From contig NZ_JAUQUB010000002.1 of NCBI RefSeq assembly GCF_030580675.1, positions 186,001 to 250,000 of the forward strand: DNA of 64,000 bases, written 5' to 3'. A program made the position numbers and the translations under genes. Positions 1 through 64,000 of this stretch are shown piece after piece. Position 1 is the first letter of the stretch. Every line of letters begins with the position of its first letter. Below the pieces are notes generated by a model. The model was not told the DNA's origin, did no database searches, and worked only from the letters and a program-made list of their open reading frames with translations. The stretch comes from Antiquaquibacter soli. Lineage in GTDB: Bacteria > Actinomycetota > Actinomycetes > Actinomycetales > Microbacteriaceae.

Positions 1-231
1 CCGGGAGAGGCCGTGGACGCCGGTCGGCTGCTCGAGGGAGCGCGGGTCGGGCACGGGGGTCTCCTCGTCGTCGAGCAGGAAGCCGTACTCGAGGCCGGGC
101 ATCCACTCGACGGGCTCGGCGGGATGCCACCAGCCGGCGCTCTCCCGCTGCATGTCGACCACCCGCCCGCCGACCTGCAGCCGCACCCGCTGCGGCCGCG
201 GCGCCCACACCTCGAACGGGCCGCGGGCCAT
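1..231 (-). CDS. treZ: Malto-oligosyltrehalose trehalohydrolase, N-terminal part (cut by window edge)
   Basis: TreZ cleaves maltooligosyl-trehalose to release free trehalose, the last step of the cytosolic TreX-TreY-TreZ route from glycogen. Only the first 77 codons are present. They read MARGPFEVWAPRPQRVRLQV and then a WWHP segment, matching the N-terminal beta-sandwich (CBM48/E-set) domain that precedes the GH13 barrel. The ATG overlaps the treY stop codon by one base (TGATG), so it is translationally coupled to treY. The assignment rests on this short N-terminus plus the strongly diagnostic position after treX and treY. The catalytic barrel lies outside the window. Confidence 0.85.
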   Translation of the reverse strand, partial: MARGPFEVWAPRPQRVRLQVGGRVVDMQRESAGWWHPAEPVEWMPGLEYGFLLDDEETPVPDPRSLEQPTGVHGLSR

Positions 232-2480
232 CACAGCGCCTCCAGCAGCGCGACCGGGTAGCGGTGGAAGACCTCGGAGAGCAGCAGCTCGCCGCCCTCG
301 AACTCTCGCTCCGAGATCGCATCGCGGAACGCGCGGCCCGGCACGAGCACGCTCGTGTCGCCCCACCCCCCGGCCCGATCGAGGCCGATCGGCAGCCTCG
401 TCGCGAGGGTGATGGCGTCGCCGCGGTCGAACGCGACGAGGTGGTCTCGGCGCTCGCCGATGCCGTAGACCGGCTCGTAGCGCGAGAACAGCCCGGGCCT
501 CGCGCGGCGCAGCCGCAGCGCCCGGGTCGTGACGAGCAGCTTCGCCGCACCCGACTCGTCGACCGGCGGATGCGCCCCCGCGTCGATCGCGGCGAGCAGC
601 AGCCGCCGCTGATCGAAGTCGACCGGGCGGCGGTTGTCGGGGTCGACGAGCGAGTTGTCCCACAGCTCGCTGCCCTGGTAGACGTCCGGCACCCCCGGGG
701 CGGTGAGCTGGATGAGCTTCGCCGTGAGCGAGTTCGACCACCCGGCAACCCGCACGAGGTCGGCGGCGGCGTCGAGCACGGCGGCGACCGCGGGGTCGTC
801 GTAGGCGAGGTCGAGGGCGGCGTGCATCCTCGACTCGAACTCGTCGTCGGGGCGGGTCCAGTTCGTCGACGACGACGCCTCGCGCGCGGCCTTCTCGGCG
901 TAGGCGTGCAGTCGCTCGCGCTCGATCGGCCACGCGCCGACGGCCGTCTCCCACAGCAGGTCCTCGAGCACCGGGTCGCCCATCGGCGCGAGCTCGCGCA
1001 GCCGGGCGAGTGCCGCCGCCCACTCCCGCGGCACCTCCGAGAGCGCCGTCACGCGGGCGCGCACGTCCTCCCCGCGCTTCGTGTCATGCGTGGAGAGGGT
1101 CGTCATCGAGGTCGGCGACTGCGCGTGCCGGCGCAACTGCCGCTCGTGGAACGTCGGCAGCCCGATCGAGAACTCGTCGGGGTCCCCGCCGACCTCCGTG
1201 AGCGACACGAGCCGCGGGAACCGGTAGAACGCGGTGTCCTCGACGCCCTTCGCCATGATCGGCCCGGTGGTCTGCTGGAAGCGCTGGGCTGCGGGATGCT
1301 CGGGGTCGGACAGCACCGGCCAGAGCGCGTCGAGCACGGGGCCAAGCTCTGGGCGACGGCGCCGCGCATCCGCCATCGCCGCCTCGAGGTGCTCGAGGCC
1401 GTAGGGCAGGTAGGTGCGGTACACGGGGAAGCACGCGGCGACCTCGGCGAGGGCATCCTGAGCGTTCTCCACGCCCGGGATCTGACGGGCGACGCGGGCG
1501 ACCTCGGAGGCGAGGATGCCGTCGGCGACCCCGCGGCGAGTGTCGTGGATGAGGTCCGCCCACCGCGGCGCCGGGGCGAGCGCCTCCAGCCGCGGAAGTC
1601 CTGCCGGGTCGACGAGCAGGCGGTCGATGTCGCCGAGCGCGTCGTAGCCGGTCGTGCCCGCCGCCTGCCAGTGCGGCGGGAGGGTCTCGTCGCCCTCGAG
1701 GATCTTCTCGACGAGCACGTACGCGCCGTCCGTCGCGCGCGCCAGGTCGTCGAGGTAGCCGCCGGGGTCGAGGAGGCCATCGGGATGATCGACCCGGAGG
1801 CCGCTCACGAGGCCCTCGTCGATCCAGCGCAGGATCTCCGCGTGCGACTCCTCGAACACGCGGGGGACCTCGACCCGGATGCCCGCGAGCGAGTTCACCG
1901 CGAAGAACCGCCGGTAGTTGAGCTCGGCATCCGCCCGCGTCCAGTGCACGAGCTCGTAGTGCTGGCGGTCGTGGACCTCCTCGGGGGAGCCGTGGCCCGT
2001 GCCTTCGGCGATCGGGTACCGGGTTCCCGCGTGGACGAGGAAGCCGTCGACGATCTCGAGCTGCGACTCGTCGCCGAGCACGGGGATGCGCAGCCGGGGC
2101 GAGAGCTCCCAGTCGATGTCGAAGGCGATCGCGTGCGGCGACTCGCGGCCGTGCAGCAGCACATCCCACCACCACGGCGACACCTCCGGCGTCGCCACGC
2201 CGACGTGATTGGGCACGATGTCGACGAGGAGGCGCCGACCGTGGGTGCGGGCCTCGAGGGCGAGCTCGTCGAGGCCCTCGCGGCCGCCACGATCCGGGTC
2301 GATGAGCGAGTGGTCGACGACGTCGTAGCCGTGCGGAGACCCGGGCTCCGCCTTGAGCAGCGGGGACAGGTAGATCCAGTCGGCGCCGAGATCGGCGAGG
2401 TACTCGGCGAGCCGCGCGGCGGCGGCGAGGTCGAAGCCGGCGTGGATCTGCAGCCGGTAGGTGGACGTGGGGATGCGCAT
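231..2480 (-). CDS. treY: Malto-oligosyltrehalose synthase
   Basis: A cytosolic GH13 enzyme that converts the reducing-end alpha-1,4 bond of maltodextrins to an alpha,alpha-1,1 bond. The 749-residue length is normal. The N-terminus PTSTYRLQIHAGFDL is the family hallmark. GADWIYLSP and DIVPNHVG are barrel motifs. Asp231 in RVDHPDGL is the expected nucleophile and Glu258 in LVEKILEGDE the expected acid/base; a late STHDTKR motif supplies the third acidic residue. The gene lies 15 bases after treX and overlaps treZ by one base, so the three are almost certainly one transcript. Nothing unusual was seen. Confidence 0.96.
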   Translation of the reverse strand: MRIPTSTYRLQIHAGFDLAAAARLAEYLADLGADWIYLSPLLKAEPGSPHGYDVVDHSLIDPDRGGREGLDELALEARTHGRRLLVDIVPNHVGVATPEVSPWWWDVLLHGRESPHAIAFDIDWELSPRLRIPVLGDESQLEIVDGFLVHAGTRYPIAEGTGHGSPEEVHDRQHYELVHWTRADAELNYRRFFAVNSLAGIRVEVPRVFEESHAEILRWIDEGLVSGLRVDHPDGLLDPGGYLDDLARATDGAYVLVEKILEGDETLPPHWQAAGTTGYDALGDIDRLLVDPAGLPRLEALAPAPRWADLIHDTRRGVADGILASEVARVARQIPGVENAQDALAEVAACFPVYRTYLPYGLEHLEAAMADARRRRPELGPVLDALWPVLSDPEHPAAQRFQQTTGPIMAKGVEDTAFYRFPRLVSLTEVGGDPDEFSIGLPTFHERQLRRHAQSPTSMTTLSTHDTKRGEDVRARVTALSEVPREWAAALARLRELAPMGDPVLEDLLWETAVGAWPIERERLHAYAEKAAREASSSTNWTRPDDEFESRMHAALDLAYDDPAVAAVLDAAADLVRVAGWSNSLTAKLIQLTAPGVPDVYQGSELWDNSLVDPDNRRPVDFDQRRLLLAAIDAGAHPPVDESGAAKLLVTTRALRLRRARPGLFSRYEPVYGIGERRDHLVAFDRGDAITLATRLPIGLDRAGGWGDTSVLVPGRAFRDAISEREFEGGELLLSEVFHRYPVALLEAL

Positions 2481-2495
2481 CGCGGTCCTCAGGGC

Positions 2496-4610
2496 TCAAT
2501 CGCCGAGCAGCAGCACGAGTGACCGCGAGACGAGGGTGAAGGTGGTGCCGGCGGCGAGATCGCCGTCCGGGCCGTGGGCGGTGTCGACCTCGAGGGACCA
2601 GCGGGCCGAGTACTCCTCCGGCGGGAGCGTGCACTCGACGTCGTCCTCGGCCGCGTTGAAGTACAGGAGGGCGTGCCGGTCCGTGATGCGGCCGCCCCGG
2701 GCATCCCGGCCCCGGATCCCGTTGCCGTTGAGGAAGACACCCGCGGCTTTGATGAAGCCGGCCTCCCAGTCCGCCTCCTCCATGGAGCCGCCCTCGGTCG
2801 TCAGCCACTCGATGTCAGGCAGGGGCTCGCCGCGACCGCGCGTCACCGGCCGGCCGGTGAAGTAGCGAACGCGGCGGAAGGTCGGATGCTCCGCCCGCAG
2901 CCGCGTGAGGGTCGCCGTGAACTCGATGAGCTCCTCGTCGGCCTCGTCCCAGTGCACCCAGCTGAGCTCGGAGTCCTGCGCGTACACGTTGTTGTTGCCG
3001 AGCTGGGTGCGGCCGAGCTCGTCGCCGTGCGCGATCATCGGAACGCCCTGCGAGAGCAGGAGCGTCGCGAGGAAGTTGCGCTGCTGACGCGAGCGGAGCG
3101 CGAGGATGCCCGGGTCGTCGGTCTCCCCCTCGACGCCGCAGTTCCACGACCGGTTGTGGGACTCGCCGTCCTGGGAGTCCTCGCCGTTCGCCTCGTTGTG
3201 CTTCTCGTTGTAGGAGACGAGGTCGCGCAGGGTGAAGCCGTCGTGCGCGGTGACGAAGTTGATGGATGCGACGGGGCGGCGGCCATCCCCCTCGTAGAGG
3301 TCCGCGGAGCCCGCGAGCCGCTCGGCGAACTCGCCGATCGCCGACGGCTCCCCGCGCCAGTAGTCGCGCACCGTGTCGCGGTACTTGCCGTTCCACTCCG
3401 TCCACTGCGGGGGGAAGCCGCCGACCTGGTAGCCGCCCGGCCCGACGTCCCACGGCTCGGCGATGAGCTTGACCTGCGACACGATCGGATCCTGCTGGAC
3501 GAGTTCGAAGAAGGTCGCGAGCTTGTCGACCTCGAAGAACTCCCGCGCGAGCGTCGCCGCGAGGTCGAAGCGGAAGCCGTCGACGTGCATCTCGGTGACC
3601 CAGTAGCGCAGCGAGTCCATGATGAGCTGCAGCGAGTGCGGGTGGCGCACGTTGAACGAGTTACCGGTGCCCGTGTAGTCCATGTAGAACTGCGGGTCGT
3701 CCTCGACGAGCCGGTAGTAGGCGGCGTTGTCGATCCCGCGGAAGGAGAGCGTCGGGCCCAGGTGGTTGCCCTCGGCGGTGTGGTTGTAGACGACGTCGAG
3801 GATCACCTCGATGCCCGCGGCGTGCATCGCGCGCACCATCGACTTGAACTCGTCGACCTGCTCGCCCCGGCCCCCGCGGGAGCCTGCACCGCGCGACGAG
3901 TACCCGGCGTGCGGTGCGAAGAACCCGATCGTGTTGTAGCCCCAGTAGTTGGAGAGGCCCTTCTCCTGCAGCACCGAGTCGTTCACGAACTGGTGCACCG
4001 GCATGAGCTCGAGCGTCGTGATGCCGAGCCGGGTGAGGTGGTCGATGATCGCCGGGTGGGCGAGGCCGCTGTAGGTGCCGCGGTCCTGCTCCGGGATGTC
4101 GGGGTGCAGCTGGGTGAGCCCCTTCACGTGGGCCTCGTAGACGACGGTGCGGTTGTAGGGGATGCGCGGGCGCCGGTCATCCCCCCAGTCGAAGTCGTCG
4201 TCCACGACGACGCCGAGCATCATGGATGCTGCGGAGTCGTCGTCGTTGCGCTCGTCCGGGTTGTCGAAGTCGTAGCTGAAGAGCGACTGGTTCCAGTCGA
4301 TCTCGCCGGCGGTCGCCTTCGCGTACGGGTCGAGGAGGAGCTTGTTCGGGTTGGAGCGCAGTCCGCGCGCGGGATCGTACTCGCCGTGCACGCGGTAGCC
4401 GTAGCGCTGACCGGGCCCGACGCCGGGAAGGTAGGCGTGCCAGACGAACGCGTCGACCTCCTGCAGGCGCACTCGCGACTCGGTGCCCGACTCGTCGAAG
4501 AGGCAGAGGTCGACGGCATCCGCGCTCTCGCTGAACAGCGCGAAGTTGGTCCCCTCCCCGTCGTAGGTCGCGCCGAGGGGGTACGCCGATCCGGGCCAGG
4601 TCTGGGTCAT
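2496..4610 (-). CDS. treX: Glycogen debranching enzyme (isoamylase type)
   Basis: TreX hydrolyses alpha-1,6 branches of glycogen and supplies linear maltodextrins to TreY. I place the start at the ATG at 4610, which is preceded by GGTGG and begins MTQTWPGSAYPLGATYDGEG, the usual glgX/treX N-terminus. An in-frame upstream codon at 4646 would add 12 unconserved residues. The product is 704 residues. It has an N-terminal CBM48 domain, then a GH13 barrel with VDGFRFDLA (nucleophile near residue 349), LIAEPWD and FVTAHDGF. It is the first gene of the treX-treY-treZ operon. Confidence 0.95.
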   Translation of the reverse strand: MTQTWPGSAYPLGATYDGEGTNFALFSESADAVDLCLFDESGTESRVRLQEVDAFVWHAYLPGVGPGQRYGYRVHGEYDPARGLRSNPNKLLLDPYAKATAGEIDWNQSLFSYDFDNPDERNDDDSAASMMLGVVVDDDFDWGDDRRPRIPYNRTVVYEAHVKGLTQLHPDIPEQDRGTYSGLAHPAIIDHLTRLGITTLELMPVHQFVNDSVLQEKGLSNYWGYNTIGFFAPHAGYSSRGAGSRGGRGEQVDEFKSMVRAMHAAGIEVILDVVYNHTAEGNHLGPTLSFRGIDNAAYYRLVEDDPQFYMDYTGTGNSFNVRHPHSLQLIMDSLRYWVTEMHVDGFRFDLAATLAREFFEVDKLATFFELVQQDPIVSQVKLIAEPWDVGPGGYQVGGFPPQWTEWNGKYRDTVRDYWRGEPSAIGEFAERLAGSADLYEGDGRRPVASINFVTAHDGFTLRDLVSYNEKHNEANGEDSQDGESHNRSWNCGVEGETDDPGILALRSRQQRNFLATLLLSQGVPMIAHGDELGRTQLGNNNVYAQDSELSWVHWDEADEELIEFTATLTRLRAEHPTFRRVRYFTGRPVTRGRGEPLPDIEWLTTEGGSMEEADWEAGFIKAAGVFLNGNGIRGRDARGGRITDRHALLYFNAAEDDVECTLPPEEYSARWSLEVDTAHGPDGDLAAGTTFTLVSRSLVLLLGD

Positions 4611-4800
4611 GTGTCCACCGTGCGGGACCGGCCCGGGGTGCCGCAACCCGGATCGGGGTGCTTGACACGCCCGCCGCGGTGTGCGACTAGCTCATGCAAC
4701 CGTCTTCTGACAACCCCAGGACAGGTCGATGAGGCGTCATCTACTCTGCTGGCCATGTAGTTGGTTTGCGCAGCGTCGCGTTATCGGGGAGGGAACGAGC

Positions 4801-5199
4801 ATGGACAGCCTGGAGTCGATCACGGTCACGGCTTTCGACACCCACTGGGAGGCGCGGTTCGGCCTCCACTACGACATCCTGCGCAGCGGCGACTCCCTCG
4901 TCTTCGGCCTCGAGACCGAGTCGGGGTCGCGCGAACTCACCGTGCGCGTCGAGCGCGGTCGCGTCGTCGACGTCGCCGTGTGGGATGCCCAGCGCACGCG
5001 CCGTGTCGCCCTCCCGTTCGAGTCCGCCGTGCTCGGCGCGCGGGAACTCGTCTGCGTCGTGCCGGCATCCCTCCTCGCCCCGGAACGCGCCCGTGCCCGC
5101 GTCATGCTCAACGGCGCGCTCGCCGGTCTCGCATCGGTGCAGTGGGCGAGGGATGACTCGGCCTCTGACCACGACGAGCGGGTGCTCGCGAGCGCCTGA
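4801..5199 (+). CDS. Small soluble protein of unknown function
   Basis: A 132-residue protein starting MDSLESITVTAFDTHWEARF. I do not recognise the family. The start is fixed by a strong ribosome binding site (GGGAGGGA) 7 bases upstream; a longer frame from 4729 has none. It has no signal peptide, membrane segment or cysteine motif. It looks like an alternating beta-strand protein (SLVFGLETESGSRELTVRVE) with an acidic tail rich in Asp and Ser. It is monocistronic: treX diverges upstream and a convergent gene ends 5 bases downstream. Confidence 0.75.
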   Translation: MDSLESITVTAFDTHWEARFGLHYDILRSGDSLVFGLETESGSRELTVRVERGRVVDVAVWDAQRTRRVALPFESAVLGARELVCVVPASLLAPERARARVMLNGALAGLASVQWARDDSASDHDERVLASA

Positions 5200-5204
5200 C
5201 AGCC

Positions 5205-6977
5205 CTAGGCGGCTCGGCGCCGCCGGGATCGGACGAGCAGGAGAGCGCCGCCGGCCGCGACGGCAGCGGCAATTCCGGCAAGCTCCCACCCGGCGGTGGT
5301 TCCGGTGGCTGCCAGCACTCGACCGACCTCGACCGCACCCATGTCGACCGTCCTCGAGACGACGCGGGCGTCGAGGCGCTGATCGGTGGCGGGCGGGTCG
5401 GCGGGCGAGCCGCCCGCGTCGATCACCGGGCTCGTGGCGGCGGGGAGGAGGGTGAGCGTCGGCCCGCCGTTGTCGGCGAGCTGACCGAGCTGAGGGTCGC
5501 CGCCGAGATTGCCGTCCCCCGACTCGAATGCCGCTCGCACGTCCGGCGAGATGATCTGACCGATGAGGGAGTGGTCGATCGTCACCTCGCTGCCGAACCC
5601 TGCGACGTCCTCTGCGCTGACGGAGTTGTCGGCAACGATTGACGACTCGATAGAGAGCGCAGGGCCGAACGCGCCGATCGTGCTGGTGCCCCAGTTGCGG
5701 GCGAGGGTGGAGAGCACGATCCGGGCACTCGCCGTAGGGGGTCCGTCCAACCGGAGCCCACTCGCCGGTCCGCTGCCGTTGCCGGAGATCGTGGAGTTCA
5801 CGAGGTCGATGCTCCCTGCGCCCTCCAGGTCAGCCTGCACCGCAGTCTGCGTGTCGTTGACGGTGCTGCGGCTCACGACGACGGAGGAGCCCCCCGGCCC
5901 GACCCGCGCGAGCACGCCGACGGTCGCCGCGCTGATCGTGGACTGATCGACGACGAGCGCGCCGTCGGGCCCGCCGACCACTGCGTCGATGCCCGCGCCC
6001 GTGCTGAAGATGATCTGCCCGGAGCTGATGACCACCGAGCCGTCGTCGATCGTCGCAGACACTCCTACCTCGACCCCGTCCGTCGAGAGGCCGTCGACCG
6101 CCACGGTGCCCCCGTCTGCCTCGACGGCGAGGCCGACGGTGCCTGTCGTGGGGGTCGTGCGCACCTCGATCCCCGATGCCGCGATCGTCCCGCCCTCGCT
6201 CGCGGTGAGTCCCAGCGCGGTCGCGGGACCCGCTGACGAATCGAAGCCGGCGAGCACCATCGGGTGCGTCGAGGTCGTCCGCAGGATCGCGCCGTCGCCG
6301 CTGGCTTGCGTGACCGTGATGTCGGCGACCGTCACTGCGGCGTCGTCGGAGCCTTCGATGACGAGCGGCCCGCTCATGAGGTTGGCCCACACGTGCTTGA
6401 GCGTCACAACCGCGTCGCCCGAGGCCGACAGCAGCGCGTCGCCGACTGCAGGGGGGCCGTTCACCTCGACGTGCTCGATCGTTGACGTGCCCGAGGTGAG
6501 CTCGATGTCGAAGGCCCGGTCGACTCCGAAGAACCGGACATCCGACAGCCGTGCGGATCCGCCGACGATGCTCGTTCCCACGGAGCCAGTGCCGAATACG
6601 AAAACGTGCTCGAGGACGGCGTCGTCGCCGATGATACGGATGCTCGGGCCCGTCGCACCACTGATCTGCAGACCGCGGATCTCCACCGCCGAGGATGCGG
6701 CGTCGAACCCGGGCCACCCGTTGAAGTCGATGCTCTCGCCCTCGATCCGCACGGGCGAGGTGATCTGCGGCAGCGGTCCCGTGACTCCGAGGTTGCCGCT
6801 GATGCGGATCGTCGGCTGGCCCGATCCCGCGTTCGCGTCGTCGATGGCCGCGATGAGCCCGGCGGTGTCGCTCACCGTCACCGCCGCTGAGGCGGCGCCG
6901 GGAGCGGATGCGGCGACGCCCGCGAGCGCGAGGACGGTCGTCAGGAGGACGGCGGACGTTCGGGCGTACCGGGCCAT
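5205..6977 (-). CDS. Secreted parallel beta-helix surface protein (choice-of-anchor Q type) with LAATG sorting signal
   Basis: A 590-residue exported protein. Residues 1-31 form a signal peptide ending ASAA. The body is a repetitive right-handed beta-helix rich in Val, Ser, Thr and Gly. Near the C-terminus DNGGPTLTLLP followed by SPVIDAGGSP is the recurring choice-of-anchor Q signature. Residues 555-559 read LAATG, followed by a hydrophobic helix and the tail RSRRRRAA, so it should be a cell-wall sortase substrate; LAxTG is the motif used by class E sortases in high-GC actinobacteria. Ligand unknown. A TACGCT box lies 6 bases before the ATG, so the mRNA is probably leaderless. Confidence 0.88.
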   Translation of the reverse strand: MARYARTSAVLLTTVLALAGVAASAPGAASAAVTVSDTAGLIAAIDDANAGSGQPTIRISGNLGVTGPLPQITSPVRIEGESIDFNGWPGFDAASSAVEIRGLQISGATGPSIRIIGDDAVLEHVFVFGTGSVGTSIVGGSARLSDVRFFGVDRAFDIELTSGTSTIEHVEVNGPPAVGDALLSASGDAVVTLKHVWANLMSGPLVIEGSDDAAVTVADITVTQASGDGAILRTTSTHPMVLAGFDSSAGPATALGLTASEGGTIAASGIEVRTTPTTGTVGLAVEADGGTVAVDGLSTDGVEVGVSATIDDGSVVISSGQIIFSTGAGIDAVVGGPDGALVVDQSTISAATVGVLARVGPGGSSVVVSRSTVNDTQTAVQADLEGAGSIDLVNSTISGNGSGPASGLRLDGPPTASARIVLSTLARNWGTSTIGAFGPALSIESSIVADNSVSAEDVAGFGSEVTIDHSLIGQIISPDVRAAFESGDGNLGGDPQLGQLADNGGPTLTLLPAATSPVIDAGGSPADPPATDQRLDARVVSRTVDMGAVEVGRVLAATGTTAGWELAGIAAAVAAGGALLLVRSRRRRAA

Positions 6978-6983
6978 CCGTGA

Positions 6984-6989
6984 AGCGTA
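6984..6989 (-). promoter_or_regulatory. Leaderless -10 box of the surface protein gene
   Basis: On the minus strand the hexamer TACGCT ends 6 bases before the ATG at 6977. No ribosome binding site is present, so transcription probably starts at the A of the ATG. Confidence 0.55.
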
Positions 6990-7019
6990 TCGTCGTCGGG
7001 CGCCCTCTCGGGAGTCTCG

Positions 7020-7553
7020 TCAGCTCCGCAGGATCGTGTCGACGAGCCGGGCCGCGTAGCCCTCGTCGAACGAGCCGCCGCGCAGTGATCTGATGACGAT
7101 CGCCCCGGTGATCGCCTCGACGACCTCGAGCGGGAACCGAGCCGGCGTCGAGGCGTCGGTGGGGAAGACCCCCAGACGCTCGCTCAAGCGCGCCGCGACC
7201 TCGGGGTCCTCCGCCGCGGTGATCACGAGGGAGCGCAGCAACGATTCGTTGCCGGGCAGGAAGTCGAGGATGCTCTGAACCCACGACTGGAGATCGGCGC
7301 GGGGGTCGCCCGTGACCGGGGGCTGGAACGGCACGGGGATGAGCATCCCCTCGACGAGGCATTCCGCGACGAGCGCGGTCTTGCTGCCCCACCACCGGTA
7401 GATGGTCTGCTTGCCGACGCCAGCCTCCGCGGCGATGCCTTCGATCGTGAGGTGGTCGTAGCCGCGCTCCGCGAACTGTCGGGCGGCCGCAGCCAGGATC
7501 GCGAGCCTCGAGCGCTCGCTGCGCAGGGCCCCGGGGCGGCGCTCCGTCGGCAT
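7020..7553 (-). CDS. TetR/AcrR family repressor
   Basis: A 177-residue regulator. The N-terminal helix-turn-helix spans about residues 12-58, with AARQFAERGYDHLTIEGIA and GVGKQTIYRWW as the helix 1-3 signature. The C-terminal half is the usual helical ligand-binding domain. It diverges from the MMPL transporter at 7607 with only 53 bases between starts, and a GAGACG-CAA-CGTCTC palindrome lies between them. It most likely represses that transporter and itself. A TACCAT box 6 bases before the ATG suggests leaderless expression. The ligand cannot be inferred. Confidence 0.92.
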   Translation of the reverse strand: MPTERRPGALRSERSRLAILAAAARQFAERGYDHLTIEGIAAEAGVGKQTIYRWWGSKTALVAECLVEGMLIPVPFQPPVTGDPRADLQSWVQSILDFLPGNESLLRSLVITAAEDPEVAARLSERLGVFPTDASTPARFPLEVVEAITGAIVIRSLRGGSFDEGYAARLVDTILRS

Positions 7554-7559
7554 GCTCTC

Positions 7560-7565
7560 ATGGTA
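7560..7565 (-). promoter_or_regulatory. Leaderless -10 box of the tetR gene
   Basis: TACCAT on the minus strand ends 6 bases before the ATG at 7553, with no ribosome binding site between. Confidence 0.5.
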
Positions 7566-7577
7566 CTGACGGTTTCA

Positions 7578-7592
7578 GAGACGCAACGTCTC
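7578..7592. promoter_or_regulatory. Candidate TetR operator in the tetR/MMPL intergenic region
   Basis: GAGACG-CAA-CGTCTC is a perfect 6-base inverted repeat around 3 bases. It ends one base before the TATTAT -10 box of the MMPL gene and lies close to the divergent tetR promoter. Binding there would block both genes. No binding data; this is inferred from symmetry and position. Confidence 0.5.
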
Positions 7593-7593
7593 G

Positions 7594-7599
7594 TATTAT
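7594..7599 (+). promoter_or_regulatory. -10 box of the MMPL transporter gene
   Basis: TATTAT ends 7 bases before the ATG at 7607. The absence of a ribosome binding site suggests a leaderless mRNA. The candidate TetR operator abuts it. Confidence 0.5.
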
Positions 7600-7606
7600 C
7601 GAGCGC

Positions 7607-9907
7607 ATGGCTGAACTCCTCTACCGCCTTGGTTCGTTCGCTGCGCGTCGCGCCTGGGTCGTGCTCGGCGCGTGGGCGGCCGCGCTCGCGCTCGCCGTCG
7701 GCGGCTTCCTCGTCGGCTTCGGGGGCATCGTCACGAACTTCGACATCCCGAACACGGCGTCGTCGAAGGTGATCGCGGAGCTCGAGGAGAAGCTGCCCGA
7801 CTACTCGGGCGCAGCCGGCACCGTCGTCTTCCACGCGACGGATGGCCCGCTCACCGACGCTCAGCGCGCGGCGATCAGCGGCCTCGTCGACTCCGCCGGC
7901 GACCTGCCGAACGTCTCCCAGGTCGTCGACCCGTTCACCACCACCGCCGATCGGGAGGCACAGCTCGAGCAGCTCGCCGCCGGGCAGGCCCAGCTGGATG
8001 CCGCGGCCGCCCAGCTCGACGCGGTCGGGATGCCCCACCCGCCCGAGCTCGAGGCGCAGGCCGAGCAGCTCGCTCTCGGTGCCGAGCTCGCCGAGCTGGC
8101 CGCGCCGATCCGCCTCGTCTCCGACGACGGCTCCACCGCCGTCGTGAACGTCGCCTTCGACGTGACCCGGCTCGAGCTGCCGGACGAGTCGAAGCGGGCC
8201 GTCGTCGAGCACTTCGAGTCGGAGCCCATCGAGGGCGTGGAGGTCGGGTTCTCGACGGAGATCGCGCAGGGCATCCCGCAGATCTTCGGTGTCGGCGAGG
8301 CGATCGGACTGCTCATCGCCGGCGTCGTGTTGCTGGTCGTGCTCGGGTCGCTGCTCGCGGCGGTGTTCCCGATCATCACCGCCGTGACCGGAGTGGCGAT
8401 CGGGGTGCTCGCCTCCCTCTCCTTCTCGGGCATCGTCGAGATGGCCTCCGCGACACCGGTGTTGGGTGTCATGCTCGGTCTCGCGGTCGGCATCGACTAC
8501 TCGCTCTTCATCATCAACCGGCACCGGCGGCAGCTGCGCGAGGGCGCCGACGTCCTGGAGTCGATCGCCCTCGCGAACGGCACCGCGGGCAACGCCGTGC
8601 TGTTCGCCGGCTCGACCGTGATCGTCGCGCTCCTCGCGCTGACGGTCACGGGCATCCCGTTCCTCGGCGTGATGGGCGTCGTCGGCGCCGTGTGCGTGCT
8701 CGTTGCCGTGCTGCTCGCGGTGACGCTCACGCCGGCGCTGCTCGGACTCGCCGGGGCGCGGCCGCTGAGCAAGCGAGCCGCCGCGACGCCGGTCGCGGCA
8801 CCCGTCGTGAAGCAGCAGTCGATCCTGCGATCGCTCGTCACCATCGCGGTCACCGTCGCCGCGCTCGTCGCGGTCGCGCTGCCCGCCGCGTCGATGCGGC
8901 TCGGGCTCCCGGATGGCTCGTCCGAGCCGGTCGACTCGGCGTCGTACCGCGCCTACGTGCTCACCGCCGACGCCTTCGGGGAGGGGGCCAACAGCACCCT
9001 GCTCGTCACGGCGGACCTGCCCGCGGGGATCGTTGACGACGACCTCCTCGGTGTGCAGGCCGAGATCGCGCGGACGATCGCCGAGCAGGACGACGTCGTC
9101 GCGGTCGCGCCGATCGCCGTCTCCGACGACAACCGCCTCGCGGCGTTCCAGGTCGTGCCGGAGGAGGGTCCGAACAGCGAGTCCACCGATCGGCTCGTGC
9201 GCGAGCTGCGCGCGCTGCCCCCGATCGACGGCGACATCCAGCTCGGCGTCGCGGGCCAGTCCGCGATCAACATCGACATCTCCGAGAGCCTCGCGGACGT
9301 GCTGCCCCTGTACCTCTCGGTCGTCGTGGGGCTATCGCTGATCATCATGATCGTCGTGTTCCGGTCGCTGCTCGTTCCCCTCATCGCGACGGGAGGGTTC
9401 ATCCTGTCGCTCCTCGCGACGTACGGCGCGCTCGTCGCCGTCTTCCAGTGGGGATGGCTCGCCCCGGTGTTCGGCATCCACTCGACCGGCCCGATCCTGA
9501 GTTTCCTGCCGGTGCTGCTCGTTGGCATCCTGTTCGGTCTCGCGATGGACTACCAGCTCTTCCTCGCGACGGGAATGCGGGAGGCGTTCGTGCACGGATC
9601 GCCCGCGCGGCTCGCGGTCGCTCAGGGATTCCGTGCGGGTCGAGCCGTCGTCATTGCGGCGGGCGCCATCATGGTCGCCGTGTTCGGCGGGTTCATCTTC
9701 TCCGAGTCCGTGCTCGTGCGCGCGCTCGGCTTCGGCCTCGCCTTCGGGGTACTCGTCGATGCCTTCGTCGTGCGGATGCTGCTCATGCCCGCCGTCATGA
9801 CGCTGCTCGGCCGCTCGGCGTGGTGGATCCCGCGGTGGCTCGACCGCGTGCTGCCCAACGTCGACGTGGAGGGGGCGGCGCTCGAGCGGCGGCACGCGCT
9901 GCATTGA
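7607..9907 (+). CDS. MMPL/RND family transporter
   Basis: A 766-residue inner-membrane protein of the actinobacterial MMPL class. It shows the internal duplication expected: one membrane helix near residues 20-42, an extracytoplasmic loop to about residue 215, a 5-6 helix bundle, then a second copy of the same plan. GLAVGIDYSLFIINRHR in the first half and GLAMDYQLFLATGMREA in the second are the proton-relay TM4/TM10 motifs carrying the key Asp and Tyr. The first loop contains an Ala/Gln-rich segment (about residues 118-165) that is probably a coiled coil. Likely a drug or lipid exporter under control of the adjacent TetR; the substrate is unknown. Confidence 0.93.
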   Translation: MAELLYRLGSFAARRAWVVLGAWAAALALAVGGFLVGFGGIVTNFDIPNTASSKVIAELEEKLPDYSGAAGTVVFHATDGPLTDAQRAAISGLVDSAGDLPNVSQVVDPFTTTADREAQLEQLAAGQAQLDAAAAQLDAVGMPHPPELEAQAEQLALGAELAELAAPIRLVSDDGSTAVVNVAFDVTRLELPDESKRAVVEHFESEPIEGVEVGFSTEIAQGIPQIFGVGEAIGLLIAGVVLLVVLGSLLAAVFPIITAVTGVAIGVLASLSFSGIVEMASATPVLGVMLGLAVGIDYSLFIINRHRRQLREGADVLESIALANGTAGNAVLFAGSTVIVALLALTVTGIPFLGVMGVVGAVCVLVAVLLAVTLTPALLGLAGARPLSKRAAATPVAAPVVKQQSILRSLVTIAVTVAALVAVALPAASMRLGLPDGSSEPVDSASYRAYVLTADAFGEGANSTLLVTADLPAGIVDDDLLGVQAEIARTIAEQDDVVAVAPIAVSDDNRLAAFQVVPEEGPNSESTDRLVRELRALPPIDGDIQLGVAGQSAINIDISESLADVLPLYLSVVVGLSLIIMIVVFRSLLVPLIATGGFILSLLATYGALVAVFQWGWLAPVFGIHSTGPILSFLPVLLVGILFGLAMDYQLFLATGMREAFVHGSPARLAVAQGFRAGRAVVIAAGAIMVAVFGGFIFSESVLVRALGFGLAFGVLVDAFVVRMLLMPAVMTLLGRSAWWIPRWLDRVLPNVDVEGAALERRHALH

Positions 9908-9918
9908 GCATCCCGCAG

Positions 9919-11070
9919 CTAGAGGAGGGGCCGCAGCGCCTCGTAGATCGGCGGCATGGCGTCCACGATGTCGAGCCGGTTGCGGCAGTAGCCGATGCCG
10001 ACGCGGAAGGTCAGATCGCCGAAACCGGCCTGGCCTCCGGCGCCGCCGTGCCCGAGGAAGCTCGGCGACAAGTGCGGGACCCCCGGCGACGCGACCTGCA
10101 CCCCCGCGCCCCAAGCGGGGTAGGGCGCAGCGGCACCGAAGACAGCAGCGCCCGAGCTGCGGACCCGCAGCAGCGCCTCGATCGCCTCATCGCTCAGCAG
10201 CCGGTGGCCGAGTGTCGGGGTCACCACGGCCGACCAGATGCGTGCGACCGCGGACGCCGTGCCGAGCGCTGTGGCGGCGGGAAGCCCCGCGCTCGCGACA
10301 GCGGGGTCGTTGAAGCCCCGGTCTCCGACGACGAGGGCGGGTGGGAACGATCCGCCGAGAGTGAGGGCGCGCAGCGCCCAGTCCGTCTCCGAGGTGCCGT
10401 CGCCGACCGCGAGACGGTCCCATTCGGGTGAGGTTGTGAGGCGGGTGCGGCGGGCGAGCATCCCCTTGTCGGCGGCGAAGGAGACGTCGGCCCCGAGCGG
10501 GGCCGCGATCTCCTCGTCGAAGACCTCGATGAGGGTACGCCCGGTCGTGCGCCACACGATCTCATCGGCGATGGTGCCGTAGGTGAGCGCGTGGTACGAG
10601 TAGGCCTCGCCGGGCGCCCAGAGTGGTTCCTGAGCGGCGAGTCGAGCCGCCCACGAGCGGGTGTCGGCGAGATCGGACAGCTCGAGGTCGTCGCGCGGTG
10701 CCGAGACGCCCGCCCGGTGCGCGAGCGCGTCGCCGATCGACACGGCTCCCTTGCCGTGGGCGCCGAACTCGGGCCAGACCGAGGCGATCGGGGCATCGAG
10801 GTCGAGGAGCCCGGCATCCACGAGCCGGCCGATGACGATCGCGCTGAGGCCCTTCGACACCGAGAACATCGCGCTGACCGTGTCGGCGGACCATTCGGTG
10901 CGAGCCTCGGCGTCCGCGAGACCCGCCCAGACGTTGACGACCTCGCGGCCGTCGATCCAGAGCGAGAGCGCTGCGCCGGAGGGCTCGGGCGAGATGCCTG
11001 TCAGGAACGCGTCGATGACGGGCTCGAAGCCGGTCTCGACGTGGCCGGTGGCGGTGCGGGTCTGGGTCAT
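9919..11070 (-). CDS. Serine hydrolase of the beta-lactamase / class C fold (EstB-like)
   Basis: A 383-residue protein without a signal peptide. Ser70-x-x-Lys73 in MFSVSKGLSA is the catalytic pair and Tyr159 in YSYHALTYG is the expected general base. HGGAGGQAGFGD near the C-terminus takes the place of the KTG box. This pattern fits family VIII carboxylesterases and related peptidases rather than true cephalosporinases. The start at 11070 has GGAG nicely placed; an upstream codon at 11154 would run through the sugar-operon promoter. Transcribed divergently from the rhamnoside operon. The physiological ester or amide substrate is unknown. Confidence 0.88.
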   Translation of the reverse strand: MTQTRTATGHVETGFEPVIDAFLTGISPEPSGAALSLWIDGREVVNVWAGLADAEARTEWSADTVSAMFSVSKGLSAIVIGRLVDAGLLDLDAPIASVWPEFGAHGKGAVSIGDALAHRAGVSAPRDDLELSDLADTRSWAARLAAQEPLWAPGEAYSYHALTYGTIADEIVWRTTGRTLIEVFDEEIAAPLGADVSFAADKGMLARRTRLTTSPEWDRLAVGDGTSETDWALRALTLGGSFPPALVVGDRGFNDPAVASAGLPAATALGTASAVARIWSAVVTPTLGHRLLSDEAIEALLRVRSSGAAVFGAAAPYPAWGAGVQVASPGVPHLSPSFLGHGGAGGQAGFGDLTFRVGIGYCRNRLDIVDAMPPIYEALRPLL

Positions 11071-11128
11071 CGGTGCTCTCCATCGAACGAGTCGCTTGCA
11101 CTGCGACGATACATCTGGCATGTTGTGT

Positions 11129-11152
11129 GGAACGTTCTCCGTAGAACGTTGC
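11129..11152. promoter_or_regulatory. Paired LacI-type palindromes upstream of the rhamnoside operon
   Basis: The region holds GGAACGTTCT and, 14 bases later, AGAACGTTGC, both centred on CG like LacI-family operators. Together they also form a perfect 8-base inverted repeat (AACGTTCT / AGAACGTT, 11131-11138 and 11143-11150). A -10-like TAATCT follows at 11155-11160. The site is 46 bases before the binding-protein start, and the operon ends with its own LacI gene, so autoregulated repression is the obvious reading. Confidence 0.65.
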
Positions 11153-11197
11153 ACTAATCTAACGTGTACTGCGATCTGAACCCAATGGAGGGCTCAC

Positions 11198-12487
11198 ATG
11201 AAATCCACGTCCCTCGCGGCGGCCACAACGGTGGTCGTCCTCGCGGCCTCCCTCGCCGCGTGCTCCGCTCCCGGCGGCGGCGACGACGCCGCCGCGTCAT
11301 CCATCACCATCTGGCACAACTCGGCCGACTCCCCGGCAGTGCTCGACCTCTACGAGCGGTTCGAGGCCGAGACCGGGATCGCCGTCGAGCTCGTCGACAT
11401 CCCCTCGGACGCCTTCGAGTCGACAACGACGACGAAGTGGGCGACGGGCGACCGGCCGGACATCCTCGAGTACCACCCCGTGAAGTCGGCGCTCCTGCCC
11501 CTCAACCCCGCCGCGAACATGCAGGACCTCAGCGACCTGCCGTTCGTCGAGAAGTCGGGCGATCTGTACCCGGCGATGGGAACGGTCGACGGCGTCGTGT
11601 ACGCGGCGATCACCGGCTTCCCCTCGATCTTCGGGGTGTACTACAACAAGCAGGTGCTCGCCGACGCGGGCCTCGAGCCCCCGACGAGCTTTGAGGACCT
11701 CCAGTCGATCTGCGACGGGCTCGCCGGGTCCGGAGTCGCCCCGATCTACGAGTCCGGGGGCAGCGCCTGGCCGACCCAGATCCTGCCGCTGCTCTACGGC
11801 TCCGAGTTCAACGCGGGCGACGAGTACGGCAGCGCGGTCGCGGCGAACGAGCGACCGCTCACCGAACCCGACGGCCCGTTCGTGAAGGGCCTCGAGGCGT
11901 ACGCGAGCCTGCGTGACAACGGCTGCTTCAACGCCGACGCCACGTCCGGCACCTTCGAGAACGCGATCACCGCGGTCTACGACGGCACCGCAGCCCTCAC
12001 CGCCCTGCACTCGGACGTCTACGCGAGTTTCCTCGCGGCGGCCGGCGATGACGCGGCTCTCCTCGACGAGACCGTCGGGTTCGTCCCGGTCTCGGCCACC
12101 GAGCCGGTCGTCGCCTATGCGGGCGGACCGATCGGCACGTTCTATGCGCCGAAGACTGGGGATGCCGCGCGCGAGGCCGCGGCGATCCAGTTCATCGAGT
12201 TCGCCACGGGCGCCGGCTACCAGGACCTCGTCGATGCGGGACCGGCATTCCCGGTGATCGACGGCGTCACGACGCCCGACGACTTCTCGGAGCTGCAGCT
12301 CGCCTTCAAGGCGGCGTACGACGACGGTGCCGCGGTCGCGTTCAACTCGAACATCGCCGGGTTCGGCGGGTTTGCGACGGAGACCACGAAGCTCCTCGCG
12401 GGCCAGACGACGCCCGCCGAAGCAGCGGACAGCATGCAGGCACAGGTAGAGCAGGCATCGAAGGCGGCGGGCCTGCCCGGATGGTGA
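11198..12487 (+). CDS. ABC transporter sugar-binding lipoprotein
   Basis: A 429-residue family-1 extracellular solute-binding protein. The signal peptide ends in the lipobox SLAACS, so Cys22-type lipid anchoring to the membrane is expected. The mature part starts with SITIWHNSADSPAVLDLYERF, typical of carbohydrate-binding members of this family. A strong ribosome binding site (GGAGGG) precedes the ATG. The stop overlaps the first permease start by 7 bases. Given the downstream rhamnosidase, it probably captures a rhamnose-containing glycoside or oligosaccharide. Confidence 0.93.
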   Translation: MKSTSLAAATTVVVLAASLAACSAPGGGDDAAASSITIWHNSADSPAVLDLYERFEAETGIAVELVDIPSDAFESTTTTKWATGDRPDILEYHPVKSALLPLNPAANMQDLSDLPFVEKSGDLYPAMGTVDGVVYAAITGFPSIFGVYYNKQVLADAGLEPPTSFEDLQSICDGLAGSGVAPIYESGGSAWPTQILPLLYGSEFNAGDEYGSAVAANERPLTEPDGPFVKGLEAYASLRDNGCFNADATSGTFENAITAVYDGTAALTALHSDVYASFLAAAGDDAALLDETVGFVPVSATEPVVAYAGGPIGTFYAPKTGDAAREAAAIQFIEFATGAGYQDLVDAGPAFPVIDGVTTPDDFSELQLAFKAAYDDGAAVAFNSNIAGFGGFATETTKLLAGQTTPAEAADSMQAQVEQASKAAGLPGW

Positions 12488-13419
12488 TCTCCTCGTCGAC
12501 CGCCCCCGTGGTGACCGGCACCGGCTCCCGTCGCGCTCCGGCGCGGCGGGGGCCGTCCCGCCTGCTCCGCACGAGGTGGTTCTGGTTCGCGGCGCCGTCG
12601 CTGGTACTCGTCCTTGTCTTCTTCGTCGTCCCGTTCGTGCTCAACGTGCCCTTCGCGTTCTCGTCGTGGTCGGGCTACACCGACGTCATTTCGTTCGTCG
12701 GGATCGACAACTTCGCCGTGATGTGGGAGCGGGGCATCCTGCCGAACGCCCTTCTGGTCACAGTGATCTACGCGGTCATCGCGATGACCGTTCAGAACGT
12801 GGTGAGCATCTCGCTCGCCCTCGCCCTGCGGGACACCAACCGCGTCAACTCGTTCTTCCGCTCGGTGTTCTTCCTGCCCGTGCTGTTCTCGCCGCTCGCC
12901 GCCGGCTACATCTGGCGCGCCATCGTGAGCTCCGACGGTCCCGTCAACTCGGTCATCGGGTGGTTCTCGCCCGGATTCGACTTCGCGTGGCTCGGCAATC
13001 CCGCCACCGCTCTGTTCACGGTCGCGTTCGTCGACGCGTGGAAGTGGTGCGGCATCGCAACCCTCGTCTACATCGCCGGTCTCAACTCGATACCCCAGTC
13101 GATGCTCGAGGCGGCGTCCCTCGACGGGGCGGGAGCATGGCAGCGCTTCTGGCGAGTCGTCTTCCCGTTGCTCGCGCCTGCGTTCACGTTCAACATCGTC
13201 ACCACGCTCATCGGCGCCCTCTCGGCCTACGACGTCGTGGCCTCGACGACCGGCGGTGGCCCCGGCATCAGCACCGTGACCCTCAACATGGCCGCGGTCC
13301 AGCAGTTCGGGCTCTCCTACTTCGGTACCGCGAGCTCGCTCAACCTGTCCGTCACCGTGCTCGTCGTGGTGATCGCCGTTCCGCTCGTGGCGTGGCTGCG
13401 CAAGCGGGAGGTGGCGTGA
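12481..13419 (+). CDS. ABC sugar transporter permease (MalF/UgpA type)
   Basis: A 312-residue membrane protein with a cytoplasmic basic N-terminus and six predicted helices (first at about residues 38-60). The EAA loop reads MLEAASLDGAGAWQRFWRVVFP, in which EAASLDGA..F is the contact site for the ATPase. It overlaps both neighbours (7 bases with the binding protein, TGATG with the next permease). It pairs with the second permease to form the channel. No ATPase gene is in the operon; such actinobacterial importers usually share a multi-use MsiK-like ATPase encoded elsewhere. Confidence 0.92.
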   Translation: MVISSSTAPVVTGTGSRRAPARRGPSRLLRTRWFWFAAPSLVLVLVFFVVPFVLNVPFAFSSWSGYTDVISFVGIDNFAVMWERGILPNALLVTVIYAVIAMTVQNVVSISLALALRDTNRVNSFFRSVFFLPVLFSPLAAGYIWRAIVSSDGPVNSVIGWFSPGFDFAWLGNPATALFTVAFVDAWKWCGIATLVYIAGLNSIPQSMLEAASLDGAGAWQRFWRVVFPLLAPAFTFNIVTTLIGALSAYDVVASTTGGGPGISTVTLNMAAVQQFGLSYFGTASSLNLSVTVLVVVIAVPLVAWLRKREVA

Positions 13420-14282
13420 TGAGCGCCGTGACGGCAGCGTCGGCGCGCCGGCGGATGGTACGGATGCCGGGCATCCTCAAGTACTCCCTCATCGCGCTGT
13501 TCGCCGTGCCGTGGGTGGGCGTGCCGCTGTGGCTCATGGTCGTCAACTCGTTCAAGACCCAGGGCGAGGCAGCCGAGCTCTCTCTCGCGCTGCCCGAGCA
13601 GTGGGCGATCGTGGAGAACTTCTCCGCGGTCATCACGCAGGGCAACTACCTCACGGGGCTCCGCAACAGCCTCCTCGTCGCCGTGCCGACGATCATCGTC
13701 GTGCTCCTGCTCGGCTCGGCGGCCGCGTGGGCCTACGCACGCACCACGAGCCGCTCGTTCCAGTTCTTCTTCTACGTGACGAGCCTGTCGATCCTGCTGC
13801 CGCCCGCGGTCATCCCGACCATCTACGTGCTCACAACCCTCCAGCTCGACGGCTCGGTCGCGGGCTACGCGCTCATGATGATGGGTACCCGAATGGGCCT
13901 CGTCGTGTTCCTCATCACCGGGTTCGTGCGGAGCCTGCCGCTCGAACTCGAGGAGGCCGCGGCGATCGACGGGGCATCGCGGTTACGCATCTTCTTCTCG
14001 CTCATGCTGCCGCTGCTGCGGCCGGTGCTGTTCGTGGGGGGAGTGCTGCTGGTCATCACCGTGTGGAACGACTTCTTCTTCGGCGTGCTCCTGCTCAAGA
14101 CCTCGGCCAATGCGACGCTGCCCCTCACCCTCTACTCGTTCGCGTCGGCCTCGACGACGTCGCTGCGGTGGAACCTCGTCTTCGCCCACGTCATCATGAC
14201 GAGCCTGCCGCTCGTGATCACCTACCTGCTCGCACAACGGCAGGTGCTCGCCGGGCTCACCGAGGGCGGGCTCAAGGGATGA
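13419..14282 (+). CDS. ABC sugar transporter permease (MalG/UgpE type)
   Basis: A 287-residue inner-membrane protein. The start ATG overlaps the previous stop (TGATG). Six helices are predicted. The EAA motif LELEEAAAIDGASRLRIFF and the conserved PWVGVPLWLMVVNSFK N-terminal segment are typical of the second permease of sugar importers. The stop overlaps the rhamnosidase start (ATGA), so it is co-translated with both neighbours. Partner of the preceding permease. Confidence 0.92.
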   Translation: MSAVTAASARRRMVRMPGILKYSLIALFAVPWVGVPLWLMVVNSFKTQGEAAELSLALPEQWAIVENFSAVITQGNYLTGLRNSLLVAVPTIIVVLLLGSAAAWAYARTTSRSFQFFFYVTSLSILLPPAVIPTIYVLTTLQLDGSVAGYALMMMGTRMGLVVFLITGFVRSLPLELEEAAAIDGASRLRIFFSLMLPLLRPVLFVGGVLLVITVWNDFFFGVLLLKTSANATLPLTLYSFASASTTSLRWNLVFAHVIMTSLPLVITYLLAQRQVLAGLTEGGLKG

Positions 14283-16876
14283 CCGGACTCGCCCCGGGGC
14301 CGGTGCGGTTCGAGCACCTCGGCGCGGATGTCGTGGGCATCGGCCGCGATCGGCCGCGCCTGTCGTGGGACCTCCCGCTCGGGCTGAGGCAGTCGGTCTC
14401 CGAGCTGCGCATCGGCGACCGAGTCTTCGCCGGCGACGACTCGCGGGTGCTCGTCGCATGGCCGGACGCGCCGCTGGCCTCCCGCGAGCGCCGCACGGTG
14501 CAGGTGCGGGTGCGGGATGCTGCCTCCCCCTGGTCCCCCTGGAGCGAGCCGTCCGTGGTGGAGGCCGCCCTGCTCGAGCCGCACGACTGGGTCGCGCGGT
14601 GGGTCGCGCCCGCGGGCGCCGGACGAGACGACCCCCTCCCGCTCTTCCGCAGCCCGCGGTTCACGGTGCGCGCGGGTCTCGAGCGGGCTCGCATCCACGC
14701 CACCGCGCACGGTGTGTACGAGCTCGACATCGACGAGGTCCGCGTCGGCGACCGGTTGCTCGCACCCGGCTGGCAGAGCTACCGCCATCGGCTCGAGTTC
14801 CAGACGTACGACGTGACCGGGCAACTCCCCGCGGGGGAGCACGTGCTGGGCGCGATGCTCGGCGACGGGTGGTGGCGGGGGCGACTCGGCTTCCCGCTCA
14901 TCGTGCGGCCCGACGTGTACGGCAGCGGGCTCGCCCTGCTCGCCCAGCTCGAGCTGGAGTACGCGGACGGAAGCCGCGAGGTCGTATCGACGGGAGCCGA
15001 CTGGTCGTGGGCGGAGGGACCGATAATCTCCTCCGACCTGTACGACGGCGAGCATCACGACGCGCGCCGCGAGCCTCGCGACTGGTCGCCTGTCGCGCTG
15101 CCCATCGTTGATCCCGTGCCGCTGGTCGCGGCTCCGGATCCGCCGGTGCGCGTGACGGAGGTGCTCGAGCCGGTCGCGACACTCCGGTCGCCGTCAGGCG
15201 CCCTCCTGCTGGACTTCGGGCAGAACCTCGTCGGCCGACCCCGTATCCGCGTGCAGGGGCGAGCCGGCGACGAGGTCGTGCTGCGCCATGCGGAGGTGCT
15301 CGAGCACGGCGAGCTCGGAACGCGGCCGCTTCGCACTGCGAAGGCGACCGACCGGTACATCCTCGGTGCCGACGGCGAGCAGGAGTGGGCGCCGCGCTTC
15401 ACGTACCACGGCTTCCGGTTCGTCGAGGTCGCGCAGTGGCCGGGGTCCCCGCGTCCGGGCGACATCGTGGCGGAAGTTGTGCACTCCGACTTGGAGCGCA
15501 CGGGGTGGTTCGAGACCGATGACGCGCTCCTGAACCGCTTGCACGAGAACGTGCTGTGGAGCACCCGCGGCAACTTCGTCGATATCCCGACCGACTGCCC
15601 CCAGCGCGACGAGCGCCTCGGGTGGACGGGCGACATCGCCGTGTTCGCGCCGACGGCGGCGTTCCTCTTCGAGGTCGGCGGGTTCCTGGAGTCGTGGCTC
15701 GCCGATCTGCGACTCGAGCAGCGACCGGATGGCACGGTGCCGTTCTTCGTCCCCGAGCTCGAGCTCCCCGCCGAACTCGCCCACCTTCCGGGGCTCGCGC
15801 TGGCCCCAACGGCGGTGTGGGGGGATGCGGCCGTCACGGTGCCGATGGCCCTGTTCGACCGCTCTGGCGACGTCGGGCTGCTCGCGCGGCAGTACGACAG
15901 CATGCGCGCGTGGGTGGATCGGGTTCTGGAGCTCGCGGGCCGGAGCGGGGTGTGGGACGAGGGCTTCCAGTTCGGGGACTGGCTCGACCCATCGGCTCCG
16001 CCGGAGCATCCGTCGCAGGCCATGACCGAGACCGCGCTCGTCGCGACCGCCTCGCTCGCGCGATCCGCTCGGCTGCTCGCCCGGGCCGCATCGCTCCTCG
16101 GCCGCACCGACGACGAGCGGCGCTACCAGAGCGAGGCCGACCGCGTGGGGACGGCCTTCCGCGAGCGGTTCTGGCGCGGTGACCGCGCCACGAGCGACAC
16201 CCAGACCGCCTACGCGATCGCGATCGAGTGGGACCTGCTGAACGGTGCCGACCTCGCCGCCGCGGGGGATCGACTCGCGGAACTCGTCCGCGCGAACGGC
16301 CACCGGATCGGCACCGGCTTCGTCGGAACCTCGCTCATCCTCGACGCGCTCACGACCGCCGGATACCGGGACGACGCGTACCGCCTCCTGCAGCAGACCG
16401 AGGCCCCCTCGTGGCTGTACACCGTGCGCATGGGCGGCACCACGATCTGGGAACGCTGGGACTCCCTCCTGCCCGACGGCAGCGTGAACCCCGGCGAGAT
16501 GACCTCGTTCAACCACTACGCCCTCGGCGCGGTCGCCGACTGGATGCACCGGACGATCGGCGGCCTCGCTCCCGCCGCGCCCGGCTACCGCGAGGTGCGG
16601 ATCGCGCCGCGACCCGGCGGCGGGGTGACCCGGGCTCGCACAGCGCACCGCAGCCCGTACGGCCTCATCGAGGTGGCATGGTGGCTCGAGGGGGAGCGCC
16701 TGCACGTGGATGCCTCGCTGCCTGCGGGGATCACGGGCATCCTGGACCTGGGCGACGGCGAGGATCGCGTGACTGGTGTCGTCTCGCGGTCGACGAGCTG
16801 GCCGCTCGAGGGGACCGAGTCTGCGATCATGGCGTATTCGGATTCGGCGGCGCGGACGGGAGGCCAGGATGACTGA
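14279..16876 (+). CDS. Alpha-L-rhamnosidase, GH78 family
   Basis: An 865-residue glycoside hydrolase that removes terminal alpha-L-rhamnose. No signal peptide, so it acts on imported rhamnosides in the cytosol. N-terminal beta-sandwich domains (about residues 1-390) precede the (alpha/alpha)6 catalytic barrel. DCPQRDERLGWTGD is the GH78 hallmark and holds catalytic-site acids. VRMGGTTIWERWDSLLPDG and MTSFNHYALGAVADW are also diagnostic, and a C-terminal beta domain closes the protein. The ATG overlaps the permease stop (ATGA); an earlier in-frame extension would run inside the permease gene. The stop overlaps the lacI gene by 8 bases. Confidence 0.96.
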   Translation: MTGLAPGPVRFEHLGADVVGIGRDRPRLSWDLPLGLRQSVSELRIGDRVFAGDDSRVLVAWPDAPLASRERRTVQVRVRDAASPWSPWSEPSVVEAALLEPHDWVARWVAPAGAGRDDPLPLFRSPRFTVRAGLERARIHATAHGVYELDIDEVRVGDRLLAPGWQSYRHRLEFQTYDVTGQLPAGEHVLGAMLGDGWWRGRLGFPLIVRPDVYGSGLALLAQLELEYADGSREVVSTGADWSWAEGPIISSDLYDGEHHDARREPRDWSPVALPIVDPVPLVAAPDPPVRVTEVLEPVATLRSPSGALLLDFGQNLVGRPRIRVQGRAGDEVVLRHAEVLEHGELGTRPLRTAKATDRYILGADGEQEWAPRFTYHGFRFVEVAQWPGSPRPGDIVAEVVHSDLERTGWFETDDALLNRLHENVLWSTRGNFVDIPTDCPQRDERLGWTGDIAVFAPTAAFLFEVGGFLESWLADLRLEQRPDGTVPFFVPELELPAELAHLPGLALAPTAVWGDAAVTVPMALFDRSGDVGLLARQYDSMRAWVDRVLELAGRSGVWDEGFQFGDWLDPSAPPEHPSQAMTETALVATASLARSARLLARAASLLGRTDDERRYQSEADRVGTAFRERFWRGDRATSDTQTAYAIAIEWDLLNGADLAAAGDRLAELVRANGHRIGTGFVGTSLILDALTTAGYRDDAYRLLQQTEAPSWLYTVRMGGTTIWERWDSLLPDGSVNPGEMTSFNHYALGAVADWMHRTIGGLAPAAPGYREVRIAPRPGGGVTRARTAHRSPYGLIEVAWWLEGERLHVDASLPAGITGILDLGDGEDRVTGVVSRSTSWPLEGTESAIMAYSDSAARTGGQDD

Positions 16877-17894
16877 GTCGACCCGGCGCGTCACGATCGT
16901 CGACGTGGCGGCCCATGCCGGGGTGTCGACGGCTGCGGCCTCCAAGGTGCTGCGGAACGCCTACGGGGTCAGCGCCCAGATGCGCGCCAAGGTCGAGTCG
17001 GCGATCGAGGAGCTCGGCTACCGCCCCCTCGCCTCGGCGCGGGGCATGCGCGGCAAGACCTTCACCATCGGCGTGCTCGTCTCCGACCTGCACAACCCGT
17101 TCTTCGCACTCCTCGTCGACGGCATGGCGGAGGTCGTCGAGGCGAGCGGCTACGAATTGCTCGTCGGCCCGGGTGGGGCGAGCGAGGCGGCCCAGGGCAG
17201 GATGATCGAGGCCATGGCCGATCGGCAGATGGACGGACTTCTGCTCATCGCCCCGGTTGTCGAGTCCGGCGCTCTTTCCGCCATCGCCGGCCGTACGCCG
17301 ACAGTCGTCATCGGTCGCCACGGACCCGCCGACGAGTACGATACGGTCGCTGGCGACGATCTCGCGGGGTCGGCGGCGATCGTCGACCACCTCGTCTCGC
17401 TCGGCCACGAGCGCATCGCCTACCTGACGCACACTGACGCCGCGAACTCCGACCCGCGGCTCCCGCAGCGAGTCCGCGAGCGGGGCTACCGCGAGGCGAT
17501 GGACGCCCGGGGCCTGGGCGATCGCATCGACGTCGTCCCGAGCCAGTGGAGCGACGCCGGTGGTCGTGCGACCGTCCGCGCGCTCCTGGAGCGCGCGGAG
17601 CTTCCCACCGCCGTCCACGCAGGCGCCGACGTCGCCGCGTACGGAATGCTCACCGAGCTCTGGGATCGGGGCCGATCGGTGCCCGACGAGATCTCGGTTG
17701 TCGGCTACGACGACACCCCGACCGCTGCCCTACCGCCCGTGTCCCTCACCTCCGTCGACCAGTCCGGTCACGAGATGGGCGCTTCGGCCGCCCGACTTCT
17801 GCTCGAGCGGTTCGAGGGTCGCACGGAGGCCCAGCACGTGCTCACGTCGCCCACGCTCATCCCGCGCCGCACGAGCGGGCCACCGCGAGCGTAG
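16869..17894 (+). CDS. LacI family transcriptional regulator
   Basis: A 341-residue regulator closing the rhamnoside operon. Residues 8-55 are the LacI helix-turn-helix and hinge (TIVDVAAHAGVSTAAASKVL, then LGYRPLASARGMRG). The rest is a periplasmic-binding-protein-like sensor domain, with GVLVSDLHNPFFALLVDGM and VVGYDDTPTAALPPVSLTSV as family blocks. The start ATG lies 8 bases inside the rhamnosidase gene. It probably binds the paired palindromes at 11129-11152 and releases on rhamnose or a rhamnoside. The effector is inferred from context only. Confidence 0.94.
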   Translation: MTESTRRVTIVDVAAHAGVSTAAASKVLRNAYGVSAQMRAKVESAIEELGYRPLASARGMRGKTFTIGVLVSDLHNPFFALLVDGMAEVVEASGYELLVGPGGASEAAQGRMIEAMADRQMDGLLLIAPVVESGALSAIAGRTPTVVIGRHGPADEYDTVAGDDLAGSAAIVDHLVSLGHERIAYLTHTDAANSDPRLPQRVRERGYREAMDARGLGDRIDVVPSQWSDAGGRATVRALLERAELPTAVHAGADVAAYGMLTELWDRGRSVPDEISVVGYDDTPTAALPPVSLTSVDQSGHEMGASAARLLLERFEGRTEAQHVLTSPTLIPRRTSGPPRA

Positions 17895-17897
17895 GCT
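17892..17897 (+). promoter_or_regulatory. Leaderless -10 box overlapping the lacI stop codon
   Basis: TAGGCT, whose first three bases are the lacI stop codon TAG, ends 6 bases before the ATG at 17904. No ribosome binding site is present. Confidence 0.5.
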
Positions 17898-17903
17898 GGC
17901 GGA

Positions 17904-18248
17904 ATGGATGAGCCCGACCTGATGTCCGCTCGGGCGGAGGTGCAGCGCACCGACCGCACCGGCACGATCTGGTTTGCGGCGGCGCTCGTCGCCGTGACGC
18001 TCTTCGTCGCCTCCCTCGTGCTGAGCGGATGGCGCCCCTCCCTGCTGCCCGCCGGCGCAGCGGTCGCCTGGTGGATCGGCTTCGCGCTCGCCGCCCTCGG
18101 CCTCGCCGGCATCGGCTACGCGGGGTGCCCGATCTACTGGGGCAACGTCGAGGTGGCCCACTGGCAGAAGTCGGTGGCGATCCGCGCGGGGCTCGTGCTC
18201 TTCCTCATCGGCGGCGTGACGGTCGTCGTGTCGATGCTCGCGGGGTAG
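17904..18248 (+). CDS. Small membrane protein, unknown function
   Basis: A 114-residue protein with a hydrophilic N-terminus (about 20 residues) and three hydrophobic segments, near residues 21-42, 49-72 and 92-113. Between helices 2 and 3 lies a conserved-looking loop GCPIYWGNVEVAHWQKSV. I do not recognise a named family. It sits 9 bases after lacI but has its own TAGGCT box and no ribosome binding site, so it is probably transcribed alone from a leaderless start. Confidence 0.75.
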   Translation: MDEPDLMSARAEVQRTDRTGTIWFAAALVAVTLFVASLVLSGWRPSLLPAGAAVAWWIGFALAALGLAGIGYAGCPIYWGNVEVAHWQKSVAIRAGLVLFLIGGVTVVVSMLAG

Positions 18249-18251
18249 GGT
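18246..18251 (+). promoter_or_regulatory. Leaderless -10 box overlapping the previous stop codon
   Basis: TAGGGT begins with the stop codon of the upstream membrane protein and ends 6 bases before the ATG at 18258. No ribosome binding site. Confidence 0.5.
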
Positions 18252-18257
18252 CGCGCT

Positions 18258-18632
18258 ATGGGCTGGTCGGAATCGGAGCTCGCGGCGGTCGGCGCCGCGG
18301 ACGAGCTGCGCATCGCGCCGTACCGCGCGGACGGGTCGCTGCGCGACTTTGTCATCATCTGGGTCGTCCGCTCCGGCGACCAGCTGTTCGTCCGCACCGC
18401 GTACCGTCCCGAGAGCGCGTGGTACCGCCACGCGGTCGAGTCGGGTCGCGCCCGCATCCGCGCCGGGGGAGTCGAGCGGGATGTCACGATCGTCCACCTC
18501 TCGCCCGATGCCGACCACGACGCCATCGACGCGGCCTACCACGCCAAGTACGACCGCTACGGCGCGAACATCGTGGGCACCGTCGTCGGCGACGTCGTGC
18601 GCGAGCTCACACTGCGCCTCGACGCGGCCTGA
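18258..18632 (+). CDS. DUF2255 family protein
   Basis: A 124-residue soluble protein. The pattern WSESELAAVGAADELRIAPYR..DGSLRDFVIIWVVRSGDQLFVRT followed by WYRHAVESGRARIRAGG matches DUF2255, a small split-barrel family related in shape to flavin-binding nitroreductase/PNPOx-like proteins. No biochemical role is established that I know of. It is preceded by a TAGGGT leaderless promoter rather than a ribosome binding site. Confidence 0.82.
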   Translation: MGWSESELAAVGAADELRIAPYRADGSLRDFVIIWVVRSGDQLFVRTAYRPESAWYRHAVESGRARIRAGGVERDVTIVHLSPDADHDAIDAAYHAKYDRYGANIVGTVVGDVVRELTLRLDAA

Positions 18633-18657
18633 TCCCGGCTGCTGATCGTTCCCCGGC

Positions 18658-18694
18658 TTGCGCGTCAAGCAAGAGTGAGTGTACAGTCACTCAC
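18658..18694 (+). promoter_or_regulatory. Promoter and TetR operator of the second tetR gene
   Basis: A -35-like TTGCGC (18658-18663) is 18 bases from TACAGT (18682-18687). The -10 box is the centre of the inverted repeat GAGTG-N6-CACTC (18677-18692), which ends two bases before the ATG at 18695. A near-identical site precedes the MFS gene at 19301-19316. Transcription would start at or next to the ATG, and repressor bound here would cover the -10 box. Confidence 0.65.
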
Positions 18695-19258
18695 ATGACC
18701 GAGCGCAGCTCCATCCTCTCCACCGCGGACGCTCGCCGACCTCTCGTTGCGTCGGCGGCGGTCCGCGAGTTCGCGCGCGGCGGCCTCCACGGCGCCACCG
18801 TCGCCGATGTCGCCCGAGCCGCCAAGATCTCGCCCGCCTACGTGTTCAAGCTGTTCCCGCGCAAGGAGCAGCTCTTCGCCGTAGCCCTCGAATCGTGCTT
18901 CCAGCAGGTGCTGGAGGCACTCGCGGTCGGGGCCGATGAGGCGGCGGATGACTCGCCCGACAGCATCCTCGACGCCATGGGCGACGCGTACGCGCACCTC
19001 ATCGCCGACCGCACGCTCCTCATGCTGCAGGTGCACGCGCAGTCCGTCGCGGAGGTGCCGGAGATCGGCGACGCCCTGCGTGCCGGACTCGAGCGAGTCA
19101 CCCGCTTCGCGAAGGAGCGCTCTGGCGCGAGCGATGCGGCGGTCCAGCGCTTCATCGCCTATGGGCAGCTCTGTCACCTGATCGTCACGACCCGGGTCGA
19201 GCAGATCCCCGAGGAGTGGGCGCGTCTGCTCTCCGAGGGCATCACCCACCCCGCGTAA
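18695..19258 (+). CDS. TetR/AcrR family repressor
   Basis: A 187-residue regulator with the TetR helix-turn-helix at about residues 15-60 (AAVREFARGGLHGATVADVA, then ISPAYVFKLFPRKEQLF). The start at 18695 is chosen because the TetR signature begins shortly after it and the operator/promoter ends immediately upstream; longer versions would read through the DUF2255 gene. It is followed by an MFS efflux gene whose leader carries the same operator, so it likely represses both itself and the pump. Confidence 0.92.
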   Translation: MTERSSILSTADARRPLVASAAVREFARGGLHGATVADVARAAKISPAYVFKLFPRKEQLFAVALESCFQQVLEALAVGADEAADDSPDSILDAMGDAYAHLIADRTLLMLQVHAQSVAEVPEIGDALRAGLERVTRFAKERSGASDAAVQRFIAYGQLCHLIVTTRVEQIPEEWARLLSEGITHPA

Positions 19259-19296
19259 CCCGTGCGGCGGGCACCCGCCCGTTCGCATGCCCGCAA

Positions 19297-19317
19297 GAGT
19301 GAGTGAGCAATCACTCT
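19297..19317. promoter_or_regulatory. Second copy of the TetR operator, upstream of the MFS pump
   Basis: GAGTG-N6-CACTC at 19301-19316, inside a wider block that matches the operator at 18673-18692 with AAGAGTGAGTG on the left arm. It lies 21 bases before the MFS start codon, whose ribosome binding site (AAAGGAAG) is intact. The pump therefore appears to have its own repressible promoter. Confidence 0.65.
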
Positions 19318-19337
19318 CCAATCGAAAGGAAGAACCC

Positions 19338-20753
19338 ATGTCCACTCTCTCCGCCCCTGCGCCGACCGTGCGCAGCTCGCGCCGTTGGCTGGCGCTGGCC
19401 GTGCTCGGCCTCGCCCAGTTCCTCGTCGTGCTCGACGCCTCCATCGTCAACATCGCCCTCCCCGTGCTCGGCGAGCAGTTCGGCATGGACACCGTCGCCC
19501 TCGCGTGGGTCATCACCGCTTACGTGCTGCCCTTCGGCGGGCTCCTCCTCCTCGGCGGTCGGCTCGCCGACCGCTACGGGCACCGCCGGGTGTTCCTGAT
19601 CGGCGTCCTCGGCTTCGCGGTCGCCTCGGCGGTCGCCGGGCTCTCCGTCGGGTCCGGGATGCTCCTCGCCGCGCGAGCCGTGCAGGGTGCATCCGCCGCT
19701 CTGCTCGCCCCCGCCGCGCTCGCCCTCGTGACACAGCTCTTCCCGGCTGCTGCCGATCGGACCCGCGCACTCGCCGTGTGGGGCGGCATCGCGGGCATCG
19801 GCTCCGCGGCCGGGGTGCTTCTCGGCGGAGTGCTCACCGGCGCCTTCGGTTGGCAGTCGGTGTTCTTCGTCAACGTCCCGGTCGCCGCGGCCGTGCTCGT
19901 CGCCATCCCCCTGCTCATCACGCGTGACGAGTCCGCCGCACCGTCGCGGCTCGACATGCCCGGCGCTGCAACGGTGACCGGTGCCCTCGTCGCGGCGGTC
20001 GGCGCACTGAGCGCCGTCGAGCAGGTCGGGTTCGCGCATCCGCTCACCCTTGCGCTCGTCGGCGCCGCGCTCGCGCTCGGGGCGGCGTTCGTCGTCGTCG
20101 AGCGGCGCGCGGTCGACCCCCTCGTGCCGTTCGCGATCTTCCGCAACCGCACCGTGACGATCGGCAACATCGCGATGCTGCTCACCGGCTCCGCCATGGT
20201 GGCGCTGTTCTTCGCGCTGTCCGTCTACATGCAGGCGGTGCTCGGTTACTCCGCGCTCACTACGGGTCTCACCCAGCTGCCCCTCGCCGGGGCGCTCGTG
20301 CTCGTCGCGGGCGTGGCACCGGCCGCCGTCGCCCGGGCGGGAGTGACCGGCACGCTCGTCGGCTCGCTCCTGGTGCTTGCCGCCGGCCTCGCGTGGCTCG
20401 CGGCCGCGCCGAGCGATGCCGCCTTCGTGGCGCACCTGCTCGGCCCGACTCTCCTCATCGGTGTCGGGCTCGGCGGCGCCTTCGTCACGGCGACCCAGCT
20501 CGCCGTCGACGGCGTGCACGGCGGCGAGGCGGGACTCGCCGGCGGACTTGTCAACACGAGCCAGCAGGTCGGTGGCGCGCTCGGGCTCGCCGTGCTCGCC
20601 TCGATCGCCGCGAGCCGCACCGACGCTCTTATCGAGTCGGGCGTCGGCACCGCGGACGCGCTCACCGGCGGGTTCTCGTGGCTCTTTATCGGGGCTGCGG
20701 TGATCGCGGCGGGCACCGCCGCCATCGTCGCGGTCGCCGGCCGGCGCCGCTGA
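19338..20753 (+). CDS. MFS drug efflux transporter, DHA2 (EmrB/QacA) type
   Basis: A 471-residue inner-membrane proton antiporter with about 14 predicted helices. LDASIVNIALPVLGEQFG in helix 1 and GGRLADRYGHRRVF in the loop between helices 2 and 3 are MFS motifs D1 and A. SAAGVLLGGVLTGAFGWQSVFFVNVP is motif C of drug antiporters (split here by position only). The start is fixed by AAAGGAAG upstream. Paired with the adjacent TetR and shared operator. Substrate unknown. Confidence 0.93.
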   Translation: MSTLSAPAPTVRSSRRWLALAVLGLAQFLVVLDASIVNIALPVLGEQFGMDTVALAWVITAYVLPFGGLLLLGGRLADRYGHRRVFLIGVLGFAVASAVAGLSVGSGMLLAARAVQGASAALLAPAALALVTQLFPAAADRTRALAVWGGIAGIGSAAGVLLGGVLTGAFGWQSVFFVNVPVAAAVLVAIPLLITRDESAAPSRLDMPGAATVTGALVAAVGALSAVEQVGFAHPLTLALVGAALALGAAFVVVERRAVDPLVPFAIFRNRTVTIGNIAMLLTGSAMVALFFALSVYMQAVLGYSALTTGLTQLPLAGALVLVAGVAPAAVARAGVTGTLVGSLLVLAAGLAWLAAAPSDAAFVAHLLGPTLLIGVGLGGAFVTATQLAVDGVHGGEAGLAGGLVNTSQQVGGALGLAVLASIAASRTDALIESGVGTADALTGGFSWLFIGAAVIAAGTAAIVAVAGRRR

Positions 20754-20758
20754 CGTGG

Positions 20759-20791
20759 GCGGGGCGGGCGGCGAGTAACCGCCCGTCCCGC
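20759..20791. terminator. Bidirectional hairpin between convergent MFS and AraC genes
   Basis: A 13-base stem (20759-20771 with 20779-20791) with one mismatch and a 7-base loop, between two convergent stop codons. It has no T-run, so it may act as a weak or factor-assisted terminator for both strands. Confidence 0.55.
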
Positions 20792-21564
20792 TAGGCCGCG
20801 AACGCGCCCGGCGTCGTGCCCAGCACGCGCCGGAAGTGCCGCGTCAGGTGCGCCTGGTCGTGGAAGCCGGCCTCCGCGGCGACGCGCGCGGGAGGATGCC
20901 CGACCAGGAGCAACCGCCGGGCGAGGTCGATGCGGCGCCCGGTGACGTACCGGTGCGGCGAGATGCCGTAGGCCCGGGAGAAGGAGCGGACGAGGTGGCT
21001 GGGGTGCGCGCCGAGCAGGCGCGCCGCCTCCGAGAGGGTGAACGACTCGGTGAGGCGGTCGTCGAGCATCGCCCGGAGGCGTCGCGCGAGCGGGGCATCC
21101 GTGCGGCCGGCGGTAGCGGTACCCCAGTGCTGCAGCACCAGTTCGGCGAGCGAGAGGATGCTCCCCTCCGCGGCGAGGGTGTCGCCGGGGGACTCGAGCG
21201 CCCCGTGGATCGCACGCACCGCGGCGACCGCTCGAGCATCCTGGACGAGTGGTCGCGAGACCGCGGCCGACACCGACCGCGAGGGCAGCCAGTCCTCGTC
21301 GAGGTACAGCACCCGCTTGCGGAACGATGCCCCGTCCACGGCGGAGCGGCCGTCGTGCGGCACGTGCGGCGGCAGCAGCGTGAGCGACCTCGGCGCGGCG
21401 ATGTGCCCCGATCGTTCGAGCGCGTAGCTCACCGCTCCCTCGTCGATGAGCAGCACCGTCCAGGTGTCGTGCGTGTGGGCCGGATAGGCGTGGGAGTCGA
21501 AGGTCGCGTGGAAGACCTCGCGGACGGCCGGGACATCCGGATGCCACGCGCGCACGCGATCCAT
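20791..21564 (-). CDS. AraC family transcriptional regulator
   Basis: A 257-residue regulator. Residues about 15-100 form an AraC-type cupin (FDSHAYPAHTHDTWTVLLIDEGAV, described here as the sugar-binding-like jelly roll). The C-terminal 95 residues carry the double helix-turn-helix: SEAARLLGAHPSHLVRSF and the final ARVAAEAGFHDQAHLTRHFRR block. The start at 21564 is preceded by a TACGTT box 6 bases upstream; a longer frame would run into the divergent gene. Divergent from a DUF2000 gene, a common actinobacterial pairing, so that gene is its likely target. Confidence 0.92.
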   Translation of the reverse strand: MDRVRAWHPDVPAVREVFHATFDSHAYPAHTHDTWTVLLIDEGAVSYALERSGHIAAPRSLTLLPPHVPHDGRSAVDGASFRKRVLYLDEDWLPSRSVSAAVSRPLVQDARAVAAVRAIHGALESPGDTLAAEGSILSLAELVLQHWGTATAGRTDAPLARRLRAMLDDRLTESFTLSEAARLLGAHPSHLVRSFSRAYGISPHRYVTGRRIDLARRLLLVGHPPARVAAEAGFHDQAHLTRHFRRVLGTTPGAFAA

Positions 21565-21570
21565 GCAACA

Positions 21571-21576
21571 AACGTA
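21571..21576 (-). promoter_or_regulatory. Leaderless -10 box of the araC-type gene
   Basis: TACGTT on the minus strand ends 6 bases before the ATG at 21564, with no ribosome binding site. Confidence 0.5.
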
Positions 21577-21613
21577 CAAGACCGCCGTCGTGCCACCCCG
21601 GGAGGGTGGACTC

Positions 21614-22036
21614 ATGACCGACGCCCCCGTCTTCGATACCAAGGTCGCCGTCGTCCTGCGGGACGACCTCCTGCCCTGGCAGGAGCTCAACGTGACCGCA
21701 TTCCTTCTGAGCGGCATCGCCACGAGCGAGCCCGGACTCGTGGGCGAGCCCTACCGCGACGCTGACGGCACGGAGTACCTGCCGATGCTGCGGCAGCCGG
21801 TGCTCGTGCTGTCGGCGGGGGCTGACGTGCTCGCAGCGGCGCGCGAGAAGGCGATCGGCCGGGGCATCCCGCTCGCCGTCTACACGCGCGAGCTGTTCTC
21901 GACGGGGCACGACGCCGCGAACCGGGCCGCCGTCGCCGCGGTCGCCTCCGCCGACCTCGACCTCGTCGGGATCGGCTTGCGCGGGCCCAAGAACGTCGTC
22001 GACCGCGTGCTCAAGGGCGCACGGATGCACGACTGA
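21614..22036 (+). CDS. DUF2000 family protein
   Basis: A 140-residue soluble protein beginning MTDAPVFDTKVAVVLRDDLL. DLLPWQELNVTAFLLSGIA and the LPMLRQPVLVLSAGADVL block match DUF2000, whose fold resembles peptidyl-tRNA hydrolase 2. Enzymatic role not established. A good ribosome binding site (GGAGGGTGG) fixes the start. It is divergent from the AraC regulator, with 49 bases between starts. Confidence 0.85.
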   Translation: MTDAPVFDTKVAVVLRDDLLPWQELNVTAFLLSGIATSEPGLVGEPYRDADGTEYLPMLRQPVLVLSAGADVLAAAREKAIGRGIPLAVYTRELFSTGHDAANRAAVAAVASADLDLVGIGLRGPKNVVDRVLKGARMHD

Positions 22037-22072
22037 CGGAATAGCGCGCGCCGCCCGCCGGTTACCCCTGCC

Positions 22073-22723
22073 ATGACGACGATCGGAATCCTCGGCGCCG
22101 GCAAGGTCGGCACGGTGCTCGCGCGACTCGCGCTGGATGCCGGGTACCGCGTGCTCATCGCCGGGTCGGGCGCCAAGGAGCGCATCGAGATCATCGTCGA
22201 CGTGCTCGCCCCCGGGGCGATCCCCCTCACCGCGCAGGAGGTGGCGGAGCAGTCGGACATCGTGATCCTCGCGCTCCCGCTCGGCAAGTACCGGAGCATC
22301 CCCGCCGCCGCGCTCGAGGGCAAGCTCGTCATCGACGCCATGAACTACTGGTGGGAGGTCGACGGCCGCCGCGAGGACCTCTCCGACCCGACCGTCTCGA
22401 CGAGCCGGCTCGTGCAGGACTACCTGGTGGGCGCGCACGTCGTGAAGGCGTTCAACCACCTCGGCTACCACGACCTCGACGAGGCGCCGGTGCCCGCGGG
22501 GGCGTTCGGCCGCGTCGCGATCGCCGTGGCCGGGGACGACGAGGCGGATGTCGCGCGAGTCGCCCAGCTCGTCGACGAATTCGGTTTCGACCCGGTCGTC
22601 GTCGGAGGGCTGGATGACGGAGTCCACCTCGGCCCCGGGACCCCGGCGTTCGGCGCTCGCGCCAACGCGGCTGCGCTGCGGGAGCTCTTCCTCGAAGCGG
22701 CGTCCCAGGCGCCCGCGGCGTAG
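22073..22723 (+). CDS. NAD(P)-binding oxidoreductase, coenzyme F420-dependent reductase-like family
   Basis: A 216-residue cytosolic protein. [20 protein letters not shown] is a Rossmann nucleotide-binding motif. [23 protein letters not shown] and [15 protein letters not shown] are the blocks shared with NADP-dependent F420 reductases and their NADPH-only relatives. Whether F420 is used is not decidable here, but the window also encodes a Ddn-like deazaflavin-family protein at 29936. It has its own gap from DUF2000 and ends 3 bases before a long palindrome. Confidence 0.85.
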
Positions 22724-22726
22724 CTC

Positions 22727-22802
22727 GCGCCGAGTTGCGACTTCCGCATCCTCCGCACGCCGAGCATCGCCCGCTGAGCATGCGAAAGTCGCAACTCGGC
22801 GC
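22727..22802. repeat. Long palindrome P1 next to the GIY-YIG gene
   Basis: Arms 22727-22749 and 22780-22802 (23 bases, one mismatch) around a 30-base loop. The arms carry CCGAGTTGCGACTT and its complement. It fills the gap between two convergent genes and ends 3 bases before the GIY-YIG stop codon. It lacks a T-run. It resembles palindromes at 25138, 29884 and 45035. Confidence 0.8.
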
Positions 22803-22804
22803 AG

Positions 22805-23341
22805 CTAGCGCAGCGCGAGCGCCTCGCTGACCCAGCGGGCGTACTCGTTCCACGGGTCATCCACTCCCGCGGAGAGGGCCGCGATGTGGGCGAGCAGCGG
22901 CTCGTTCGACGCGAACCACTCGCTGCCCGGGTAGCGGTGCGCCGCGAACTGGGCGTGCCGCCGCTGCTCGAGGGTGCGGCCCCCACGCTCGAACGCGAGC
23001 AACTGGTCCCAGTGCAGGGCGGCGAGCCGGCCGCGCGGGTTGCCCGAGGTGCCGATCTTGATGCGGTCGCCGGCGCGGACGTAGTACACGACGTCGACGC
23101 GGGCGCTCGCCGCGTCATCCGGGAGCTCGCCGAGCCGCCACTCGCAGATCGCGCACAACCAGCCCGACGGGTAGCGCACGCCGAGCCGCGAGCCGCACGC
23201 GAGGCACGGCGAGGGAAGCAGGTCCGTGACGCCCACGTCGCGCGCGACCCAGTCGTAGGCGACCATGAGGTGGGATGCACAGAGCTCGAGCGGTGCGCCC
23301 CGCTCGGGCATCCCGCCGCAGCCCTCGATCGCGCACCTCAC
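22805..23341 (-). CDS. GIY-YIG nuclease family (T5orf172/MUG113-like) protein with N-terminal zinc-binding cysteines
   Basis: A 178-residue protein. The N-terminal part has Cys3, Cys8, Cys21-x2-His24 and a second set Cys46-x2-Cys49 / Cys63-x2-Cys66, suggesting one or two zinc sites. Residues 84-99 (VVYYVRAGDRIKIGTS) and the following NPRGRLAAL correspond to the GIY-YIG core in its T5orf172/MUG113 form, and LEQRRHAQFAAHRYPGSEWF supplies the later Arg/His/Glu positions. Likely binds or cuts DNA; target unknown. GTG start without a clear ribosome binding site. Its 3' end abuts palindrome P1, which may be relevant. Confidence 0.82.
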   Translation of the reverse strand: MRCAIEGCGGMPERGAPLELCASHLMVAYDWVARDVGVTDLLPSPCLACGSRLGVRYPSGWLCAICEWRLGELPDDAASARVDVVYYVRAGDRIKIGTSGNPRGRLAALHWDQLLAFERGGRTLEQRRHAQFAAHRYPGSEWFASNEPLLAHIAALSAGVDDPWNEYARWVSEALALR

Positions 23342-23427
23342 CCGCCGACCGTAGCGCGCCCCGCCGACAGCGGAGCTCTGTGGCCGCTAGGGTGAGAAAT
23401 CGTCCGCCGTCATCCCGAAGGAACCCC

Positions 23428-23988
23428 GTGCGCCGTACCCCGCTCGCCCTGTCCGCCGTCGTCGTCGCGCTCCTGCTCGGTGCGTGCAGCACCGGCGGTA
23501 CCGCGGCGCCGGACACCGCCGCCCCGCCCGCGTCCCAGTCCACCGACGACGCCCCGGCGACGAACAGCAACGGGTGGACGGCCGACCCGGCGTGCGCGGA
23601 CTTCGTCGCCCAGCGCTCGGCCGCGATGGAGGAGGCCTACGACCAGCGGGCCGAGCTGGCGGACATCGGTGACCTGCCGTTCACTTTCGCGACGACCAGC
23701 TACGGCTGGGACGGTGACGCGGTCGCGTGCGTCTGGAATGTGTTCACGGCCGACGCAGCGGAGCCCGCCGCAATGGAACTGCTCGTGTACGCCGTCGAGG
23801 GGGACATCACCTACCCCTTCGCGGCCAACCCCGACCTCACGGCGAAAGAGTGCGCCACGGACGACTCGGCCGGCTGCTACGTGACGGCGGGCGGTGCGAT
23901 CGTTGTCGCCACGAAGTCCGCGGTCGAGGGCACGGACGCGTTCGCCTCGATGGTGGGCGGCGTGGGCATCCAGAACCTCGCGGGGTAG
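23428..23988 (+). CDS. Secreted lipoprotein, unknown function
   Basis: A 186-residue protein with a short basic N-terminus, hydrophobic stretch and lipobox LLLGACS, so it should be lipid-anchored outside the membrane. A low-complexity Ala/Pro/Thr/Asp linker (about residues 26-48) precedes a small globular domain with four cysteines (ACADF, VACVW, KECATDD, GCYVT) that could form two disulfides. The start is a GTG with AAGGA upstream; a longer frame from 23275 lies over the divergent gene. Family not recognised. Confidence 0.8.
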   Translation: MRRTPLALSAVVVALLLGACSTGGTAAPDTAAPPASQSTDDAPATNSNGWTADPACADFVAQRSAAMEEAYDQRAELADIGDLPFTFATTSYGWDGDAVACVWNVFTADAAEPAAMELLVYAVEGDITYPFAANPDLTAKECATDDSAGCYVTAGGAIVVATKSAVEGTDAFASMVGGVGIQNLAG

Positions 23989-23994
23989 CCGCGG

Positions 23995-25095
23995 TCAGCG
24001 CTCGAGCCGCACCATCACCTCGGCGTGCGTCGTCTGCGGGAACATGTCGAACACGCGGCCCTCGACGGGGCGCAGCGCCGGCATCCGGGCGAGGTCGCGC
24101 GCGAGCGTGGTCGGGTTGCAGCTCGAGTAGATGACGTTCGGCACGCCCGACCGCTCCAGCCAGTCGCACAGCTCGGCGTCGAGTCCGCGGCGGGGCGGGT
24201 TGACGACGACGAGGTCGGGATGCCCGCCCGCCCGAACCGCGAAGGCCGTGGCATCCCCGCTCTCGAATGCCACCGACTCGAGCCGCGCGTCGGCCGCGGA
24301 CCGCGCGGCGCTCGCGACGGCGTCCACCGAGGTCTCCACGCCGAGCACCTCGACCCCGGGCCGCGCGAGGGCGAGGGCGAACCCGCCGACGCCGCAGTAC
24401 AGGTCCCACGCGGAGCGGATCGGTAGCCCGCCCGCCCACTCCGCGGCCTGCGCGTAGAGGGCGGCGGCGATCTCGAGGTTGGTCTGGAAGAAGCTGCGCA
24501 CCCCGAGATGCAGGGTCAGCCCGCCGATGCGCATCGGCAGGGTGCCGGCCTCGGTGAGGAGGATCTCCTCCTCTCCCTCGAGCAGGGCCACATGCGCGGG
24601 CAGGAGGTTCGCGGAGGCGACGCGCACCGGAAGGTCGAGTCCGGGCAGTGCGTCCCGCAGCGCGGGCAGCAGCGCGTCGGAGCGCAGCACGAAGCGCACC
24701 ATGAGCTCCCCGTCGGGGTTCTCGGTGACGAGGATGTTCTTCAGCTCGCCCTCGCGCGCGGCGACGTTGTACGGGGTGAGGCCTGCGGCCGTGATGAGCC
24801 GGCGCAGCTCGGGGACGGCGGCGCGGATGCCCGGCGTGTGCACCCCGCACTCCTCGAGGTCGACCCCGCGGTACTCGCGGTCGAGGATGCCGAGGGTGGG
24901 GGCATCCGTTGTCCCGCCGATCGCGAACTTGGCTTTGGAGCGGAAGTCGCGCTCGGCGCTGGCCCGGGCCGGCAGCCAGTGCGCGTCGACCAGGGAGGCG
25001 CAGTACCGCTGCTTCTCGGCGAGCTGCAGGTCGTACGGCTCGCCCATGAGCGAGCACGACCGGCACAGCCCGGCGTCGAAGTAGGAGCACTGCAC
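23995..25095 (-). CDS. rlmC: 23S rRNA (uracil-C5)-methyltransferase RlmC
   Basis: A 366-residue SAM-dependent enzyme that methylates one uridine of 23S rRNA. MQCSYFDAGLCRSCSLMGEPY gives the [4Fe-4S] cysteines (Cys3, Cys11, Cys14, with a later one in LEECGVH). There is no TRAM domain, as usual for RlmC as opposed to RlmD. SAWDLYCGVGGFALALA is the SAM-binding motif, VVNPPRRGLD the substrate loop and YSSCNPTTLARDL the motif with the catalytic cysteine. GTG start. A dense convergent layout puts its stop 6 bases from the lipoprotein gene. Confidence 0.94.
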   Translation of the reverse strand: MQCSYFDAGLCRSCSLMGEPYDLQLAEKQRYCASLVDAHWLPARASAERDFRSKAKFAIGGTTDAPTLGILDREYRGVDLEECGVHTPGIRAAVPELRRLITAAGLTPYNVAAREGELKNILVTENPDGELMVRFVLRSDALLPALRDALPGLDLPVRVASANLLPAHVALLEGEEEILLTEAGTLPMRIGGLTLHLGVRSFFQTNLEIAAALYAQAAEWAGGLPIRSAWDLYCGVGGFALALARPGVEVLGVETSVDAVASAARSAADARLESVAFESGDATAFAVRAGGHPDLVVVNPPRRGLDAELCDWLERSGVPNVIYSSCNPTTLARDLARMPALRPVEGRVFDMFPQTTHAEVMVRLER

Positions 25096-25137
25096 GCTCT
25101 ATTGTCGCGCGAGGCCGTTCGCGATCGCCGCCCGCAC

Positions 25138-25204
25138 TGAGTCGCGAGTTACGCCCCTTCCGACATCCGCAACCGCGTCGGGAAGGGGCGGAACTCGCCA
25201 CTCA
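25138..25204. repeat. Long palindrome P2 between divergent rlmC and the response regulator
   Basis: Arms 25138-25164 and 25177-25204 pair over 27-28 bases with two mismatches and one bulge around a 12-base loop. The left arm contains GCGAGTTACGCCCCTTCC. It lies between divergent promoters, 17 bases before the TAGGGT box of the response regulator, so termination is not its obvious role. Confidence 0.8.
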
Positions 25205-25220
25205 CCTCCGGCCCCGGGTC

Positions 25221-25226
25221 TAGGGT
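25221..25226 (+). promoter_or_regulatory. Leaderless -10 box of the response regulator
   Basis: TAGGGT ends 6 bases before the ATG at 25233; no ribosome binding site. Confidence 0.55.
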
Positions 25227-25232
25227 GTTCGC

Positions 25233-25913
25233 ATGGCCGGCCCGGTGCGGATGCTCCTCGTCGAGGACGACGAGGCGATCGCCGCCGCCGTGCGCGACGG
25301 GCTCCGTGACGACGGCTACGACGTCGACGTCGAGACGACGGGCCTCGACGCGCTCATCGCGCTGGGACGCGCGGATTACAGCGTCGCGGCTGTCGACGTG
25401 ATGCTGCCCGGCATGGACGGGTTCGAGCTGTGCCGGCGCATCCGCGAGAGCGGTCACCGGCTGCCCGTGCTCATGCTCACCGCGCGCGACGCCGTCGAGG
25501 ATCGCGTACGCGGCCTGGATGTCGGCGCCGACGACTACCTGACGAAGCCGTTCGCCTTCCCGGAGCTCGCGGCGCGACTGCGCGCCTTGACCCGCCGCCA
25601 CGAGGTGCTGGGTCGCACCGACCTCGTCGCCGGCGACCTCGTGCTGCGGCTCGACGCCGGGCGCGTCGAGGCGGCGGGCGCCCCCGTGTCGCTGAGCCCG
25701 CGCGAGTTCCAGTTGCTCCGACTCCTCGCCTCGCGCGGCGGAGACGTGGTGAGCAGGGACGACGCGCTCGACGAGGTGTGGGGCACGCGCCACATCGAGC
25801 AGCAGATCGTCGACCAATACATCGCCTACCTTCGGCGCAAGCTGCGCGACGCGGGCTCGGCGACCGCGATCGAGACGGTCCGCGGTCAGGGCTACCGGCT
25901 GGTCGCGCCGTGA
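25233..25913 (+). CDS. OmpR/PhoB-family response regulator
   Basis: A 226-residue transcription factor. The receiver domain (residues 1-120) has the acidic pair Glu11-Asp12, phosphorylatable Asp55 in AAVDVMLPGMDG, the Thr in LMLTARD and Lys in DYLTKPFAF. The winged-helix domain (about 130-226) ends RGQGYRLVAP, the usual OmpR-family terminus. It overlaps the kinase gene (GTGA). Because the next genes encode a ferric-reductase-like flavoprotein and its FMN partners, that module is the probable regulon; this is inferred from proximity. Confidence 0.94.
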   Translation: MAGPVRMLLVEDDEAIAAAVRDGLRDDGYDVDVETTGLDALIALGRADYSVAAVDVMLPGMDGFELCRRIRESGHRLPVLMLTARDAVEDRVRGLDVGADDYLTKPFAFPELAARLRALTRRHEVLGRTDLVAGDLVLRLDAGRVEAAGAPVSLSPREFQLLRLLASRGGDVVSRDDALDEVWGTRHIEQQIVDQYIAYLRRKLRDAGSATAIETVRGQGYRLVAP

Positions 25914-27136
25914 GCGGGAGGGACGTCGGCGAGCGGGCCGTCCGACGACGGCTCGTGATCGGCTCGACCGTGTTCGCGACGATCGCCATCGGGGCAGCGC
26001 TGCTCGCGGGTCGGATGCTCATCGCCTCCCAGCTCGAGAGCGCCGCGGTGTCCCTCGCCCGCACCGACCTCGGTGCTTTCACGGTCGAGTACGACGAGCG
26101 TCGCGCCCATCTCGAGCAGCCCGCGCCCGGAGTCCTCGTGGGAGCGCTCGAAGGCGACCGCTGGCTGGTGAGCTCGCTCCCCGACGAGGTCCAGGACGCC
26201 CTGCCCGGCCGTGACCCCGACACCGTTTCCGTGGTGTCTGGCGGCGGCGGGACCTGGGTGGTGGTGGGCCAGCAGCTTCCCGGCGAGTCGGTGTCCGGCG
26301 AGGTCGTCACGGCCTGGGCGGCGCGCGACCTCGAGTCGTCGCACGAGGCCCTCGAGTCGATCGACCGGCTCTTCGTGCTCGGCGGGGCTCTCCTCGTCGC
26401 ACTGTTCGCGGTGGCGTCATGGTTCGTCGTCCGCTTGAGCTTCCGCCCGGTGGAGGCGGCGCGGCAGCGGGAGCGGCGCTTCGTCTCCGAGGCGGCGCAC
26501 GAGCTGCGCACGCCCCTCGCCGGCCTGCGCGCCCAACTCGCGGTCGTGCGCCGGTCGCTCGCCGAGCCGGCGGCGGCCGCTCAGGAGCTGGACCGTGCGG
26601 ACGCCTCGGCGGAGCGGATGTCCGAGCTCGCCACGAACCTGCTCGAGCTCGCCCGGCTCGAGCAGGGCACCGCTCCGGCGGCCGCGCCGCTGTCGGAGCT
26701 ACGCGACGCGTTCGGCGGCGCCGTCGACGACGTGCGCATCTCCCCCGTCGCTCGCGGGGTCGCGATCGAGCAGGAGAGCCCCGCCGAGCTTCGGGATGCC
26801 TCGGCGCGGGTCGACGCCGTCTCGTTCGCGCGGCTCGTCCGCAACCTCCTCGCGAACGCGGCGGCAGCGGCCGGACCGGGTTCGACGGTGAGGGCGTCCC
26901 TCACCGTCGACGACGGCGCGCTCGTGCTCGTCGTCGTCGACGACGGCCCGGGGATGCCCGCCGACTTCCTTCCCCGAGCGCTCGAGCCGTTCACCCGCGG
27001 TCCGGGGGCGCACGGTCCGGGGAGCGGGCTCGGACTCGCACTCGTCGACTCGATCGCCCGCGCCGCGGGCGGGTCGGTCGTGCTGGAGGACGGGCATCCG
27101 GGCCTGCGCGTCGAGGTGAGGATGCCCGTGGGCTGA
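25910..27136 (+). CDS. Sensor histidine kinase (HisKA / HATPase_c)
   Basis: A 408-residue membrane kinase. Two helices near residues 15-37 and 155-176 enclose a roughly 115-residue extracytoplasmic sensor loop, followed by a short linker rather than a full HAMP domain. His197 in SEAAHELRTPLAG is the phosphoacceptor. The ATPase domain shows RNLLANAA (N box), DDGPGMPADF (G1) and GPGSGLGLALVDSI (G2). The GTG start overlaps the response regulator stop. The signal is unknown; context suggests redox state or iron. Confidence 0.93.
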   Translation: MSGRDVGERAVRRRLVIGSTVFATIAIGAALLAGRMLIASQLESAAVSLARTDLGAFTVEYDERRAHLEQPAPGVLVGALEGDRWLVSSLPDEVQDALPGRDPDTVSVVSGGGGTWVVVGQQLPGESVSGEVVTAWAARDLESSHEALESIDRLFVLGGALLVALFAVASWFVVRLSFRPVEAARQRERRFVSEAAHELRTPLAGLRAQLAVVRRSLAEPAAAAQELDRADASAERMSELATNLLELARLEQGTAPAAAPLSELRDAFGGAVDDVRISPVARGVAIEQESPAELRDASARVDAVSFARLVRNLLANAAAAAGPGSTVRASLTVDDGALVLVVVDDGPGMPADFLPRALEPFTRGPGAHGPGSGLGLALVDSIARAAGGSVVLEDGHPGLRVEVRMPVG

Positions 27137-27257
27137 GCCCCGCCCCGATCGGGCCGCCGCGCGGCCGCTCCATGTGGGCATTCACATCCGGCAGCGCCTC
27201 CGCTCCAAGCTGCGGCATAGGCGGCTCCGCGAGTCTCGAGAGCGGAAAGGAGCTCTC

Positions 27258-28664
27258 ATGACCGCAACCGCGACCCGCCCCACGGTTGTCCCGCCGACCC
27301 GCACGGTCGACCGGGAGGCGCCGCACCGTCGGCGCCGCTTGCGCGCCGACCTGCTCGTGACGGGGGCGTGGGCATCCGCCGCTCTCGCTCTCGCCCTGTA
27401 CCTCTCCACCGGGCTCGTCGACCTCGGCTCCCCGTCGGCGGCGATCACGTCGATCGGCATCGCGAGTGGCCTCATCGGCAGCGACCTCGTGCTCGTGATG
27501 CTCGTGCTCGCCGCGCGCATCCCCGCGATCGACCGCACCGTCGGCCACGACCGCGCGATGGCCGCGCACCGCTCGCTCGGCAAGCCCGCGTTCTCCCTCT
27601 TGCTGGCGCACGCCGCGCTCCTCACGATCGGCTACTCGCTCGCCGACGGCAGCTCGGTCGTGTCGGAGACCGTCACCCTGTTCTCGAGCGCCGACATGCC
27701 GCTCGCGTACCTCTCGCTCGGCCTGCTCGTCGCGGTCGTCGTGACCTCCCTCGTCGCTGTGCACCGTCGGATGCCCTACGAGGCGTGGCACGTCGTGCAT
27801 CTCCTCTCGTACGCGGCGGTTCTCGCGGGCCTCCCGCACCAGCTCTCGATGGGCGGCGTGCTCGCGGAGGGGACGTGGCAGCGCCCGTACTGGATCGCTC
27901 TGTACGTGGTCGCCCTCGGGTCGATCGTGGTGTTCCGCGTGGTGCGCCCGCTCGTCGCGTCGGTGCGCCACGAGGTCACCGTGGAGAGTGTCGAGCGAAT
28001 CGCCCCCGACGCCTTCTCCATCCACCTCGCGGGCCGCGACCTCGACCGGCTCGGCGCTCGCGGCGGCCAGTTCTTCTTCTGGCGGTTCTGGGCCCCGGGC
28101 ACGTGGTGGCACGCCCACCCCATCTCCGTGTCGGCGGTGCCGACGGCCCGCAGCGCGCGAATCACGGTGCGCGAGCTCGGGGACGGCACGCGGTCGCTCT
28201 CCCGCCTCCGGCCCGGCACGCGCGTGAGCTTCTCCGGACCGTTCGGACTCTTCACGTCGTTGGTGCGCCGCAACCGGAAGGTGGCTGTGCTCGCGGCCGG
28301 GATCGGCATCACGCCGGTGCTCAGCCTGCTCTCGCGGCTCGACGCCCGCGCGGGCGATGTCACCGTCATCGCGCGCGGCTCCGACGAGTCGGAGCTGTAC
28401 CTCTGGCAGGAGCTCCAGGACTGGGCCGACGTCAACGGAATGCGTGCCTACCGCTCGGTGGGCTCGCGCGCCCGGGGTCGGGATGCCTGGCTCTCCGCGC
28501 ACGACGTCGCCCGCGGGGTGACCACCCGCTCGGTGTTCCCCGACCTCGCCGACAGCGACGTGTACCTGTGCGGCCCGGACGGCTGGGCGGATGCCGCGGA
28601 GTCGGCACTCCTCGCCGCGGGTGCGTCGCGAGAGAGCATCCATCGCGAGAGGTTCGACTGGTGA
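27258..28664 (+). CDS. Ferric-reductase-like transmembrane flavoprotein
   Basis: A 468-residue membrane oxidoreductase. After a basic N-terminus, six helices (about residues 32-245) form a ferric-reductase domain with candidate haem histidines in MAAHRSLGK, LLAHAALL, AWHVVHLLSY and LPHQLSMG. The cytosolic half is an FNR module: GGQFFFWRF and HPISVSAVP for FAD, AAGIGITPVLSLLSRL for NAD(P)H, and YLCGPDGWAD at the end. It should pass electrons from NAD(P)H across the membrane, most simply to the FMN protein encoded next (GTGA overlap). A strong AAAGGAG site fixes the start. Confidence 0.9.
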   Translation: MTATATRPTVVPPTRTVDREAPHRRRRLRADLLVTGAWASAALALALYLSTGLVDLGSPSAAITSIGIASGLIGSDLVLVMLVLAARIPAIDRTVGHDRAMAAHRSLGKPAFSLLLAHAALLTIGYSLADGSSVVSETVTLFSSADMPLAYLSLGLLVAVVVTSLVAVHRRMPYEAWHVVHLLSYAAVLAGLPHQLSMGGVLAEGTWQRPYWIALYVVALGSIVVFRVVRPLVASVRHEVTVESVERIAPDAFSIHLAGRDLDRLGARGGQFFFWRFWAPGTWWHAHPISVSAVPTARSARITVRELGDGTRSLSRLRPGTRVSFSGPFGLFTSLVRRNRKVAVLAAGIGITPVLSLLSRLDARAGDVTVIARGSDESELYLWQELQDWADVNGMRAYRSVGSRARGRDAWLSAHDVARGVTTRSVFPDLADSDVYLCGPDGWADAAESALLAAGASRESIHRERFDW

Positions 28665-29185
28665 GCGCCCGGGCCACGGTCGGTGGGGCGGTCGTCTCCG
28701 GCGCCATCCTCGCCCTCGGGTGGATCGCGGGGGCCGCGATGCCCGCGGCGACGACGGCGACGGTAGCGACCGGAACGGGCACGTCGGGCAGCTCCTCCGG
28801 CAGCGCCTCGGGGTCGACGGGCTCGAGCAGCTCCGGCTCGGGCTCGGCGTCATCGGGTACCGGGTCGAGCGCGACATCCGGCTCCACCACGGCGACCACC
28901 GGCGCCACGGACGGCACCTACACCGGCTCGAGCGTGAGCACCCGCTTCGGCGACGTGCAGGTGCAGGTCACGATTTCGGGTGGCGCGATCACCGATGTGA
29001 CCGCGGTGCACCTGACCGACCACGACGGCAAGTCGGTCCAGATCAGCAACCGGGCGGCGCCCATTCTCGCCCAGGAGGTGCTGAGCGCGCAGTCCGCGAA
29101 CGTGCAGATGGTCTCGGGCGCGACGTACACGAGCCGCGCCTACCTCGAGTCCCTGCAGTCGGCCCTCGACCAGGCGGGGTTCTGA
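28661..29185 (+). CDS. FMN-binding domain protein, exported, covalently flavinylated
   Basis: A 174-residue protein with one N-terminal membrane segment (about residues 8-30), a long Ser/Gly/Thr linker (about 35-87) and an FMN_bind domain. SGATYTS at residues 152-158 is the ApbE target; Thr155 would carry FMN through a phosphoester bond. Being outside the membrane beside the ferric-reductase domain, it should act as the extracytoplasmic electron carrier. The start overlaps the upstream gene (GTGA) and the stop overlaps apbE (TGATG), so substrate and modifying enzyme are co-translated. Confidence 0.92.
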   Translation: MSARATVGGAVVSGAILALGWIAGAAMPAATTATVATGTGTSGSSSGSASGSTGSSSSGSGSASSGTGSSATSGSTTATTGATDGTYTGSSVSTRFGDVQVQVTISGGAITDVTAVHLTDHDGKSVQISNRAAPILAQEVLSAQSANVQMVSGATYTSRAYLESLQSALDQAGF

Positions 29186-29898
29186 TGCGGCACGCGTTCG
29201 AGACGATGGGCACGGTCGCCTCGCTGCACCTCGACGGCCCGGTGCCCGCCTCGCTCATCGAGGCCGTCGAGAACGTGTTCGCCGACTACGACGCGGAGTT
29301 CAGCCTCTACCGCTCCGACTCGCCGCTGTCGGCGATCGGCGACGGCCGGCTGCGGTTGACGGATGCTCCGGCGCGGGTCATCCGCGAGTACGAGCGCGCG
29401 CTCGACTGGAACCGCCGCACGACCGGCTGGTTCTCGCCGCACCGCCCCGATGGCGTGCTCGACCTCTCCGGCACGATCAAGGCGGTCGCGATCGGCGACG
29501 CGGTGGAGCTCCTGGCCTCCGCCGGGGGGAGCGGGCTGCTCGGCGTCGGCGGCGACGTCGCGGCGATCGGCACGGGCATCCACCGCATCGGCGTCGTCGA
29601 CCCGCGCGATCGCGGCCGCGTGCTCGCCGACCCGGTCCTCGACGCGCGTCGGGCGATCGCGACGTCGGGTTCGGCGGAGCGCGGCGACCACATCTGGTCG
29701 AGCCTCGGCCGCACCGACATCCTGCAGGCGACAGTCCTCGCGGACGACATCGTCACGGCCGACGCCGTCGCGACCGCGATCGTCGCCGCGGGCACCGCGC
29801 ACTGCGGAGACCTCCTCGACGCGCTGCCCGTCGACGCCCTCATCGTCTCCGCCGAGGGCCTCTCCGCGACCCCCGGCTGGCCGCGAGTGGCGAGTTAA
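29185..29898 (+). CDS. apbE: FAD:protein FMN transferase
   Basis: A 237-residue ApbE enzyme that attaches FMN from FAD to a threonine or serine of target proteins, here very probably Thr155 of the preceding protein. FETMGTVASLHL begins the fold, LDLSGTIKAVAIGDAVE and LLGVGGDVAAIG are the FAD-binding core, SGSAERGDHIWSS and DDIVTADAVATA carry the magnesium-binding residues. It is on the short side for the family and has no signal peptide, unlike many Gram-negative homologues. The stop TAA lies inside the arm of palindrome P3. Confidence 0.93.
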   Translation: MRHAFETMGTVASLHLDGPVPASLIEAVENVFADYDAEFSLYRSDSPLSAIGDGRLRLTDAPARVIREYERALDWNRRTTGWFSPHRPDGVLDLSGTIKAVAIGDAVELLASAGGSGLLGVGGDVAAIGTGIHRIGVVDPRDRGRVLADPVLDARRAIATSGSAERGDHIWSSLGRTDILQATVLADDIVTADAVATAIVAAGTAHCGDLLDALPVDALIVSAEGLSATPGWPRVAS

Positions 29899-29950
29899 GC
29901 ACCTTCCGACGAGAGAAAGCGCCCCGCGAAGGTGCTTAAGTCGCCACTCG
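29884..29950. repeat. Long palindrome P3 supplying both convergent stop codons
   Basis: Arms 29884-29906 and 29928-29950 (23 bases, one mismatch) around a 21-base loop, with GTGGCGAGTTAAGCACC in the left arm. The apbE stop (29896-29898) lies in one arm and the Ddn-like gene stop (29936-29938) in the other, so the arms also encode both C-terminal ends. Possible bidirectional terminator, though it has no T-run. Confidence 0.8.
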
Positions 29951-30265
29951 GTACTGATCGCCGAGCTCGATGACGACGACCGGATGCCCGTGCCGGTCGA
30001 CCACGACGCCGACACCCGGTACCCACTCGCGCCTCAGCAGCACCTGTACCGGGGCGGCGGTGCGGAGGTTGCGCCACCACTTCTTCGTCTCGGGAGCGCC
30101 CGGCACGACCTCGATCGTGGTGGGGCCGACCCGTCGGTAGTCGACCGGGAACTCGTGCACGGCCCCCGAGACGGTACCGGTGACGCGCAGCGCGGTGAGG
30201 CGGGAGCCGAGCATCCAGTGCGCCGGCCCGCGGAGGATCGCGATGACGACGTCGTTGGCGCTCAT
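29936..30265 (-). CDS. Deazaflavin (F420)-dependent nitroreductase family protein (Ddn-like), short form
   Basis: A 109-residue protein. HWMLGSRLTALRVTGTVSG, FPVDYRRVGPTTIEVVPG and ETKKWWRNLRT..VQVLLR are the split-barrel blocks of the Ddn/PNPOx-like family, in which many members use F420H2. The start at 30265 overlaps the stop of the PNPOx-like gene (ATGA), so the two are coupled. Ddn-type and PNPOx-type proteins are frequent members of the mycobacterial DosR regulon, which fits the DosR-like box upstream of this pair. Cofactor not proven. Confidence 0.78.
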   Translation of the reverse strand: MSANDVVIAILRGPAHWMLGSRLTALRVTGTVSGAVHEFPVDYRRVGPTTIEVVPGAPETKKWWRNLRTAAPVQVLLRREWVPGVGVVVDRHGHPVVVIELGDQYRVAT

Positions 30266-30642
30266 CCCCGGCGGCCGGTGACGGCGACGGGGGTGATGCG
30301 CACGTAGTTCCACTGCTCGTCGCCGACGGGCGTGATGACGTCGAGCACGCCCGAGGTGATGATCTCGTCGTCGGCGTCGAGCCGCTGGGCGATGCCGCGA
30401 ACGACGACGCTCCACGGCCGCGTGTCAATGAACCCGTCGGCCTCGAACGCGACGCGTGGGTTGTCGGCGATCGCGGCGAGCTTGGTGCCGGGGGCCGTGC
30501 GGAAGTAGATGGCCCGCCCGTGCACGTGGTGGGTGAGGGGGAAGACGTCGGCGCCCTCGGGCGTCGACACGGCGAGCCGGCCGATGTTCGTGCTCTCGAG
30601 CAGCTTCCACGACTCGGACTCGGGGAGGGGACGGAATGCCAT
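30262..30642 (-). CDS. Pyridoxamine 5'-phosphate oxidase family protein (flavin split barrel)
   Basis: A 126-residue protein starting MAFRPLPESESWKLLESTNIGRLAVS, the characteristic opening of actinobacterial PNPOx-like proteins. FPLTHHVHGRAIYFRTAPGTKL and VAFEADGF continue the barrel. It probably binds FMN or F420; the substrate is not known. The start at 30642 has GGAGTGGGAGC upstream; an earlier ATG at 30666 is less well placed. A DosR-like box is centred 44 bases upstream, and the gene is divergent from cydA. Confidence 0.87.
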   Translation of the reverse strand: MAFRPLPESESWKLLESTNIGRLAVSTPEGADVFPLTHHVHGRAIYFRTAPGTKLAAIADNPRVAFEADGFIDTRPWSVVVRGIAQRLDADDEIITSGVLDVITPVGDEQWNYVRITPVAVTGRRG

Positions 30643-30676
30643 GCTCCCACTCCAGCATTCGCTCACCGGGATGCGG

Positions 30677-30695
30677 CAGGGCCGAAGGTCCCGCC
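30677..30695. promoter_or_regulatory. DosR-box-like palindrome upstream of the PNPOx/Ddn pair
   Basis: CAGGGCCGAAGGTCCCGCC, the exact reverse complement of the site at 30767-30785. It matches the mycobacterial DosR consensus core GGGACnnnnGnCCC. It is 34 bases upstream of the PNPOx start. Confidence 0.7.
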
Positions 30696-30715
30696 GGCGC
30701 GCACATCGCGCACCA

Positions 30716-30756
30716 TTTCTACGGTCAGTAGAAAACGACTTCTACAAAGCGTAGAA
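30716..30756. promoter_or_regulatory. Twin TTCTAC-N5-GTAGAA operators between the two DosR-like boxes
   Basis: TTTCTAC-N5-GTAGAAA (30716-30734) and TTCTAC-N5-GTAGAA (30740-30756) are tandem perfect inverted repeats 23 bases apart, centred between the divergent PNPOx and cydA genes. Their symmetry suggests a dimeric repressor or activator distinct from the DosR-like regulator. The right half of the second repeat also forms a good -10 sequence, TAGAAT, toward cydA. Confidence 0.6.
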
Positions 30757-30766
30757 TTCATGCCGA

Positions 30767-30785
30767 GGCGGGACCTTCGGCCCTG
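30767..30785. promoter_or_regulatory. DosR-box-like palindrome upstream of cydA
   Basis: GGCGGGACCTTCGGCCCTG, identical to the inverted copy at 30677-30695. It is 64 bases upstream of the cydA start. A TAGGAC sequence at 30812-30817 could be a -10 box, placing the site near -48. Confidence 0.7.
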
Positions 30786-30849
30786 TCGACTCGAGGCCCC
30801 ACCCGAAAAGGTAGGACCGCACGCACCGCATCAAGAGAAAGGCGTCGCC

Positions 30850-32433
30850 TTGGATCCCCTCGAGATCGCCCGGTGGCAGTTCGGCATCACGACCGTCTAC
30901 CACTTCGTCATGGTCCCGCTCACCCTCGGCCTCGGCCCGCTCGTCGCCATCATGCAGACGATGTGGGTCCGCACCGGCAACGAGCGATATCTGAGAATGA
31001 CGAAGTTCTGGGGCAAGCTCTACGTCATCAACTTCATCATGGGTGTCGCGACCGGCATCGTGCAGGAGTTCCAGTTCGGCATGGCCTGGAGCGAGTACTC
31101 CCGCTTCGTCGGCGACGTGTTCGGCGCGCCGCTCGCCATGGAGGGCCTCCTCGCCTTCTTCTTCGAGTCGACGTTCCTCGGGCTCTGGATCTTCGGCTGG
31201 GACCGACTGCCCAAGAAGCTGCACCTCGCAACCCTCTGGATCGCGGTCGCCGGCAGCATCGTGAGCGCCTTCTTCATCATCGTCGCGAACTCGTGGATGC
31301 AGCACCCGGTGGGCGTTGAGCTCGTCGACGGCCGCCCGGTGATGACCGACATCTGGGCCGTGCTGACCAACAACACCGCGCTCGCCGCCTACTCGCACAC
31401 GCTCATGGGTGCGCTCGCCGTGGGCGCCGCGTTCCTCGTCGGCATCTCCTGGTACCAGCTGTGGCAGCGCCGTCGGGACGGCATCGATTCGGTGGATGCC
31501 CGGGGCCGCGTCGTCGTGGGCGAGAGCCCGAGCATCCCGGGCCGCGACCGGCTCGACCACAGCGTCTGGATCCGCTCCCTGCGGATCGGTGCCGTCGTCG
31601 CGATCCTCGGCTTCGGGGGAGTGGCGATCACCGGCGACGTGCAGGCCAAGCTCATGTTCGAGCAGCAGCCGATGAAGATGGCCGCCGCCGAGGGGGCGTG
31701 CGAGGACACCACGGCGTTCTCGATCTTCGCGGTCGGAGACCTCGGTTCGCGCAACTGCGAAGACGTGATGACCATCATCTCCATCCCCGGAGCCCTCTCG
31801 TTCCTCGCGCACGGCGACTTCGACACCGAGATCCAGGGCATCAACTCGCTCATCCCGATCTACCAGGAGCTCTACGGCACCAACCTGCCCGACGACCCGC
31901 TGCTCGGCGAACGGGCGGGCGCGGAGATCCAGTACGTGCCGATCATGGAGGTCACCTACTGGGGCTTCCGGCTCATGATCGGCTTCGGTGCGCTCGCCGC
32001 CGCGTTCGCGGCCCTCGCCCTGTGGCTCACCCGCAAGGGCACCGTGCCGCGACCGAAGTGGATGATGGTCGTCGCCCTCCTGAGCATCGCGGCGCCCTTC
32101 GGGGCGAACATCGCCGGCTGGGTGTTCACCGAGATGGGCCGGCAGCCCTTCGTCGTGGCGCCCAACCCGACGCCCGGAGGCGTCGACGGAGTGTTCATGT
32201 TCACGGCGGCGGCGGTCTCGCCCGGCGTCAACGGATTCGAGATCGTCTTCTCGCTCGTCTCGCTCGGGCTCGTCTACCTCGCGCTCATGGTCGTGGAGGC
32301 GACGCTCATCGTGAAGTTCGTGCGCGCCGGCATCGCGGGAGTGATGCCCGAGCTCGCGGCGGAGCACGACGCCGACGGAACCGACGGAACCGACCAGGGC
32401 CGCAAGGACGACGTCCTCGCGTTCGCCTACTAA
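30850..32433 (+). CDS. cydA: Cytochrome bd ubiquinol/menaquinol oxidase subunit I
   Basis: The catalytic subunit of the bd terminal oxidase, which reduces oxygen with quinol electrons and has high oxygen affinity. The start is a TTG at 30850 giving MDPLEIARWQFGITTVYHF, the standard N-terminus, with AGAAAGG upstream. His in VYHFVMVPLTLG, His in YSHTLMGAL and Met in YWGFRLMIGFG match the three haem ligands. EMGRQPFVVAPNPT is the GRQPW-type quinol-site block with Phe for Trp. 527 residues, about nine helices. First gene of cydA-cydB-cydDC, 12 bases ahead of cydB. Confidence 0.96.
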   Translation: MDPLEIARWQFGITTVYHFVMVPLTLGLGPLVAIMQTMWVRTGNERYLRMTKFWGKLYVINFIMGVATGIVQEFQFGMAWSEYSRFVGDVFGAPLAMEGLLAFFFESTFLGLWIFGWDRLPKKLHLATLWIAVAGSIVSAFFIIVANSWMQHPVGVELVDGRPVMTDIWAVLTNNTALAAYSHTLMGALAVGAAFLVGISWYQLWQRRRDGIDSVDARGRVVVGESPSIPGRDRLDHSVWIRSLRIGAVVAILGFGGVAITGDVQAKLMFEQQPMKMAAAEGACEDTTAFSIFAVGDLGSRNCEDVMTIISIPGALSFLAHGDFDTEIQGINSLIPIYQELYGTNLPDDPLLGERAGAEIQYVPIMEVTYWGFRLMIGFGALAAAFAALALWLTRKGTVPRPKWMMVVALLSIAAPFGANIAGWVFTEMGRQPFVVAPNPTPGGVDGVFMFTAAAVSPGVNGFEIVFSLVSLGLVYLALMVVEATLIVKFVRAGIAGVMPELAAEHDADGTDGTDQGRKDDVLAFAY

Positions 32434-32445
32434 GGAGATCGACTC

Positions 32446-33483
32446 ATGGACGTCCTGCCCACCATCTGGTTCATCGCCATCGCGGCGCTCTGGGTCGGCT
32501 ACCTCATCCTCGAGGGATTCGACCTGGGAGTCGGGATGCACCTGCTCACCACCACGCGCGACGAGAAGCAGCGCCGGCTCATGCTCAACACCATCGGCCC
32601 CGTCTGGGACGGCAACGAGGTGTGGCTGCTGACGGCGGGAGCGGGCACCTTCGCCGCCTTCCCGCTGTGGTACGCCTCGCTGTTCTCGAGCCTGTACATC
32701 CCGCTCACGATCGTGCTCCTCGGGCTCATCTTCCGGGCCGTCGCGATCGAGTACCGCGGCAAGGGATCCACCGACCGGTGGCGCCGCTGGTGGGACCGCG
32801 CGTTCGGCCTCGGCAGCTTCACCGCCGCGTTCGGCGTGGGCGCCGCCCTCGCCCTGACCACGACCGGCCTGCCGATCAACGAGAACGGCGACCGCGTCGG
32901 CGGCCCCTTCGCGTGGCTCACGGTCTATGCCGTCATCGGCGGCCTCGCCGTGGTCGGCTTCTGCTACGTGCAGGCGGCAGCCTTCCTGGGGCTCAAGACC
33001 GTCGGCACCGTGCGGGATCGCTCGCGTCGCATCCTCGTCCGCTGGTCGCCCCTGCTCCTGCTGCCGATCGTCGCGTGGGTGCTCATCGTGCAGTTCCAGT
33101 CGGGCGACTGGGTCAGCTGGGCGCTCGTCGTGCTCGCCGTCGTCGCGGTCGTGTTCGCGTGGGTGAGCGCCCGAGCGGGTCGCGAGGGCCGCGCGTTCAC
33201 CGGGGTCGCCGCGTTCCTCGCCCTGGGGGCGGCCTCGATCTTCACCGCCGTCTACCCGGTAGTGCTGCCGTCGTCGATCGACCGCGCCTACGACCTCACC
33301 GTGTCGAACGCCTCCAGCGGCGACTACACGCTCATGGTCATGACGATCGTGACCGCGATCGGCCTGCCGCTCGTGCTGCTCTACCAGGGCTGGAGCTACT
33401 GGGTGTTCCGCCGGCGGCTCGGCGAGCACCACATCCCCGACGCGCACGAGGTGGAGCCGGCGATCGGCTCGGCGGCACGATGA
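32446..33483 (+). CDS. cydB: Cytochrome bd oxidase subunit II
   Basis: A 345-residue partner of CydA with about eight helices. IWFIAIAALWVGYLILEGFDLGVGM and RLMLNTIGPVWDGNEVWLL are diagnostic family blocks (quoted in part). GLIFRAVAIEYRG is also conserved. AAGGAGA fixes the start, and the stop overlaps cydDC (ATGA). It stabilises the haem-bearing subunit and contributes proton access. Confidence 0.96.
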   Translation: MDVLPTIWFIAIAALWVGYLILEGFDLGVGMHLLTTTRDEKQRRLMLNTIGPVWDGNEVWLLTAGAGTFAAFPLWYASLFSSLYIPLTIVLLGLIFRAVAIEYRGKGSTDRWRRWWDRAFGLGSFTAAFGVGAALALTTTGLPINENGDRVGGPFAWLTVYAVIGGLAVVGFCYVQAAAFLGLKTVGTVRDRSRRILVRWSPLLLLPIVAWVLIVQFQSGDWVSWALVVLAVVAVVFAWVSARAGREGRAFTGVAAFLALGAASIFTAVYPVVLPSSIDRAYDLTVSNASSGDYTLMVMTIVTAIGLPLVLLYQGWSYWVFRRRLGEHHIPDAHEVEPAIGSAAR

Positions 33484-36400
33484 GACTGGGGGCCTTGGTG
33501 CCGCGCGGGGCGACCTACGTTCTGGGCGCGCTCGCGGCCGTCAAGGCCCTCGGCCTCGTGCTCCTCGCCGAGGCCGTCGCCCGGGGCGTGGCATCCCTCG
33601 CCGCGGGCGACACCGCCTGGCGCGACGCCCTCGTGCTCGGCGTCGGTGCCGCGCTCCTTCGTGCCGGCGCGGCCTGGGCCACCCAGGCGGCCGCCGCGCG
33701 CGCTGCCATCGGCACGAAGGAGCGCGTGCGCGCCCAACTCGCGGACGCGCTCCTCGGCGGGGCGCCGCGGGTCGGCTCGTCTGCCGCGCTCGCCAGCCGT
33801 GAGCTCGACGCGCTCGACGACTTCTTCACCGCGGTGCTGCCCGCGATCACCTCGGTCGCGGTCATCCCGCTGCTCATCGGTGCGCGCATCCTGCTCGCCG
33901 ACTGGGTGAGCGCGCTCATCATCGTGCTCACGGTGCCGCTCATCCCCGTGTTCATGATCCTCGTGGGCAAGTACACGCAGGAGCGCACGGATGCCGCGAC
34001 CGCCGCCCTCGACCGGCTCTCCGACCACGTCGTCGAGCTCGCCCGCGGACTCCCCGTCCTCGTCGGCCTCGGCAGGGTGCGCGAGCAGGCGGAGGCGCTC
34101 GACCGGATCTCCGACGACTACCGCCGCACCACGATGGCGACGCTGCGGGTCGCGTTCCTCTCCGCGCTCGTGCTCGAGCTCATCGCGACGCTCTCCGTCG
34201 CCGTGGTCGCCGTGTTCATCGGAATCCGGATGCTCGGCGGCGACCTCACCCTCGCGACGGGACTTCTCGCCCTCATCCTCGCACCCGAGTGCTTCGCGCC
34301 GTTCCGCGAGCTCGGCTCCGCCTTCCACGCCTCCCGGTCCGGTCTCGCCGCCCTCGAATCGGCGCAAGCCGTGATCGACGCGCCGCCGCGCCGCACCCTC
34401 CCGCGCACCGCGGGGGACCCGGCCGTGCGCGGTCTCACGATCGCCTTCGACGGGCGGGAGCCGATCGTCGAGGGGCTCACCGTCACGCTCCCCGTGCGCG
34501 GCGTCGTCGCGCTCACCGGGGCAAGCGGGTCCGGCAAGTCGACCGTGCTGCGCGCCCTCGCCGGCCGCCTCGACGCGAGCGCGACGGGATGGGTGCAGGG
34601 CATCGACCCGTCGCGGGTGGCGTGGGCGCCGCAGCATCCGCGCACCGTCGGGGCGACCGTGCGGGATGAGCTCGCGACCTACGCCGACAACGAGTTCGCG
34701 GTCGAGTGGATGCTCGGCCGGCTGGGTCTGCTCGGCGTCGCCGACGCCGACCCCGTGCAAGTGAGCCTCGGGGAGCTGCGCCGCATCGCCGTCGCCCGGG
34801 CGATGCTGCGGGTCGACTCGGGTGCCGACGTCGTGCTGCTCGATGAGCCGACCGCGCACCTCGACGACGCCTCCGCCGCTGCGGTCGTGTCGCTCATCCG
34901 CTGGGCGGGGGAGCGCGCGACCGTCGTCGTCGCCTCGCACGACGAGAGCGTCGTCGGGCTCGCGGGGCAGCGCATCGCGCTCGACGCGACCGGCGGGGCG
35001 GGACGCGTGCGCTCGCCCGAGGCTGCCGCAACCGGCCCGGAGATCCGGCGCGACGGACGCGTGCGTGCACCGGCGCCGGCGGCGGCGAGCGCGGAGCGGC
35101 GCTTCGCGAGTTCTGTCGGCGCCCTGGCCGCCTTCGTGCGTCCGGCGCTCGGCCGCTACCTCGCGGCGATCCTCCTCGGCACGCTCGCGGCCGGGTTCGC
35201 GGTCGCGCTCACCGCGGTGTCCGCGTGGCTCATCGTGCGGGCATCCGAGATGCCGGCCATCATGTACCTCCTCGTCGCGATCGTCGGCGTGCGATTCTTC
35301 GGCATCGGCCGGGCCGTGCTGCGCTACAGCGAGCGGCTCGTCACCCACGACGCGGTGTTCCGCTCCACAGGGCGGCTGCGGTCGCGGCTGTGGTCGGCGC
35401 TCGCCGCCCAGGGGCCGAGCTCCCGCGCGCTGCAGAACGGGGGCACCGCACTCGACTACCTCGTCGGAGCCGCCGACGACGTGCGCGACCTCGTGCCGCG
35501 CATCGTCGTGCCCGCCGCGAGCGGGGTGCTCGTGTCGGTCGGCGCGGTCATCGCGACCGCCCTCATCCTGCCGTCCGCGCTCGTCCCGCTCGGGATCGTG
35601 CTCGCCGTGGCGCTCCTCGTCGCACCCGCCGCCTCCGTGCTCGCCGACCGCGCGGCGGAGTCGCAGCGGCTGAGCGAGCGGTCGGGCATCCTGCGCCTCT
35701 TCGGAGCCGCGCTCGACGCCGCCGACGACCTGCGAGGCAACGGCGTCGACTCGCGCGTGCGGGCCCGGCTCGCCGAGCTCGACGAGGCCGCCGCGCGCTC
35801 GAGCCGTCGCGTCGCCCTCGCGCAAGGGCTCGGGGCGGCCCTCGTTCTCCTCGCGGGCTGCCTCGGCTCCCTCGGGATGCTCTCCGCCGCCGCGACCGCG
35901 CAGCTGCCCGCCGCGCTCGCCGCCGTGCTCGTGCTCCTGCCCATCGCGCTCCTGGAGCCGTTGCTGTCGGCGGTCGCCGCGATCGCGCACTGGCCGGCCC
36001 TCACGGCGGCGCTCGCCAAGACCGCCGAGCTCGACCTGGATGCCTCTCCCGTCGCGCCGGGCGCCGACCCGGGCGTCACCACCCTCGCCGTCCACGACGT
36101 CGCCGCGGGGTGGCCGGGCGCGCCGGCGGTGTTCTCCGGCGTGACCGCGACGGTCAGCCGCGGGGAGTGGCTCGTCGTGGACGGACCCTCGGGGTCGGGC
36201 AAGTCGACCCTCCTGAGCGTGCTGCTCGGCAGCCTGCCGGCCGTGCGCGGGAGCATCCTGCTCGACGGTCGCGTCGCCGACGCCGGGATGCTCGCCTCCG
36301 CCGTCGCGTGGTGCCCGCAGGAGGCGCACCTCTTCGACTCCACGGTGCGAGCGAACCTGCTCCTCGGCCGCCCCCGCGACGATCGGCCGAGCGATGAGGA

Positions 36401-36731
36401 GCTCGTCGCCGCTCTGCGCGGCGCGGGGCTCGGGGCCCTGCTCGAGTCGCTGCCCGAGGGGCTCGACACCCGCATCGGATCCCGCGGTTCGCGGCTGTCG
36501 GGAGGGGAGCGGCAGCGGCTCGCGATAGCCCGCACCCTGCTGTCGAGGCGCAGCGTCATCCTGCTCGACGAACCGACCGCCCACCTCGACGAGCCGACCG
36601 CGGAGGCGCTGCTCGCCGACGTGCGCCGCGCGTTCGCGGACCGCATCGTGGTGCTCGTCACCCACCACGCGGACGACGTGCGGGCCGACGACTCGCGAGT
36701 GTCCCTCGGGGCGGCGGCCGTCGCGGCGTAG
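33480..36731 (+). CDS. cydDC: Fused CydD-CydC ABC exporter required for cytochrome bd assembly
   Basis: A single 1083-residue protein containing both halves of the CydDC heterodimer, which is needed to mature cytochrome bd and exports thiol reductants. CydD half: TM domain (about 10-290), Walker A GASGSGKST (347-355), Walker B VVLLDEPTAHLD. CydC half from about residue 540: TM domain with VGVRFFGIGRAVLRYSERL, Walker A GPSGSGKST (902-910), signature LSGGERQRL, Walker B VILLDEPTAHLD. The first half has VSLGELRR in place of LSGGQ, so one ATP site is probably degenerate. The ATG overlaps the cydB stop. A GGCGTAGCGCCGCCC sequence at its 3' end is repeated at 37928. Confidence 0.94.
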   Translation: MRLGALVPRGATYVLGALAAVKALGLVLLAEAVARGVASLAAGDTAWRDALVLGVGAALLRAGAAWATQAAAARAAIGTKERVRAQLADALLGGAPRVGSSAALASRELDALDDFFTAVLPAITSVAVIPLLIGARILLADWVSALIIVLTVPLIPVFMILVGKYTQERTDAATAALDRLSDHVVELARGLPVLVGLGRVREQAEALDRISDDYRRTTMATLRVAFLSALVLELIATLSVAVVAVFIGIRMLGGDLTLATGLLALILAPECFAPFRELGSAFHASRSGLAALESAQAVIDAPPRRTLPRTAGDPAVRGLTIAFDGREPIVEGLTVTLPVRGVVALTGASGSGKSTVLRALAGRLDASATGWVQGIDPSRVAWAPQHPRTVGATVRDELATYADNEFAVEWMLGRLGLLGVADADPVQVSLGELRRIAVARAMLRVDSGADVVLLDEPTAHLDDASAAAVVSLIRWAGERATVVVASHDESVVGLAGQRIALDATGGAGRVRSPEAAATGPEIRRDGRVRAPAPAAASAERRFASSVGALAAFVRPALGRYLAAILLGTLAAGFAVALTAVSAWLIVRASEMPAIMYLLVAIVGVRFFGIGRAVLRYSERLVTHDAVFRSTGRLRSRLWSALAAQGPSSRALQNGGTALDYLVGAADDVRDLVPRIVVPAASGVLVSVGAVIATALILPSALVPLGIVLAVALLVAPAASVLADRAAESQRLSERSGILRLFGAALDAADDLRGNGVDSRVRARLAELDEAAARSSRRVALAQGLGAALVLLAGCLGSLGMLSAAATAQLPAALAAVLVLLPIALLEPLLSAVAAIAHWPALTAALAKTAELDLDASPVAPGADPGVTTLAVHDVAAGWPGAPAVFSGVTATVSRGEWLVVDGPSGSGKSTLLSVLLGSLPAVRGSILLDGRVADAGMLASAVAWCPQEAHLFDSTVRANLLLGRPRDDRPSDEELVAALRGAGLGALLESLPEGLDTRIGSRGSRLSGGERQRLAIARTLLSRRSVILLDEPTAHLDEPTAEALLADVRRAFADRIVVLVTHHADDVRADDSRVSLGAAAVAA

Positions 36732-36739
36732 CGCCGCCC
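36725..36739. repeat. 15-bp direct repeat, left copy
   Basis: GGCGTAGCGCCGCCC at the very end of cydDC. An identical copy lies at 37928-37942, just outside hairpin repeat B. Both are followed by GGTC (with one extra C in the right copy). The pair brackets the nuclease cassette. Confidence 0.75.
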
Positions 36740-36797
36740 GGTCGGGCTCGACCGGCCGCGCGGAGCCGCCGCCGTCGCGGCCGCGGGTGCTGGCGGC

Positions 36798-36883
36798 CTG
36801 ACCCCGTTTCTCAGGAATACGCCCTCGCCGACTGGATAGTGTCGACGGCGGCGGCATATTCCTGAGAAACGGGGCGGGTCAGG
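36798..36883. repeat. Hairpin repeat A, 86 bp, downstream of the DUF559 gene
   Basis: Contains a perfect 18-base stem, CCCCGTTTCTCAGGAATA (36802-36819) with its complement (36857-36874), and a 37-base loop. It matches repeat B (37844-37929) in the same orientation with only three differences. The stop codon of the DUF559 gene lies inside its right end. Confidence 0.9.
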
Positions 36884-37757
36884 AGCGCGTACGCGGCCAG
36901 AGGTGGTCGCGGTCGGCGAGGCGTCGCAGGATGACTCGCTCGACCTCCGGCCACTGGAACATCACCTGCTCGTACGACAGCGTCAGCTGCAAGTACCCGC
37001 CGTCGACCATCCGCAACTCGCGACTGCGGTCCCGGGCATAGTTCTCGACACCGGTGTGGTGCTCGCGGCTCAAGCACTCGATCACCAGGCGTTCGCCGAC
37101 CAGCAGGTCCACCCGATCCGGCCCGACCTCAACCTGGATTCGGACTCGGATGCCTCGCGCCCGCAACCTCAGACGCACCAAGGTCTCGGTCCCTGACTGG
37201 GCGCGACCATCGGCGCGGGAGAGTGCATCGCGATAGCGGGGCGCCAGGTCTCCGAATGCGATCTCGAGCTCCCGCCGCGTCACGAGCCCCTTGTCCATCG
37301 CCGAGTCCAAGAGTGCGATGGCGTGCTCCTCGGGCTGGCATTCGAGTGCATGGATGAGTGCGCTCGGGAGCGGTTCGATCAGCCGCGTTGTGGCCCCGGG
37401 GACTCGTCGCCAGTGCACGCATACGCGGTCGGAGTCATCACCGAGCGGCGTGCGCCGATCATCCGGCGACCGTAGGCGAGCCGCATTCCGGGGGACGGAG
37501 ACATGGAGGAGGCCATCGTCGATCGTCCACAGGCCCGCGCGACCAGCGGCGGACACGGCGGTCAGGGACCCTCCGACTCGAACGGCGCGCACCAGGTCGG
37601 CAGGGGCATCCGGAACCGCGTACCACGCCCGCCGAACCCGAAAGAGACGTCGATCGGTGAGCGCCTTCTCGATCTGCCAGGGCGTGGCCCCGGCATCCAG
37701 CAGGAGCGATCGGGGAGCGACGAGGCCGTGGGCCCGGACGAGAGCGACGGGATCCAT
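36879..37757 (-). CDS. DUF559-type nuclease with AbiEi-like winged-helix N-terminus
   Basis: A 292-residue protein. Residues 1-60 (LDAGATPWQIEKALTDRRLFRVRRAWYAV) look like the winged-helix region found in AbiEi-like antitoxins. The C-terminal third resembles DUF559, a very-short-patch-repair-like PD-(D/E)XK domain: VRIQVEVGPDRVDLLVGERLVIECLSREHHT, with Asp and Glu in place but Cys-Leu where Val-Asp or a Lys is often seen. Role unknown; DNA cleavage is a family-based guess. Base composition looks less GC-extreme than neighbours by eye. It is bracketed by two 86-bp hairpin repeats and sits between two DosR-like operons. Confidence 0.82.
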   Translation of the reverse strand: MDPVALVRAHGLVAPRSLLLDAGATPWQIEKALTDRRLFRVRRAWYAVPDAPADLVRAVRVGGSLTAVSAAGRAGLWTIDDGLLHVSVPRNAARLRSPDDRRTPLGDDSDRVCVHWRRVPGATTRLIEPLPSALIHALECQPEEHAIALLDSAMDKGLVTRRELEIAFGDLAPRYRDALSRADGRAQSGTETLVRLRLRARGIRVRIQVEVGPDRVDLLVGERLVIECLSREHHTGVENYARDRSRELRMVDGGYLQLTLSYEQVMFQWPEVERVILRRLADRDHLWPRTRS

Positions 37758-37843
37758 GTGCCCAGCATCGGCGAGTACTACCCCGTCACGGGGAGCACGC
37801 CGCCACCTGGGTACTCCGAGCCCGCCGCGGTCACAGGGGAGGA

Positions 37844-37929
37844 CTGATCCCGTTTCTCAGGAATACGCCCCCGCCGACTGGATAGTGTCGACGGCGGCGG
37901 CATATTCCTGAGAAACGGGGTGGGTCAGG
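37844..37929. repeat. Hairpin repeat B, 86 bp, upstream of the DUF559 gene
   Basis: Direct copy of repeat A with three substitutions, including the same CCCGTTTCTCAGGAATA stem. It lies between the DUF559 start and the 3' end of the P-type ATPase gene, 44 bases from that stop, and could terminate the ATPase operon. Confidence 0.9.
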
Positions 37930-37942
37930 CGTAGCGCCGCCC
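37928..37942. repeat. 15-bp direct repeat, right copy
   Basis: GGCGTAGCGCCGCCC, identical to 36725-36739. It overlaps the last two bases of hairpin repeat B, so the two copies mark the outer ends of a 1.2-kb segment. Confidence 0.75.
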
Positions 37943-37973
37943 CGGTCCCGACCCAGGCGGCCGGGCGACGGGC

Positions 37974-39806
37974 CTAGCGGCGCCGGCCGCGGACCCCGGC
38001 GCGCAGCCCGTTGAGGATGGCGATCACGTCGATGCCCTCCTGGATGGCGGCGCCCACGATCGCCGGGACGAAGCCGAACGCGGCGACGAGCATGAACGCC
38101 ACGGACAGGCCGATGCCGACGCCGATGCTCTGCTGCGCGATCCGGATGGTGCGCCTCGAGAGCAGGATGACGTCGGGCACGCGCGACAGGTCCTCCACGA
38201 GCACGACGGCGTCCGCCGACTCGCTCGCCGCCGTCGCGCCACGGGCGCCCATCGCCACTCCGACCTCCGCGGCGGCGAGCACGGGGGCGTCATTGACACC
38301 GTCGCCGATCATCATCACGGGCCGCGGTTGGAGGGCGGCGACGCGCGCGACCTTGTCCGCGGGGAGGAGTCCGCCGTGCACCTCGTCGGCGCCGACCTCC
38401 TCGCCGATGCGCTCCGCCGTCTCCTGCGCGTCGCCGGAGAGCAGCACGATTCGCCCGACCCCGAGGGCTCGGAGCGACCTCAGTGTGTCGGCCGCCTCGG
38501 GACGGAGCCGGTCCGTGAGCACCACCCTGCCGATGAGCCGGCCGTCGACCGCGACGGACACGGCGGTCTCGCCCGGCTGGAGAGGCGTGGGCCACTCGGC
38601 GACGGCACCCGGGGCGACGAATCCCGGCCGCCCTACGGCGCACGGCCGACCGTCGACGACGCCCCGCACGCCGTGCGCGACCTCCTCCTGCACGCCCTCC
38701 GCGACGGGGACCGGGATGCCGCGGGCCGACGCCTCCTCGACGACCGCCCTCGCGAGCACGTGCGCGGAGTCCCCCTCGAGGGAGGCGGCGCAGCGTAAGA
38801 CGTCGTCCTCGGAACCGACGAGTCCCTCGACCCTCGACACCTCGGGCTGCCCGCGCGTGAGCGTCCCGGTCTTGTCGGTCGCGACGGTGCGGATGCGGGA
38901 GAGCCGCTCGATCACCCCGCCGTTCTTGACGATCACGCCGAGGCCGGCGGCCCGGCTCATCGCCGCGATGAAGGCGACGGGAGCGGCGATGAGCAGCGGG
39001 CACGGCGTCGCGAGCACGAGCACCTCGGCGAAGCGAGCCGCCTCACCCGACACCGCCCACGCGACGCCTCCGATCAGGAACGCGACGATCGTGAACGGGA
39101 TGGCGACCCGATCGGCGAGCCGCACGAAGGGCGCTTTCGAGCCCGCGGCGGCGGCCACGAGCGCGACGATCGACTGGTACTGGCTCTCTGCGGCGGTCGC
39201 GGTCGCGCGCAGCCGGATGACGCCGCCCGAGTTCACCGAGCCGCTCATCACCGCGGCGCCGTCGCCGTGCCACACCGGCAGGCTCTCGCCGGTGAGGGAC
39301 GACTCGTCGAACTCGGCCCCCTCGCCGACGATGGACCCGTCGACAGGCACCACCTCCCCGGGTCGGACCTCGAGGAGGTCCCCGGAGCGCACGTCGGCGA
39401 CCGCCACGTCGTCGGTCACTCCCGGCCGGGATTCGCGGTGCGCCTGCCGGGGCGAGCGGGCGAGCAGCGCGTCGAGCTCTCCTCGCGCCCGGTGCGCCGC
39501 GTAGTCCTCGAGGGCCTCCCCGCCGGTGAGCATGAGGACGACGACTAGTGCCGCCCAGTAGTCGCCGAGCAGGAGCGTGCTCGCGATCGCCGTCACGGCG
39601 AGGATGTCGACACCCCAAGTGCCGCGGCGGAGCTCCTGGACCATCGACCACAGGCTCCGGGCGGCCACGGTCGCCGCGAACGCGGTCGCGACCCAGCGCG
39701 ACGCGGGAGCGGCAGGACCGAGCAGCAGGATGCCCGCCACCGCCGCCACGACGATCGTCGCGAGCACCCACGGATAGCGGAGGGCGAGCGGCCGCGCCTC
39801 GCTCAC
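37974..39806 (-). CDS. P1B-type heavy-metal (or cation) translocating ATPase, unusual motifs
   Basis: A 610-residue membrane pump with no N-terminal HMA metal-binding domain. Conserved: TGES (actuator loop), DKTGT with phosphorylated Asp311, GDGVND hinge. Variant: the metal-site motif is Thr267-Pro-Cys269 (instead of CPC or SPC), the nucleotide-domain His-Pro pair reads His-Val (SAHVLARAV), and the last helix has QEGIDVIAILN where P1B-4 pumps have HEG. The ion is therefore uncertain. GTG start overlapping the universal stress protein stop (GTGA), third gene of the operon led by the DosR-like box at 41555. DosR regulons often include a P-type ATPase (CtpF in M. tuberculosis). Confidence 0.88.
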   Translation of the reverse strand: MSEARPLALRYPWVLATIVVAAVAGILLLGPAAPASRWVATAFAATVAARSLWSMVQELRRGTWGVDILAVTAIASTLLLGDYWAALVVVLMLTGGEALEDYAAHRARGELDALLARSPRQAHRESRPGVTDDVAVADVRSGDLLEVRPGEVVPVDGSIVGEGAEFDESSLTGESLPVWHGDGAAVMSGSVNSGGVIRLRATATAAESQYQSIVALVAAAAGSKAPFVRLADRVAIPFTIVAFLIGGVAWAVSGEAARFAEVLVLATPCPLLIAAPVAFIAAMSRAAGLGVIVKNGGVIERLSRIRTVATDKTGTLTRGQPEVSRVEGLVGSEDDVLRCAASLEGDSAHVLARAVVEEASARGIPVPVAEGVQEEVAHGVRGVVDGRPCAVGRPGFVAPGAVAEWPTPLQPGETAVSVAVDGRLIGRVVLTDRLRPEAADTLRSLRALGVGRIVLLSGDAQETAERIGEEVGADEVHGGLLPADKVARVAALQPRPVMMIGDGVNDAPVLAAAEVGVAMGARGATAASESADAVVLVEDLSRVPDVILLSRRTIRIAQQSIGVGIGLSVAFMLVAAFGFVPAIVGAAIQEGIDVIAILNGLRAGVRGRRR

Positions 39807-40699
39807 AGGTCCTCGTCGACGATCTCCGGCAGCACCGTGATGGGCTCCGGCGCGGGGACCACCGCGACCGGAGCGGGAAGCGCGAGCAGCACGTCGTGGC
39901 TGACCGAGCCGAGCAGGAGACCGCCGAGGGCGGATCGACCGTGGCTACCCACGACGACGAGCGAGGCATCCCGGCCCGCGTCCACGATTGCGTGCGCGGC
40001 CGACCCGGATGCCACCTCCGTCGTCACCTCGAGCCCTGGGTGCGCGGCGCGCACGCCGCGCGCCGCCTCCTCGAGGGCGCTCGCGGCGGCCGCGGCCACC
40101 TCGTCGAGGGCGAGCTCCGCCGCCCCGATGGCGGTGACGCCCGACTCGGCGAGGAGCGGCACCCGCCACGCGTGCACGAGGTGGAGCGACTCGCCGCTCG
40201 CCCGGGCCTCGCGGGCCGCGAACTCCAGCGCGGCGTCGCCCGTGCCGTCGTCCGTCCAGCCGCACACCACGCGGCCGCTCCCGCCGGCGCGATCGCGCGG
40301 CACGACGACGACGGGGCATCGCGCCCGGCTCGCGACCTGCAGCGGCACCGTGCCGTTGACGAGCCCGACGAGCGCGCCCGGTCGGTCCGAGCCGAGGACG
40401 AGAAGCGCCGCCCGCTCGCTCGCTGCGATGAGCGCGCGAGCCGGATGCCCCTCCCGCACGACCAGCCGAGCGGTGAGCAGTGGCCGCGAGGCCAGGATTC
40501 GTCCGGCGACTCGGTGCAGCAGCTCCTCGAACGGCGTGCTCGACAGAACCATGCGCTCCCCGTGGGGCAGTCGCACGGTCTCCTTCACGATCGTGAGCTC
40601 GAGGTCGAGGTCGTGGGTGTCGGAGCGGGAGATGACCCAGTCGACGGCGGCGTCGCTGCCGGCCGAGTCATCCAGAGCCAGGATCAGGTGTTCGGCCAT
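39803..40699 (-). CDS. Double-domain universal stress protein
   Basis: A 298-residue cytosolic protein made of two UspA domains (about 1-140 and 150-285). The second has the ATP-binding signature GSHGRSALGGLLLGSVSHDVL (G-x2-G-x9-GS type; quoted in part), while the first has GSDRPGALVGLVNGTV, a looser version. AGGAGG precedes the ATG. It is 21 bases after the first Usp gene and overlaps the ATPase gene. Tandem Usp domains of this kind are typical of hypoxia regulons. Confidence 0.92.
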   Translation of the reverse strand: MAEHLILALDDSAGSDAAVDWVISRSDTHDLDLELTIVKETVRLPHGERMVLSSTPFEELLHRVAGRILASRPLLTARLVVREGHPARALIAASERAALLVLGSDRPGALVGLVNGTVPLQVASRARCPVVVVPRDRAGGSGRVVCGWTDDGTGDAALEFAAREARASGESLHLVHAWRVPLLAESGVTAIGAAELALDEVAAAAASALEEAARGVRAAHPGLEVTTEVASGSAAHAIVDAGRDASLVVVGSHGRSALGGLLLGSVSHDVLLALPAPVAVVPAPEPITVLPEIVDEDL

Positions 40700-40720
40700 G
40701 TCAGCCTCCTCGGTTGCCCG

Positions 40721-41509
40721 TCAGCGCGCGATGACGACGGGACAGGTGATGTTGAGCAGTATCGCGTGGGTGACCGAGCCGAGGAACCCCCCGCGGTCCA
40801 CCGACCCGCGCGTGGGCGCGACGACGAGCAGTCGAGCGCTGCGGGAGGCGTCCAGCAGGGCGACGGCCGGCGGCCGGCGGGAGATCCGGCTGCGCACGTG
40901 GGCGGCCGCGGAGTGCTCGGCGACGAAGCCGCGCGCCTCCTCGAGGAGCCGGTGGCCGTCCTCGACCGCGCTCGCGGGGGCGTCCTCCGGCACGCAGTGC
41001 ACGAGCAGCAGCTCCTCGCCGGTGCGCGCGGCCTCGGCCGCGCCGAACGCGACGGCCGTCGACCACGAGCCCGCCGCGACGCCGACGACGATCGACTGTC
41101 GCGTGCGCGGGACGGCCGCGTCGGGGATGACGGCGACCGAGCCCGCCGAGAGGGAGGCGACGACGATGCTGCGGCTGCCCAGGGCGCGACCGTGGAGGAA
41201 GCCCGTCTTGTGAGTGCCCACGACGACGAGGTCGTCAGGGCCGGTGATGCCGGCGAGGGTCCAGGCGGGGCTGCCGTGGAGGACGAGCTCGTCGACGGGC
41301 ACTCCGGCGGCCGCTCGACGGGCGGACTCGATGACGTCGGCGGCGGCATCCTCTGCGGCCTCGGCGACATCGTGTCCGGCGATTCCCCACTCGTCGTCGA
41401 TGACGTGGACGAGCCGCAGTTGCTCGCCGAGCGACTTCGCCCGCGATACCGCCCACTCCAGGGCGCTCCGACTGGGCGTGGACCCGTCGATGCCCACCAG
41501 GATCGTCAT
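40721..41509 (-). CDS. Double-domain universal stress protein
   Basis: A 262-residue cytosolic protein with two UspA domains. The start at 41509 begins MTILVGIDGSTPSRSALEWAV, the standard Usp opening, behind GGAGGAGGAC. Domain 1 has VVGTHKTGFLHGRALGSRS, domain 2 VVAPTRGSVDRGGFLGSVTHAIL, both ATP-binding-loop like. First gene of Usp-Usp-ATPase; a DosR-like box is centred 55 bases upstream of its start. Confidence 0.92.
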   Translation of the reverse strand: MTILVGIDGSTPSRSALEWAVSRAKSLGEQLRLVHVIDDEWGIAGHDVAEAAEDAAADVIESARRAAAGVPVDELVLHGSPAWTLAGITGPDDLVVVGTHKTGFLHGRALGSRSIVVASLSAGSVAVIPDAAVPRTRQSIVVGVAAGSWSTAVAFGAAEAARTGEELLLVHCVPEDAPASAVEDGHRLLEEARGFVAEHSAAAHVRSRISRRPPAVALLDASRSARLLVVAPTRGSVDRGGFLGSVTHAILLNITCPVVIAR

Positions 41510-41554
41510 GCCGTCCTCCTCCGCTCCAGCGTTTCCCACGCGAGCGGCGGCGGC

Positions 41555-41573
41555 CAGGGCCGAAGGTCCCGCG
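41555..41573. promoter_or_regulatory. DosR-box-like palindrome upstream of the Usp-Usp-ATPase operon
   Basis: CAGGGCCGAAGGTCCCGCG, 18 of 19 bases identical to the cyd-region site, 45 bases upstream of the first Usp start on the minus strand. Confidence 0.7.
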
Positions 41574-41644
41574 GGTGCGCGGGTGCGCGGGTGCGCGGGT
41601 GCGCGGGTGCGCGGATGCCGGGTGCGCGGGTGCCGGGTGCGCGG
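41571..41644. repeat. GCGGGTGC tandem repeat
   Basis: Five perfect tandem copies of GCGGGTGC (41571-41610) followed by degenerate units with GCGGATGCC and GGGTGC. It starts inside the DosR-like box. Likely to vary in copy number by slippage. Confidence 0.85.
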
Positions 41645-41844
41645 TCCGCGACGAGGTCGCGCGCGCCGACCCGAACGGCGCCCGCGGCCTCGTCGCCGCC
41701 TGTGACGGCCCCCCGCCGTCAATCCCCCGTGCTCCCCGGCTGGCGAGCGGTGATCGGGGATGCCCTCTCCCCCGAGATTCGTGTCTCCGATCCGTTCGCC
41801 ACCCTGGGTGCTATGACAGACTTTCACTCGCGGGAGGGGCAGGA

Positions 41845-41863
41845 CAGGGCCTAAGGTCCTACG
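41845..41863. promoter_or_regulatory. DosR-box-like palindrome upstream of the sensor kinase
   Basis: CAGGGCCTAAGGTCCTACG, matching the other three sites with a TA centre, which is closer to the classical DosR consensus. It is 17 bases before the GTG start, so it may lie downstream of the transcription start and could act in autoregulation. Confidence 0.65.
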
Positions 41864-41880
41864 TGGGGAGGAGGCCACGA

Positions 41881-43554
41881 GTGAGCGATCCGCTGACGTT
41901 CCCGGACGGGCCGCGGTCCGACCTCGAGCAGACCATCGCCGACCTGCTCGCCCAGGCGCAGAAGGTGCTCGAGACCGAGTCCCGCTTGCGCAGCCTGCTG
42001 CGCGCGAGCAAGCTCGTCGCCGACGAGCTCGACCTGCCCGTCGTGCTCGAGCGCATCATCGAAGCCGCCGTCGAGCTCGTCGGCGCGCGCTACGGCGCGA
42101 TCGGCGTGATCGGCGATGACGGGATGCTCGAGCAGTTCATCCACGTCGGTCTCGAGCCCGACCTCGTCGAGCGCATCGGGCACCTGCCGCGCGGTCGGGG
42201 GCTGCTCGGCGCGCTCATCGAGGAGCAGTCGCCCATCCGGCTCGAGCACCTGCGGGACGACCCGCGCTCGAGCGGGTTCCCGGACGGGCATCCGCCGATG
42301 GACAGCTTCCTCGGGGTGCCCGTGCGGGTGCGCAACGAGGTCTTCGGCAACCTCTACCTCAGCGACCACCGCGACGGCCCGTTCTCGGCGGAGGACCAGG
42401 AGCTGCTCACGGCGCTCGCCGCGACCGCGGGCGCGGCGATCGACCACGCCCGGCTGTTCGAGGAGACGAGGCGGCGGCAGCGCTGGGCGGAGGCCTCGGC
42501 GGAGATCACGGCCGTTCTGCTCTCCGATCAGGTGGACGACTCGCTGAGCATCCTCGTCGAGCGAGTCGGGATGCTCGCCGACGCCGACCTCGCGTGCATC
42601 GTCGTCCCCGCCGAGGCCGACTCGCTGCGGGTGGAGCTCGCGTGGGGCGACCTCGCGGAGTCCGCCCTCGGCCGCACCTTCGCTCCCGACGGCTCCGTCG
42701 CGGGTCGCGCGCTCGAGGCGGGGCAGCCCATCCTCGCGCCGAACCCCGCGCTCGGAGACCTCCCACTCGATATGACGATCGCCGTTCCCGTTGCTCTCGC
42801 CGGCACGGCGACCGGCGTGCTGGCCGTCTCGCGCCGGCCGGGGCGGCCGCGCTTCCGGGAGGACGATCTGCGGACGGTCGCCGACTTCGCCGGCCAGGCG
42901 AGCCTCGCGCTGCGCCTCGCGGAGGGCCGCGCCGACCGCGAGCGCCTCGCGCTCCTCGAGGATCGCAGCCGCATCGCGCGCGACCTCCATGACACCGTCA
43001 TCCAGCGCCTGTTCGGGGCCGGGCTCAGCCTGCAGGCGCTCGCCGGTCGCGTCGACTCCGCATCGGCCTCGCGGATCGCCGAGCAGGTCGAGGTGCTCGA
43101 TGCGGCGATCGCCGACATCCGCACCGCGATCTTCGCGATCACGGCCGCCCCGGCGACCGGCGGGACGGTGCGCCGTCGCGTTCTCGACCTGGTGGGGGAG
43201 CTCGCCGACATCCTGCCCGAGCCGCCGCGGCTGTCGTTCGCCGGCCCCGTCGACCTGCTCGTCGACCCCGACCTCGCCGACGATGTCGTCGCCGTCGTGC
43301 GGGAGGGGCTCTCCAACGTCGCGCGGCACGCCGGCGCCACCGAGACCGCGGTAACGGTCACCGCCGGTCGCGGCGTCGTGAGCATCGAGATCGTCGACGA
43401 CGGTGTCGGGATGCCCGAAGCCCCCGCCCGCTCGAGCGGGCTCGCGAACCTCGCGACCCGCGCCGAGGGCCGCGGCGGGTCGTTCACCACGACCGCGCGG
43501 CCGACCGGCGGCACCGTACTATCGTGGACCGCGCCCGTGAAGGAGAGCCGATGA
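41881..43554 (+). CDS. DosS/DevS-like GAF-GAF sensor histidine kinase
   Basis: A 557-residue cytosolic kinase. N-terminal coiled segment, GAF-A (about 48-197), GAF-B (about 215-350), HisKA_3 with phosphoacceptor His370 in ARDLHDTVIQRLF, and HATPase_c (DDGVGMPEAPARSSGLANL). GAF-A contains DGHPPMDSFLGVPVRVRNEVFGNLYL, very close to mycobacterial DosS/DosT (quoted only in part); His137 of HPPM probably corresponds to the proximal haem ligand. It would then sense oxygen, CO, NO or redox state. GTG start behind GGGGAGGAGG. The stop overlaps the regulator gene (ATGA). Kept as DosS-like since haem binding is not shown. Confidence 0.9.
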   Translation: MSDPLTFPDGPRSDLEQTIADLLAQAQKVLETESRLRSLLRASKLVADELDLPVVLERIIEAAVELVGARYGAIGVIGDDGMLEQFIHVGLEPDLVERIGHLPRGRGLLGALIEEQSPIRLEHLRDDPRSSGFPDGHPPMDSFLGVPVRVRNEVFGNLYLSDHRDGPFSAEDQELLTALAATAGAAIDHARLFEETRRRQRWAEASAEITAVLLSDQVDDSLSILVERVGMLADADLACIVVPAEADSLRVELAWGDLAESALGRTFAPDGSVAGRALEAGQPILAPNPALGDLPLDMTIAVPVALAGTATGVLAVSRRPGRPRFREDDLRTVADFAGQASLALRLAEGRADRERLALLEDRSRIARDLHDTVIQRLFGAGLSLQALAGRVDSASASRIAEQVEVLDAAIADIRTAIFAITAAPATGGTVRRRVLDLVGELADILPEPPRLSFAGPVDLLVDPDLADDVVAVVREGLSNVARHAGATETAVTVTAGRGVVSIEIVDDGVGMPEAPARSSGLANLATRAEGRGGSFTTTARPTGGTVLSWTAPVKESR

Positions 43555-44174
43555 CCCGCGTGTTCCTCGTGGACGACCACGAGATCGTCCGCAACGGCGT
43601 CGCCGCGCTCATCAACGCCGAGCGCGACCTCGAGGTCGTCGGCGAGGCGGGCACGCTCAAGCAGGCGCTCCCGCGCATCGCGGCCGTGTCCCCGGACGTG
43701 GCCGTGCTCGACGTGCGGCTTCCGGACGGGAGCGGCATCGACCTGTGCCGGGAGATCCGGTCGAGTCATCCCGATGTCGCGTGCCTCATCCTCACCGCGT
43801 ACGACGACGACGAGGCGAGCCGCACGGCGGTGCTCGCGGGCGCGGCAGGCTACGTGCTCAAGGACATCCGCGGCCAGGGGCTCCTCGAGTCGATCCGGCG
43901 GGTGGCGAAGGGCGAGCGGCTCGTCGCGCCCGCGGTGTCGCAGCGCGTCGTGGAGCAGGCGGCCGCGGCATCCGGCCCGACGGATGCCCTGAGCCTGCGC
44001 GAGCGGCAGATCCTCGAGCTCATCGCCGAGGGCCTCACGAACCGCCAGATCGGCGATCGGCTCGAGCTCGCCGAGAAGACCGTGAAGAACTACGTCTCCG
44101 GCCTCCTCGCGAAGCTCGGAATGGAGCGGCGCACTCAGGCCGCCGTCTACGGGGCCGGGCTCGACAAGCGCTGA
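43551..44174 (+). CDS. DosR/DevR-like NarL-family response regulator
   Basis: A 207-residue transcription factor. Receiver Asp8/Asp9, phosphorylatable Asp54 in AVLDVRLPDGSG, Thr in LILTAYD and Lys in YVLKDIRG. The C-terminal LuxR-type domain has LSLRERQILELIAEGLTNRQIG and the recognition helix AEKTVKNYVSGLLAKLGMER (given in part). Lys176, Lys179 and Asn180 line up with Lys179, Lys182 and Asn183, the DNA-contacting residues of M. tuberculosis DosR. This conservation supports reading the four GGGCCGAAGGTCCC-type palindromes as its targets. Translationally coupled to the kinase. Confidence 0.93.
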   Translation: MTRVFLVDDHEIVRNGVAALINAERDLEVVGEAGTLKQALPRIAAVSPDVAVLDVRLPDGSGIDLCREIRSSHPDVACLILTAYDDDEASRTAVLAGAAGYVLKDIRGQGLLESIRRVAKGERLVAPAVSQRVVEQAAAASGPTDALSLRERQILELIAEGLTNRQIGDRLELAEKTVKNYVSGLLAKLGMERRTQAAVYGAGLDKR

Positions 44175-44220
44175 CGGCGCGCCGGACTGAGGATGTCTCG
44201 CTCCCGTCGCTCCCGCTCGC

Positions 44221-44226
44221 TAGAGT
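44221..44226 (+). promoter_or_regulatory. Leaderless -10 box of the DUF2510/DUF4328 gene
   Basis: TAGAGT ends 6 bases before the GTG at 44233; no ribosome binding site. Confidence 0.5.
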
Positions 44227-44232
44227 GAGCCG

Positions 44233-45009
44233 GTGACCACAGACTCGACGCCCCTGCCCGCCGCCGGCTGGTACCCCTCTCCCGACGGCTCCGGCCGACA
44301 GGCCTGGTGGGACGGGGCGCAGTGGCAGCTCGACCGCGTCCCCGAGGCGGCGCCCGCGGCGCCCGTGCTGCCTCCCGCGCCGGATCCGAGCATCCCCCGC
44401 CTCGCGCTCGCCGCCCAGGTGCTGCTGCTCGTCACCGGCGCGGTCTACCTCGCCACCATCGCGGTCGAGCTCTTCGGGATCTCCGCGGTGACCCGCTACC
44501 TCGGCGGTGACGCGTCAGCCTCCCCGCTCCTGACGACCTACGACCAGTTCACGCTCGTCGTGAGCATCCTCGGCCTGCTGGTGCTCATCGCGACCGCGGT
44601 CGTGTGGGTGGTGTGGCAGTTCCGCGTCGCCCGCCAGCTGCCCGGCCTCACCCGCCGCTCCGCCGGATGGCACGCCGGCTCGTGGTTCATCCCCGTCGTG
44701 AGCCTCTTCTTCCCCTACCAGAACGTCTCCGACCTGTGGCGGGCGATCGGGCTCACCCGCCCGTCGTGGCTCATCGTCTGGTGGCTGCTGTGGGTCGTCG
44801 GCAACGCCGTGCTCCAGATCTCCGCCCGGGTCTACCAGTTCGCTCAGTCGCTCGACGTGTACCTCGTCTCGATGACGATCGGTGTTGTCGGCGACATCCT
44901 CATGCTCGCCGCGGCGCCGCTCGCCGTGCTCGTGGTCCGCGGGATCACGCGCGGACTGCTGGCGCGACCGGCGGCGTCGGCGTTCACCCCGGTGCAGCCC
45001 GTCGCCTAG
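44233..45009 (+). CDS. DUF2510 / DUF4328 membrane protein
   Basis: A 258-residue protein. AGWYPSPDGSGRQAWWDGAQW (given in part, residues about 10-31) is the DUF2510 motif common in actinobacterial membrane proteins. A Pro/Ala linker leads to about six helices of the DUF4328 type, with QFRVARQLPGLTRRSAGWHAGSWFIPVVSLFFPYQ as the family loop (recognised from its WFIPVVSLFFPYQ core). No enzymatic function is known. GTG start with a leaderless promoter. Confidence 0.85.
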   Translation: MTTDSTPLPAAGWYPSPDGSGRQAWWDGAQWQLDRVPEAAPAAPVLPPAPDPSIPRLALAAQVLLLVTGAVYLATIAVELFGISAVTRYLGGDASASPLLTTYDQFTLVVSILGLLVLIATAVVWVVWQFRVARQLPGLTRRSAGWHAGSWFIPVVSLFFPYQNVSDLWRAIGLTRPSWLIVWWLLWVVGNAVLQISARVYQFAQSLDVYLVSMTIGVVGDILMLAAAPLAVLVVRGITRGLLARPAASAFTPVQPVA

Positions 45010-45034
45010 TCGCGCGCGAGCACCTCGTCCAACG

Positions 45035-45103
45035 GCGAGTTGCGAGTTGAGCAGCCTGGAGCGCGGGATTCGGCACCCGGAAGCTGCGTAACCCGCAACT
45101 CGC
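45035..45103. repeat. Long palindrome P4
   Basis: Arms 45035-45055 and 45083-45103 (18 of 21 bases paired) around a 27-base loop, with GCGAGTTGCGAGTTGAGC in the left arm. It lies between two same-strand genes, 13 bases before the -10 box of the next one. Confidence 0.7.
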
Positions 45104-45115
45104 GAGGCACGGGGG

Positions 45116-45121
45116 TACAGT
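45116..45121 (+). promoter_or_regulatory. Leaderless -10 box
   Basis: TACAGT ends 6 bases before the ATG at 45128; no ribosome binding site. Confidence 0.5.
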
Positions 45122-45127
45122 TCCGGA

Positions 45128-45481
45128 ATGAGCATCCTGAGCAGCCAGCCGCCCGGAAAGGCCTGGGGCGTCGCGGCCCTGACGATCGCGCTGATTCCCG
45201 TGCCGTTCCTCATCCTGCTCAACGTCCTCTCGCTCGTCGTGCGCAGCGCACCGCCCGGCGATCCGTCGTTCGTGCCCGCGATGTGGATCTACGGGCTGCT
45301 CGCGGTGCTGGGCGTCCTGTTCTTCACCGTGTTCTTCCTCGCCGCGATCGCGCTCGGCATCGCTGCGGTCCGACGGCCGCGGCGGGCCGGCAAGGTGCTC
45401 GGGTGGGTCGCCATCGGCATCGTCATCCTGGCGATCCCCGCCATCTGGACCGGCTACCTCGTCTGGACGGCCCGCGGCTGA
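45128..45481 (+). CDS. Small membrane protein (DUF4190-like)
   Basis: A 117-residue protein with three predicted helices (about 13-38, 54-79 and 91-112). PGKAWGVAALTIALIPVPF at the start and AIALGIAAVRRPRRAGKVLGWVAIGI further on resemble the DUF4190 pattern of actinobacterial membrane proteins, but the match is loose. Leaderless TACAGT promoter. Function unknown. Confidence 0.72.
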   Translation: MSILSSQPPGKAWGVAALTIALIPVPFLILLNVLSLVVRSAPPGDPSFVPAMWIYGLLAVLGVLFFTVFFLAAIALGIAAVRRPRRAGKVLGWVAIGIVILAIPAIWTGYLVWTARG

Positions 45482-45486
45482 CGGGT

Positions 45487-45492
45487 TAGCGT
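45487..45492 (+). promoter_or_regulatory. Leaderless -10 box
   Basis: TAGCGT ends 6 bases before the ATG at 45499; no ribosome binding site. Confidence 0.5.
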
Positions 45493-45498
45493 GGCGGG

Positions 45499-45906
45499 AT
45501 GAGCGACTCGCGCTTCGACCCCCGCTTCGACCCGGCGTTCCAGCGCGGCTGGGACGGTCCCGAGCCCGCGGCGACGATCGCCCCCGAGCCGGCGCGGCCC
45601 GCCGCGCCCGACCGGATCGTCGTCACTGCCGAGCCGCAGCCGGAGTCCGATCCGGATGCCCGGCGCCTCAACCCGTTCCTCGTCGCCTTGGCTGCCGTCG
45701 CCGTCGCGCTCGTGGTCGCGGGCCTCGGCATGGCGTCGCTCGTGAGCAGCGGGTTCAACGATCAGGGCCCCACGTCGCAAGTCGACTGGGCGCTCCTGCA
45801 GGTGCTCATGATCGCCTCTCCCGTGACCGCGCTGCTCGGCGTCGCCACCGGGATCGGCGTGCTGTTCGTGTTCGCCGTGCGGTGGGGGCGCGGCGCCGAG
45901 CACTGA
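45499..45906 (+). CDS. Membrane protein with proline-rich cytosolic N-terminus, unknown function
   Basis: A 135-residue protein. Residues 1-57 are hydrophilic, with FDPRFDPAFQRGWDG and an Ala/Pro/Glu-rich stretch. Two helices follow (about 58-83 and 98-127). I recognise no named family. Transcribed from its own apparent leaderless promoter and convergent with the next gene (4 bases between stops). Confidence 0.7.
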   Translation: MSDSRFDPRFDPAFQRGWDGPEPAATIAPEPARPAAPDRIVVTAEPQPESDPDARRLNPFLVALAAVAVALVVAGLGMASLVSSGFNDQGPTSQVDWALLQVLMIASPVTALLGVATGIGVLFVFAVRWGRGAEH

Positions 45907-45910
45907 CGCG

Positions 45911-46435
45911 CTAGGCCTGCGGCGGCGCCGGAGGCTGCTCGAGGGGCGCGGCCGACTGCTGCGCGGGTGCGCCCGGCCGGGGCCGACGCAACAGCCCCAC
46001 GAGCGCCACGATGCCGAAGCCCAGACCGAGCAGGATCGGGAGCAGGGCATCCGGCGAGCTCAGCAGCATGCGAACGGTGGTCCAGAACGCGGAGCCGAAG
46101 AGCTCCTTGCCTCCGACGGCCGTGTAGGAGGCGTAGGCGGCGCCCACGAAGCCCGCGAGGATCCCGAGGACGAGCGAGCCGATCGTGATCCCGATGACGG
46201 GCAGCCAGCCCCGGCGGCTGAGCGGACCACCCGCGCCCCTCTCGTACAGCCAGACGGCGATCGGCGGGACGAGCAGCGCGGCGAGGCCGAAGAACCCGCC
46301 GAAGAGCCCGCCCACGAGCGCGTAGAGCACGACGGCCGCCGGGATAGAGGCGAGGGCGAAGAGGGTGCCCCGGCTCACGTTCTCGGGGGCGGCGGGCACG
46401 GCGGGCGAGGTAGCGGGGGTCTGAGCATCCGTCAT
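45911..46435 (-). CDS. Membrane protein with Pro/Ala-rich termini, unknown function
   Basis: A 174-residue protein with about four helices (roughly 23-40, 42-60, 76-100, 130-148) and low-complexity tails: an Ala/Pro/Thr N-terminus and a Pro/Gln/Ala C-terminus (PRPGAPAQQSAAPLEQPPAP). Glycine-rich helices such as GGLFGGFFGLAAL suggest tight packing. No family recognised. TAGGGT lies 6 bases before the ATG. Confidence 0.72.
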   Translation of the reverse strand: MTDAQTPATSPAVPAAPENVSRGTLFALASIPAAVVLYALVGGLFGGFFGLAALLVPPIAVWLYERGAGGPLSRRGWLPVIGITIGSLVLGILAGFVGAAYASYTAVGGKELFGSAFWTTVRMLLSSPDALLPILLGLGFGIVALVGLLRRPRPGAPAQQSAAPLEQPPAPPQA

Positions 46436-46441
46436 GCGCCC

Positions 46442-46447
46442 ACCCTA
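46442..46447 (-). promoter_or_regulatory. Leaderless -10 box
   Basis: TAGGGT on the minus strand ends 6 bases before the ATG at 46435; no ribosome binding site. Confidence 0.5.
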
Positions 46448-46454
46448 CCGGGGC

Positions 46455-47009
46455 TCACGAGCACGCCGACCAGAGCCCGGCCGAGCGTCGGAACGCCTCC
46501 TCCGCGCTCTGCGCGAGGATCGGCCAGAACGCCTCGTTCGGCGCCATCTCGTAGGGGCGCACGATCCCGTTGGCGACGAGCACGTCGTTGACGAAGTCGC
46601 CCTCGCCCGACCACACGTAGCCGAGCCAGCGCCCGCCCTCGTCTTGCAGCACCTCGTCGGTGACGACCCACGCGATCGACCCTTCCGGCAGCATCGCGGC
46701 GAGGGCGGCCTGCGATTCCTCCGCGTAGCACTCCCGGCTCGTGGGGAAGTTCGGGGCGTCGATGCCGATCAGCCGCACCGTGATCGTGCCGAGATCGGAG
46801 ACCTGCGGGCCGGTTCGCGTCGACGTGAAGACGACGGAGTCGCCGGAGAGCACCTCCTGCACGACGAGCGGTTGCGCGGTCGCCGGCCACGCGGGGCGAG
46901 AGGATGCGGGTGCCGCCAGCACAGCGGACGCGAGAGGCCAGACCGCAGCGAGGCCGGCCGCGAACGCCACGGCGCCCGCGGCGAGTCCCAGCCACGGCCG
47001 CCCGGTCAC
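46455..47009 (-). CDS. Membrane-anchored or secreted thermonuclease-like (SNase) protein
   Basis: A 184-residue protein with a signal or anchor helix (about residues 7-33) and an SNase-type OB-fold. VVQEVLSGDSVVF and TVRLIGIDAPNFPTSRECYAEES match the staphylococcal nuclease pattern (the Asp and the RLxGIDAP block), and GRWLGYVW and NGIVRPYE follow. Some catalytic Arg/Glu positions are not clearly present, so activity is uncertain. GTG start with a TACGCT box 7 bases upstream. Confidence 0.85.
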   Translation of the reverse strand: MTGRPWLGLAAGAVAFAAGLAAVWPLASAVLAAPASSRPAWPATAQPLVVQEVLSGDSVVFTSTRTGPQVSDLGTITVRLIGIDAPNFPTSRECYAEESQAALAAMLPEGSIAWVVTDEVLQDEGGRWLGYVWSGEGDFVNDVLVANGIVRPYEMAPNEAFWPILAQSAEEAFRRSAGLWSACS

Positions 47010-47016
47010 AGGGCCG

Positions 47017-47022
47017 AGCGTA
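47017..47022 (-). promoter_or_regulatory. Leaderless -10 box of the SNase-like gene
   Basis: TACGCT on the minus strand ends 7 bases before the GTG at 47009. Confidence 0.5.
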
Positions 47023-47205
47023 CTCCGCGGGCGTGCTCGCGGCTACGCCGTCATAGCACCGAGCCGGTCGCGATGGCGCTGTCTCTCGCCGACGCTCGGT
47101 AGCCCGGCGGCCGGGTCCAGCCGACACTCTGTAGCGAATGCGCCCCCGCCCGCCCGCGGCACCGGCCCGCGCCTTAGCGTGGGAGCAGGGTCGGAAGGAG
47201 AGCGG

Positions 47206-47928
47206 ATGAGGCTCGCGGAACGGGTGATCGTCGTCACGGGCGGCGGATCGGGCATCGGAGCCGCCACGGTGCGGCGGCTTGCGGAGGAGGGGGCGACGGC
47301 CGTGTCGCTCGACCTGTCCGTCGAGCGCGCGAGCGCGTCATCCCCCGCCCTGGGTCTGGCGTGCGACGTGACCGACGAATCGAGCGTCGCCGCCGCCCTC
47401 GACGAGGTCGTCGACCGGTTCGGAGCGCTCCACGGCGCCGTCATGAACGCGGGGATCGCCCTCGAGGTGCGCCTCACCGAGACGACCCTCGAGCAGTGGA
47501 ACCGGGTGCTCGCCGTCAACCTCACGGGCGCGTTCCTCGTCGCCAAGCACGCCGTGCTGCGGATGCCCGCGGGCGGGTCGCTCGTGTTCCACGCGTCGAT
47601 GTCGGGGCTCGTTGCCACGGCGGACGAACCCGCCTACTGCGCGAGCAAGGCGGGCGTCATCGGGCTGTCCCGCGCGATCGCCGTCGACCACGCGGCCCAG
47701 GGCATCCGCTCGAACGCCGTCTGCCCGGGAGTCGTCGACACCCCCATGACGCGCGACCAGTTCGCGCCGCATCCCGAGTTCCGCACCATGGTCGAGGGGA
47801 TGCACCCCGCCGGCCGCTTCGCCCGACCCGAGGAGATCGCGGCCGCGACCGCGTGGCTCCTGTCCGGCGACGCGTCGTTCGTGACCGGCACGGAGCTCGT
47901 CGTGGACGGCGGGTACACGGCGCGCTGA
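47206..47928 (+). CDS. Short-chain dehydrogenase/reductase
   Basis: A 240-residue cytosolic NAD(P)-dependent oxidoreductase. VTGGGSGIGAATVRRLAE binds the cofactor, NAG follows at about 78-80, and the catalytic residues are in HASMSGL and YCASKAG (Tyr-x3-Lys). PGVVDTPM and the C-terminal VTGTELVVDGGYTAR are typical. An Asp after the second strand (SLDLS) suggests NAD preference. AGGAGAGC fixes the start. Convergent with the long catabolic operon; substrate unknown. Confidence 0.93.
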   Translation: MRLAERVIVVTGGGSGIGAATVRRLAEEGATAVSLDLSVERASASSPALGLACDVTDESSVAAALDEVVDRFGALHGAVMNAGIALEVRLTETTLEQWNRVLAVNLTGAFLVAKHAVLRMPAGGSLVFHASMSGLVATADEPAYCASKAGVIGLSRAIAVDHAAQGIRSNAVCPGVVDTPMTRDQFAPHPEFRTMVEGMHPAGRFARPEEIAAATAWLLSGDASFVTGTELVVDGGYTAR

Positions 47929-48029
47929 CCGGAGCAGCTCAGCGAATCCGCTGCGTGCGGCGGAATCCGAGCGCCGCGGCGTCCGGATCGCGCCGAAATG
48001 CGCAGGTTCGGGATGACACCCCGCCCGCG

Positions 48030-49739
48030 TCAGCGCGACGCGAGGTACGCCGGCCAGGAGCCGTGCGCCGTGATGTCCCGGGCGCCGTCGAGCGCCGCGG
48101 GCGTGCATCCGAACCCGACGACCTCGGAGCCGTCGGACAGCCCGACCCGGCCGAGCGTCATCGGCGCGGGCAACGCGGCGAGGAACTCCCCGAGCGCACC
48201 GGGCGACAGGCGCCACAGCTCCCCGGCGATGGATGCCCCGCCCTCGGGACGGTGCACGAGCCCGGGCTTCGGCGGCACCGTGTCGAGCGCGAACAGCGAG
48301 TAGGACTCGGCCGTCGCAATGGTCCGGATGAACCGCGCCCCCAGTTCCTCGAGCTGCCGGTTGAGCGGCTGCCCGCGCAGGTGCGCCCCGAACACGGCGA
48401 GGTCGACACCGTCGTCGCCGAGTCCGGACGGAGCCTCCTCTCCGAGGAACCGCGCGGCGAGGTCGAGGGCGACGCCGTCCTCGAAGGCGCGAGTGACGAT
48501 CGTCGTGCCGAAGCCTCGGTCGGCGCCGTCGTCGAACGGCACGGCGACGGCGGCCAGGTCGAGGAGGTTCACGAAGTTGGTGAACGTGCCCATCCACGCG
48601 TTGACGCCGAGCGGGTCGGCGGCGACGTCGTCGAGCGTGGGGTGGCCCGGCGCGGTGGGGATCACGAGCCCGTCGAGGCGCACGCTCGCCGCGAGACCGT
48701 CGAGCGCGACGAGCGCCGCAGCCCGCGCCGACTCGAGCGCCGCTCGGTCGCGCACGTACTCGGCGCCCGTCACGGCGGCGGCCCGCCGCACGATCCCGGC
48801 GACGGTCGGGTCGAGCCCGTGCTCGTCGGTCATGAACTCGCCCGCTGCGGCGGATCGCCCGGCGACGATCGCGCCCTCGTACAGCAGCTTCGCGGTCGCG
48901 AGCAGCGGGGAGATGTCCATCGGGTGCAGCTCGGCGACGGAACCCCAGCGCGCGATCGCGGCATCCCACGATTCCCGTGCGGCGGCGTCGAGGGAGCCGA
49001 GGTCCTCCTCGCGAGGGATGCCGAGCGCGGGCCTCTCGGGGGCGGCGAGCCGCGCATCCGCGGGGGTGACTCGCGACAAGCCGTCAGCCGGGTCGGGCCC
49101 GGCCATGATGCCCGCCGCAGCGGCTCCGGCCGCGAGGTCGCGCGCGAAGACGGTGATCGTGTCGAAGGGGCGGCAGGCGTCGCGCATGCCGAGCACCGGC
49201 ACGAGCCCGAGGGTGGGCTTGATGCCGACGATGCGGTTGAGGGCGGCGGGAACCCGTCCCGAGCCAGCCGTGTCGGTGCCGAGCGAGAGGTCGGCCATCC
49301 CGAGCGCGACGGCGACGGCGGAGCCGGAGCTCGAGCCGCCGGAGATCCGCGACGGCCACAGCGCGTTCCGGACGGCGCCGTAGGGGCTGCGGGTCCCGAC
49401 GAGGCCGGTGGCGAACTGGTCGAGGTTCGTCTTGCCGATGACGATCGCGCCGGCCGCGCGCAGTCGGGCGACGGCCGGGGCATCCGTCGCCGCGGGTTCG
49501 GGGCGGCGCGACAGCGGCAGACCGAGGGTCGTCGGGAGTCCGGCGACGTCGATGTTGTCCTTGACGGCGAGGATGCTCCCGCGCAGCGGCAGCTCGGGCC
49601 CGGCGTCGAGGGCTGCCGCCTCGGCGAGCAGCTCCTCGGGGGCGCGCAGCGAGATCCACACCTCGGGCCGGTCGGCGGAGGCGATCGCGTCGAGAGCGCG
49701 CCGGACGGCGGCGGTGGCAGGGCCGATGGGGGAGCTCAT
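48030..49739 (-). CDS. atzF: Allophanate hydrolase (amidase-signature family)
   Basis: A 569-residue enzyme that hydrolyses allophanate (urea-1-carboxylate) to ammonia and CO2. The N-terminal amidase-signature domain (to about residue 440) has the Lys in AVKDNIDVAG and the two Ser in GGSSSGSAVAVALG and DTAGSGRVP, the Ser-Ser-Lys triad. NLDQFATGLVGTRSPYG is specific to this family. A C-terminal domain of about 120 residues matches the extra domain of AtzF-type enzymes. It is the last gene of the 15-gene operon and overlaps the PucR stop (ATGA). No urea carboxylase or AtzE/AtzG is beside it. Confidence 0.93.
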   Translation of the reverse strand: MSSPIGPATAAVRRALDAIASADRPEVWISLRAPEELLAEAAALDAGPELPLRGSILAVKDNIDVAGLPTTLGLPLSRRPEPAATDAPAVARLRAAGAIVIGKTNLDQFATGLVGTRSPYGAVRNALWPSRISGGSSSGSAVAVALGMADLSLGTDTAGSGRVPAALNRIVGIKPTLGLVPVLGMRDACRPFDTITVFARDLAAGAAAAGIMAGPDPADGLSRVTPADARLAAPERPALGIPREEDLGSLDAAARESWDAAIARWGSVAELHPMDISPLLATAKLLYEGAIVAGRSAAAGEFMTDEHGLDPTVAGIVRRAAAVTGAEYVRDRAALESARAAALVALDGLAASVRLDGLVIPTAPGHPTLDDVAADPLGVNAWMGTFTNFVNLLDLAAVAVPFDDGADRGFGTTIVTRAFEDGVALDLAARFLGEEAPSGLGDDGVDLAVFGAHLRGQPLNRQLEELGARFIRTIATAESYSLFALDTVPPKPGLVHRPEGGASIAGELWRLSPGALGEFLAALPAPMTLGRVGLSDGSEVVGFGCTPAALDGARDITAHGSWPAYLASR

Positions 49740-51445
49740 GACGGGGATGCCTTCCGCTGGGACTCGGACCGCTCGCGCTGCGTGTCGAGCACGAGCAGCG
49801 CGACCTGGAGGGTGACGCACGACTGCTCGTCGTCGAGGTCGACGCCGAGCACGTCGCCGATGAGGCGCAAGCGCTCGTGCATCCACGGCCTCGAGACGAA
49901 CGCGTTGCGGGCGGCAACGGTCTTGTTGCGTCCCGCATCGAGGAAGTGCCGCAGCAGGGGCACGAGGGACGTCTTGTGCTGGGCGTCGTAGTCGACGAGG
50001 TCGCCGATGGCCCGCTCGGCGAACTGCACGACGCGCGGGTCGTCGCGCAGGGTGTGGATGAGCCCGCGCAGCCCGAGATCGCTCGCGGTGACGACCGCTT
50101 CGTCGACGCCCATGCTGGCGGCGGTGCCCGCGGTCTCGATCGCATCGAGGAGAGCGGTGCGGGATGCCGCGGCTCCCCGACCGGCTCCGCCCGCCGCCGC
50201 GAGTACCGCGGTGCCGTCGCGCCGAAGGTGCTCGACGATCGCCTCGCCCACCTCGAGGTCGGTCGATCCCGCGGGGACGGTGGTGAGCATCCCGACCGTG
50301 AAGTCGTCGACGGGGGCGACGAGCGAGGCGAGACCGCGCTCCTGGGCGATGTCGGAGATGGCGCTCGCGAGGGTGCGCAGCGCGCGCTGCCGGTCGCGCG
50401 GGTCCTGGGCGCCGGTCGCCCGCGAGCGGAACGCGAACGCGGCGAGGCGCATGCGGCGGAACGAGACGCCGAGCGCGGTGGCCTGCTCGTCGAGCTCGGC
50501 CGGATCGGCGTCGCCGGTGAGGAGCCGGCTGAGGAGGCTCGAGTGGGTCGTGAGGTCGAGCAGGTGCGACTCGCGGTCGACGAGCCGCCCGATGGCGAGA
50601 GTGGACGCGGCCTGCTCGACGAGCATGATGAGCGAGCGCGGGATGGTCATCGTCGGGTCGAGGGCGGCGTCGAGGTCGCGGGCTCCCGCGGAGGGCGCCA
50701 TGAGCACGAGCCGGCCCCAGTCGTTGCCCCGCGCGCCGACGGTCGTCTGCAGCCAGCCGCTCAGCGGGTCGTAGTAGGTGCGCACGGCGCGGTGGGGCCG
50801 ACCGGCGTGCTCCGCCCACTCGGCGAGCACGTCGCCGGGGGTTCGCTCGGCGGGGTCGAAGGCGAGCACCTGCCGGGATCGGTTCTCGAGCACGACGGCG
50901 AACCCGGAGAGCTTCGCGACCTGCCGCAGCACGATCTCGGGCTTGCTGCCCTGCACGGCGAGCGCGCTGAAGATCTGGTGGATGCTCTCCGACGCCTGCA
51001 GGTCGCGGATCTGCACGTCGATGAGCGAGGCGTGCACTTCCTCGGTCACGTCGATGAACGCGATCGTGCGGCGGAGGGCGATGAGCGGCAGCCCGTGCTT
51101 CTCGGCGGCGTCGACGAGGGCCGGCGGGAGGCGGTCGGTGTAGCGCGGGCCGAGGCCGATGACGAGGGCGGCGGCGTTCGCCTCGACGAGCCGCTCCACG
51201 TAGAGGGCGAGCCCCGCGGGGTCCTCGGGGAAGACGATGCCCATGGTGAGCAGCAGCTCGCCGCCGTGCAGGAGCCCGCCGATGTTGACGGCCTCGCTCA
51301 TGTGCACCCACCGCACGCGGCGGCCGAGGCCGGCCGCCCCGGCGACGACGACCGGGTCGCCGCGCTGGATCGCGGGGAACTCGAGCGCCTGCGCGACGGT
51401 CGGCAGCTCGTTCTGCGAGCGCCCGTACTGGGGCAGCCGGATCAC
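49736..51445 (-). CDS. PucR family transcriptional regulator
   Basis: A 569-residue regulator. Residues about 10-130 form the PucR purine-catabolism-like domain (LPTVAQALEFPAIQRGDPVV, then VRWVHMSEAVNIGGLLHGGELLLT in part). A GAF-like or linker region follows. The C-terminus carries the PucR helix-turn-helix: LRHFLDAGRNKTVAARNAF and HERLRLIGDVLGVDLDD. I choose the GTG at 51445, which overlaps the peptidase stop (GTGA); the adjacent GTG at 51448 is equally possible. It is inside the operon and probably controls it in response to the nitrogen substrate. Confidence 0.91.
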   Translation of the reverse strand: MIRLPQYGRSQNELPTVAQALEFPAIQRGDPVVVAGAAGLGRRVRWVHMSEAVNIGGLLHGGELLLTMGIVFPEDPAGLALYVERLVEANAAALVIGLGPRYTDRLPPALVDAAEKHGLPLIALRRTIAFIDVTEEVHASLIDVQIRDLQASESIHQIFSALAVQGSKPEIVLRQVAKLSGFAVVLENRSRQVLAFDPAERTPGDVLAEWAEHAGRPHRAVRTYYDPLSGWLQTTVGARGNDWGRLVLMAPSAGARDLDAALDPTMTIPRSLIMLVEQAASTLAIGRLVDRESHLLDLTTHSSLLSRLLTGDADPAELDEQATALGVSFRRMRLAAFAFRSRATGAQDPRDRQRALRTLASAISDIAQERGLASLVAPVDDFTVGMLTTVPAGSTDLEVGEAIVEHLRRDGTAVLAAAGGAGRGAAASRTALLDAIETAGTAASMGVDEAVVTASDLGLRGLIHTLRDDPRVVQFAERAIGDLVDYDAQHKTSLVPLLRHFLDAGRNKTVAARNAFVSRPWMHERLRLIGDVLGVDLDDEQSCVTLQVALLVLDTQRERSESQRKASPS

Positions 51446-52605
51446 CACGACTGCACCAGGTCCCACAGCAGGGCGGACCCGAGCTCGAGGTCGGCGACGG
51501 GGACGAACTCGTCGGCGGTGTGCGCCTGGTCGGTCGCGCCCGGCCCGAGAACCGTGGACGAGGTGGTGCCGGTGAGCGCGGCGATCATCGCCGAGTCGGT
51601 GTAGGCCTCGTGACCGTCCGCCCCGCCGACCTCGGGCTCCCGGCCGGCCACGGCGAGGTACGAGGCCCGCAGCCCGCGGACGATCTTGGAATCGTCGGAT
51701 GCCCGCACCGGCGGCCTCCGCGCCCCGAGCGCCTCGATCGAGAACGAGGCGCCGTCGTAGCGGCGCACGACGTCGGCGGCGATGCGCTCCACCATGGTGA
51801 CGGCGTCCTCGGGGACGAGCGGCGGCACGATCCTCAGGTCGAGCTCGGCGGTGACGAGCGCGGGCACGACGTTGGTCGCGACCCCGCCGGAGATGACCCC
51901 GGTCGTGAATCGCGGCCGCCCGAGGATGTCGTCGTCGAAGGGCAGCGCCTCGAAGGCGGCCTCGAGCTCGACCATGATGTGCGCGAGCACGTGGGCCGCG
52001 TTCGTCCCGAGGTGCGCCCGACCGGCGTGCGCCATGCGCCCGGTCACGGTGAGAGTGATCCAGCGCAGCCCCATCTGGGAGATGCGCAGCCGCATCCCCG
52101 ACGGCTCGGGGGCGAGGATCTGGTCGTCGGGGCGCAGGAGCCCGTCCTCGACGAGCTGGTAGGCGCCGAGCATCCCGGGGGCCTCCTCGTCGACGGTGTA
52201 GAAGCACACGACGTCGGCGGGCGGCACGGTGCCGGTCGAGACGAGGGCGTCGAGGAGGCCGATCGTGAGCGCGAGGCCGGACTTCATGTCGCACGCGCCG
52301 CGACCGTAGAGCAGACCGTCGACGATCTGCCCGCCGAGCGGGTCGCGGGTCCAGCCGGAGCCGATCGGCACGGTGTCCATGTGCGAGACGAGCACGAGTC
52401 GCGGGGCCGAGCGGTCGGCTCCCGGGATGACCACGCTCAGGTTGTCGCGACCCGGCCGCACCGGGTGCCGCGCGACGTCGAGGCCGAGGCCGCGCAACCG
52501 CGACTCGATCCAGTCGGCCGCGTCGGCCTCGAGCACCCCGGGGTTGGTGGACTCGATGCCGATGAGTCTCTGGGTGTCGGCGATGACGGTCTCGACGTCG
52601 ATCAT
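51442..52605 (-). CDS. M20 family metallo-amidohydrolase/peptidase
   Basis: A 387-residue ArgE/DapE-type enzyme. VLVSHMDTVP gives the first zinc His and the catalytic Asp, GRGACDMKSG the bridging Asp, and YTVDEEAPG the catalytic Glu and zinc Glu. GADGHEAYTDSAM near the end holds another ligand region. The dimerisation domain is in the middle (about 180-295). Family members remove acyl or carbamoyl groups from amino acids, including allantoate and N-carbamoyl substrates; which applies here is unknown. AAGGAG fixes the start; it lies 11 bases after the SDR gene. Confidence 0.92.
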   Translation of the reverse strand: MIDVETVIADTQRLIGIESTNPGVLEADAADWIESRLRGLGLDVARHPVRPGRDNLSVVIPGADRSAPRLVLVSHMDTVPIGSGWTRDPLGGQIVDGLLYGRGACDMKSGLALTIGLLDALVSTGTVPPADVVCFYTVDEEAPGMLGAYQLVEDGLLRPDDQILAPEPSGMRLRISQMGLRWITLTVTGRMAHAGRAHLGTNAAHVLAHIMVELEAAFEALPFDDDILGRPRFTTGVISGGVATNVVPALVTAELDLRIVPPLVPEDAVTMVERIAADVVRRYDGASFSIEALGARRPPVRASDDSKIVRGLRASYLAVAGREPEVGGADGHEAYTDSAMIAALTGTTSSTVLGPGATDQAHTADEFVPVADLELGSALLWDLVQSW

Positions 52606-52616
52606 GGTGCTCCTTC

Positions 52617-53369
52617 TCAGTTCGGCGGTCCGTCGATGACGACGGACTGCCCGCTCATGCCCGTCGAGGCCGCGCTCGCGAGGAACGCGACGACCTGGGC
52701 GACTTCCCGGATGTCGATGAGCCGGTTGAACGCGGTCGCCCCCGCGAACTGCGCGAGGGTCTCCTCGGTCGAGACGCCGTTGCGCTCGCCGACCTGGGCG
52801 GCGAGGGTGCGCAGCATGGGGGAGTCGATGTTGCCGGGGCACACCGCGTTCGCTCGCGCCCCGAAGCGCGCGATCTCGGAGGCGTGGCACTGCATGAATC
52901 CGATGAGACCGAACTTGCTCGACGCGTAGACGCTCGCGCCGCCCTCGCCGACCAGTCCCGCGGTGGAGGAGAAGTAGACGATGCTGCACTCGCGCGGGTT
53001 CGCCTCCAGGTTGAGGGATGCCGCCTGCCCGAAGTAGGCCGCCCCCTTCAGGTTCACGGTCAGCACGCGGTCCCACGCGTCCCAATCGGTGGTGGCGACC
53101 GGACCGGTGTAGTTGGTGCCGGCGGCGTACACGAGGGCGTCGTAGTGCCCGACCGAGGCATCCGGCCCGAGGAGGGCGAGCACGCCCTCGCGGTCGGTGA
53201 CGTCGAGGGGCACGGCGGCGTGGCCGGACCCGGGCAGCGCGGCGACGACGGCGGAGGCATCCGCGAAGTCGGCAACGGTCACGCGCATCCCCTGCTCGGC
53301 GAGCACGGCCGCGACGACGGAGCCGATGGCGCCCGCGCCGCCCACGACGACGACGTGCCGCGCGCTCAT
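52617..53369 (-). CDS. Short-chain dehydrogenase/reductase
   Basis: A 250-residue SDR. GGAGAIGSVVAAVLAEQG binds NAD(P), and FSSTAGLVGEGGASVYASSK holds the catalytic Ser and Tyr-x3-Lys. PGNIDSPM and GMSGQSVVIDGPP follow the classical SDR plan. It overlaps the E1 beta stop (ATGA) in the catabolic operon, so it probably oxidises an alcohol or hydroxy-acid intermediate. It is not closely similar to the SDR at 47206. Confidence 0.93.
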   Translation of the reverse strand: MSARHVVVVGGAGAIGSVVAAVLAEQGMRVTVADFADASAVVAALPGSGHAAVPLDVTDREGVLALLGPDASVGHYDALVYAAGTNYTGPVATTDWDAWDRVLTVNLKGAAYFGQAASLNLEANPRECSIVYFSSTAGLVGEGGASVYASSKFGLIGFMQCHASEIARFGARANAVCPGNIDSPMLRTLAAQVGERNGVSTEETLAQFAGATAFNRLIDIREVAQVVAFLASAASTGMSGQSVVIDGPPN

Positions 53370-54385
53370 CGAGCCGCCCCCGCTCGCACGATCGCGTTCA
53401 GGATGGACTCGGTTCCGGGCACGATCTGCCTCTCCAAACTCAGGGCCGCGGGAACCGGGACACCCGGGTTGCCGTGTCGGCCGACGTAGTCGAGGGAGCC
53501 GAGGCCGAACCGCTCGATGGCTCCCGTGATGAGCTCGCCGCTCAGTCCGTAGCCGAGGTAGTCCTCGTCGACGACGAGGAGGGAACGGGTCTTCGCGATC
53601 GAGGCGCCGATGGTGTCCCAGTCGATGGGCACGATCGAGCGGAGGTCGATGACCTCGACGTCGACCCCGCTGAGGATCGCGGCATCCGCGGCGGTGAGCG
53701 CGTGCCGCACCGAGCCGCTGAGCGTGACGAGCGTGAGGTCGCTCCCCGGCCGCACGACGGCGGCCTTGTCGAGCGGCACGTCGTAGGCCTCGCGCGGCAC
53801 GTTCGCGCCGAACTCGAAGTCCTGGGCGCGCTCGAGCAGGAGGCCCTTGTGCTCGATGAAGACGACGGGGTCGTTCGAGGCGACCGCGGCGGCGATCATG
53901 CCCTTCGAGTCGTAGGGGTTCGACGGGGCGACGACGCGCAAGCCGGGCAGGTGGCCGAACAGGCCCCACAGCGTCTGCGAGTGCTGCGCGGCGGCGCCGA
54001 TGCTGCCGCCCGCGGTCTTGATGACGACGGGCATGTCGACGCGGCCGCCGGACATGTAGGGGATCTTCGCGATCGCGTTGTAGACCTGCTCGAGGCACAC
54101 GCCGATGAAGTCGACGAACATGATCTCGATGACGGGCCGGTAGCCCTCCATCGCGAGGCCCACGGCCATGCCCGTGAACGCCATCTCCGAGATCGGGGTG
54201 TCGAGCACGCGCTGGGGCCCGAACGCCTTGAGCAGTCCGCGGGTCGAGCCGAACACTCCGCCCTGCGTGGCGACGTCCTCGCCGATGACGAGCACGCGGT
54301 CGTCGTCCTCCATGGCCAGGCGGAGCCCCTCGGCGACGGCTTGCGAGATGTTGATGTTGCGCGGGGCGACGGCGGTGTCGGTCAT
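53366..54385 (-). CDS. Thiamine-diphosphate dehydrogenase E1 component, beta subunit (acetoin/pyruvate type)
   Basis: A 339-residue partner of the alpha subunit below. NISQAVAEGLRLAMEDDDRVLVIGEDV is the standard opening (given in part), followed by DTPISEMAFTGMAVGLAMEG, which contains the Glu that activates the thiazolium ring. EIMFVDFIGVCLEQ and KTAGGSIGAAAQHSQ are close to AcoB and PDH E1 beta. It overlaps both neighbours with ATGA junctions. No E2 or E3 gene is present in the window. Confidence 0.94.
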   Translation of the reverse strand: MTDTAVAPRNINISQAVAEGLRLAMEDDDRVLVIGEDVATQGGVFGSTRGLLKAFGPQRVLDTPISEMAFTGMAVGLAMEGYRPVIEIMFVDFIGVCLEQVYNAIAKIPYMSGGRVDMPVVIKTAGGSIGAAAQHSQTLWGLFGHLPGLRVVAPSNPYDSKGMIAAAVASNDPVVFIEHKGLLLERAQDFEFGANVPREAYDVPLDKAAVVRPGSDLTLVTLSGSVRHALTAADAAILSGVDVEVIDLRSIVPIDWDTIGASIAKTRSLLVVDEDYLGYGLSGELITGAIERFGLGSLDYVGRHGNPGVPVPAALSLERQIVPGTESILNAIVRAGAAR

Positions 54386-55389
54386 GCGACGGCTCCCTTC
54401 GTGCCGAAGTCGACGGTCAGGCCGGAGGCGAACACGTGGTCGTGCGCGAGCGAGCGGTCGGGCTGCGACTCGGCCCGCACGGCCGCGAGCACGGCGTCGA
54501 TCTCGGCAGATGCCTCGGCCTCGAGCTCTCCGAGGGTCGCCTCGTCGAGCATCCCCGAGTCCCTCAACTGCGCGCGCAGCAGCACGACCGGGTCCTTCGT
54601 CGTCGTGCGGTCGGTCTTCTCGGTCTGGCTGCGGTACAGGTCGAGGTCGCCCTCGTAGTGCCCGCGGAACCGGTAGCACATCGCCTCGACGATCGCGGGG
54701 CCGGTCGAGCGGGCGTGGGCGACGGCGCGGCCGATCGCGGCGGACGTGGCATCCACGTCGAGCCCGTCGACGCGTTCGCCGGGCGCCGAGTAGGCGGATG
54801 CCCGCTCCGCGAGCGTCGGCGTCGAGCTCGCCGCGGAGAACGGCACCGAGATCGCCCACTCGTTGTTCTCGATGATCACGACGAGGGCCAGGCCGAGCAC
54901 GCTCGCCATGTTCATGGTCTCGTGGAAGCCGCCCGTGTTGACCGACCCGTCGCCGATCACTGCGAAGGCGACCGAGTCGCGACCGGAGATCTTCGCCGCG
55001 TACGCGTGGCCGAGGGCCACCGGCAGGGACGCCCCGACGATGCCCGTAGTCGAGAAGCGGCGCTCCCGGTCGAAGAGGTGCATGTGGCCGCCGAAGCCGC
55101 CGCACAGCCCCGTCTCCTTCTCGAAGATCTCCGCCATGAGCGGGTGCAGCGGGATGCGCTTGGCGATCGCGTGCAGGTGGTTGCGGTGCGTGCTCGCGAG
55201 CGAGTCCCCGTCGCGGATGTGCTCGGCGAGGGCGGCGGCGATCGCCTCTTGGCCGATGGCGGTGTGGAGCTCGCCGTGGATCTCCTTCGACGCGACTCCC
55301 GTGAGGCACGCCTCCTCGAAGCGGCGCATGAGGACCATCAGGCGGTAGCGGTCGCGCCACAGCTGCGCGTCGGTCAGGGTGTCGCTCAC
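54382..55389 (-). CDS. Thiamine-diphosphate dehydrogenase E1 component, alpha subunit (acetoin/pyruvate type)
   Basis: A 335-residue subunit binding the cofactor pyrophosphate: VIGDGSVNTGGFHETMNMAS and IENNEWAISVP form the GDG...NN thiamine-diphosphate motif. RFEEACLTGVASKEIHGELHTAIGQEAI (in part) and GGFGGHMHLFD are close to AcoA. YRFRGHYEGD is the conserved phosphorylation-loop region. The heterodimer oxidatively decarboxylates a 2-oxo acid or cleaves acetoin; which is not decidable. GTG start overlapping the VOC stop (GTGA). Confidence 0.94.
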   Translation of the reverse strand: MSDTLTDAQLWRDRYRLMVLMRRFEEACLTGVASKEIHGELHTAIGQEAIAAALAEHIRDGDSLASTHRNHLHAIAKRIPLHPLMAEIFEKETGLCGGFGGHMHLFDRERRFSTTGIVGASLPVALGHAYAAKISGRDSVAFAVIGDGSVNTGGFHETMNMASVLGLALVVIIENNEWAISVPFSAASSTPTLAERASAYSAPGERVDGLDVDATSAAIGRAVAHARSTGPAIVEAMCYRFRGHYEGDLDLYRSQTEKTDRTTTKDPVVLLRAQLRDSGMLDEATLGELEAEASAEIDAVLAAVRAESQPDRSLAHDHVFASGLTVDFGTKGAVA

Positions 55390-55841
55390 CACGCCTCCTC
55401 GAGCTCGATGACGGTGCCCGTGGGACCCCAGCAGTACACCGCGCGGCCCTCCTCGAACAGCACGATCTCGCCCATGAGCGAGCCACCCCGCTCGACGAGG
55501 GCGTCGATGGATGCTTCGAGCTCGCGCACCTGGTACGCCCCGTGCCCCACCCCGACGTGCACGGGGAGCCGCGGGTCGAGGCCGGCCGGGACATCCCGCA
55601 CCTCGATGAGTTCGAGGCGGGTGGAGCTGAACGGCGCGACGAGCTGGGCGAGGTCGCACACGACGCCGTCGACGCCGACGGTGCGCTGGAACTGGTCGTC
55701 CATGTCGCGCACGAGGAACTCGACCTCGAAGCCGAGGGTGTCGCGGTAGAACTCGATCGATCGGTCGAGGCTCTCGACGACGAGGCCCGCGTGGTGCCAC
55801 GACCACGCGAGGGCCCCGCCGTGCTCAGCGTGCTTGGGCAT
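55386..55841 (-). CDS. VOC (glyoxalase/dioxygenase-fold) family protein
   Basis: A 151-residue metal-dependent family member. WSWHHAGLVVESLDRSIEFYRDTLGF contains the first ligand His (given in part), LPVHVGVGHGAYQV the second, and TGTVIELEE the terminal Glu. That pattern fits lyases, epimerases and ring-cleaving dioxygenases. It overlaps the 3' end of the gamma-glutamyltransferase-like gene by 17 bases. Likely acts on one pathway intermediate. Confidence 0.88.
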   Translation of the reverse strand: MPKHAEHGGALAWSWHHAGLVVESLDRSIEFYRDTLGFEVEFLVRDMDDQFQRTVGVDGVVCDLAQLVAPFSSTRLELIEVRDVPAGLDPRLPVHVGVGHGAYQVRELEASIDALVERGGSLMGEIVLFEEGRAVYCWGPTGTVIELEEAW

Positions 55842-57612
55842 ATGCGGTCCTCCGGGAGTCGGCGCCGGCCGCGAGCACTCGCGAACCGGTCGGGGTGCTG
55901 GTCGAGACGATGGTCTGCACGCTGCCCGCGTCGAACTCGTTCGCGGGCCAGTCGATGATCTCGTGGCCGCGCTCCTGCAGCCCCGCCGCGACCTCCTCGC
56001 CGAAGCCGGCCTCGACGAACACGAGGGACTCGCCGACGGGGTGCGGGTGGAAGCCGCCGGGGTAGCTCGAGCCGAACAGCCGCGGCGCCTCGACGGCGGC
56101 CTGCGGCGACTTGCCGTACACGTCGTGCTGCAGCATCGCCTGCACGATCGCCTGCACGATGACGTCGCCGCCAGGGCACGCGGCGGCCCAGATGTCGTCG
56201 GCCCCGGCGCCCGGTCCCGCGCCGAGCGCGATGACCGCCGCCGGGGTGACGCACGGCCGGCCGCCCGCGCGCAAGGCGTTGGGGTGCCCCTCGACGAGGC
56301 GGCTCTGCACCCCGCGCGGTGAGCAGATGATGCCGAGCTCGGGGATGACGGGGGCGCCGTCGATCGTGTCGCTCGGGCTCGACGAGAAGGCGCCGCCCGC
56401 GGCATCCACGACGACGATCGCCGTCGTCGACGGCAGCTTCGGACCGGCCTGCGCGACGGTCGGGAGGTTGGGCAGGGCGCGCTCGCCGACCATCGCCGCG
56501 AGGGCGGCGAGGTGCTCGTCCGCGAGGAGCTCGTCGGCGGTCTCGGTCGTGTAGCGGGGGTCGCCGTAGGCGCGCTCCCGCTCGCTGAAGGCGAGCTTGA
56601 GCGCCTCGACGACCTCGTGCGCGTACTCGACGGAGCCGTCGGCGATGCCGCGGATGCCCCGCCGCTCGAGCACCCCGAGGGCCTGGGCGATCACGAGCCC
56701 CTGCGACCACGTCGGGGTGACGTGCACGTCCCAGTCGCCGAAGCGCACCGAGGGAGCCGGAGTCACGTCGGCGCGGAAGCCGGCGAGGTCGTCGGTGGTC
56801 AGGTAGCCGCCTCGCTCGGCGACGAAGGCCGCGATGGTCTCGGCGATGTCGCCGCGGTAGAAGAGCGCGTGCGCGGCCTCGATGGCGTCCTCGCGCGAGG
56901 CGCCGGCGGCACGGGCATCCGACGCCGCATCCGACAGCCGCTGCAGGGTCGTCGCGAGGGCGGGCTGCACGAGCCGGTCTCCCGCCTCGAGCGGGGCGCC
57001 GTCGGGCTGGTAGACCGCGGTCGAGGACTCCCAGCGCGAGAAGCCGGCACCCATGCGGGCGAGGTGGGATGCGGTGCGCGGGTCGAGCAGGAAGCCGTCG
57101 CGCGCGAGTTCGACCGCCGCGCCGATGACGTCGGGCAGCTCCATCGTGCCGAAGCGCGAGAGCGCGGTGAGCCAGCCGGACACCGCTCCCGGCACGATCG
57201 ACGGCACCCCGCCGAGCGGGAGCGCGCCGTCGTACGCGTCGCGGATCGTCGCGAGGTCGGCGGATGCCCCCCACGTGCCGATCCCGGCGATCGCCTGCAC
57301 CTCGGGGGAGCCCGCCTCGCGCACGAGGATCGGAGCGATGCCGCCGAGGTTGCACATCTCGACCTGCACGACGTTGGAGGCGAAGCCCGCGGCGACGCCC
57401 GCGTCGATCGCGTTGCCGCCGCGGCGGAGGATCTCGGCGCCGACCTCGCTCACGAGCGGGTGGCCGCCGACGATCGCCCAGCGCTCGCCGTAGATCGTGG
57501 GGCGCATGGACTCCGCCTGCTCGAACACGCCGGAGACGATGCCGCCGCCCATGCCCGATCCCTTCGGCAGCGCGATGCCGGATCGCGTGCTGAGGCCGGT
57601 GTCGATCGTCAT
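55825..57612 (-). CDS. Gamma-glutamyltransferase-fold (Ntn) hydrolase
   Basis: A 595-residue N-terminal-nucleophile hydrolase precursor without a signal peptide, so it is cytosolic. RRGGNAIDAGVAAGFASNVV and LGGIAPILV match the large-subunit blocks. LPSTTAIVVVDAAGG contains the Thr expected to become the nucleophile after self-cleavage. ACPGGDVIVQAIVQAM and ANEFDAGSVQTI match the small subunit. Location in a catabolic operon and the cytosolic form argue against glutathione hydrolysis. Relatives include the oxamate amidohydrolase HpxW of purine/allantoin catabolism, so an amide-cleaving pathway step is likely. Confidence 0.9.
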   Translation of the reverse strand: MTIDTGLSTRSGIALPKGSGMGGGIVSGVFEQAESMRPTIYGERWAIVGGHPLVSEVGAEILRRGGNAIDAGVAAGFASNVVQVEMCNLGGIAPILVREAGSPEVQAIAGIGTWGASADLATIRDAYDGALPLGGVPSIVPGAVSGWLTALSRFGTMELPDVIGAAVELARDGFLLDPRTASHLARMGAGFSRWESSTAVYQPDGAPLEAGDRLVQPALATTLQRLSDAASDARAAGASREDAIEAAHALFYRGDIAETIAAFVAERGGYLTTDDLAGFRADVTPAPSVRFGDWDVHVTPTWSQGLVIAQALGVLERRGIRGIADGSVEYAHEVVEALKLAFSERERAYGDPRYTTETADELLADEHLAALAAMVGERALPNLPTVAQAGPKLPSTTAIVVVDAAGGAFSSSPSDTIDGAPVIPELGIICSPRGVQSRLVEGHPNALRAGGRPCVTPAAVIALGAGPGAGADDIWAAACPGGDVIVQAIVQAMLQHDVYGKSPQAAVEAPRLFGSSYPGGFHPHPVGESLVFVEAGFGEEVAAGLQERGHEIIDWPANEFDAGSVQTIVSTSTPTGSRVLAAGADSRRTAYAQAR

Positions 57613-58475
57613 GAGAGGTGTCCTTCCCACACAGGGCCGTTCGAGGCATCCAGCTCGAAACGGAAGAGCGAGCCGGAGAGCGGGAACTCGGCGAGCTCCT
57701 CCTCCGGCGCGTCGACTCGGGCGGTCGTGATGTACAGCGAGCGGCCGTCGAGCACGCAGCTCGACACCCGCAGGGCGGGCACGAGGATGCGCGCGGCGAC
57801 CGCGCCGCCGTCGAGGCACAGCACCTCGCCCCCGCCGAAGACGGCGACGTACACGCGGTCGTGCTCGTCGAGGCACAGCCCGTCGAGCGCCCCGACTTCG
57901 TCGTGCACGTAGAGCCGCTCGGGCTCGCCGAGCTCGCCCGTCGCCGGGTCGTGCGGGATGCTCCACACGATGCCGGGCGTCGAATCGATGTGCAGCAGTC
58001 GCGAGCCGTCGGCGGTGAAGCCGATGCCGTTGGAGAAGCCGAGGCCCTCGCGCGCGACCCGCACGCCGTCGTCGCCGAGGCGCAGCAACTGGCCCGGCGC
58101 GGGGTCGTCCCCCGCGGGCACGACGCCGAGCCAGAGGTGGCCGCTCGGGCCGGCGGTCGCGTCGGAGAGCCGCGTTCCGGCGGGCAGGTCGAGCTCGATG
58201 CGGCGCTCGACGTCGCCGTCGGTGCCGAGCACGGCGAGGCTGCGGTGCAGCGCGATGACCGTGCGGCCGTCGTCGAGGGGGATGATCGCGCTCGCGGTCT
58301 CGCCGGGGAACTCGAGGGCTGCCGATGCCTCGTCGCCGTCGAGGCGGAAGACGGTGCCCTCCAGGAGGTCGGTGAAGTGGACGGCGGGCGCGGAGCCGCC
58401 GAGGGCGACGACTCGCGGCGCCTCGCCCAGGCGGGCGGTGCCCGGCGCGGCGAGGACGGCGAGGTCGGCGATCAC
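57609..58475 (-). CDS. SMP-30/gluconolactonase-like beta-propeller protein
   Basis: A 288-residue six-bladed propeller. VHFTDLLEGTVFRLD, GFSNGIGFTADGSRLLHIDST and GALDGLCLDEHDRVYVAVFGGGEV carry the metal-binding Asn and Asp typical of SMP-30/lactonohydrolases. It probably opens a lactone or a similar cyclic intermediate. GTG start overlaps the amidohydrolase stop (GTGA), and the stop overlaps the next gene (ATGA). Confidence 0.87.
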   Translation of the reverse strand: MIADLAVLAAPGTARLGEAPRVVALGGSAPAVHFTDLLEGTVFRLDGDEASAALEFPGETASAIIPLDDGRTVIALHRSLAVLGTDGDVERRIELDLPAGTRLSDATAGPSGHLWLGVVPAGDDPAPGQLLRLGDDGVRVAREGLGFSNGIGFTADGSRLLHIDSTPGIVWSIPHDPATGELGEPERLYVHDEVGALDGLCLDEHDRVYVAVFGGGEVLCLDGGAVAARILVPALRVSSCVLDGRSLYITTARVDAPEEELAEFPLSGSLFRFELDASNGPVWEGHLS

Positions 58476-59839
58476 GAGCGCGCTCCTGCGAGTCGCTCGA
58501 CGAGCTCGACGGCCGGGGCGAGGTCGGCGAGTCGGCGCTCGCGGTCGGCACGGTCGGCGGCGAGCCGGGCGCGCAGTCGAGCGCGAGCGGGACCGGCGTC
58601 GACGATGCTGCGGCCGCCCTCGGCGGCGAGGGAGCCGGCGACCCAGACGCGAGACACCGCGCCGGCCGAACCGGTCGCGACGATGGCCTCGATCGACGGC
58701 TCGACGTCGAGCTCCAGGAGGTCGGCCGGGGAACCGGCGGCGATCGATCCGCCCCCCGCGATCCCGAGAGCGCGCGAACCGCCGACGGTCGCCATCGCGA
58801 GCACGTCCGCCGCCGTGAGCGCGGTGCCCTGCGTCGCCGACTGGGCGATCGCCGCCCGCATCACGTCGAAGTAGTCGGGCGCGGCGGTGTTCTGGCTGTC
58901 GACGCCGAGAGCGGCGGGGATGCCCCGCGCCAGCCACGCGGAGACGTGGGCGGTGCCCACGAGGAGCGCCTCGTTCGAGGCCGGGCAGTGCACGAGGGAG
59001 CTGCCCGCCGCGGCGATGCGGTCGAGCTCGGCGGCGGTGAGGTGCACGGCGTGGGCACCCGAGAGGCGGGCGTCGAGCAGTCCCGCCGCATCGAGCCGGT
59101 CGAGCGGGCTCGGCTGCCCGGCGAGCCAGCCGCGGTGCAACCGGCTCTCGTGCAGGTGGGTGTGAAGGCGGCTGTCGCCCGCCGCGGCCGCGATGGCCTC
59201 GAGCAGGGCATCCGTCGACCACTGGCCGCCGACCGGGCCGATGCCGAGCGCGACGCGCTCCGGGCGCTCGGTCGCGAGCCAGTCGGCCGCGACCTCGGGG
59301 ACCGCCTCGACGGGCAGGTGCGGTCCGCTCGGCGGCACGAGCGCCCACTCGCCGTCGGCCGGCTCCGGGGTGCGGAGGGCGCGGTCGGCGAAGCCGAGGA
59401 CGACCAGAGCGCGGATGCCCGAGGCCGAGGTACCGGCGAGCGCGGCGCGCGCGCCCTCGAGCGCGTCGCCGTCGGCCGAGGCATCCACGAATCCCTGCAC
59501 GGCGGTCACGCCGGTCTGAAGCAGCTCGGCCGTCGCGACGAGCGCTTCGTCGGCCGGGTCGAGCGCGGCGGCGGCCCCGAGGGAGCAGATCCACGACTCG
59601 AACTGCCGCGGCAGGATGCCGTGCTCGGGCAGCGGGAGGCCCCGCAGGTGCGAGTGCGCGTCGACGAAGCCCGGGACGAGAACGCCGTCGACCTCGACGA
59701 GGGTGCCCGCGGGTTCGGCGTCGCGCCACGGTCCGGCGGAGAAGACGCGGCCGTCACGGATCACGACGGCCGCGTCGCTGAGGAATTCGGAGGCGTCGGC
59801 GGACAGGGCGTGCCGCGCGCGGATCGTCACGGCGCTCAC
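58472..59839 (-). CDS. ATZ/TRZ-type amidohydrolase (metal-dependent deaminase/hydrolase)
   Basis: A 455-residue TIM-barrel enzyme. GFVDAHSHLRG supplies the first His-x-His pair, LHTHLHESRLHRG a third His, SGAHAVHLT a fourth, and LGVDSQNTAAPDYFDVMRAA the catalytic Asp. SSLVHCPASNEALLVG is typical of the cytosine/guanine/s-triazine deaminase branch. Likely removes an amino or halogen group from, or opens, a nitrogen heterocycle. GTG start, GTGA overlap with the permease stop. Confidence 0.9.
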   Translation of the reverse strand: MSAVTIRARHALSADASEFLSDAAVVIRDGRVFSAGPWRDAEPAGTLVEVDGVLVPGFVDAHSHLRGLPLPEHGILPRQFESWICSLGAAAALDPADEALVATAELLQTGVTAVQGFVDASADGDALEGARAALAGTSASGIRALVVLGFADRALRTPEPADGEWALVPPSGPHLPVEAVPEVAADWLATERPERVALGIGPVGGQWSTDALLEAIAAAAGDSRLHTHLHESRLHRGWLAGQPSPLDRLDAAGLLDARLSGAHAVHLTAAELDRIAAAGSSLVHCPASNEALLVGTAHVSAWLARGIPAALGVDSQNTAAPDYFDVMRAAIAQSATQGTALTAADVLAMATVGGSRALGIAGGGSIAAGSPADLLELDVEPSIEAIVATGSAGAVSRVWVAGSLAAEGGRSIVDAGPARARLRARLAADRADRERRLADLAPAVELVERLAGARS

Positions 59840-60612
59840 GTGCGCACCGCCCACCCGAGGAGGGCGCGCTCGGCGAGGCTCACGATGCTGAACAGCACGG
59901 ATGCCACGACCGCCGAGACGAGCACGGCTCCCCACATCGTCGTGATGTCGAGCCCCAGCCACGACTGCACGACCAGTCGGCCGAGACCGGTACCGCCGAT
60001 GATCCACTCCGCGGTCATGACGCCGAGCACGGCGTTCGGCGCGGAGATCTTCAGCGCCGACACGAACGACGGCATCGCGAAGGGGATGCGCACCTTGAGG
60101 TAGCCGAACACCGTCGAGGCGTTCATGACCTTCAGCAGCTCGATCGTCTCGCCCGGCACCGAGCGCAGGCCCAGGATGACGTTGACGAGCGTCGGGAAGA
60201 ACACGATGAGCGCGGCGACGACGACGGTCGCACCCGGTCCGCGGCCGAACGCGAGGGTGATGAACGGCGCGAGCGCGACGATCGGGATGGCTCGGACGAC
60301 GACCGCGATCGGGTAGACGATGTCGGAGAAGGTGCGCGAGGCGCAGATGAGCACAGCGAGGGCGAGGCCCACCGCGTTGCCGACGGCGAAGCCCGCGAGC
60401 GTCGCGAGGGTCGTGTTGAGGGCGGCCTCGAGCACGAGGGGCCAGTTCGCGTCGACCGCGATGAGGCTCGGCGCGGGAAGCACGTTCGCGGAGACCCCGA
60501 GAACCGTGACGGCGAGCTGCCAGATCGCCAGCACGATGAGCACGACGATTGCGGTCGCGAGCCACGCCGGCATCGAGACGCGGCGGCGGATGCGGGGCAG
60601 GCCGATGCTCAT
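59836..60612 (-). CDS. ABC transporter permease (SsuC/TauC/ThiX-like)
   Basis: A 258-residue membrane protein with six predicted helices. VVRAIPIVALAPFITLAFGRG is characteristic of the nitrate/sulfonate/taurine/pyrimidine importer family, and VNVILGLRSVPGETIELLKVMNAS and the EAA-like FGYLKVRIPFAMPSFVSALK contact the ATPase. It overlaps its partner permease (ATGA). One half of a heterodimeric channel. Confidence 0.92.
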   Translation of the reverse strand: MSIGLPRIRRRVSMPAWLATAIVVLIVLAIWQLAVTVLGVSANVLPAPSLIAVDANWPLVLEAALNTTLATLAGFAVGNAVGLALAVLICASRTFSDIVYPIAVVVRAIPIVALAPFITLAFGRGPGATVVVAALIVFFPTLVNVILGLRSVPGETIELLKVMNASTVFGYLKVRIPFAMPSFVSALKISAPNAVLGVMTAEWIIGGTGLGRLVVQSWLGLDITTMWGAVLVSAVVASVLFSIVSLAERALLGWAVRT

Positions 60613-61373
60613 GACTGCTCCTTCGACGAGTCGTGCCACGGGGCGGCGAGCCGGCCGAGCACGTCGAACAGCAGCACGATGAGGCCGTTGAGCCCCGTCG
60701 CGACGAGCAGGACCGTCCACAGCAGGGGGACGTTGAAGTTGAACATCGACTGGATGAGCATCACGCCGAGGCCGCCCTCCGCGCCCATCCACTCGGCGAT
60801 GATCGCGCCGATGAACGCGGCAGGGCCGGCGATCTTGAACGACGAGAACAGGGCGGGCACGACGGCGGGAGCGCGCATCGTGAGGAGGGTGCGGGTGTAG
60901 CCCATCGCGAGCACTCGCGAGAGCTCCTGGACGCGCGGGTCGAGGGTGCGCAGGGCGCCCGTCAGGTTGACGAGCACCGGGAAGTAGGCGGAGAGCGCCG
61001 CGACCGCGACCTTGCTCTCCATGCCGAGGCCGAGCGAGGCGGTGAGCGGCGCGGCGATCGCGATCACCGGGATCGCGTAGATGACGAGGGCGAGCCGGTA
61101 CAGGCCCTCGCCGACGATGCGGAACCGGTCGACGACGACGGCGAGGATGATCGCCGCGAGCGACCCGTAGAGGAACCCGAGCCCGGCCTCCGACAGCGTG
61201 ATGCCCGCGTTGAGGAGCAGGGCGTACCAGCGCTGACCGAGGGTCTCCACGATCGTGCTCGGCGGGATGAGCACGGCGCCGGGAGCGGTGACGGCCTGCC
61301 CGACGAGCTGCCACGCGACAAGCAGCAGCACGAAGAACAGGGCCGGGATGACCGGGCGGGGGAGGGCTCTCAT
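60609..61373 (-). CDS. ABC transporter permease (SsuC/TauC/ThiX-like)
   Basis: A 254-residue membrane protein with about six helices, paralogous in plan to the next permease. VIYAIPVIAIAAPLTASLGLG and the loop RVLAMGYTRTLLTMRAPAVVPALFSSFK match the family. AEWMGAEGGLGVMLIQSM is the conserved final segment. It overlaps the ATPase stop and the next permease start, both as ATGA. Confidence 0.92.
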   Translation of the reverse strand: MRALPRPVIPALFFVLLLVAWQLVGQAVTAPGAVLIPPSTIVETLGQRWYALLLNAGITLSEAGLGFLYGSLAAIILAVVVDRFRIVGEGLYRLALVIYAIPVIAIAAPLTASLGLGMESKVAVAALSAYFPVLVNLTGALRTLDPRVQELSRVLAMGYTRTLLTMRAPAVVPALFSSFKIAGPAAFIGAIIAEWMGAEGGLGVMLIQSMFNFNVPLLWTVLLVATGLNGLIVLLFDVLGRLAAPWHDSSKEQS

Positions 61374-62179
61374 TCGTCGACGACGCTCCGGTAGTCGCCG
61401 CTCAGCAGCTGCGTGAGCTCCTGCTCGTGGGCGATGAAATCGGCGGAGAGGGCGTTGTCGATGTCGCGCGGGCGGGGCAGGTCGATCGTGCGGCGCTCGA
61501 TGACGTGCCCCGGGTTGCGGCCCATGACGATGACCGTGTCCGAGAGGAACACCGCCTCGGCGACGTTGTGCGTGACGAGGAGCGCGGTCGTGCCGCTTGC
61601 CGCCCAGATCCGCTGCAGCTCGACGTTCATCTGGCGCCGGCGCAGCTCGTCGAGCCCGTTGAACGGCTCGTCGAGGAACAGGATGCTCGGCTCCACGACG
61701 AGGGCGCGTGCGATGGCCACGCGCCGAGCCATCCCGCCCGACAGCTTCGCGGGCAGGCGGTCCTCGAAGCCGTCCAGGCCGACGAGCTGCAGCTGCGCCA
61801 TCGCGCGCTCGCGGCGCTCCGCCTTCGGCACGCCCTGCGCCTCGAGCGGGAGCTCCACGTTGCCGAGCGCGGAGCGCCAGGGCAGCAGCACGGGGTCCTG
61901 GAAGACGAAGCCGAAGAGTCCGCTCGTGCGGGCCTGGCGGGGAGTCATCCCGAACAGGTCGACCGTGCCGCGCGTCGGCTCGATGACGTCCGCGATGATG
62001 CGCAGGAGGGTGGACTTGCCGCAGCCCGACGGACCGAGGAGGGTCGTGAACCCGCCCTCCGGGAGCTCGAGCGCGATGTCGTCGAGGGCCGTGAACGTGC
62101 CGCCCTTGACGGCGAAGTCCATGCCGACGCCGTCGATCGTGACGGTGCGGGCCTCGGCCGGGGCTGCGGCGGCGCCCAT
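61370..62179 (-). CDS. ABC transporter ATP-binding protein (SsuB/TauB-like)
   Basis: A 269-residue ATPase. Walker A GPSGCGKSTLL, Q-loop FVFQDPVLLPWRS, signature LSGGMARRVAIARAL, Walker B SILFLDEPFNGLD and H-loop LLVTHNVAEAV are all intact. It powers the two permeases encoded next. The start overlaps the preceding amidohydrolase stop (TGATG). Confidence 0.95.
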   Translation of the reverse strand: MGAAAAPAEARTVTIDGVGMDFAVKGGTFTALDDIALELPEGGFTTLLGPSGCGKSTLLRIIADVIEPTRGTVDLFGMTPRQARTSGLFGFVFQDPVLLPWRSALGNVELPLEAQGVPKAERRERAMAQLQLVGLDGFEDRLPAKLSGGMARRVAIARALVVEPSILFLDEPFNGLDELRRRQMNVELQRIWAASGTTALLVTHNVAEAVFLSDTVIVMGRNPGHVIERRTIDLPRPRDIDNALSADFIAHEQELTQLLSGDYRSVVDE

Positions 62180-62910
62180 CAGGCGATCCTCAGGATGCGG
62201 GCGAGGTTGTCGCCCTCGATGAGCGCGCGGTCGGCGTCGTTCGGGATGGCCCGGGCGATCTTCATCCGCTCGAGCGCGGGCACCGATCCCGGCCAGTCGG
62301 TGCCCATGACGATCTTCTCGGGGCCGACGCGCTTGTACGCCGTCTGCACCTCGAGGAGCTGGGTGCTCGACGTCTCGAGGTAGATGTGCGGGTTGCGCTC
62401 GGAGACGATGAGCGCCTCGGTGGTGTTCCACACGGTGCCCATGTGGGCGATGAGCACGGGCGCCTCGGGGAAGTTCTTGGAGATCTCCTCGATCGAGAGG
62501 GGCGCGCACCACGGGTCGTCGAGCGCGTTGACGAGGATGGTGAGGCCCTCCTCCGTGGCGGCCTTGAAGATGCCGTCGAGGAGGCCGTGGTCGGCGAAGT
62601 GGTAGCCGTGGAGCGTCGGGTGGAGCTTGATGCCCTTGAGGCCGAGCCGCGCGCACTCCCGCAGCGTCTCGAGCGCATCGGGCAGTCGTGGATTGACTCC
62701 CCCGAACCCGATGAAGCGGGTGGGGTACTTCTCCACGACTGCCGCGATGTACTCGTTGTTGATCGCCTGGCCGAGCGAGCAGCCCACGGCCATGTCCACG
62801 CCAGCCTCATCGAGGAAGGGGATCAGGTCCTCCGCGGTGAAGGACTCACCGGTCAGGTAGTCGGAGTTGCCTGATGCTTCCCAGATGTTGTTGTACGCGT
62901 CGATGATCAT
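62179..62910 (-). CDS. Amidohydrolase (family 2) with a missing His-x-His metal motif
   Basis: A 243-residue TIM-barrel protein of the ACMSD/amidohydrolase-2 type: GIKLHPTLHG, VLIAHMGTVW and MGTDWPGSVP give two His and the catalytic Asp in the normal places. The N-terminus, however, reads MIIDAYNNIW where active members have DxHxH, so both first metal ligands are replaced. It may bind metal differently, act without it or be non-catalytic. It follows the binding protein and precedes the ATPase in the operon. Confidence 0.85.
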   Translation of the reverse strand: MIIDAYNNIWEASGNSDYLTGESFTAEDLIPFLDEAGVDMAVGCSLGQAINNEYIAAVVEKYPTRFIGFGGVNPRLPDALETLRECARLGLKGIKLHPTLHGYHFADHGLLDGIFKAATEEGLTILVNALDDPWCAPLSIEEISKNFPEAPVLIAHMGTVWNTTEALIVSERNPHIYLETSSTQLLEVQTAYKRVGPEKIVMGTDWPGSVPALERMKIARAIPNDADRALIEGDNLARILRIA

Positions 62911-62945
62911 GAGCTGTCGCCCTTCCTGGCTATCGGTTGGTGGTG

Positions 62946-63992
62946 TTAGTCGAGCAGCGACGTCTTGTCGCCGAAGACCTCGTCGAGCACGGAGGTGTCG
63001 ACGACGTCCGCAGCATCCAGCGGGCCCGAGAGGGTGCCGGCGGCGACGAGGGAGTCGATGATCTCCTGGAACTTGTCGAGGTCGAGGCGCAGGACGCCCG
63101 TCGGGCCGGCGATGAGGTCGGCCTGGATCTCGGCGGTGGCCTCCTCGGTCGCGAGGTCGAGGCCGCCGGTCGGGTTCACGTCGTTGACGACGATCGCGGC
63201 GCCCTCCTTGGGGTTAGCGTTGATCCACTCGTAGCCCTTGACGGTCGCCGTGAGGAACTTGACGATGAGGTCGCGGTTCTCCTCGAGGTTCTTCTTCGTC
63301 GTGATGATGACGTTGCCGTAGCTCGGCACGCCGAGGTCGTCGAGGTAGAGGTAGTCGACGTCGAGGCCCTGCAGCTCGAGCGAGGCGCCCTGCGCGGTCG
63401 CGTAGCCGCCGTAGCCGTCCACCTGGCCGGTGACGAGCTGGGTCGGGTCGGCGCCCGCCGGGACGATCGTCACGGTCGACGTGTCGACGCCCTGCGCCTC
63501 GAGCACCGAGGTGAACTGCGCGATGCCGTTGTCGGGGTAGGCGATCGTCTTGCCCTCGAAGTCCTCAGGGCTCGTGATCGGGTCCTCGGAGAGGCTCATG
63601 ATCGCCATCGGCGACTTCTGGAACACTGCGCCGAGCGCGACGAGGTCCTCGCCGGACTCGATCGCCTGCAGCAGCAGCGTGTTGTCCTCGTCGCCGAGGA
63701 GCGCCGCTCCGCCGGTGACCTGCTGCCACGCGAGGATGTTCGAGCCGCCAGCCGTGAAGGTGGGCGCGATGCCCTCCTCCTCGTAGAAGCCCTCAGCCTC
63801 GCCGGCGAAGAATCCGCCGAACTGGGTGATCTTGAGCCAGCTGAGCTGGTAGTTGACGTCGGTGAGCTCGGCCGAGCCGGACTCCTCCGCGGCGGGAGCC
63901 GCGCAGCCGGCGAGTCCCAGGACGAGGGCCGTGGCCGCAGCCGCGACGATCGCGAGGCGACGCCGCGGCGCGGAAGGGGCAAAGTGCTTCAT
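62946..63992 (-). CDS. NMT1/THI5-like ABC substrate-binding lipoprotein
   Basis: A 348-residue binding protein with lipobox LGLAGCAAP. Mature sequence VNYQLSWLKITQFGGFFAGEAEGFYEEEGI (in part) is the hallmark of the NMT1/THI5-like family that delivers pyrimidines, riboflavin-like, thiamine-precursor, nitrate or sulfonate ligands. It is the first gene of the 15-gene operon, with 35 bases before the next gene. The window ends 8 bases upstream, so the promoter and any riboswitch cannot be seen. Confidence 0.93.
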   Translation of the reverse strand: MKHFAPSAPRRRLAIVAAAATALVLGLAGCAAPAAEESGSAELTDVNYQLSWLKITQFGGFFAGEAEGFYEEEGIAPTFTAGGSNILAWQQVTGGAALLGDEDNTLLLQAIESGEDLVALGAVFQKSPMAIMSLSEDPITSPEDFEGKTIAYPDNGIAQFTSVLEAQGVDTSTVTIVPAGADPTQLVTGQVDGYGGYATAQGASLELQGLDVDYLYLDDLGVPSYGNVIITTKKNLEENRDLIVKFLTATVKGYEWINANPKEGAAIVVNDVNPTGGLDLATEEATAEIQADLIAGPTGVLRLDLDKFQEIIDSLVAAGTLSGPLDAADVVDTSVLDEVFGDKTSLLD

Positions 63993-64000
63993 GTCGTTGC

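Follow-up and report, generated by a model that had tools for sequence, protein, structure and literature searches.

The locus at positions 22,727 to 23,341 of the window, by which we mean the whole 64,000-nt stretch of Antiquaquibacter soli DNA analysed here, raises the question of why a small gene of a nuclease family ends beside a long palindrome, P1, and whether the two belong together. The palindrome and its coordinates in the original prediction were borne out. P1 forms an inverted repeat of 22727-22756 and 22773-22802, with arms measured at 30 nt and 90% complementarity around a 16-nt loop, and occupies the 81-bp gap between the convergent oxidoreductase and MUG113 genes. Predicted to lie before a stop codon, it is adjacent to one (2 nt) but sits just past the 3′ end of the MUG113 gene. 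Six hairpins in the window scored 16 or higher, P1 reaching 21, compared with none in 20 dinucleotide shuffles (shuffle maximum 15), and P1 folded as single-stranded DNA at −30.7 kcal/mol, compared with −15.3 ± 2.3 in 200 shuffles. Given shuffles free of hairpins at this threshold and a folding z score of −6.7, P1 is not due to chance. An Rfam scan of the window at gathering scores returned no match.

Table 1 Features of the window around P1, the other P1-class palindromes and the DUF559 cassette.
Feature	Position	Strand	Comment
F420/NADP-dependent oxidoreductase-like gene	22073..22723	+	convergent to the MUG113 gene; stop codon 3 nt short of P1
P1 palindrome	22727..22802	.	68-nt core 22731-22798 matches 67-nt family members; orphan (dispersed) copy
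MUG113 (GIY-YIG clan) gene	22805..23341	-	178 aa; stop 2 nt from P1; apparently incidental neighbour
P1-class palindrome	25138..25204	.	between divergent tRNA U5-methyltransferase-like and response regulator genes
P1-class palindrome	29884..29950	.	intergenic by crude gene caller
Repeat copy 1 with palindrome of non-P1 class	36792..36883	.	hairpin 36802-36874, CCCGTTTCTCAGGAATA...; overlaps last bases of DUF559-like gene
AbiEi/DUF559-like gene	36879..37757	-	292 aa; C-terminus nuclease-like
Repeat copy 2, same palindrome	37838..37929	.	upstream of DUF559-like gene
P1-class palindrome	45036..45102	.	between tandem genes

The gene beside P1, described earlier as a zinc-finger GIY-YIG protein, scored above the Pfam cut-off for MUG113 (PF13455, E 1.9e-5), which we take to be a family of the GIY-YIG clan, and CxxC pairs were seen in its translation, but no zinc-finger family in Pfam matched at E 0.01. 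It was the only MUG113 gene found in this genome. Orthologues occurred in 9 of 39 relatives, all of the same genus, and none of the eight complete ones analysed carried a hairpin scoring ≥11 at its 3′ end, suggesting that the adjacency of P1 to the GIY-YIG gene is incidental. In the relative G023, the oxidoreductase and MUG113 genes were convergent and side by side without a palindrome, so P1 would have been either gained in this genome or lost in G023.

P1 belongs to a family of palindromes with compensatory changes. The half-site GAGTNGCGANTT occurred 37 times in this genome, compared with once for a reversed-pattern control, and 0-8 times in each of 39 other genomes, the control there often being equal or higher. 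A covariance model detected the palindrome at full length at 20 sites in this genome, on both strands in every case, together with one short match, and gave any match at all in 7 of 40 genomes, the counts in relatives being at-least values (129 candidates scored per genome). Judged by these searches, the family appears nearly confined to this genome among the 40 searched. An alignment that took 15 of the 20 copies was nearly gapless at 67-68 nt, with 89.3% of cells paired, compared with 28-46% in slid controls. Both sides of the arms were changed in 21 cells, a number reached in 0 of 500 shuffles, and 8 of 23 pairs carried a both-side change, a number reached in 49 of 500.

All 20 P1-class copies lay outside called genes (crude gene caller), in 6 convergent, 8 tandem and 6 divergent intergenic spaces. 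Read by eye, the 15 aligned copies had near-symmetric ends, YGAG...CTCR, without a one-sided tetranucleotide tag (GTAG or similar) at the palindrome foot. No target-site duplication was evident by eye at the flanks, where junctions against relatives are not base-exact, and no target-site rule for insertion emerged. Outside DUF559 cassettes, the neighbours were mostly of metabolic, transport and unknown families. Here 28 ORFs were called at 15 places and 20 of them scanned, with two repeats of scanned genes and six doubtful calls omitted; nuclease families among the 20 comprised one NucS and one RmuC, and three ORFs had no family at all. P1-class palindromes flank two DUF559 genes of this genome; the other copies adjoin ordinary genes. 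Two P1-class palindromes, L203 (C11:65998-66064) and L021 (C1:714014-714080), lie one ~22 nt from nucS (endonuclease) and the other ~30 nt from rmuC.

The two flanked genes (C1:315311-316270 and C1:320052-320939) are AbiEi/DUF559-like, encode proteins 52% identical and carry P1-class palindromes on both sides. It is likely that the P1 family is tied to AbiEi-DUF559 cassettes of this kind, in which a first palindrome is followed, after a short gap, by the gene for a fusion of an AbiEi-like module with a Vsr/EDxHD-type nuclease and then by another palindrome, often starting at or near the stop codon. The hairpin-bearing DUF559 cassette noted earlier in the window was also recovered, its gene lying between two 92-nt repeats that are 95% identical. 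The encoded protein matched DUF559 at 15.3 bits and MTES_1575 at 28.4 bits (E 1.8e-6), both below the Pfam cut-offs. Another DUF559-like gene (C1:188977-189858) is flanked by a palindrome class other than P1, and the class of the window gene differs again. Ten DUF559-type genes are known in this genome; those at C8:68861, C1:519703 and, broken, at C10:74649-75484 had no hairpin, C9:19837 had one on one side only, and C7:329376 and C1:648801 each had one hairpin with a diverged copy opposite. In the cassettes read in this genome, the space between the palindromes has no room for a second gene.

Several details of these cassettes were also seen. The near-identical copies of the window cassette, a third palindrome class, include the loop and stand in direct order. 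By eye, the loop order of the two palindromes is inverted in some cassettes and direct in others (L089, L056 versus L050, L087). In the first P1-class cassette (cassette A; L200 2748-2826 and 3777-3853, that is, C1:315247-315325 and 316276-316352), the repeat extends ~10 nt past the palindrome and takes in the final codons of the DUF559 gene; these 10 nt recur beyond the opposite palindrome, which seems to supply the stop codon of a neighbouring membrane-protein gene. The broken gene at C10:74649-75484 (L040) is without palindromes, and interrupted genes also occur in relatives (L084, L146, L148, L151).

To look beyond this genome, DUF559 loci were picked by protein alone: 45 actinobacterial loci, 25 loci and 60 further places from a genome search, in which 28 of 40 genomes, this one included, had DUF559-group genes. 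Hairpins scoring ≥14 occurred beside DUF559 genes at 1.22, 1.14, 0.75 and 1.01 per kb in four locus sets, compared with 0.049, 0.037, 0.024 and 0.046 per kb elsewhere in the same sets (L103, L105, L108, L109 and L112, whose match positions were ambiguous or unset, left out of this count). Matching palindromes stood on both sides at 63 of the 130 loci, 29 as full pairs and 34 as a hairpin with a diverged copy opposite; tested against the flanks of other loci as a control, the diverged-copy criterion succeeded in 0.7% of 675 cases. The remaining loci comprised 47 without an adjacent hairpin of ≥14, 11 with one on one side only and 9 from Curtobacterium with only a terminator-like hairpin. The nuclease-hairpin link that had been suggested from the window, which is not supported for GIY-YIG, is supported for DUF559 far outside it, with about half of the loci flanked. 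Of 131 DUF559 loci, 32 had a matched pair 500-1600 bp apart, compared with none of 43 other loci. A rough check found no near-identical loci in the DUF559 set.

The flanking palindromes were gene-specific and covaried with protein relatedness. By local alignment, left and right palindromes were alike in 29 of 29 full pairs, with scores of 25-64 (a set with L039 and without L080 and the window pair), whereas palindromes of different genes (<50% identity) scored 8 on average, with a 99th percentile of 13 and a maximum of 24. An alternative set, with L080 and without L039, gave 29 of 29 alike at a score of ≥20, and a fixed-register comparison gave 22 of 31, the window pair scoring 21 of 22. Across 74 genes, palindrome and protein likeness were correlated (Mantel r 0.45, rank correlation 0.14; reached in 0 of 999 permutations), and a palindrome was shared by 73% of 26 gene pairs at ≥60% protein identity but by at most 0.5% at <40%. 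Measured from the first stop-codon base, the start of the 3′ hairpin fell at −13 to +15 nt for 32 of the 52 counted, so that the TGA is often included in the palindrome. For 51 of 62 upstream hairpins, the end lay ≤100 bp from the start codon as assigned, a distance biased low because the start was taken as the first beyond the hairpin. The middle half of the palindromes measured 56-64 nt. The four interrupted relatives' genes were kept in the density count and the 130-locus tally and left out of the Mantel test; the nine Curtobacterium loci were left out of the Mantel test and tallied apart among the 130, and kept in the density, stop-distance and matched-pair counts.

Palindromes were also dispersed intergenically in genomes with a matching cassette. 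In G008 and G003, the P1 model found palindromes related to the P1 class beside their own DUF559 genes together with scattered copies. Among nine same-genus genomes without a DUF559 match, eight had no P1-model match; G018, which has no DUF559 match, gave a single marginal one (E 8e-4). A second palindrome class, GAGTGTTCCGATNTGG, occurred 25 times in G023, 7 times in this genome and in none of 38 others, with no control match, and flanks a DUF559 gene in both G023 and this genome.

Both the cassettes and P1 were present or absent at syntenic sites. A 9.5-kb query with both P1-class cassettes was searched in seven relatives, and junctions were read in G022 and G023, where the flanks of both cassettes matched in the same order. 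The flanks of cassette A (C1:315247-316342) were separated by 38 bp (G022) and 101 bp (G023), compared with ~1.15-1.2 kb here, and those of cassette B (C1:319988-321096) by 98 bp and 206 bp, respectively, compared with ~1.13 kb here, so that both cassettes are missing in both relatives. The relatives are ~70-85% identical in DNA, and the junctions are not base-exact because the flanks are too diverged. We regard gain of the P1-class cassettes here as the simpler interpretation; the two relatives may instead both have lost them. For the window's own DUF559 cassette no empty site was found, both flanks matching in 7 of 9 relatives at separate places, and a phage search gave no match that would suggest a phage origin.

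What the cassette gene encodes was approached through an AlphaFold2 model of a Rathayibacter relative, L054 (32 sequences; pLDDT 93.9). Residues 187-287 resembled I-Bth0305I (Z 12.1, rmsd 2.5, 93 residues) and the C-terminal domain also resembled Vsr (Z 10.6), so that the DUF559-type C-terminus is predicted from this model to adopt a PD-(D/E)XK Vsr-like fold; the likeness to TnsA (7.3) may reflect the common fold only. By Foldseek alone nothing fell below E 0.001, the best match being I-Bth0305I at E 0.0074. Across the 32 sequences, E190, D222 and D249 were invariant and H239 was kept in at least 90%; with the window protein included, E191, D217 and D243 were invariant and H233 nearly so. We take these conserved E, D, H and D residues to be the catalytic set, presumably the one assigned to I-Bth0305I-type nucleases under the name EDxHD. 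In contrast to the EDxHD homing endonuclease I-Bth0305I and Vsr, DUF559 genes were never observed within introns or inteins and are flanked by their own palindromes. The N-terminal ~180 residues (6-182 in the model) resembled the AbiEi antitoxin 6y8q (Z 10.2, rmsd 5.5, 165 residues), and AbiEi_1 matched three of five proteins at 13.5-17.3 bits, below its Pfam cut-off of 22.2; unlike AbiEi antitoxins, this module is fused to a nuclease, and the cassettes read contain no companion gene. Pfam scans of the five proteins showed no Y1 transposase, only DUF559, MTES_1575, AbiEi or nothing. The model of the window protein was confident mainly in its C-terminal half and weak in its N-terminal half. Pfam lists DUF559 as function unknown, and MTES_1575 is described as an REase domain of the Vsr family that occurs fused to HEPN (PMC3710099).

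The arrangement is reminiscent of REPtrons, in which gene-specific cognate palindromes flank a single nuclease gene and are scattered intergenically, the gene being single-copy and the palindromes many, and most conv-REPs lie ≤20 bp from 3′ ends (PMC3733652, PMC3116915, PMC6006769, PMC8266576). Like REP sequences, the P1-class palindrome occurs in many extragenic copies, its copy number being modest, and like RAYT genes the nuclease gene is flanked by the same palindromes, both in the two P1-class cassettes and in the wider set of loci. Unlike the HuH tyrosine transposase of REP/RAYT, the enzyme here joins an AbiEi-like module to a nuclease of Vsr/EDxHD type, and the system therefore stands outside the REP/RAYT family; its palindromes are longer than REPs (20-40 bp; PMC3733652) and lack the one-sided GTAG tag, and its named hosts are Actinomycetota. 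TIRtrons offer a second comparison, with long repeats that flank a TIRYT gene, may overlap its 3′ end and in some cases form repeat families (PMC3733652). These traits recur here, but the enzyme differs from the tyrosine transposase of TIRtrons and each flank is itself a palindrome. Among open-licence papers, we found nothing tying DUF559 to palindromes, REP sequences, inverted repeats, or transposition and Vsr, and no repetitive extragenic palindromic/RAYT work on Actinobacteria; among the matches listed in that literature, no title on Microbacteriaceae palindromic repeats concerned DUF559 palindromes, and DUF559 was absent from those of a broader search.

Taking these observations together, we favour an arrangement that resembles REP/RAYT but uses an unrelated family of nucleases, AbiEi-DUF559, with P1 probably being a dispersed, non-coding, REP-like copy. 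We propose that the AbiEi-like module would recognise the palindrome of its own gene, which would probably be extruded as a hairpin or cruciform, that the nuclease domain would nick at or near it, and that repair or strand transfer would copy the palindrome into new intergenic places, as thought for RAYT/TnpA_REP and REPs. Palindromes would then multiply while the DUF559 gene stays single or is rarely duplicated, and P1 would have landed in a convergent intergenic gap, a position in which it is probably almost harmless. This mobilisation by the DUF559 nuclease is suggested by association and presence/absence, and absence could in principle reflect loss; cassettes could also be carried by recombination, with the palindromes serving something else. 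Whether Actinobacteria hold an independently evolved counterpart of REP/RAYT, in which a large family of AbiEi-DUF559 nucleases each recognise and spread their own hairpin and a PD-(D/E)XK nuclease joined to an antitoxin-like DNA-binding module replaces the HuH transposase, we regard as evenly poised. If so, each DUF559 gene would be tied to its own dispersed hairpin, a testable substrate for a family of unknown function; nuclease-driven palindrome spread would have arisen more than once, with unrelated enzymes; and a group of actinobacterial palindromic repeats would be accounted for.

AbiEi autoregulates via inverted repeats, and the palindromes might instead be operators through which the AbiEi-like protein regulates its own gene and a regulon, the dispersed copies being regulatory sites. 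The AbiEi-like N-terminus and the closeness of the upstream hairpin to the start codon (subject to the low bias noted above) fit such a role, but the matching copy at the 3′ end is equally regular, 6 of the 20 P1-class palindromes are placed in convergent gaps, and a length of 67 nt with a conserved stem and free loop is untypical of operators. As the cassettes are, moreover, present or absent as wholes and the nuclease domain would be left without a role, we consider this reading unlikely. Similarly improbable is an ordinary mobile element with palindromes as its ends, dispersed copies as solo ends or miniature derivatives moved by another enzyme and the nuclease as cargo (for example, for defence or homing-type maintenance). 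Presence/absence at cassette size and the direct or inverted order of palindromes, seen by eye, would suit it, yet there is no room for another gene between the palindromes in the cassettes read, palindrome sequences vary with the DUF559 protein, the two P1-class proteins at 52% identity are not recent copies, and no phage match was found.

Transcription termination, to which hairpins starting at stop codons and the position of P1 between convergent genes might point, is very unlikely to account for the palindromes, since the gene also has a matching copy upstream, divergent genes enclose 6 of the 20 P1-class copies and both sides share a gene-specific sequence. For P1 itself it was rejected: a scan for a hairpin followed by a T-run (loops of 3-8 only) found 0 terminator-like sites in 22601-22950 on either strand, and no T-run was seen near P1 on reading the sequence. 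The terminator reading was kept for nine Curtobacterium loci (L044, L047, L049, L063, L068, L069, L074, L076 and L079), which have only a shared upstream GGAAGGSCCCC-type hairpin, probably the terminator of the preceding gene. The original proposal that P1 and the GIY-YIG nuclease are functionally linked has the 2-nt adjacency in its favour but is scarcely credible, and GIY-YIG was rejected as the partner of P1, given its hairpin-free orthologues, the G023 pair without P1 and the 19 further full-length copies that lie elsewhere.

DUF559 genes with palindromes were also found on plasmids. In a plasmid collection, all four DUF559 matches, chosen by protein alone, had an adjacent hairpin, and those from Arthrobacter and Tsukamurella had, by eye, alike palindromes on both sides. 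One palindrome is common to two Arthrobacter sp. StoSoilB13 plasmids (L296 2883-2948 and L298 4527-4596); it adjoins the DUF559 gene on one and lies ~1.7 kb from a differently flanked DUF559 gene on the other.
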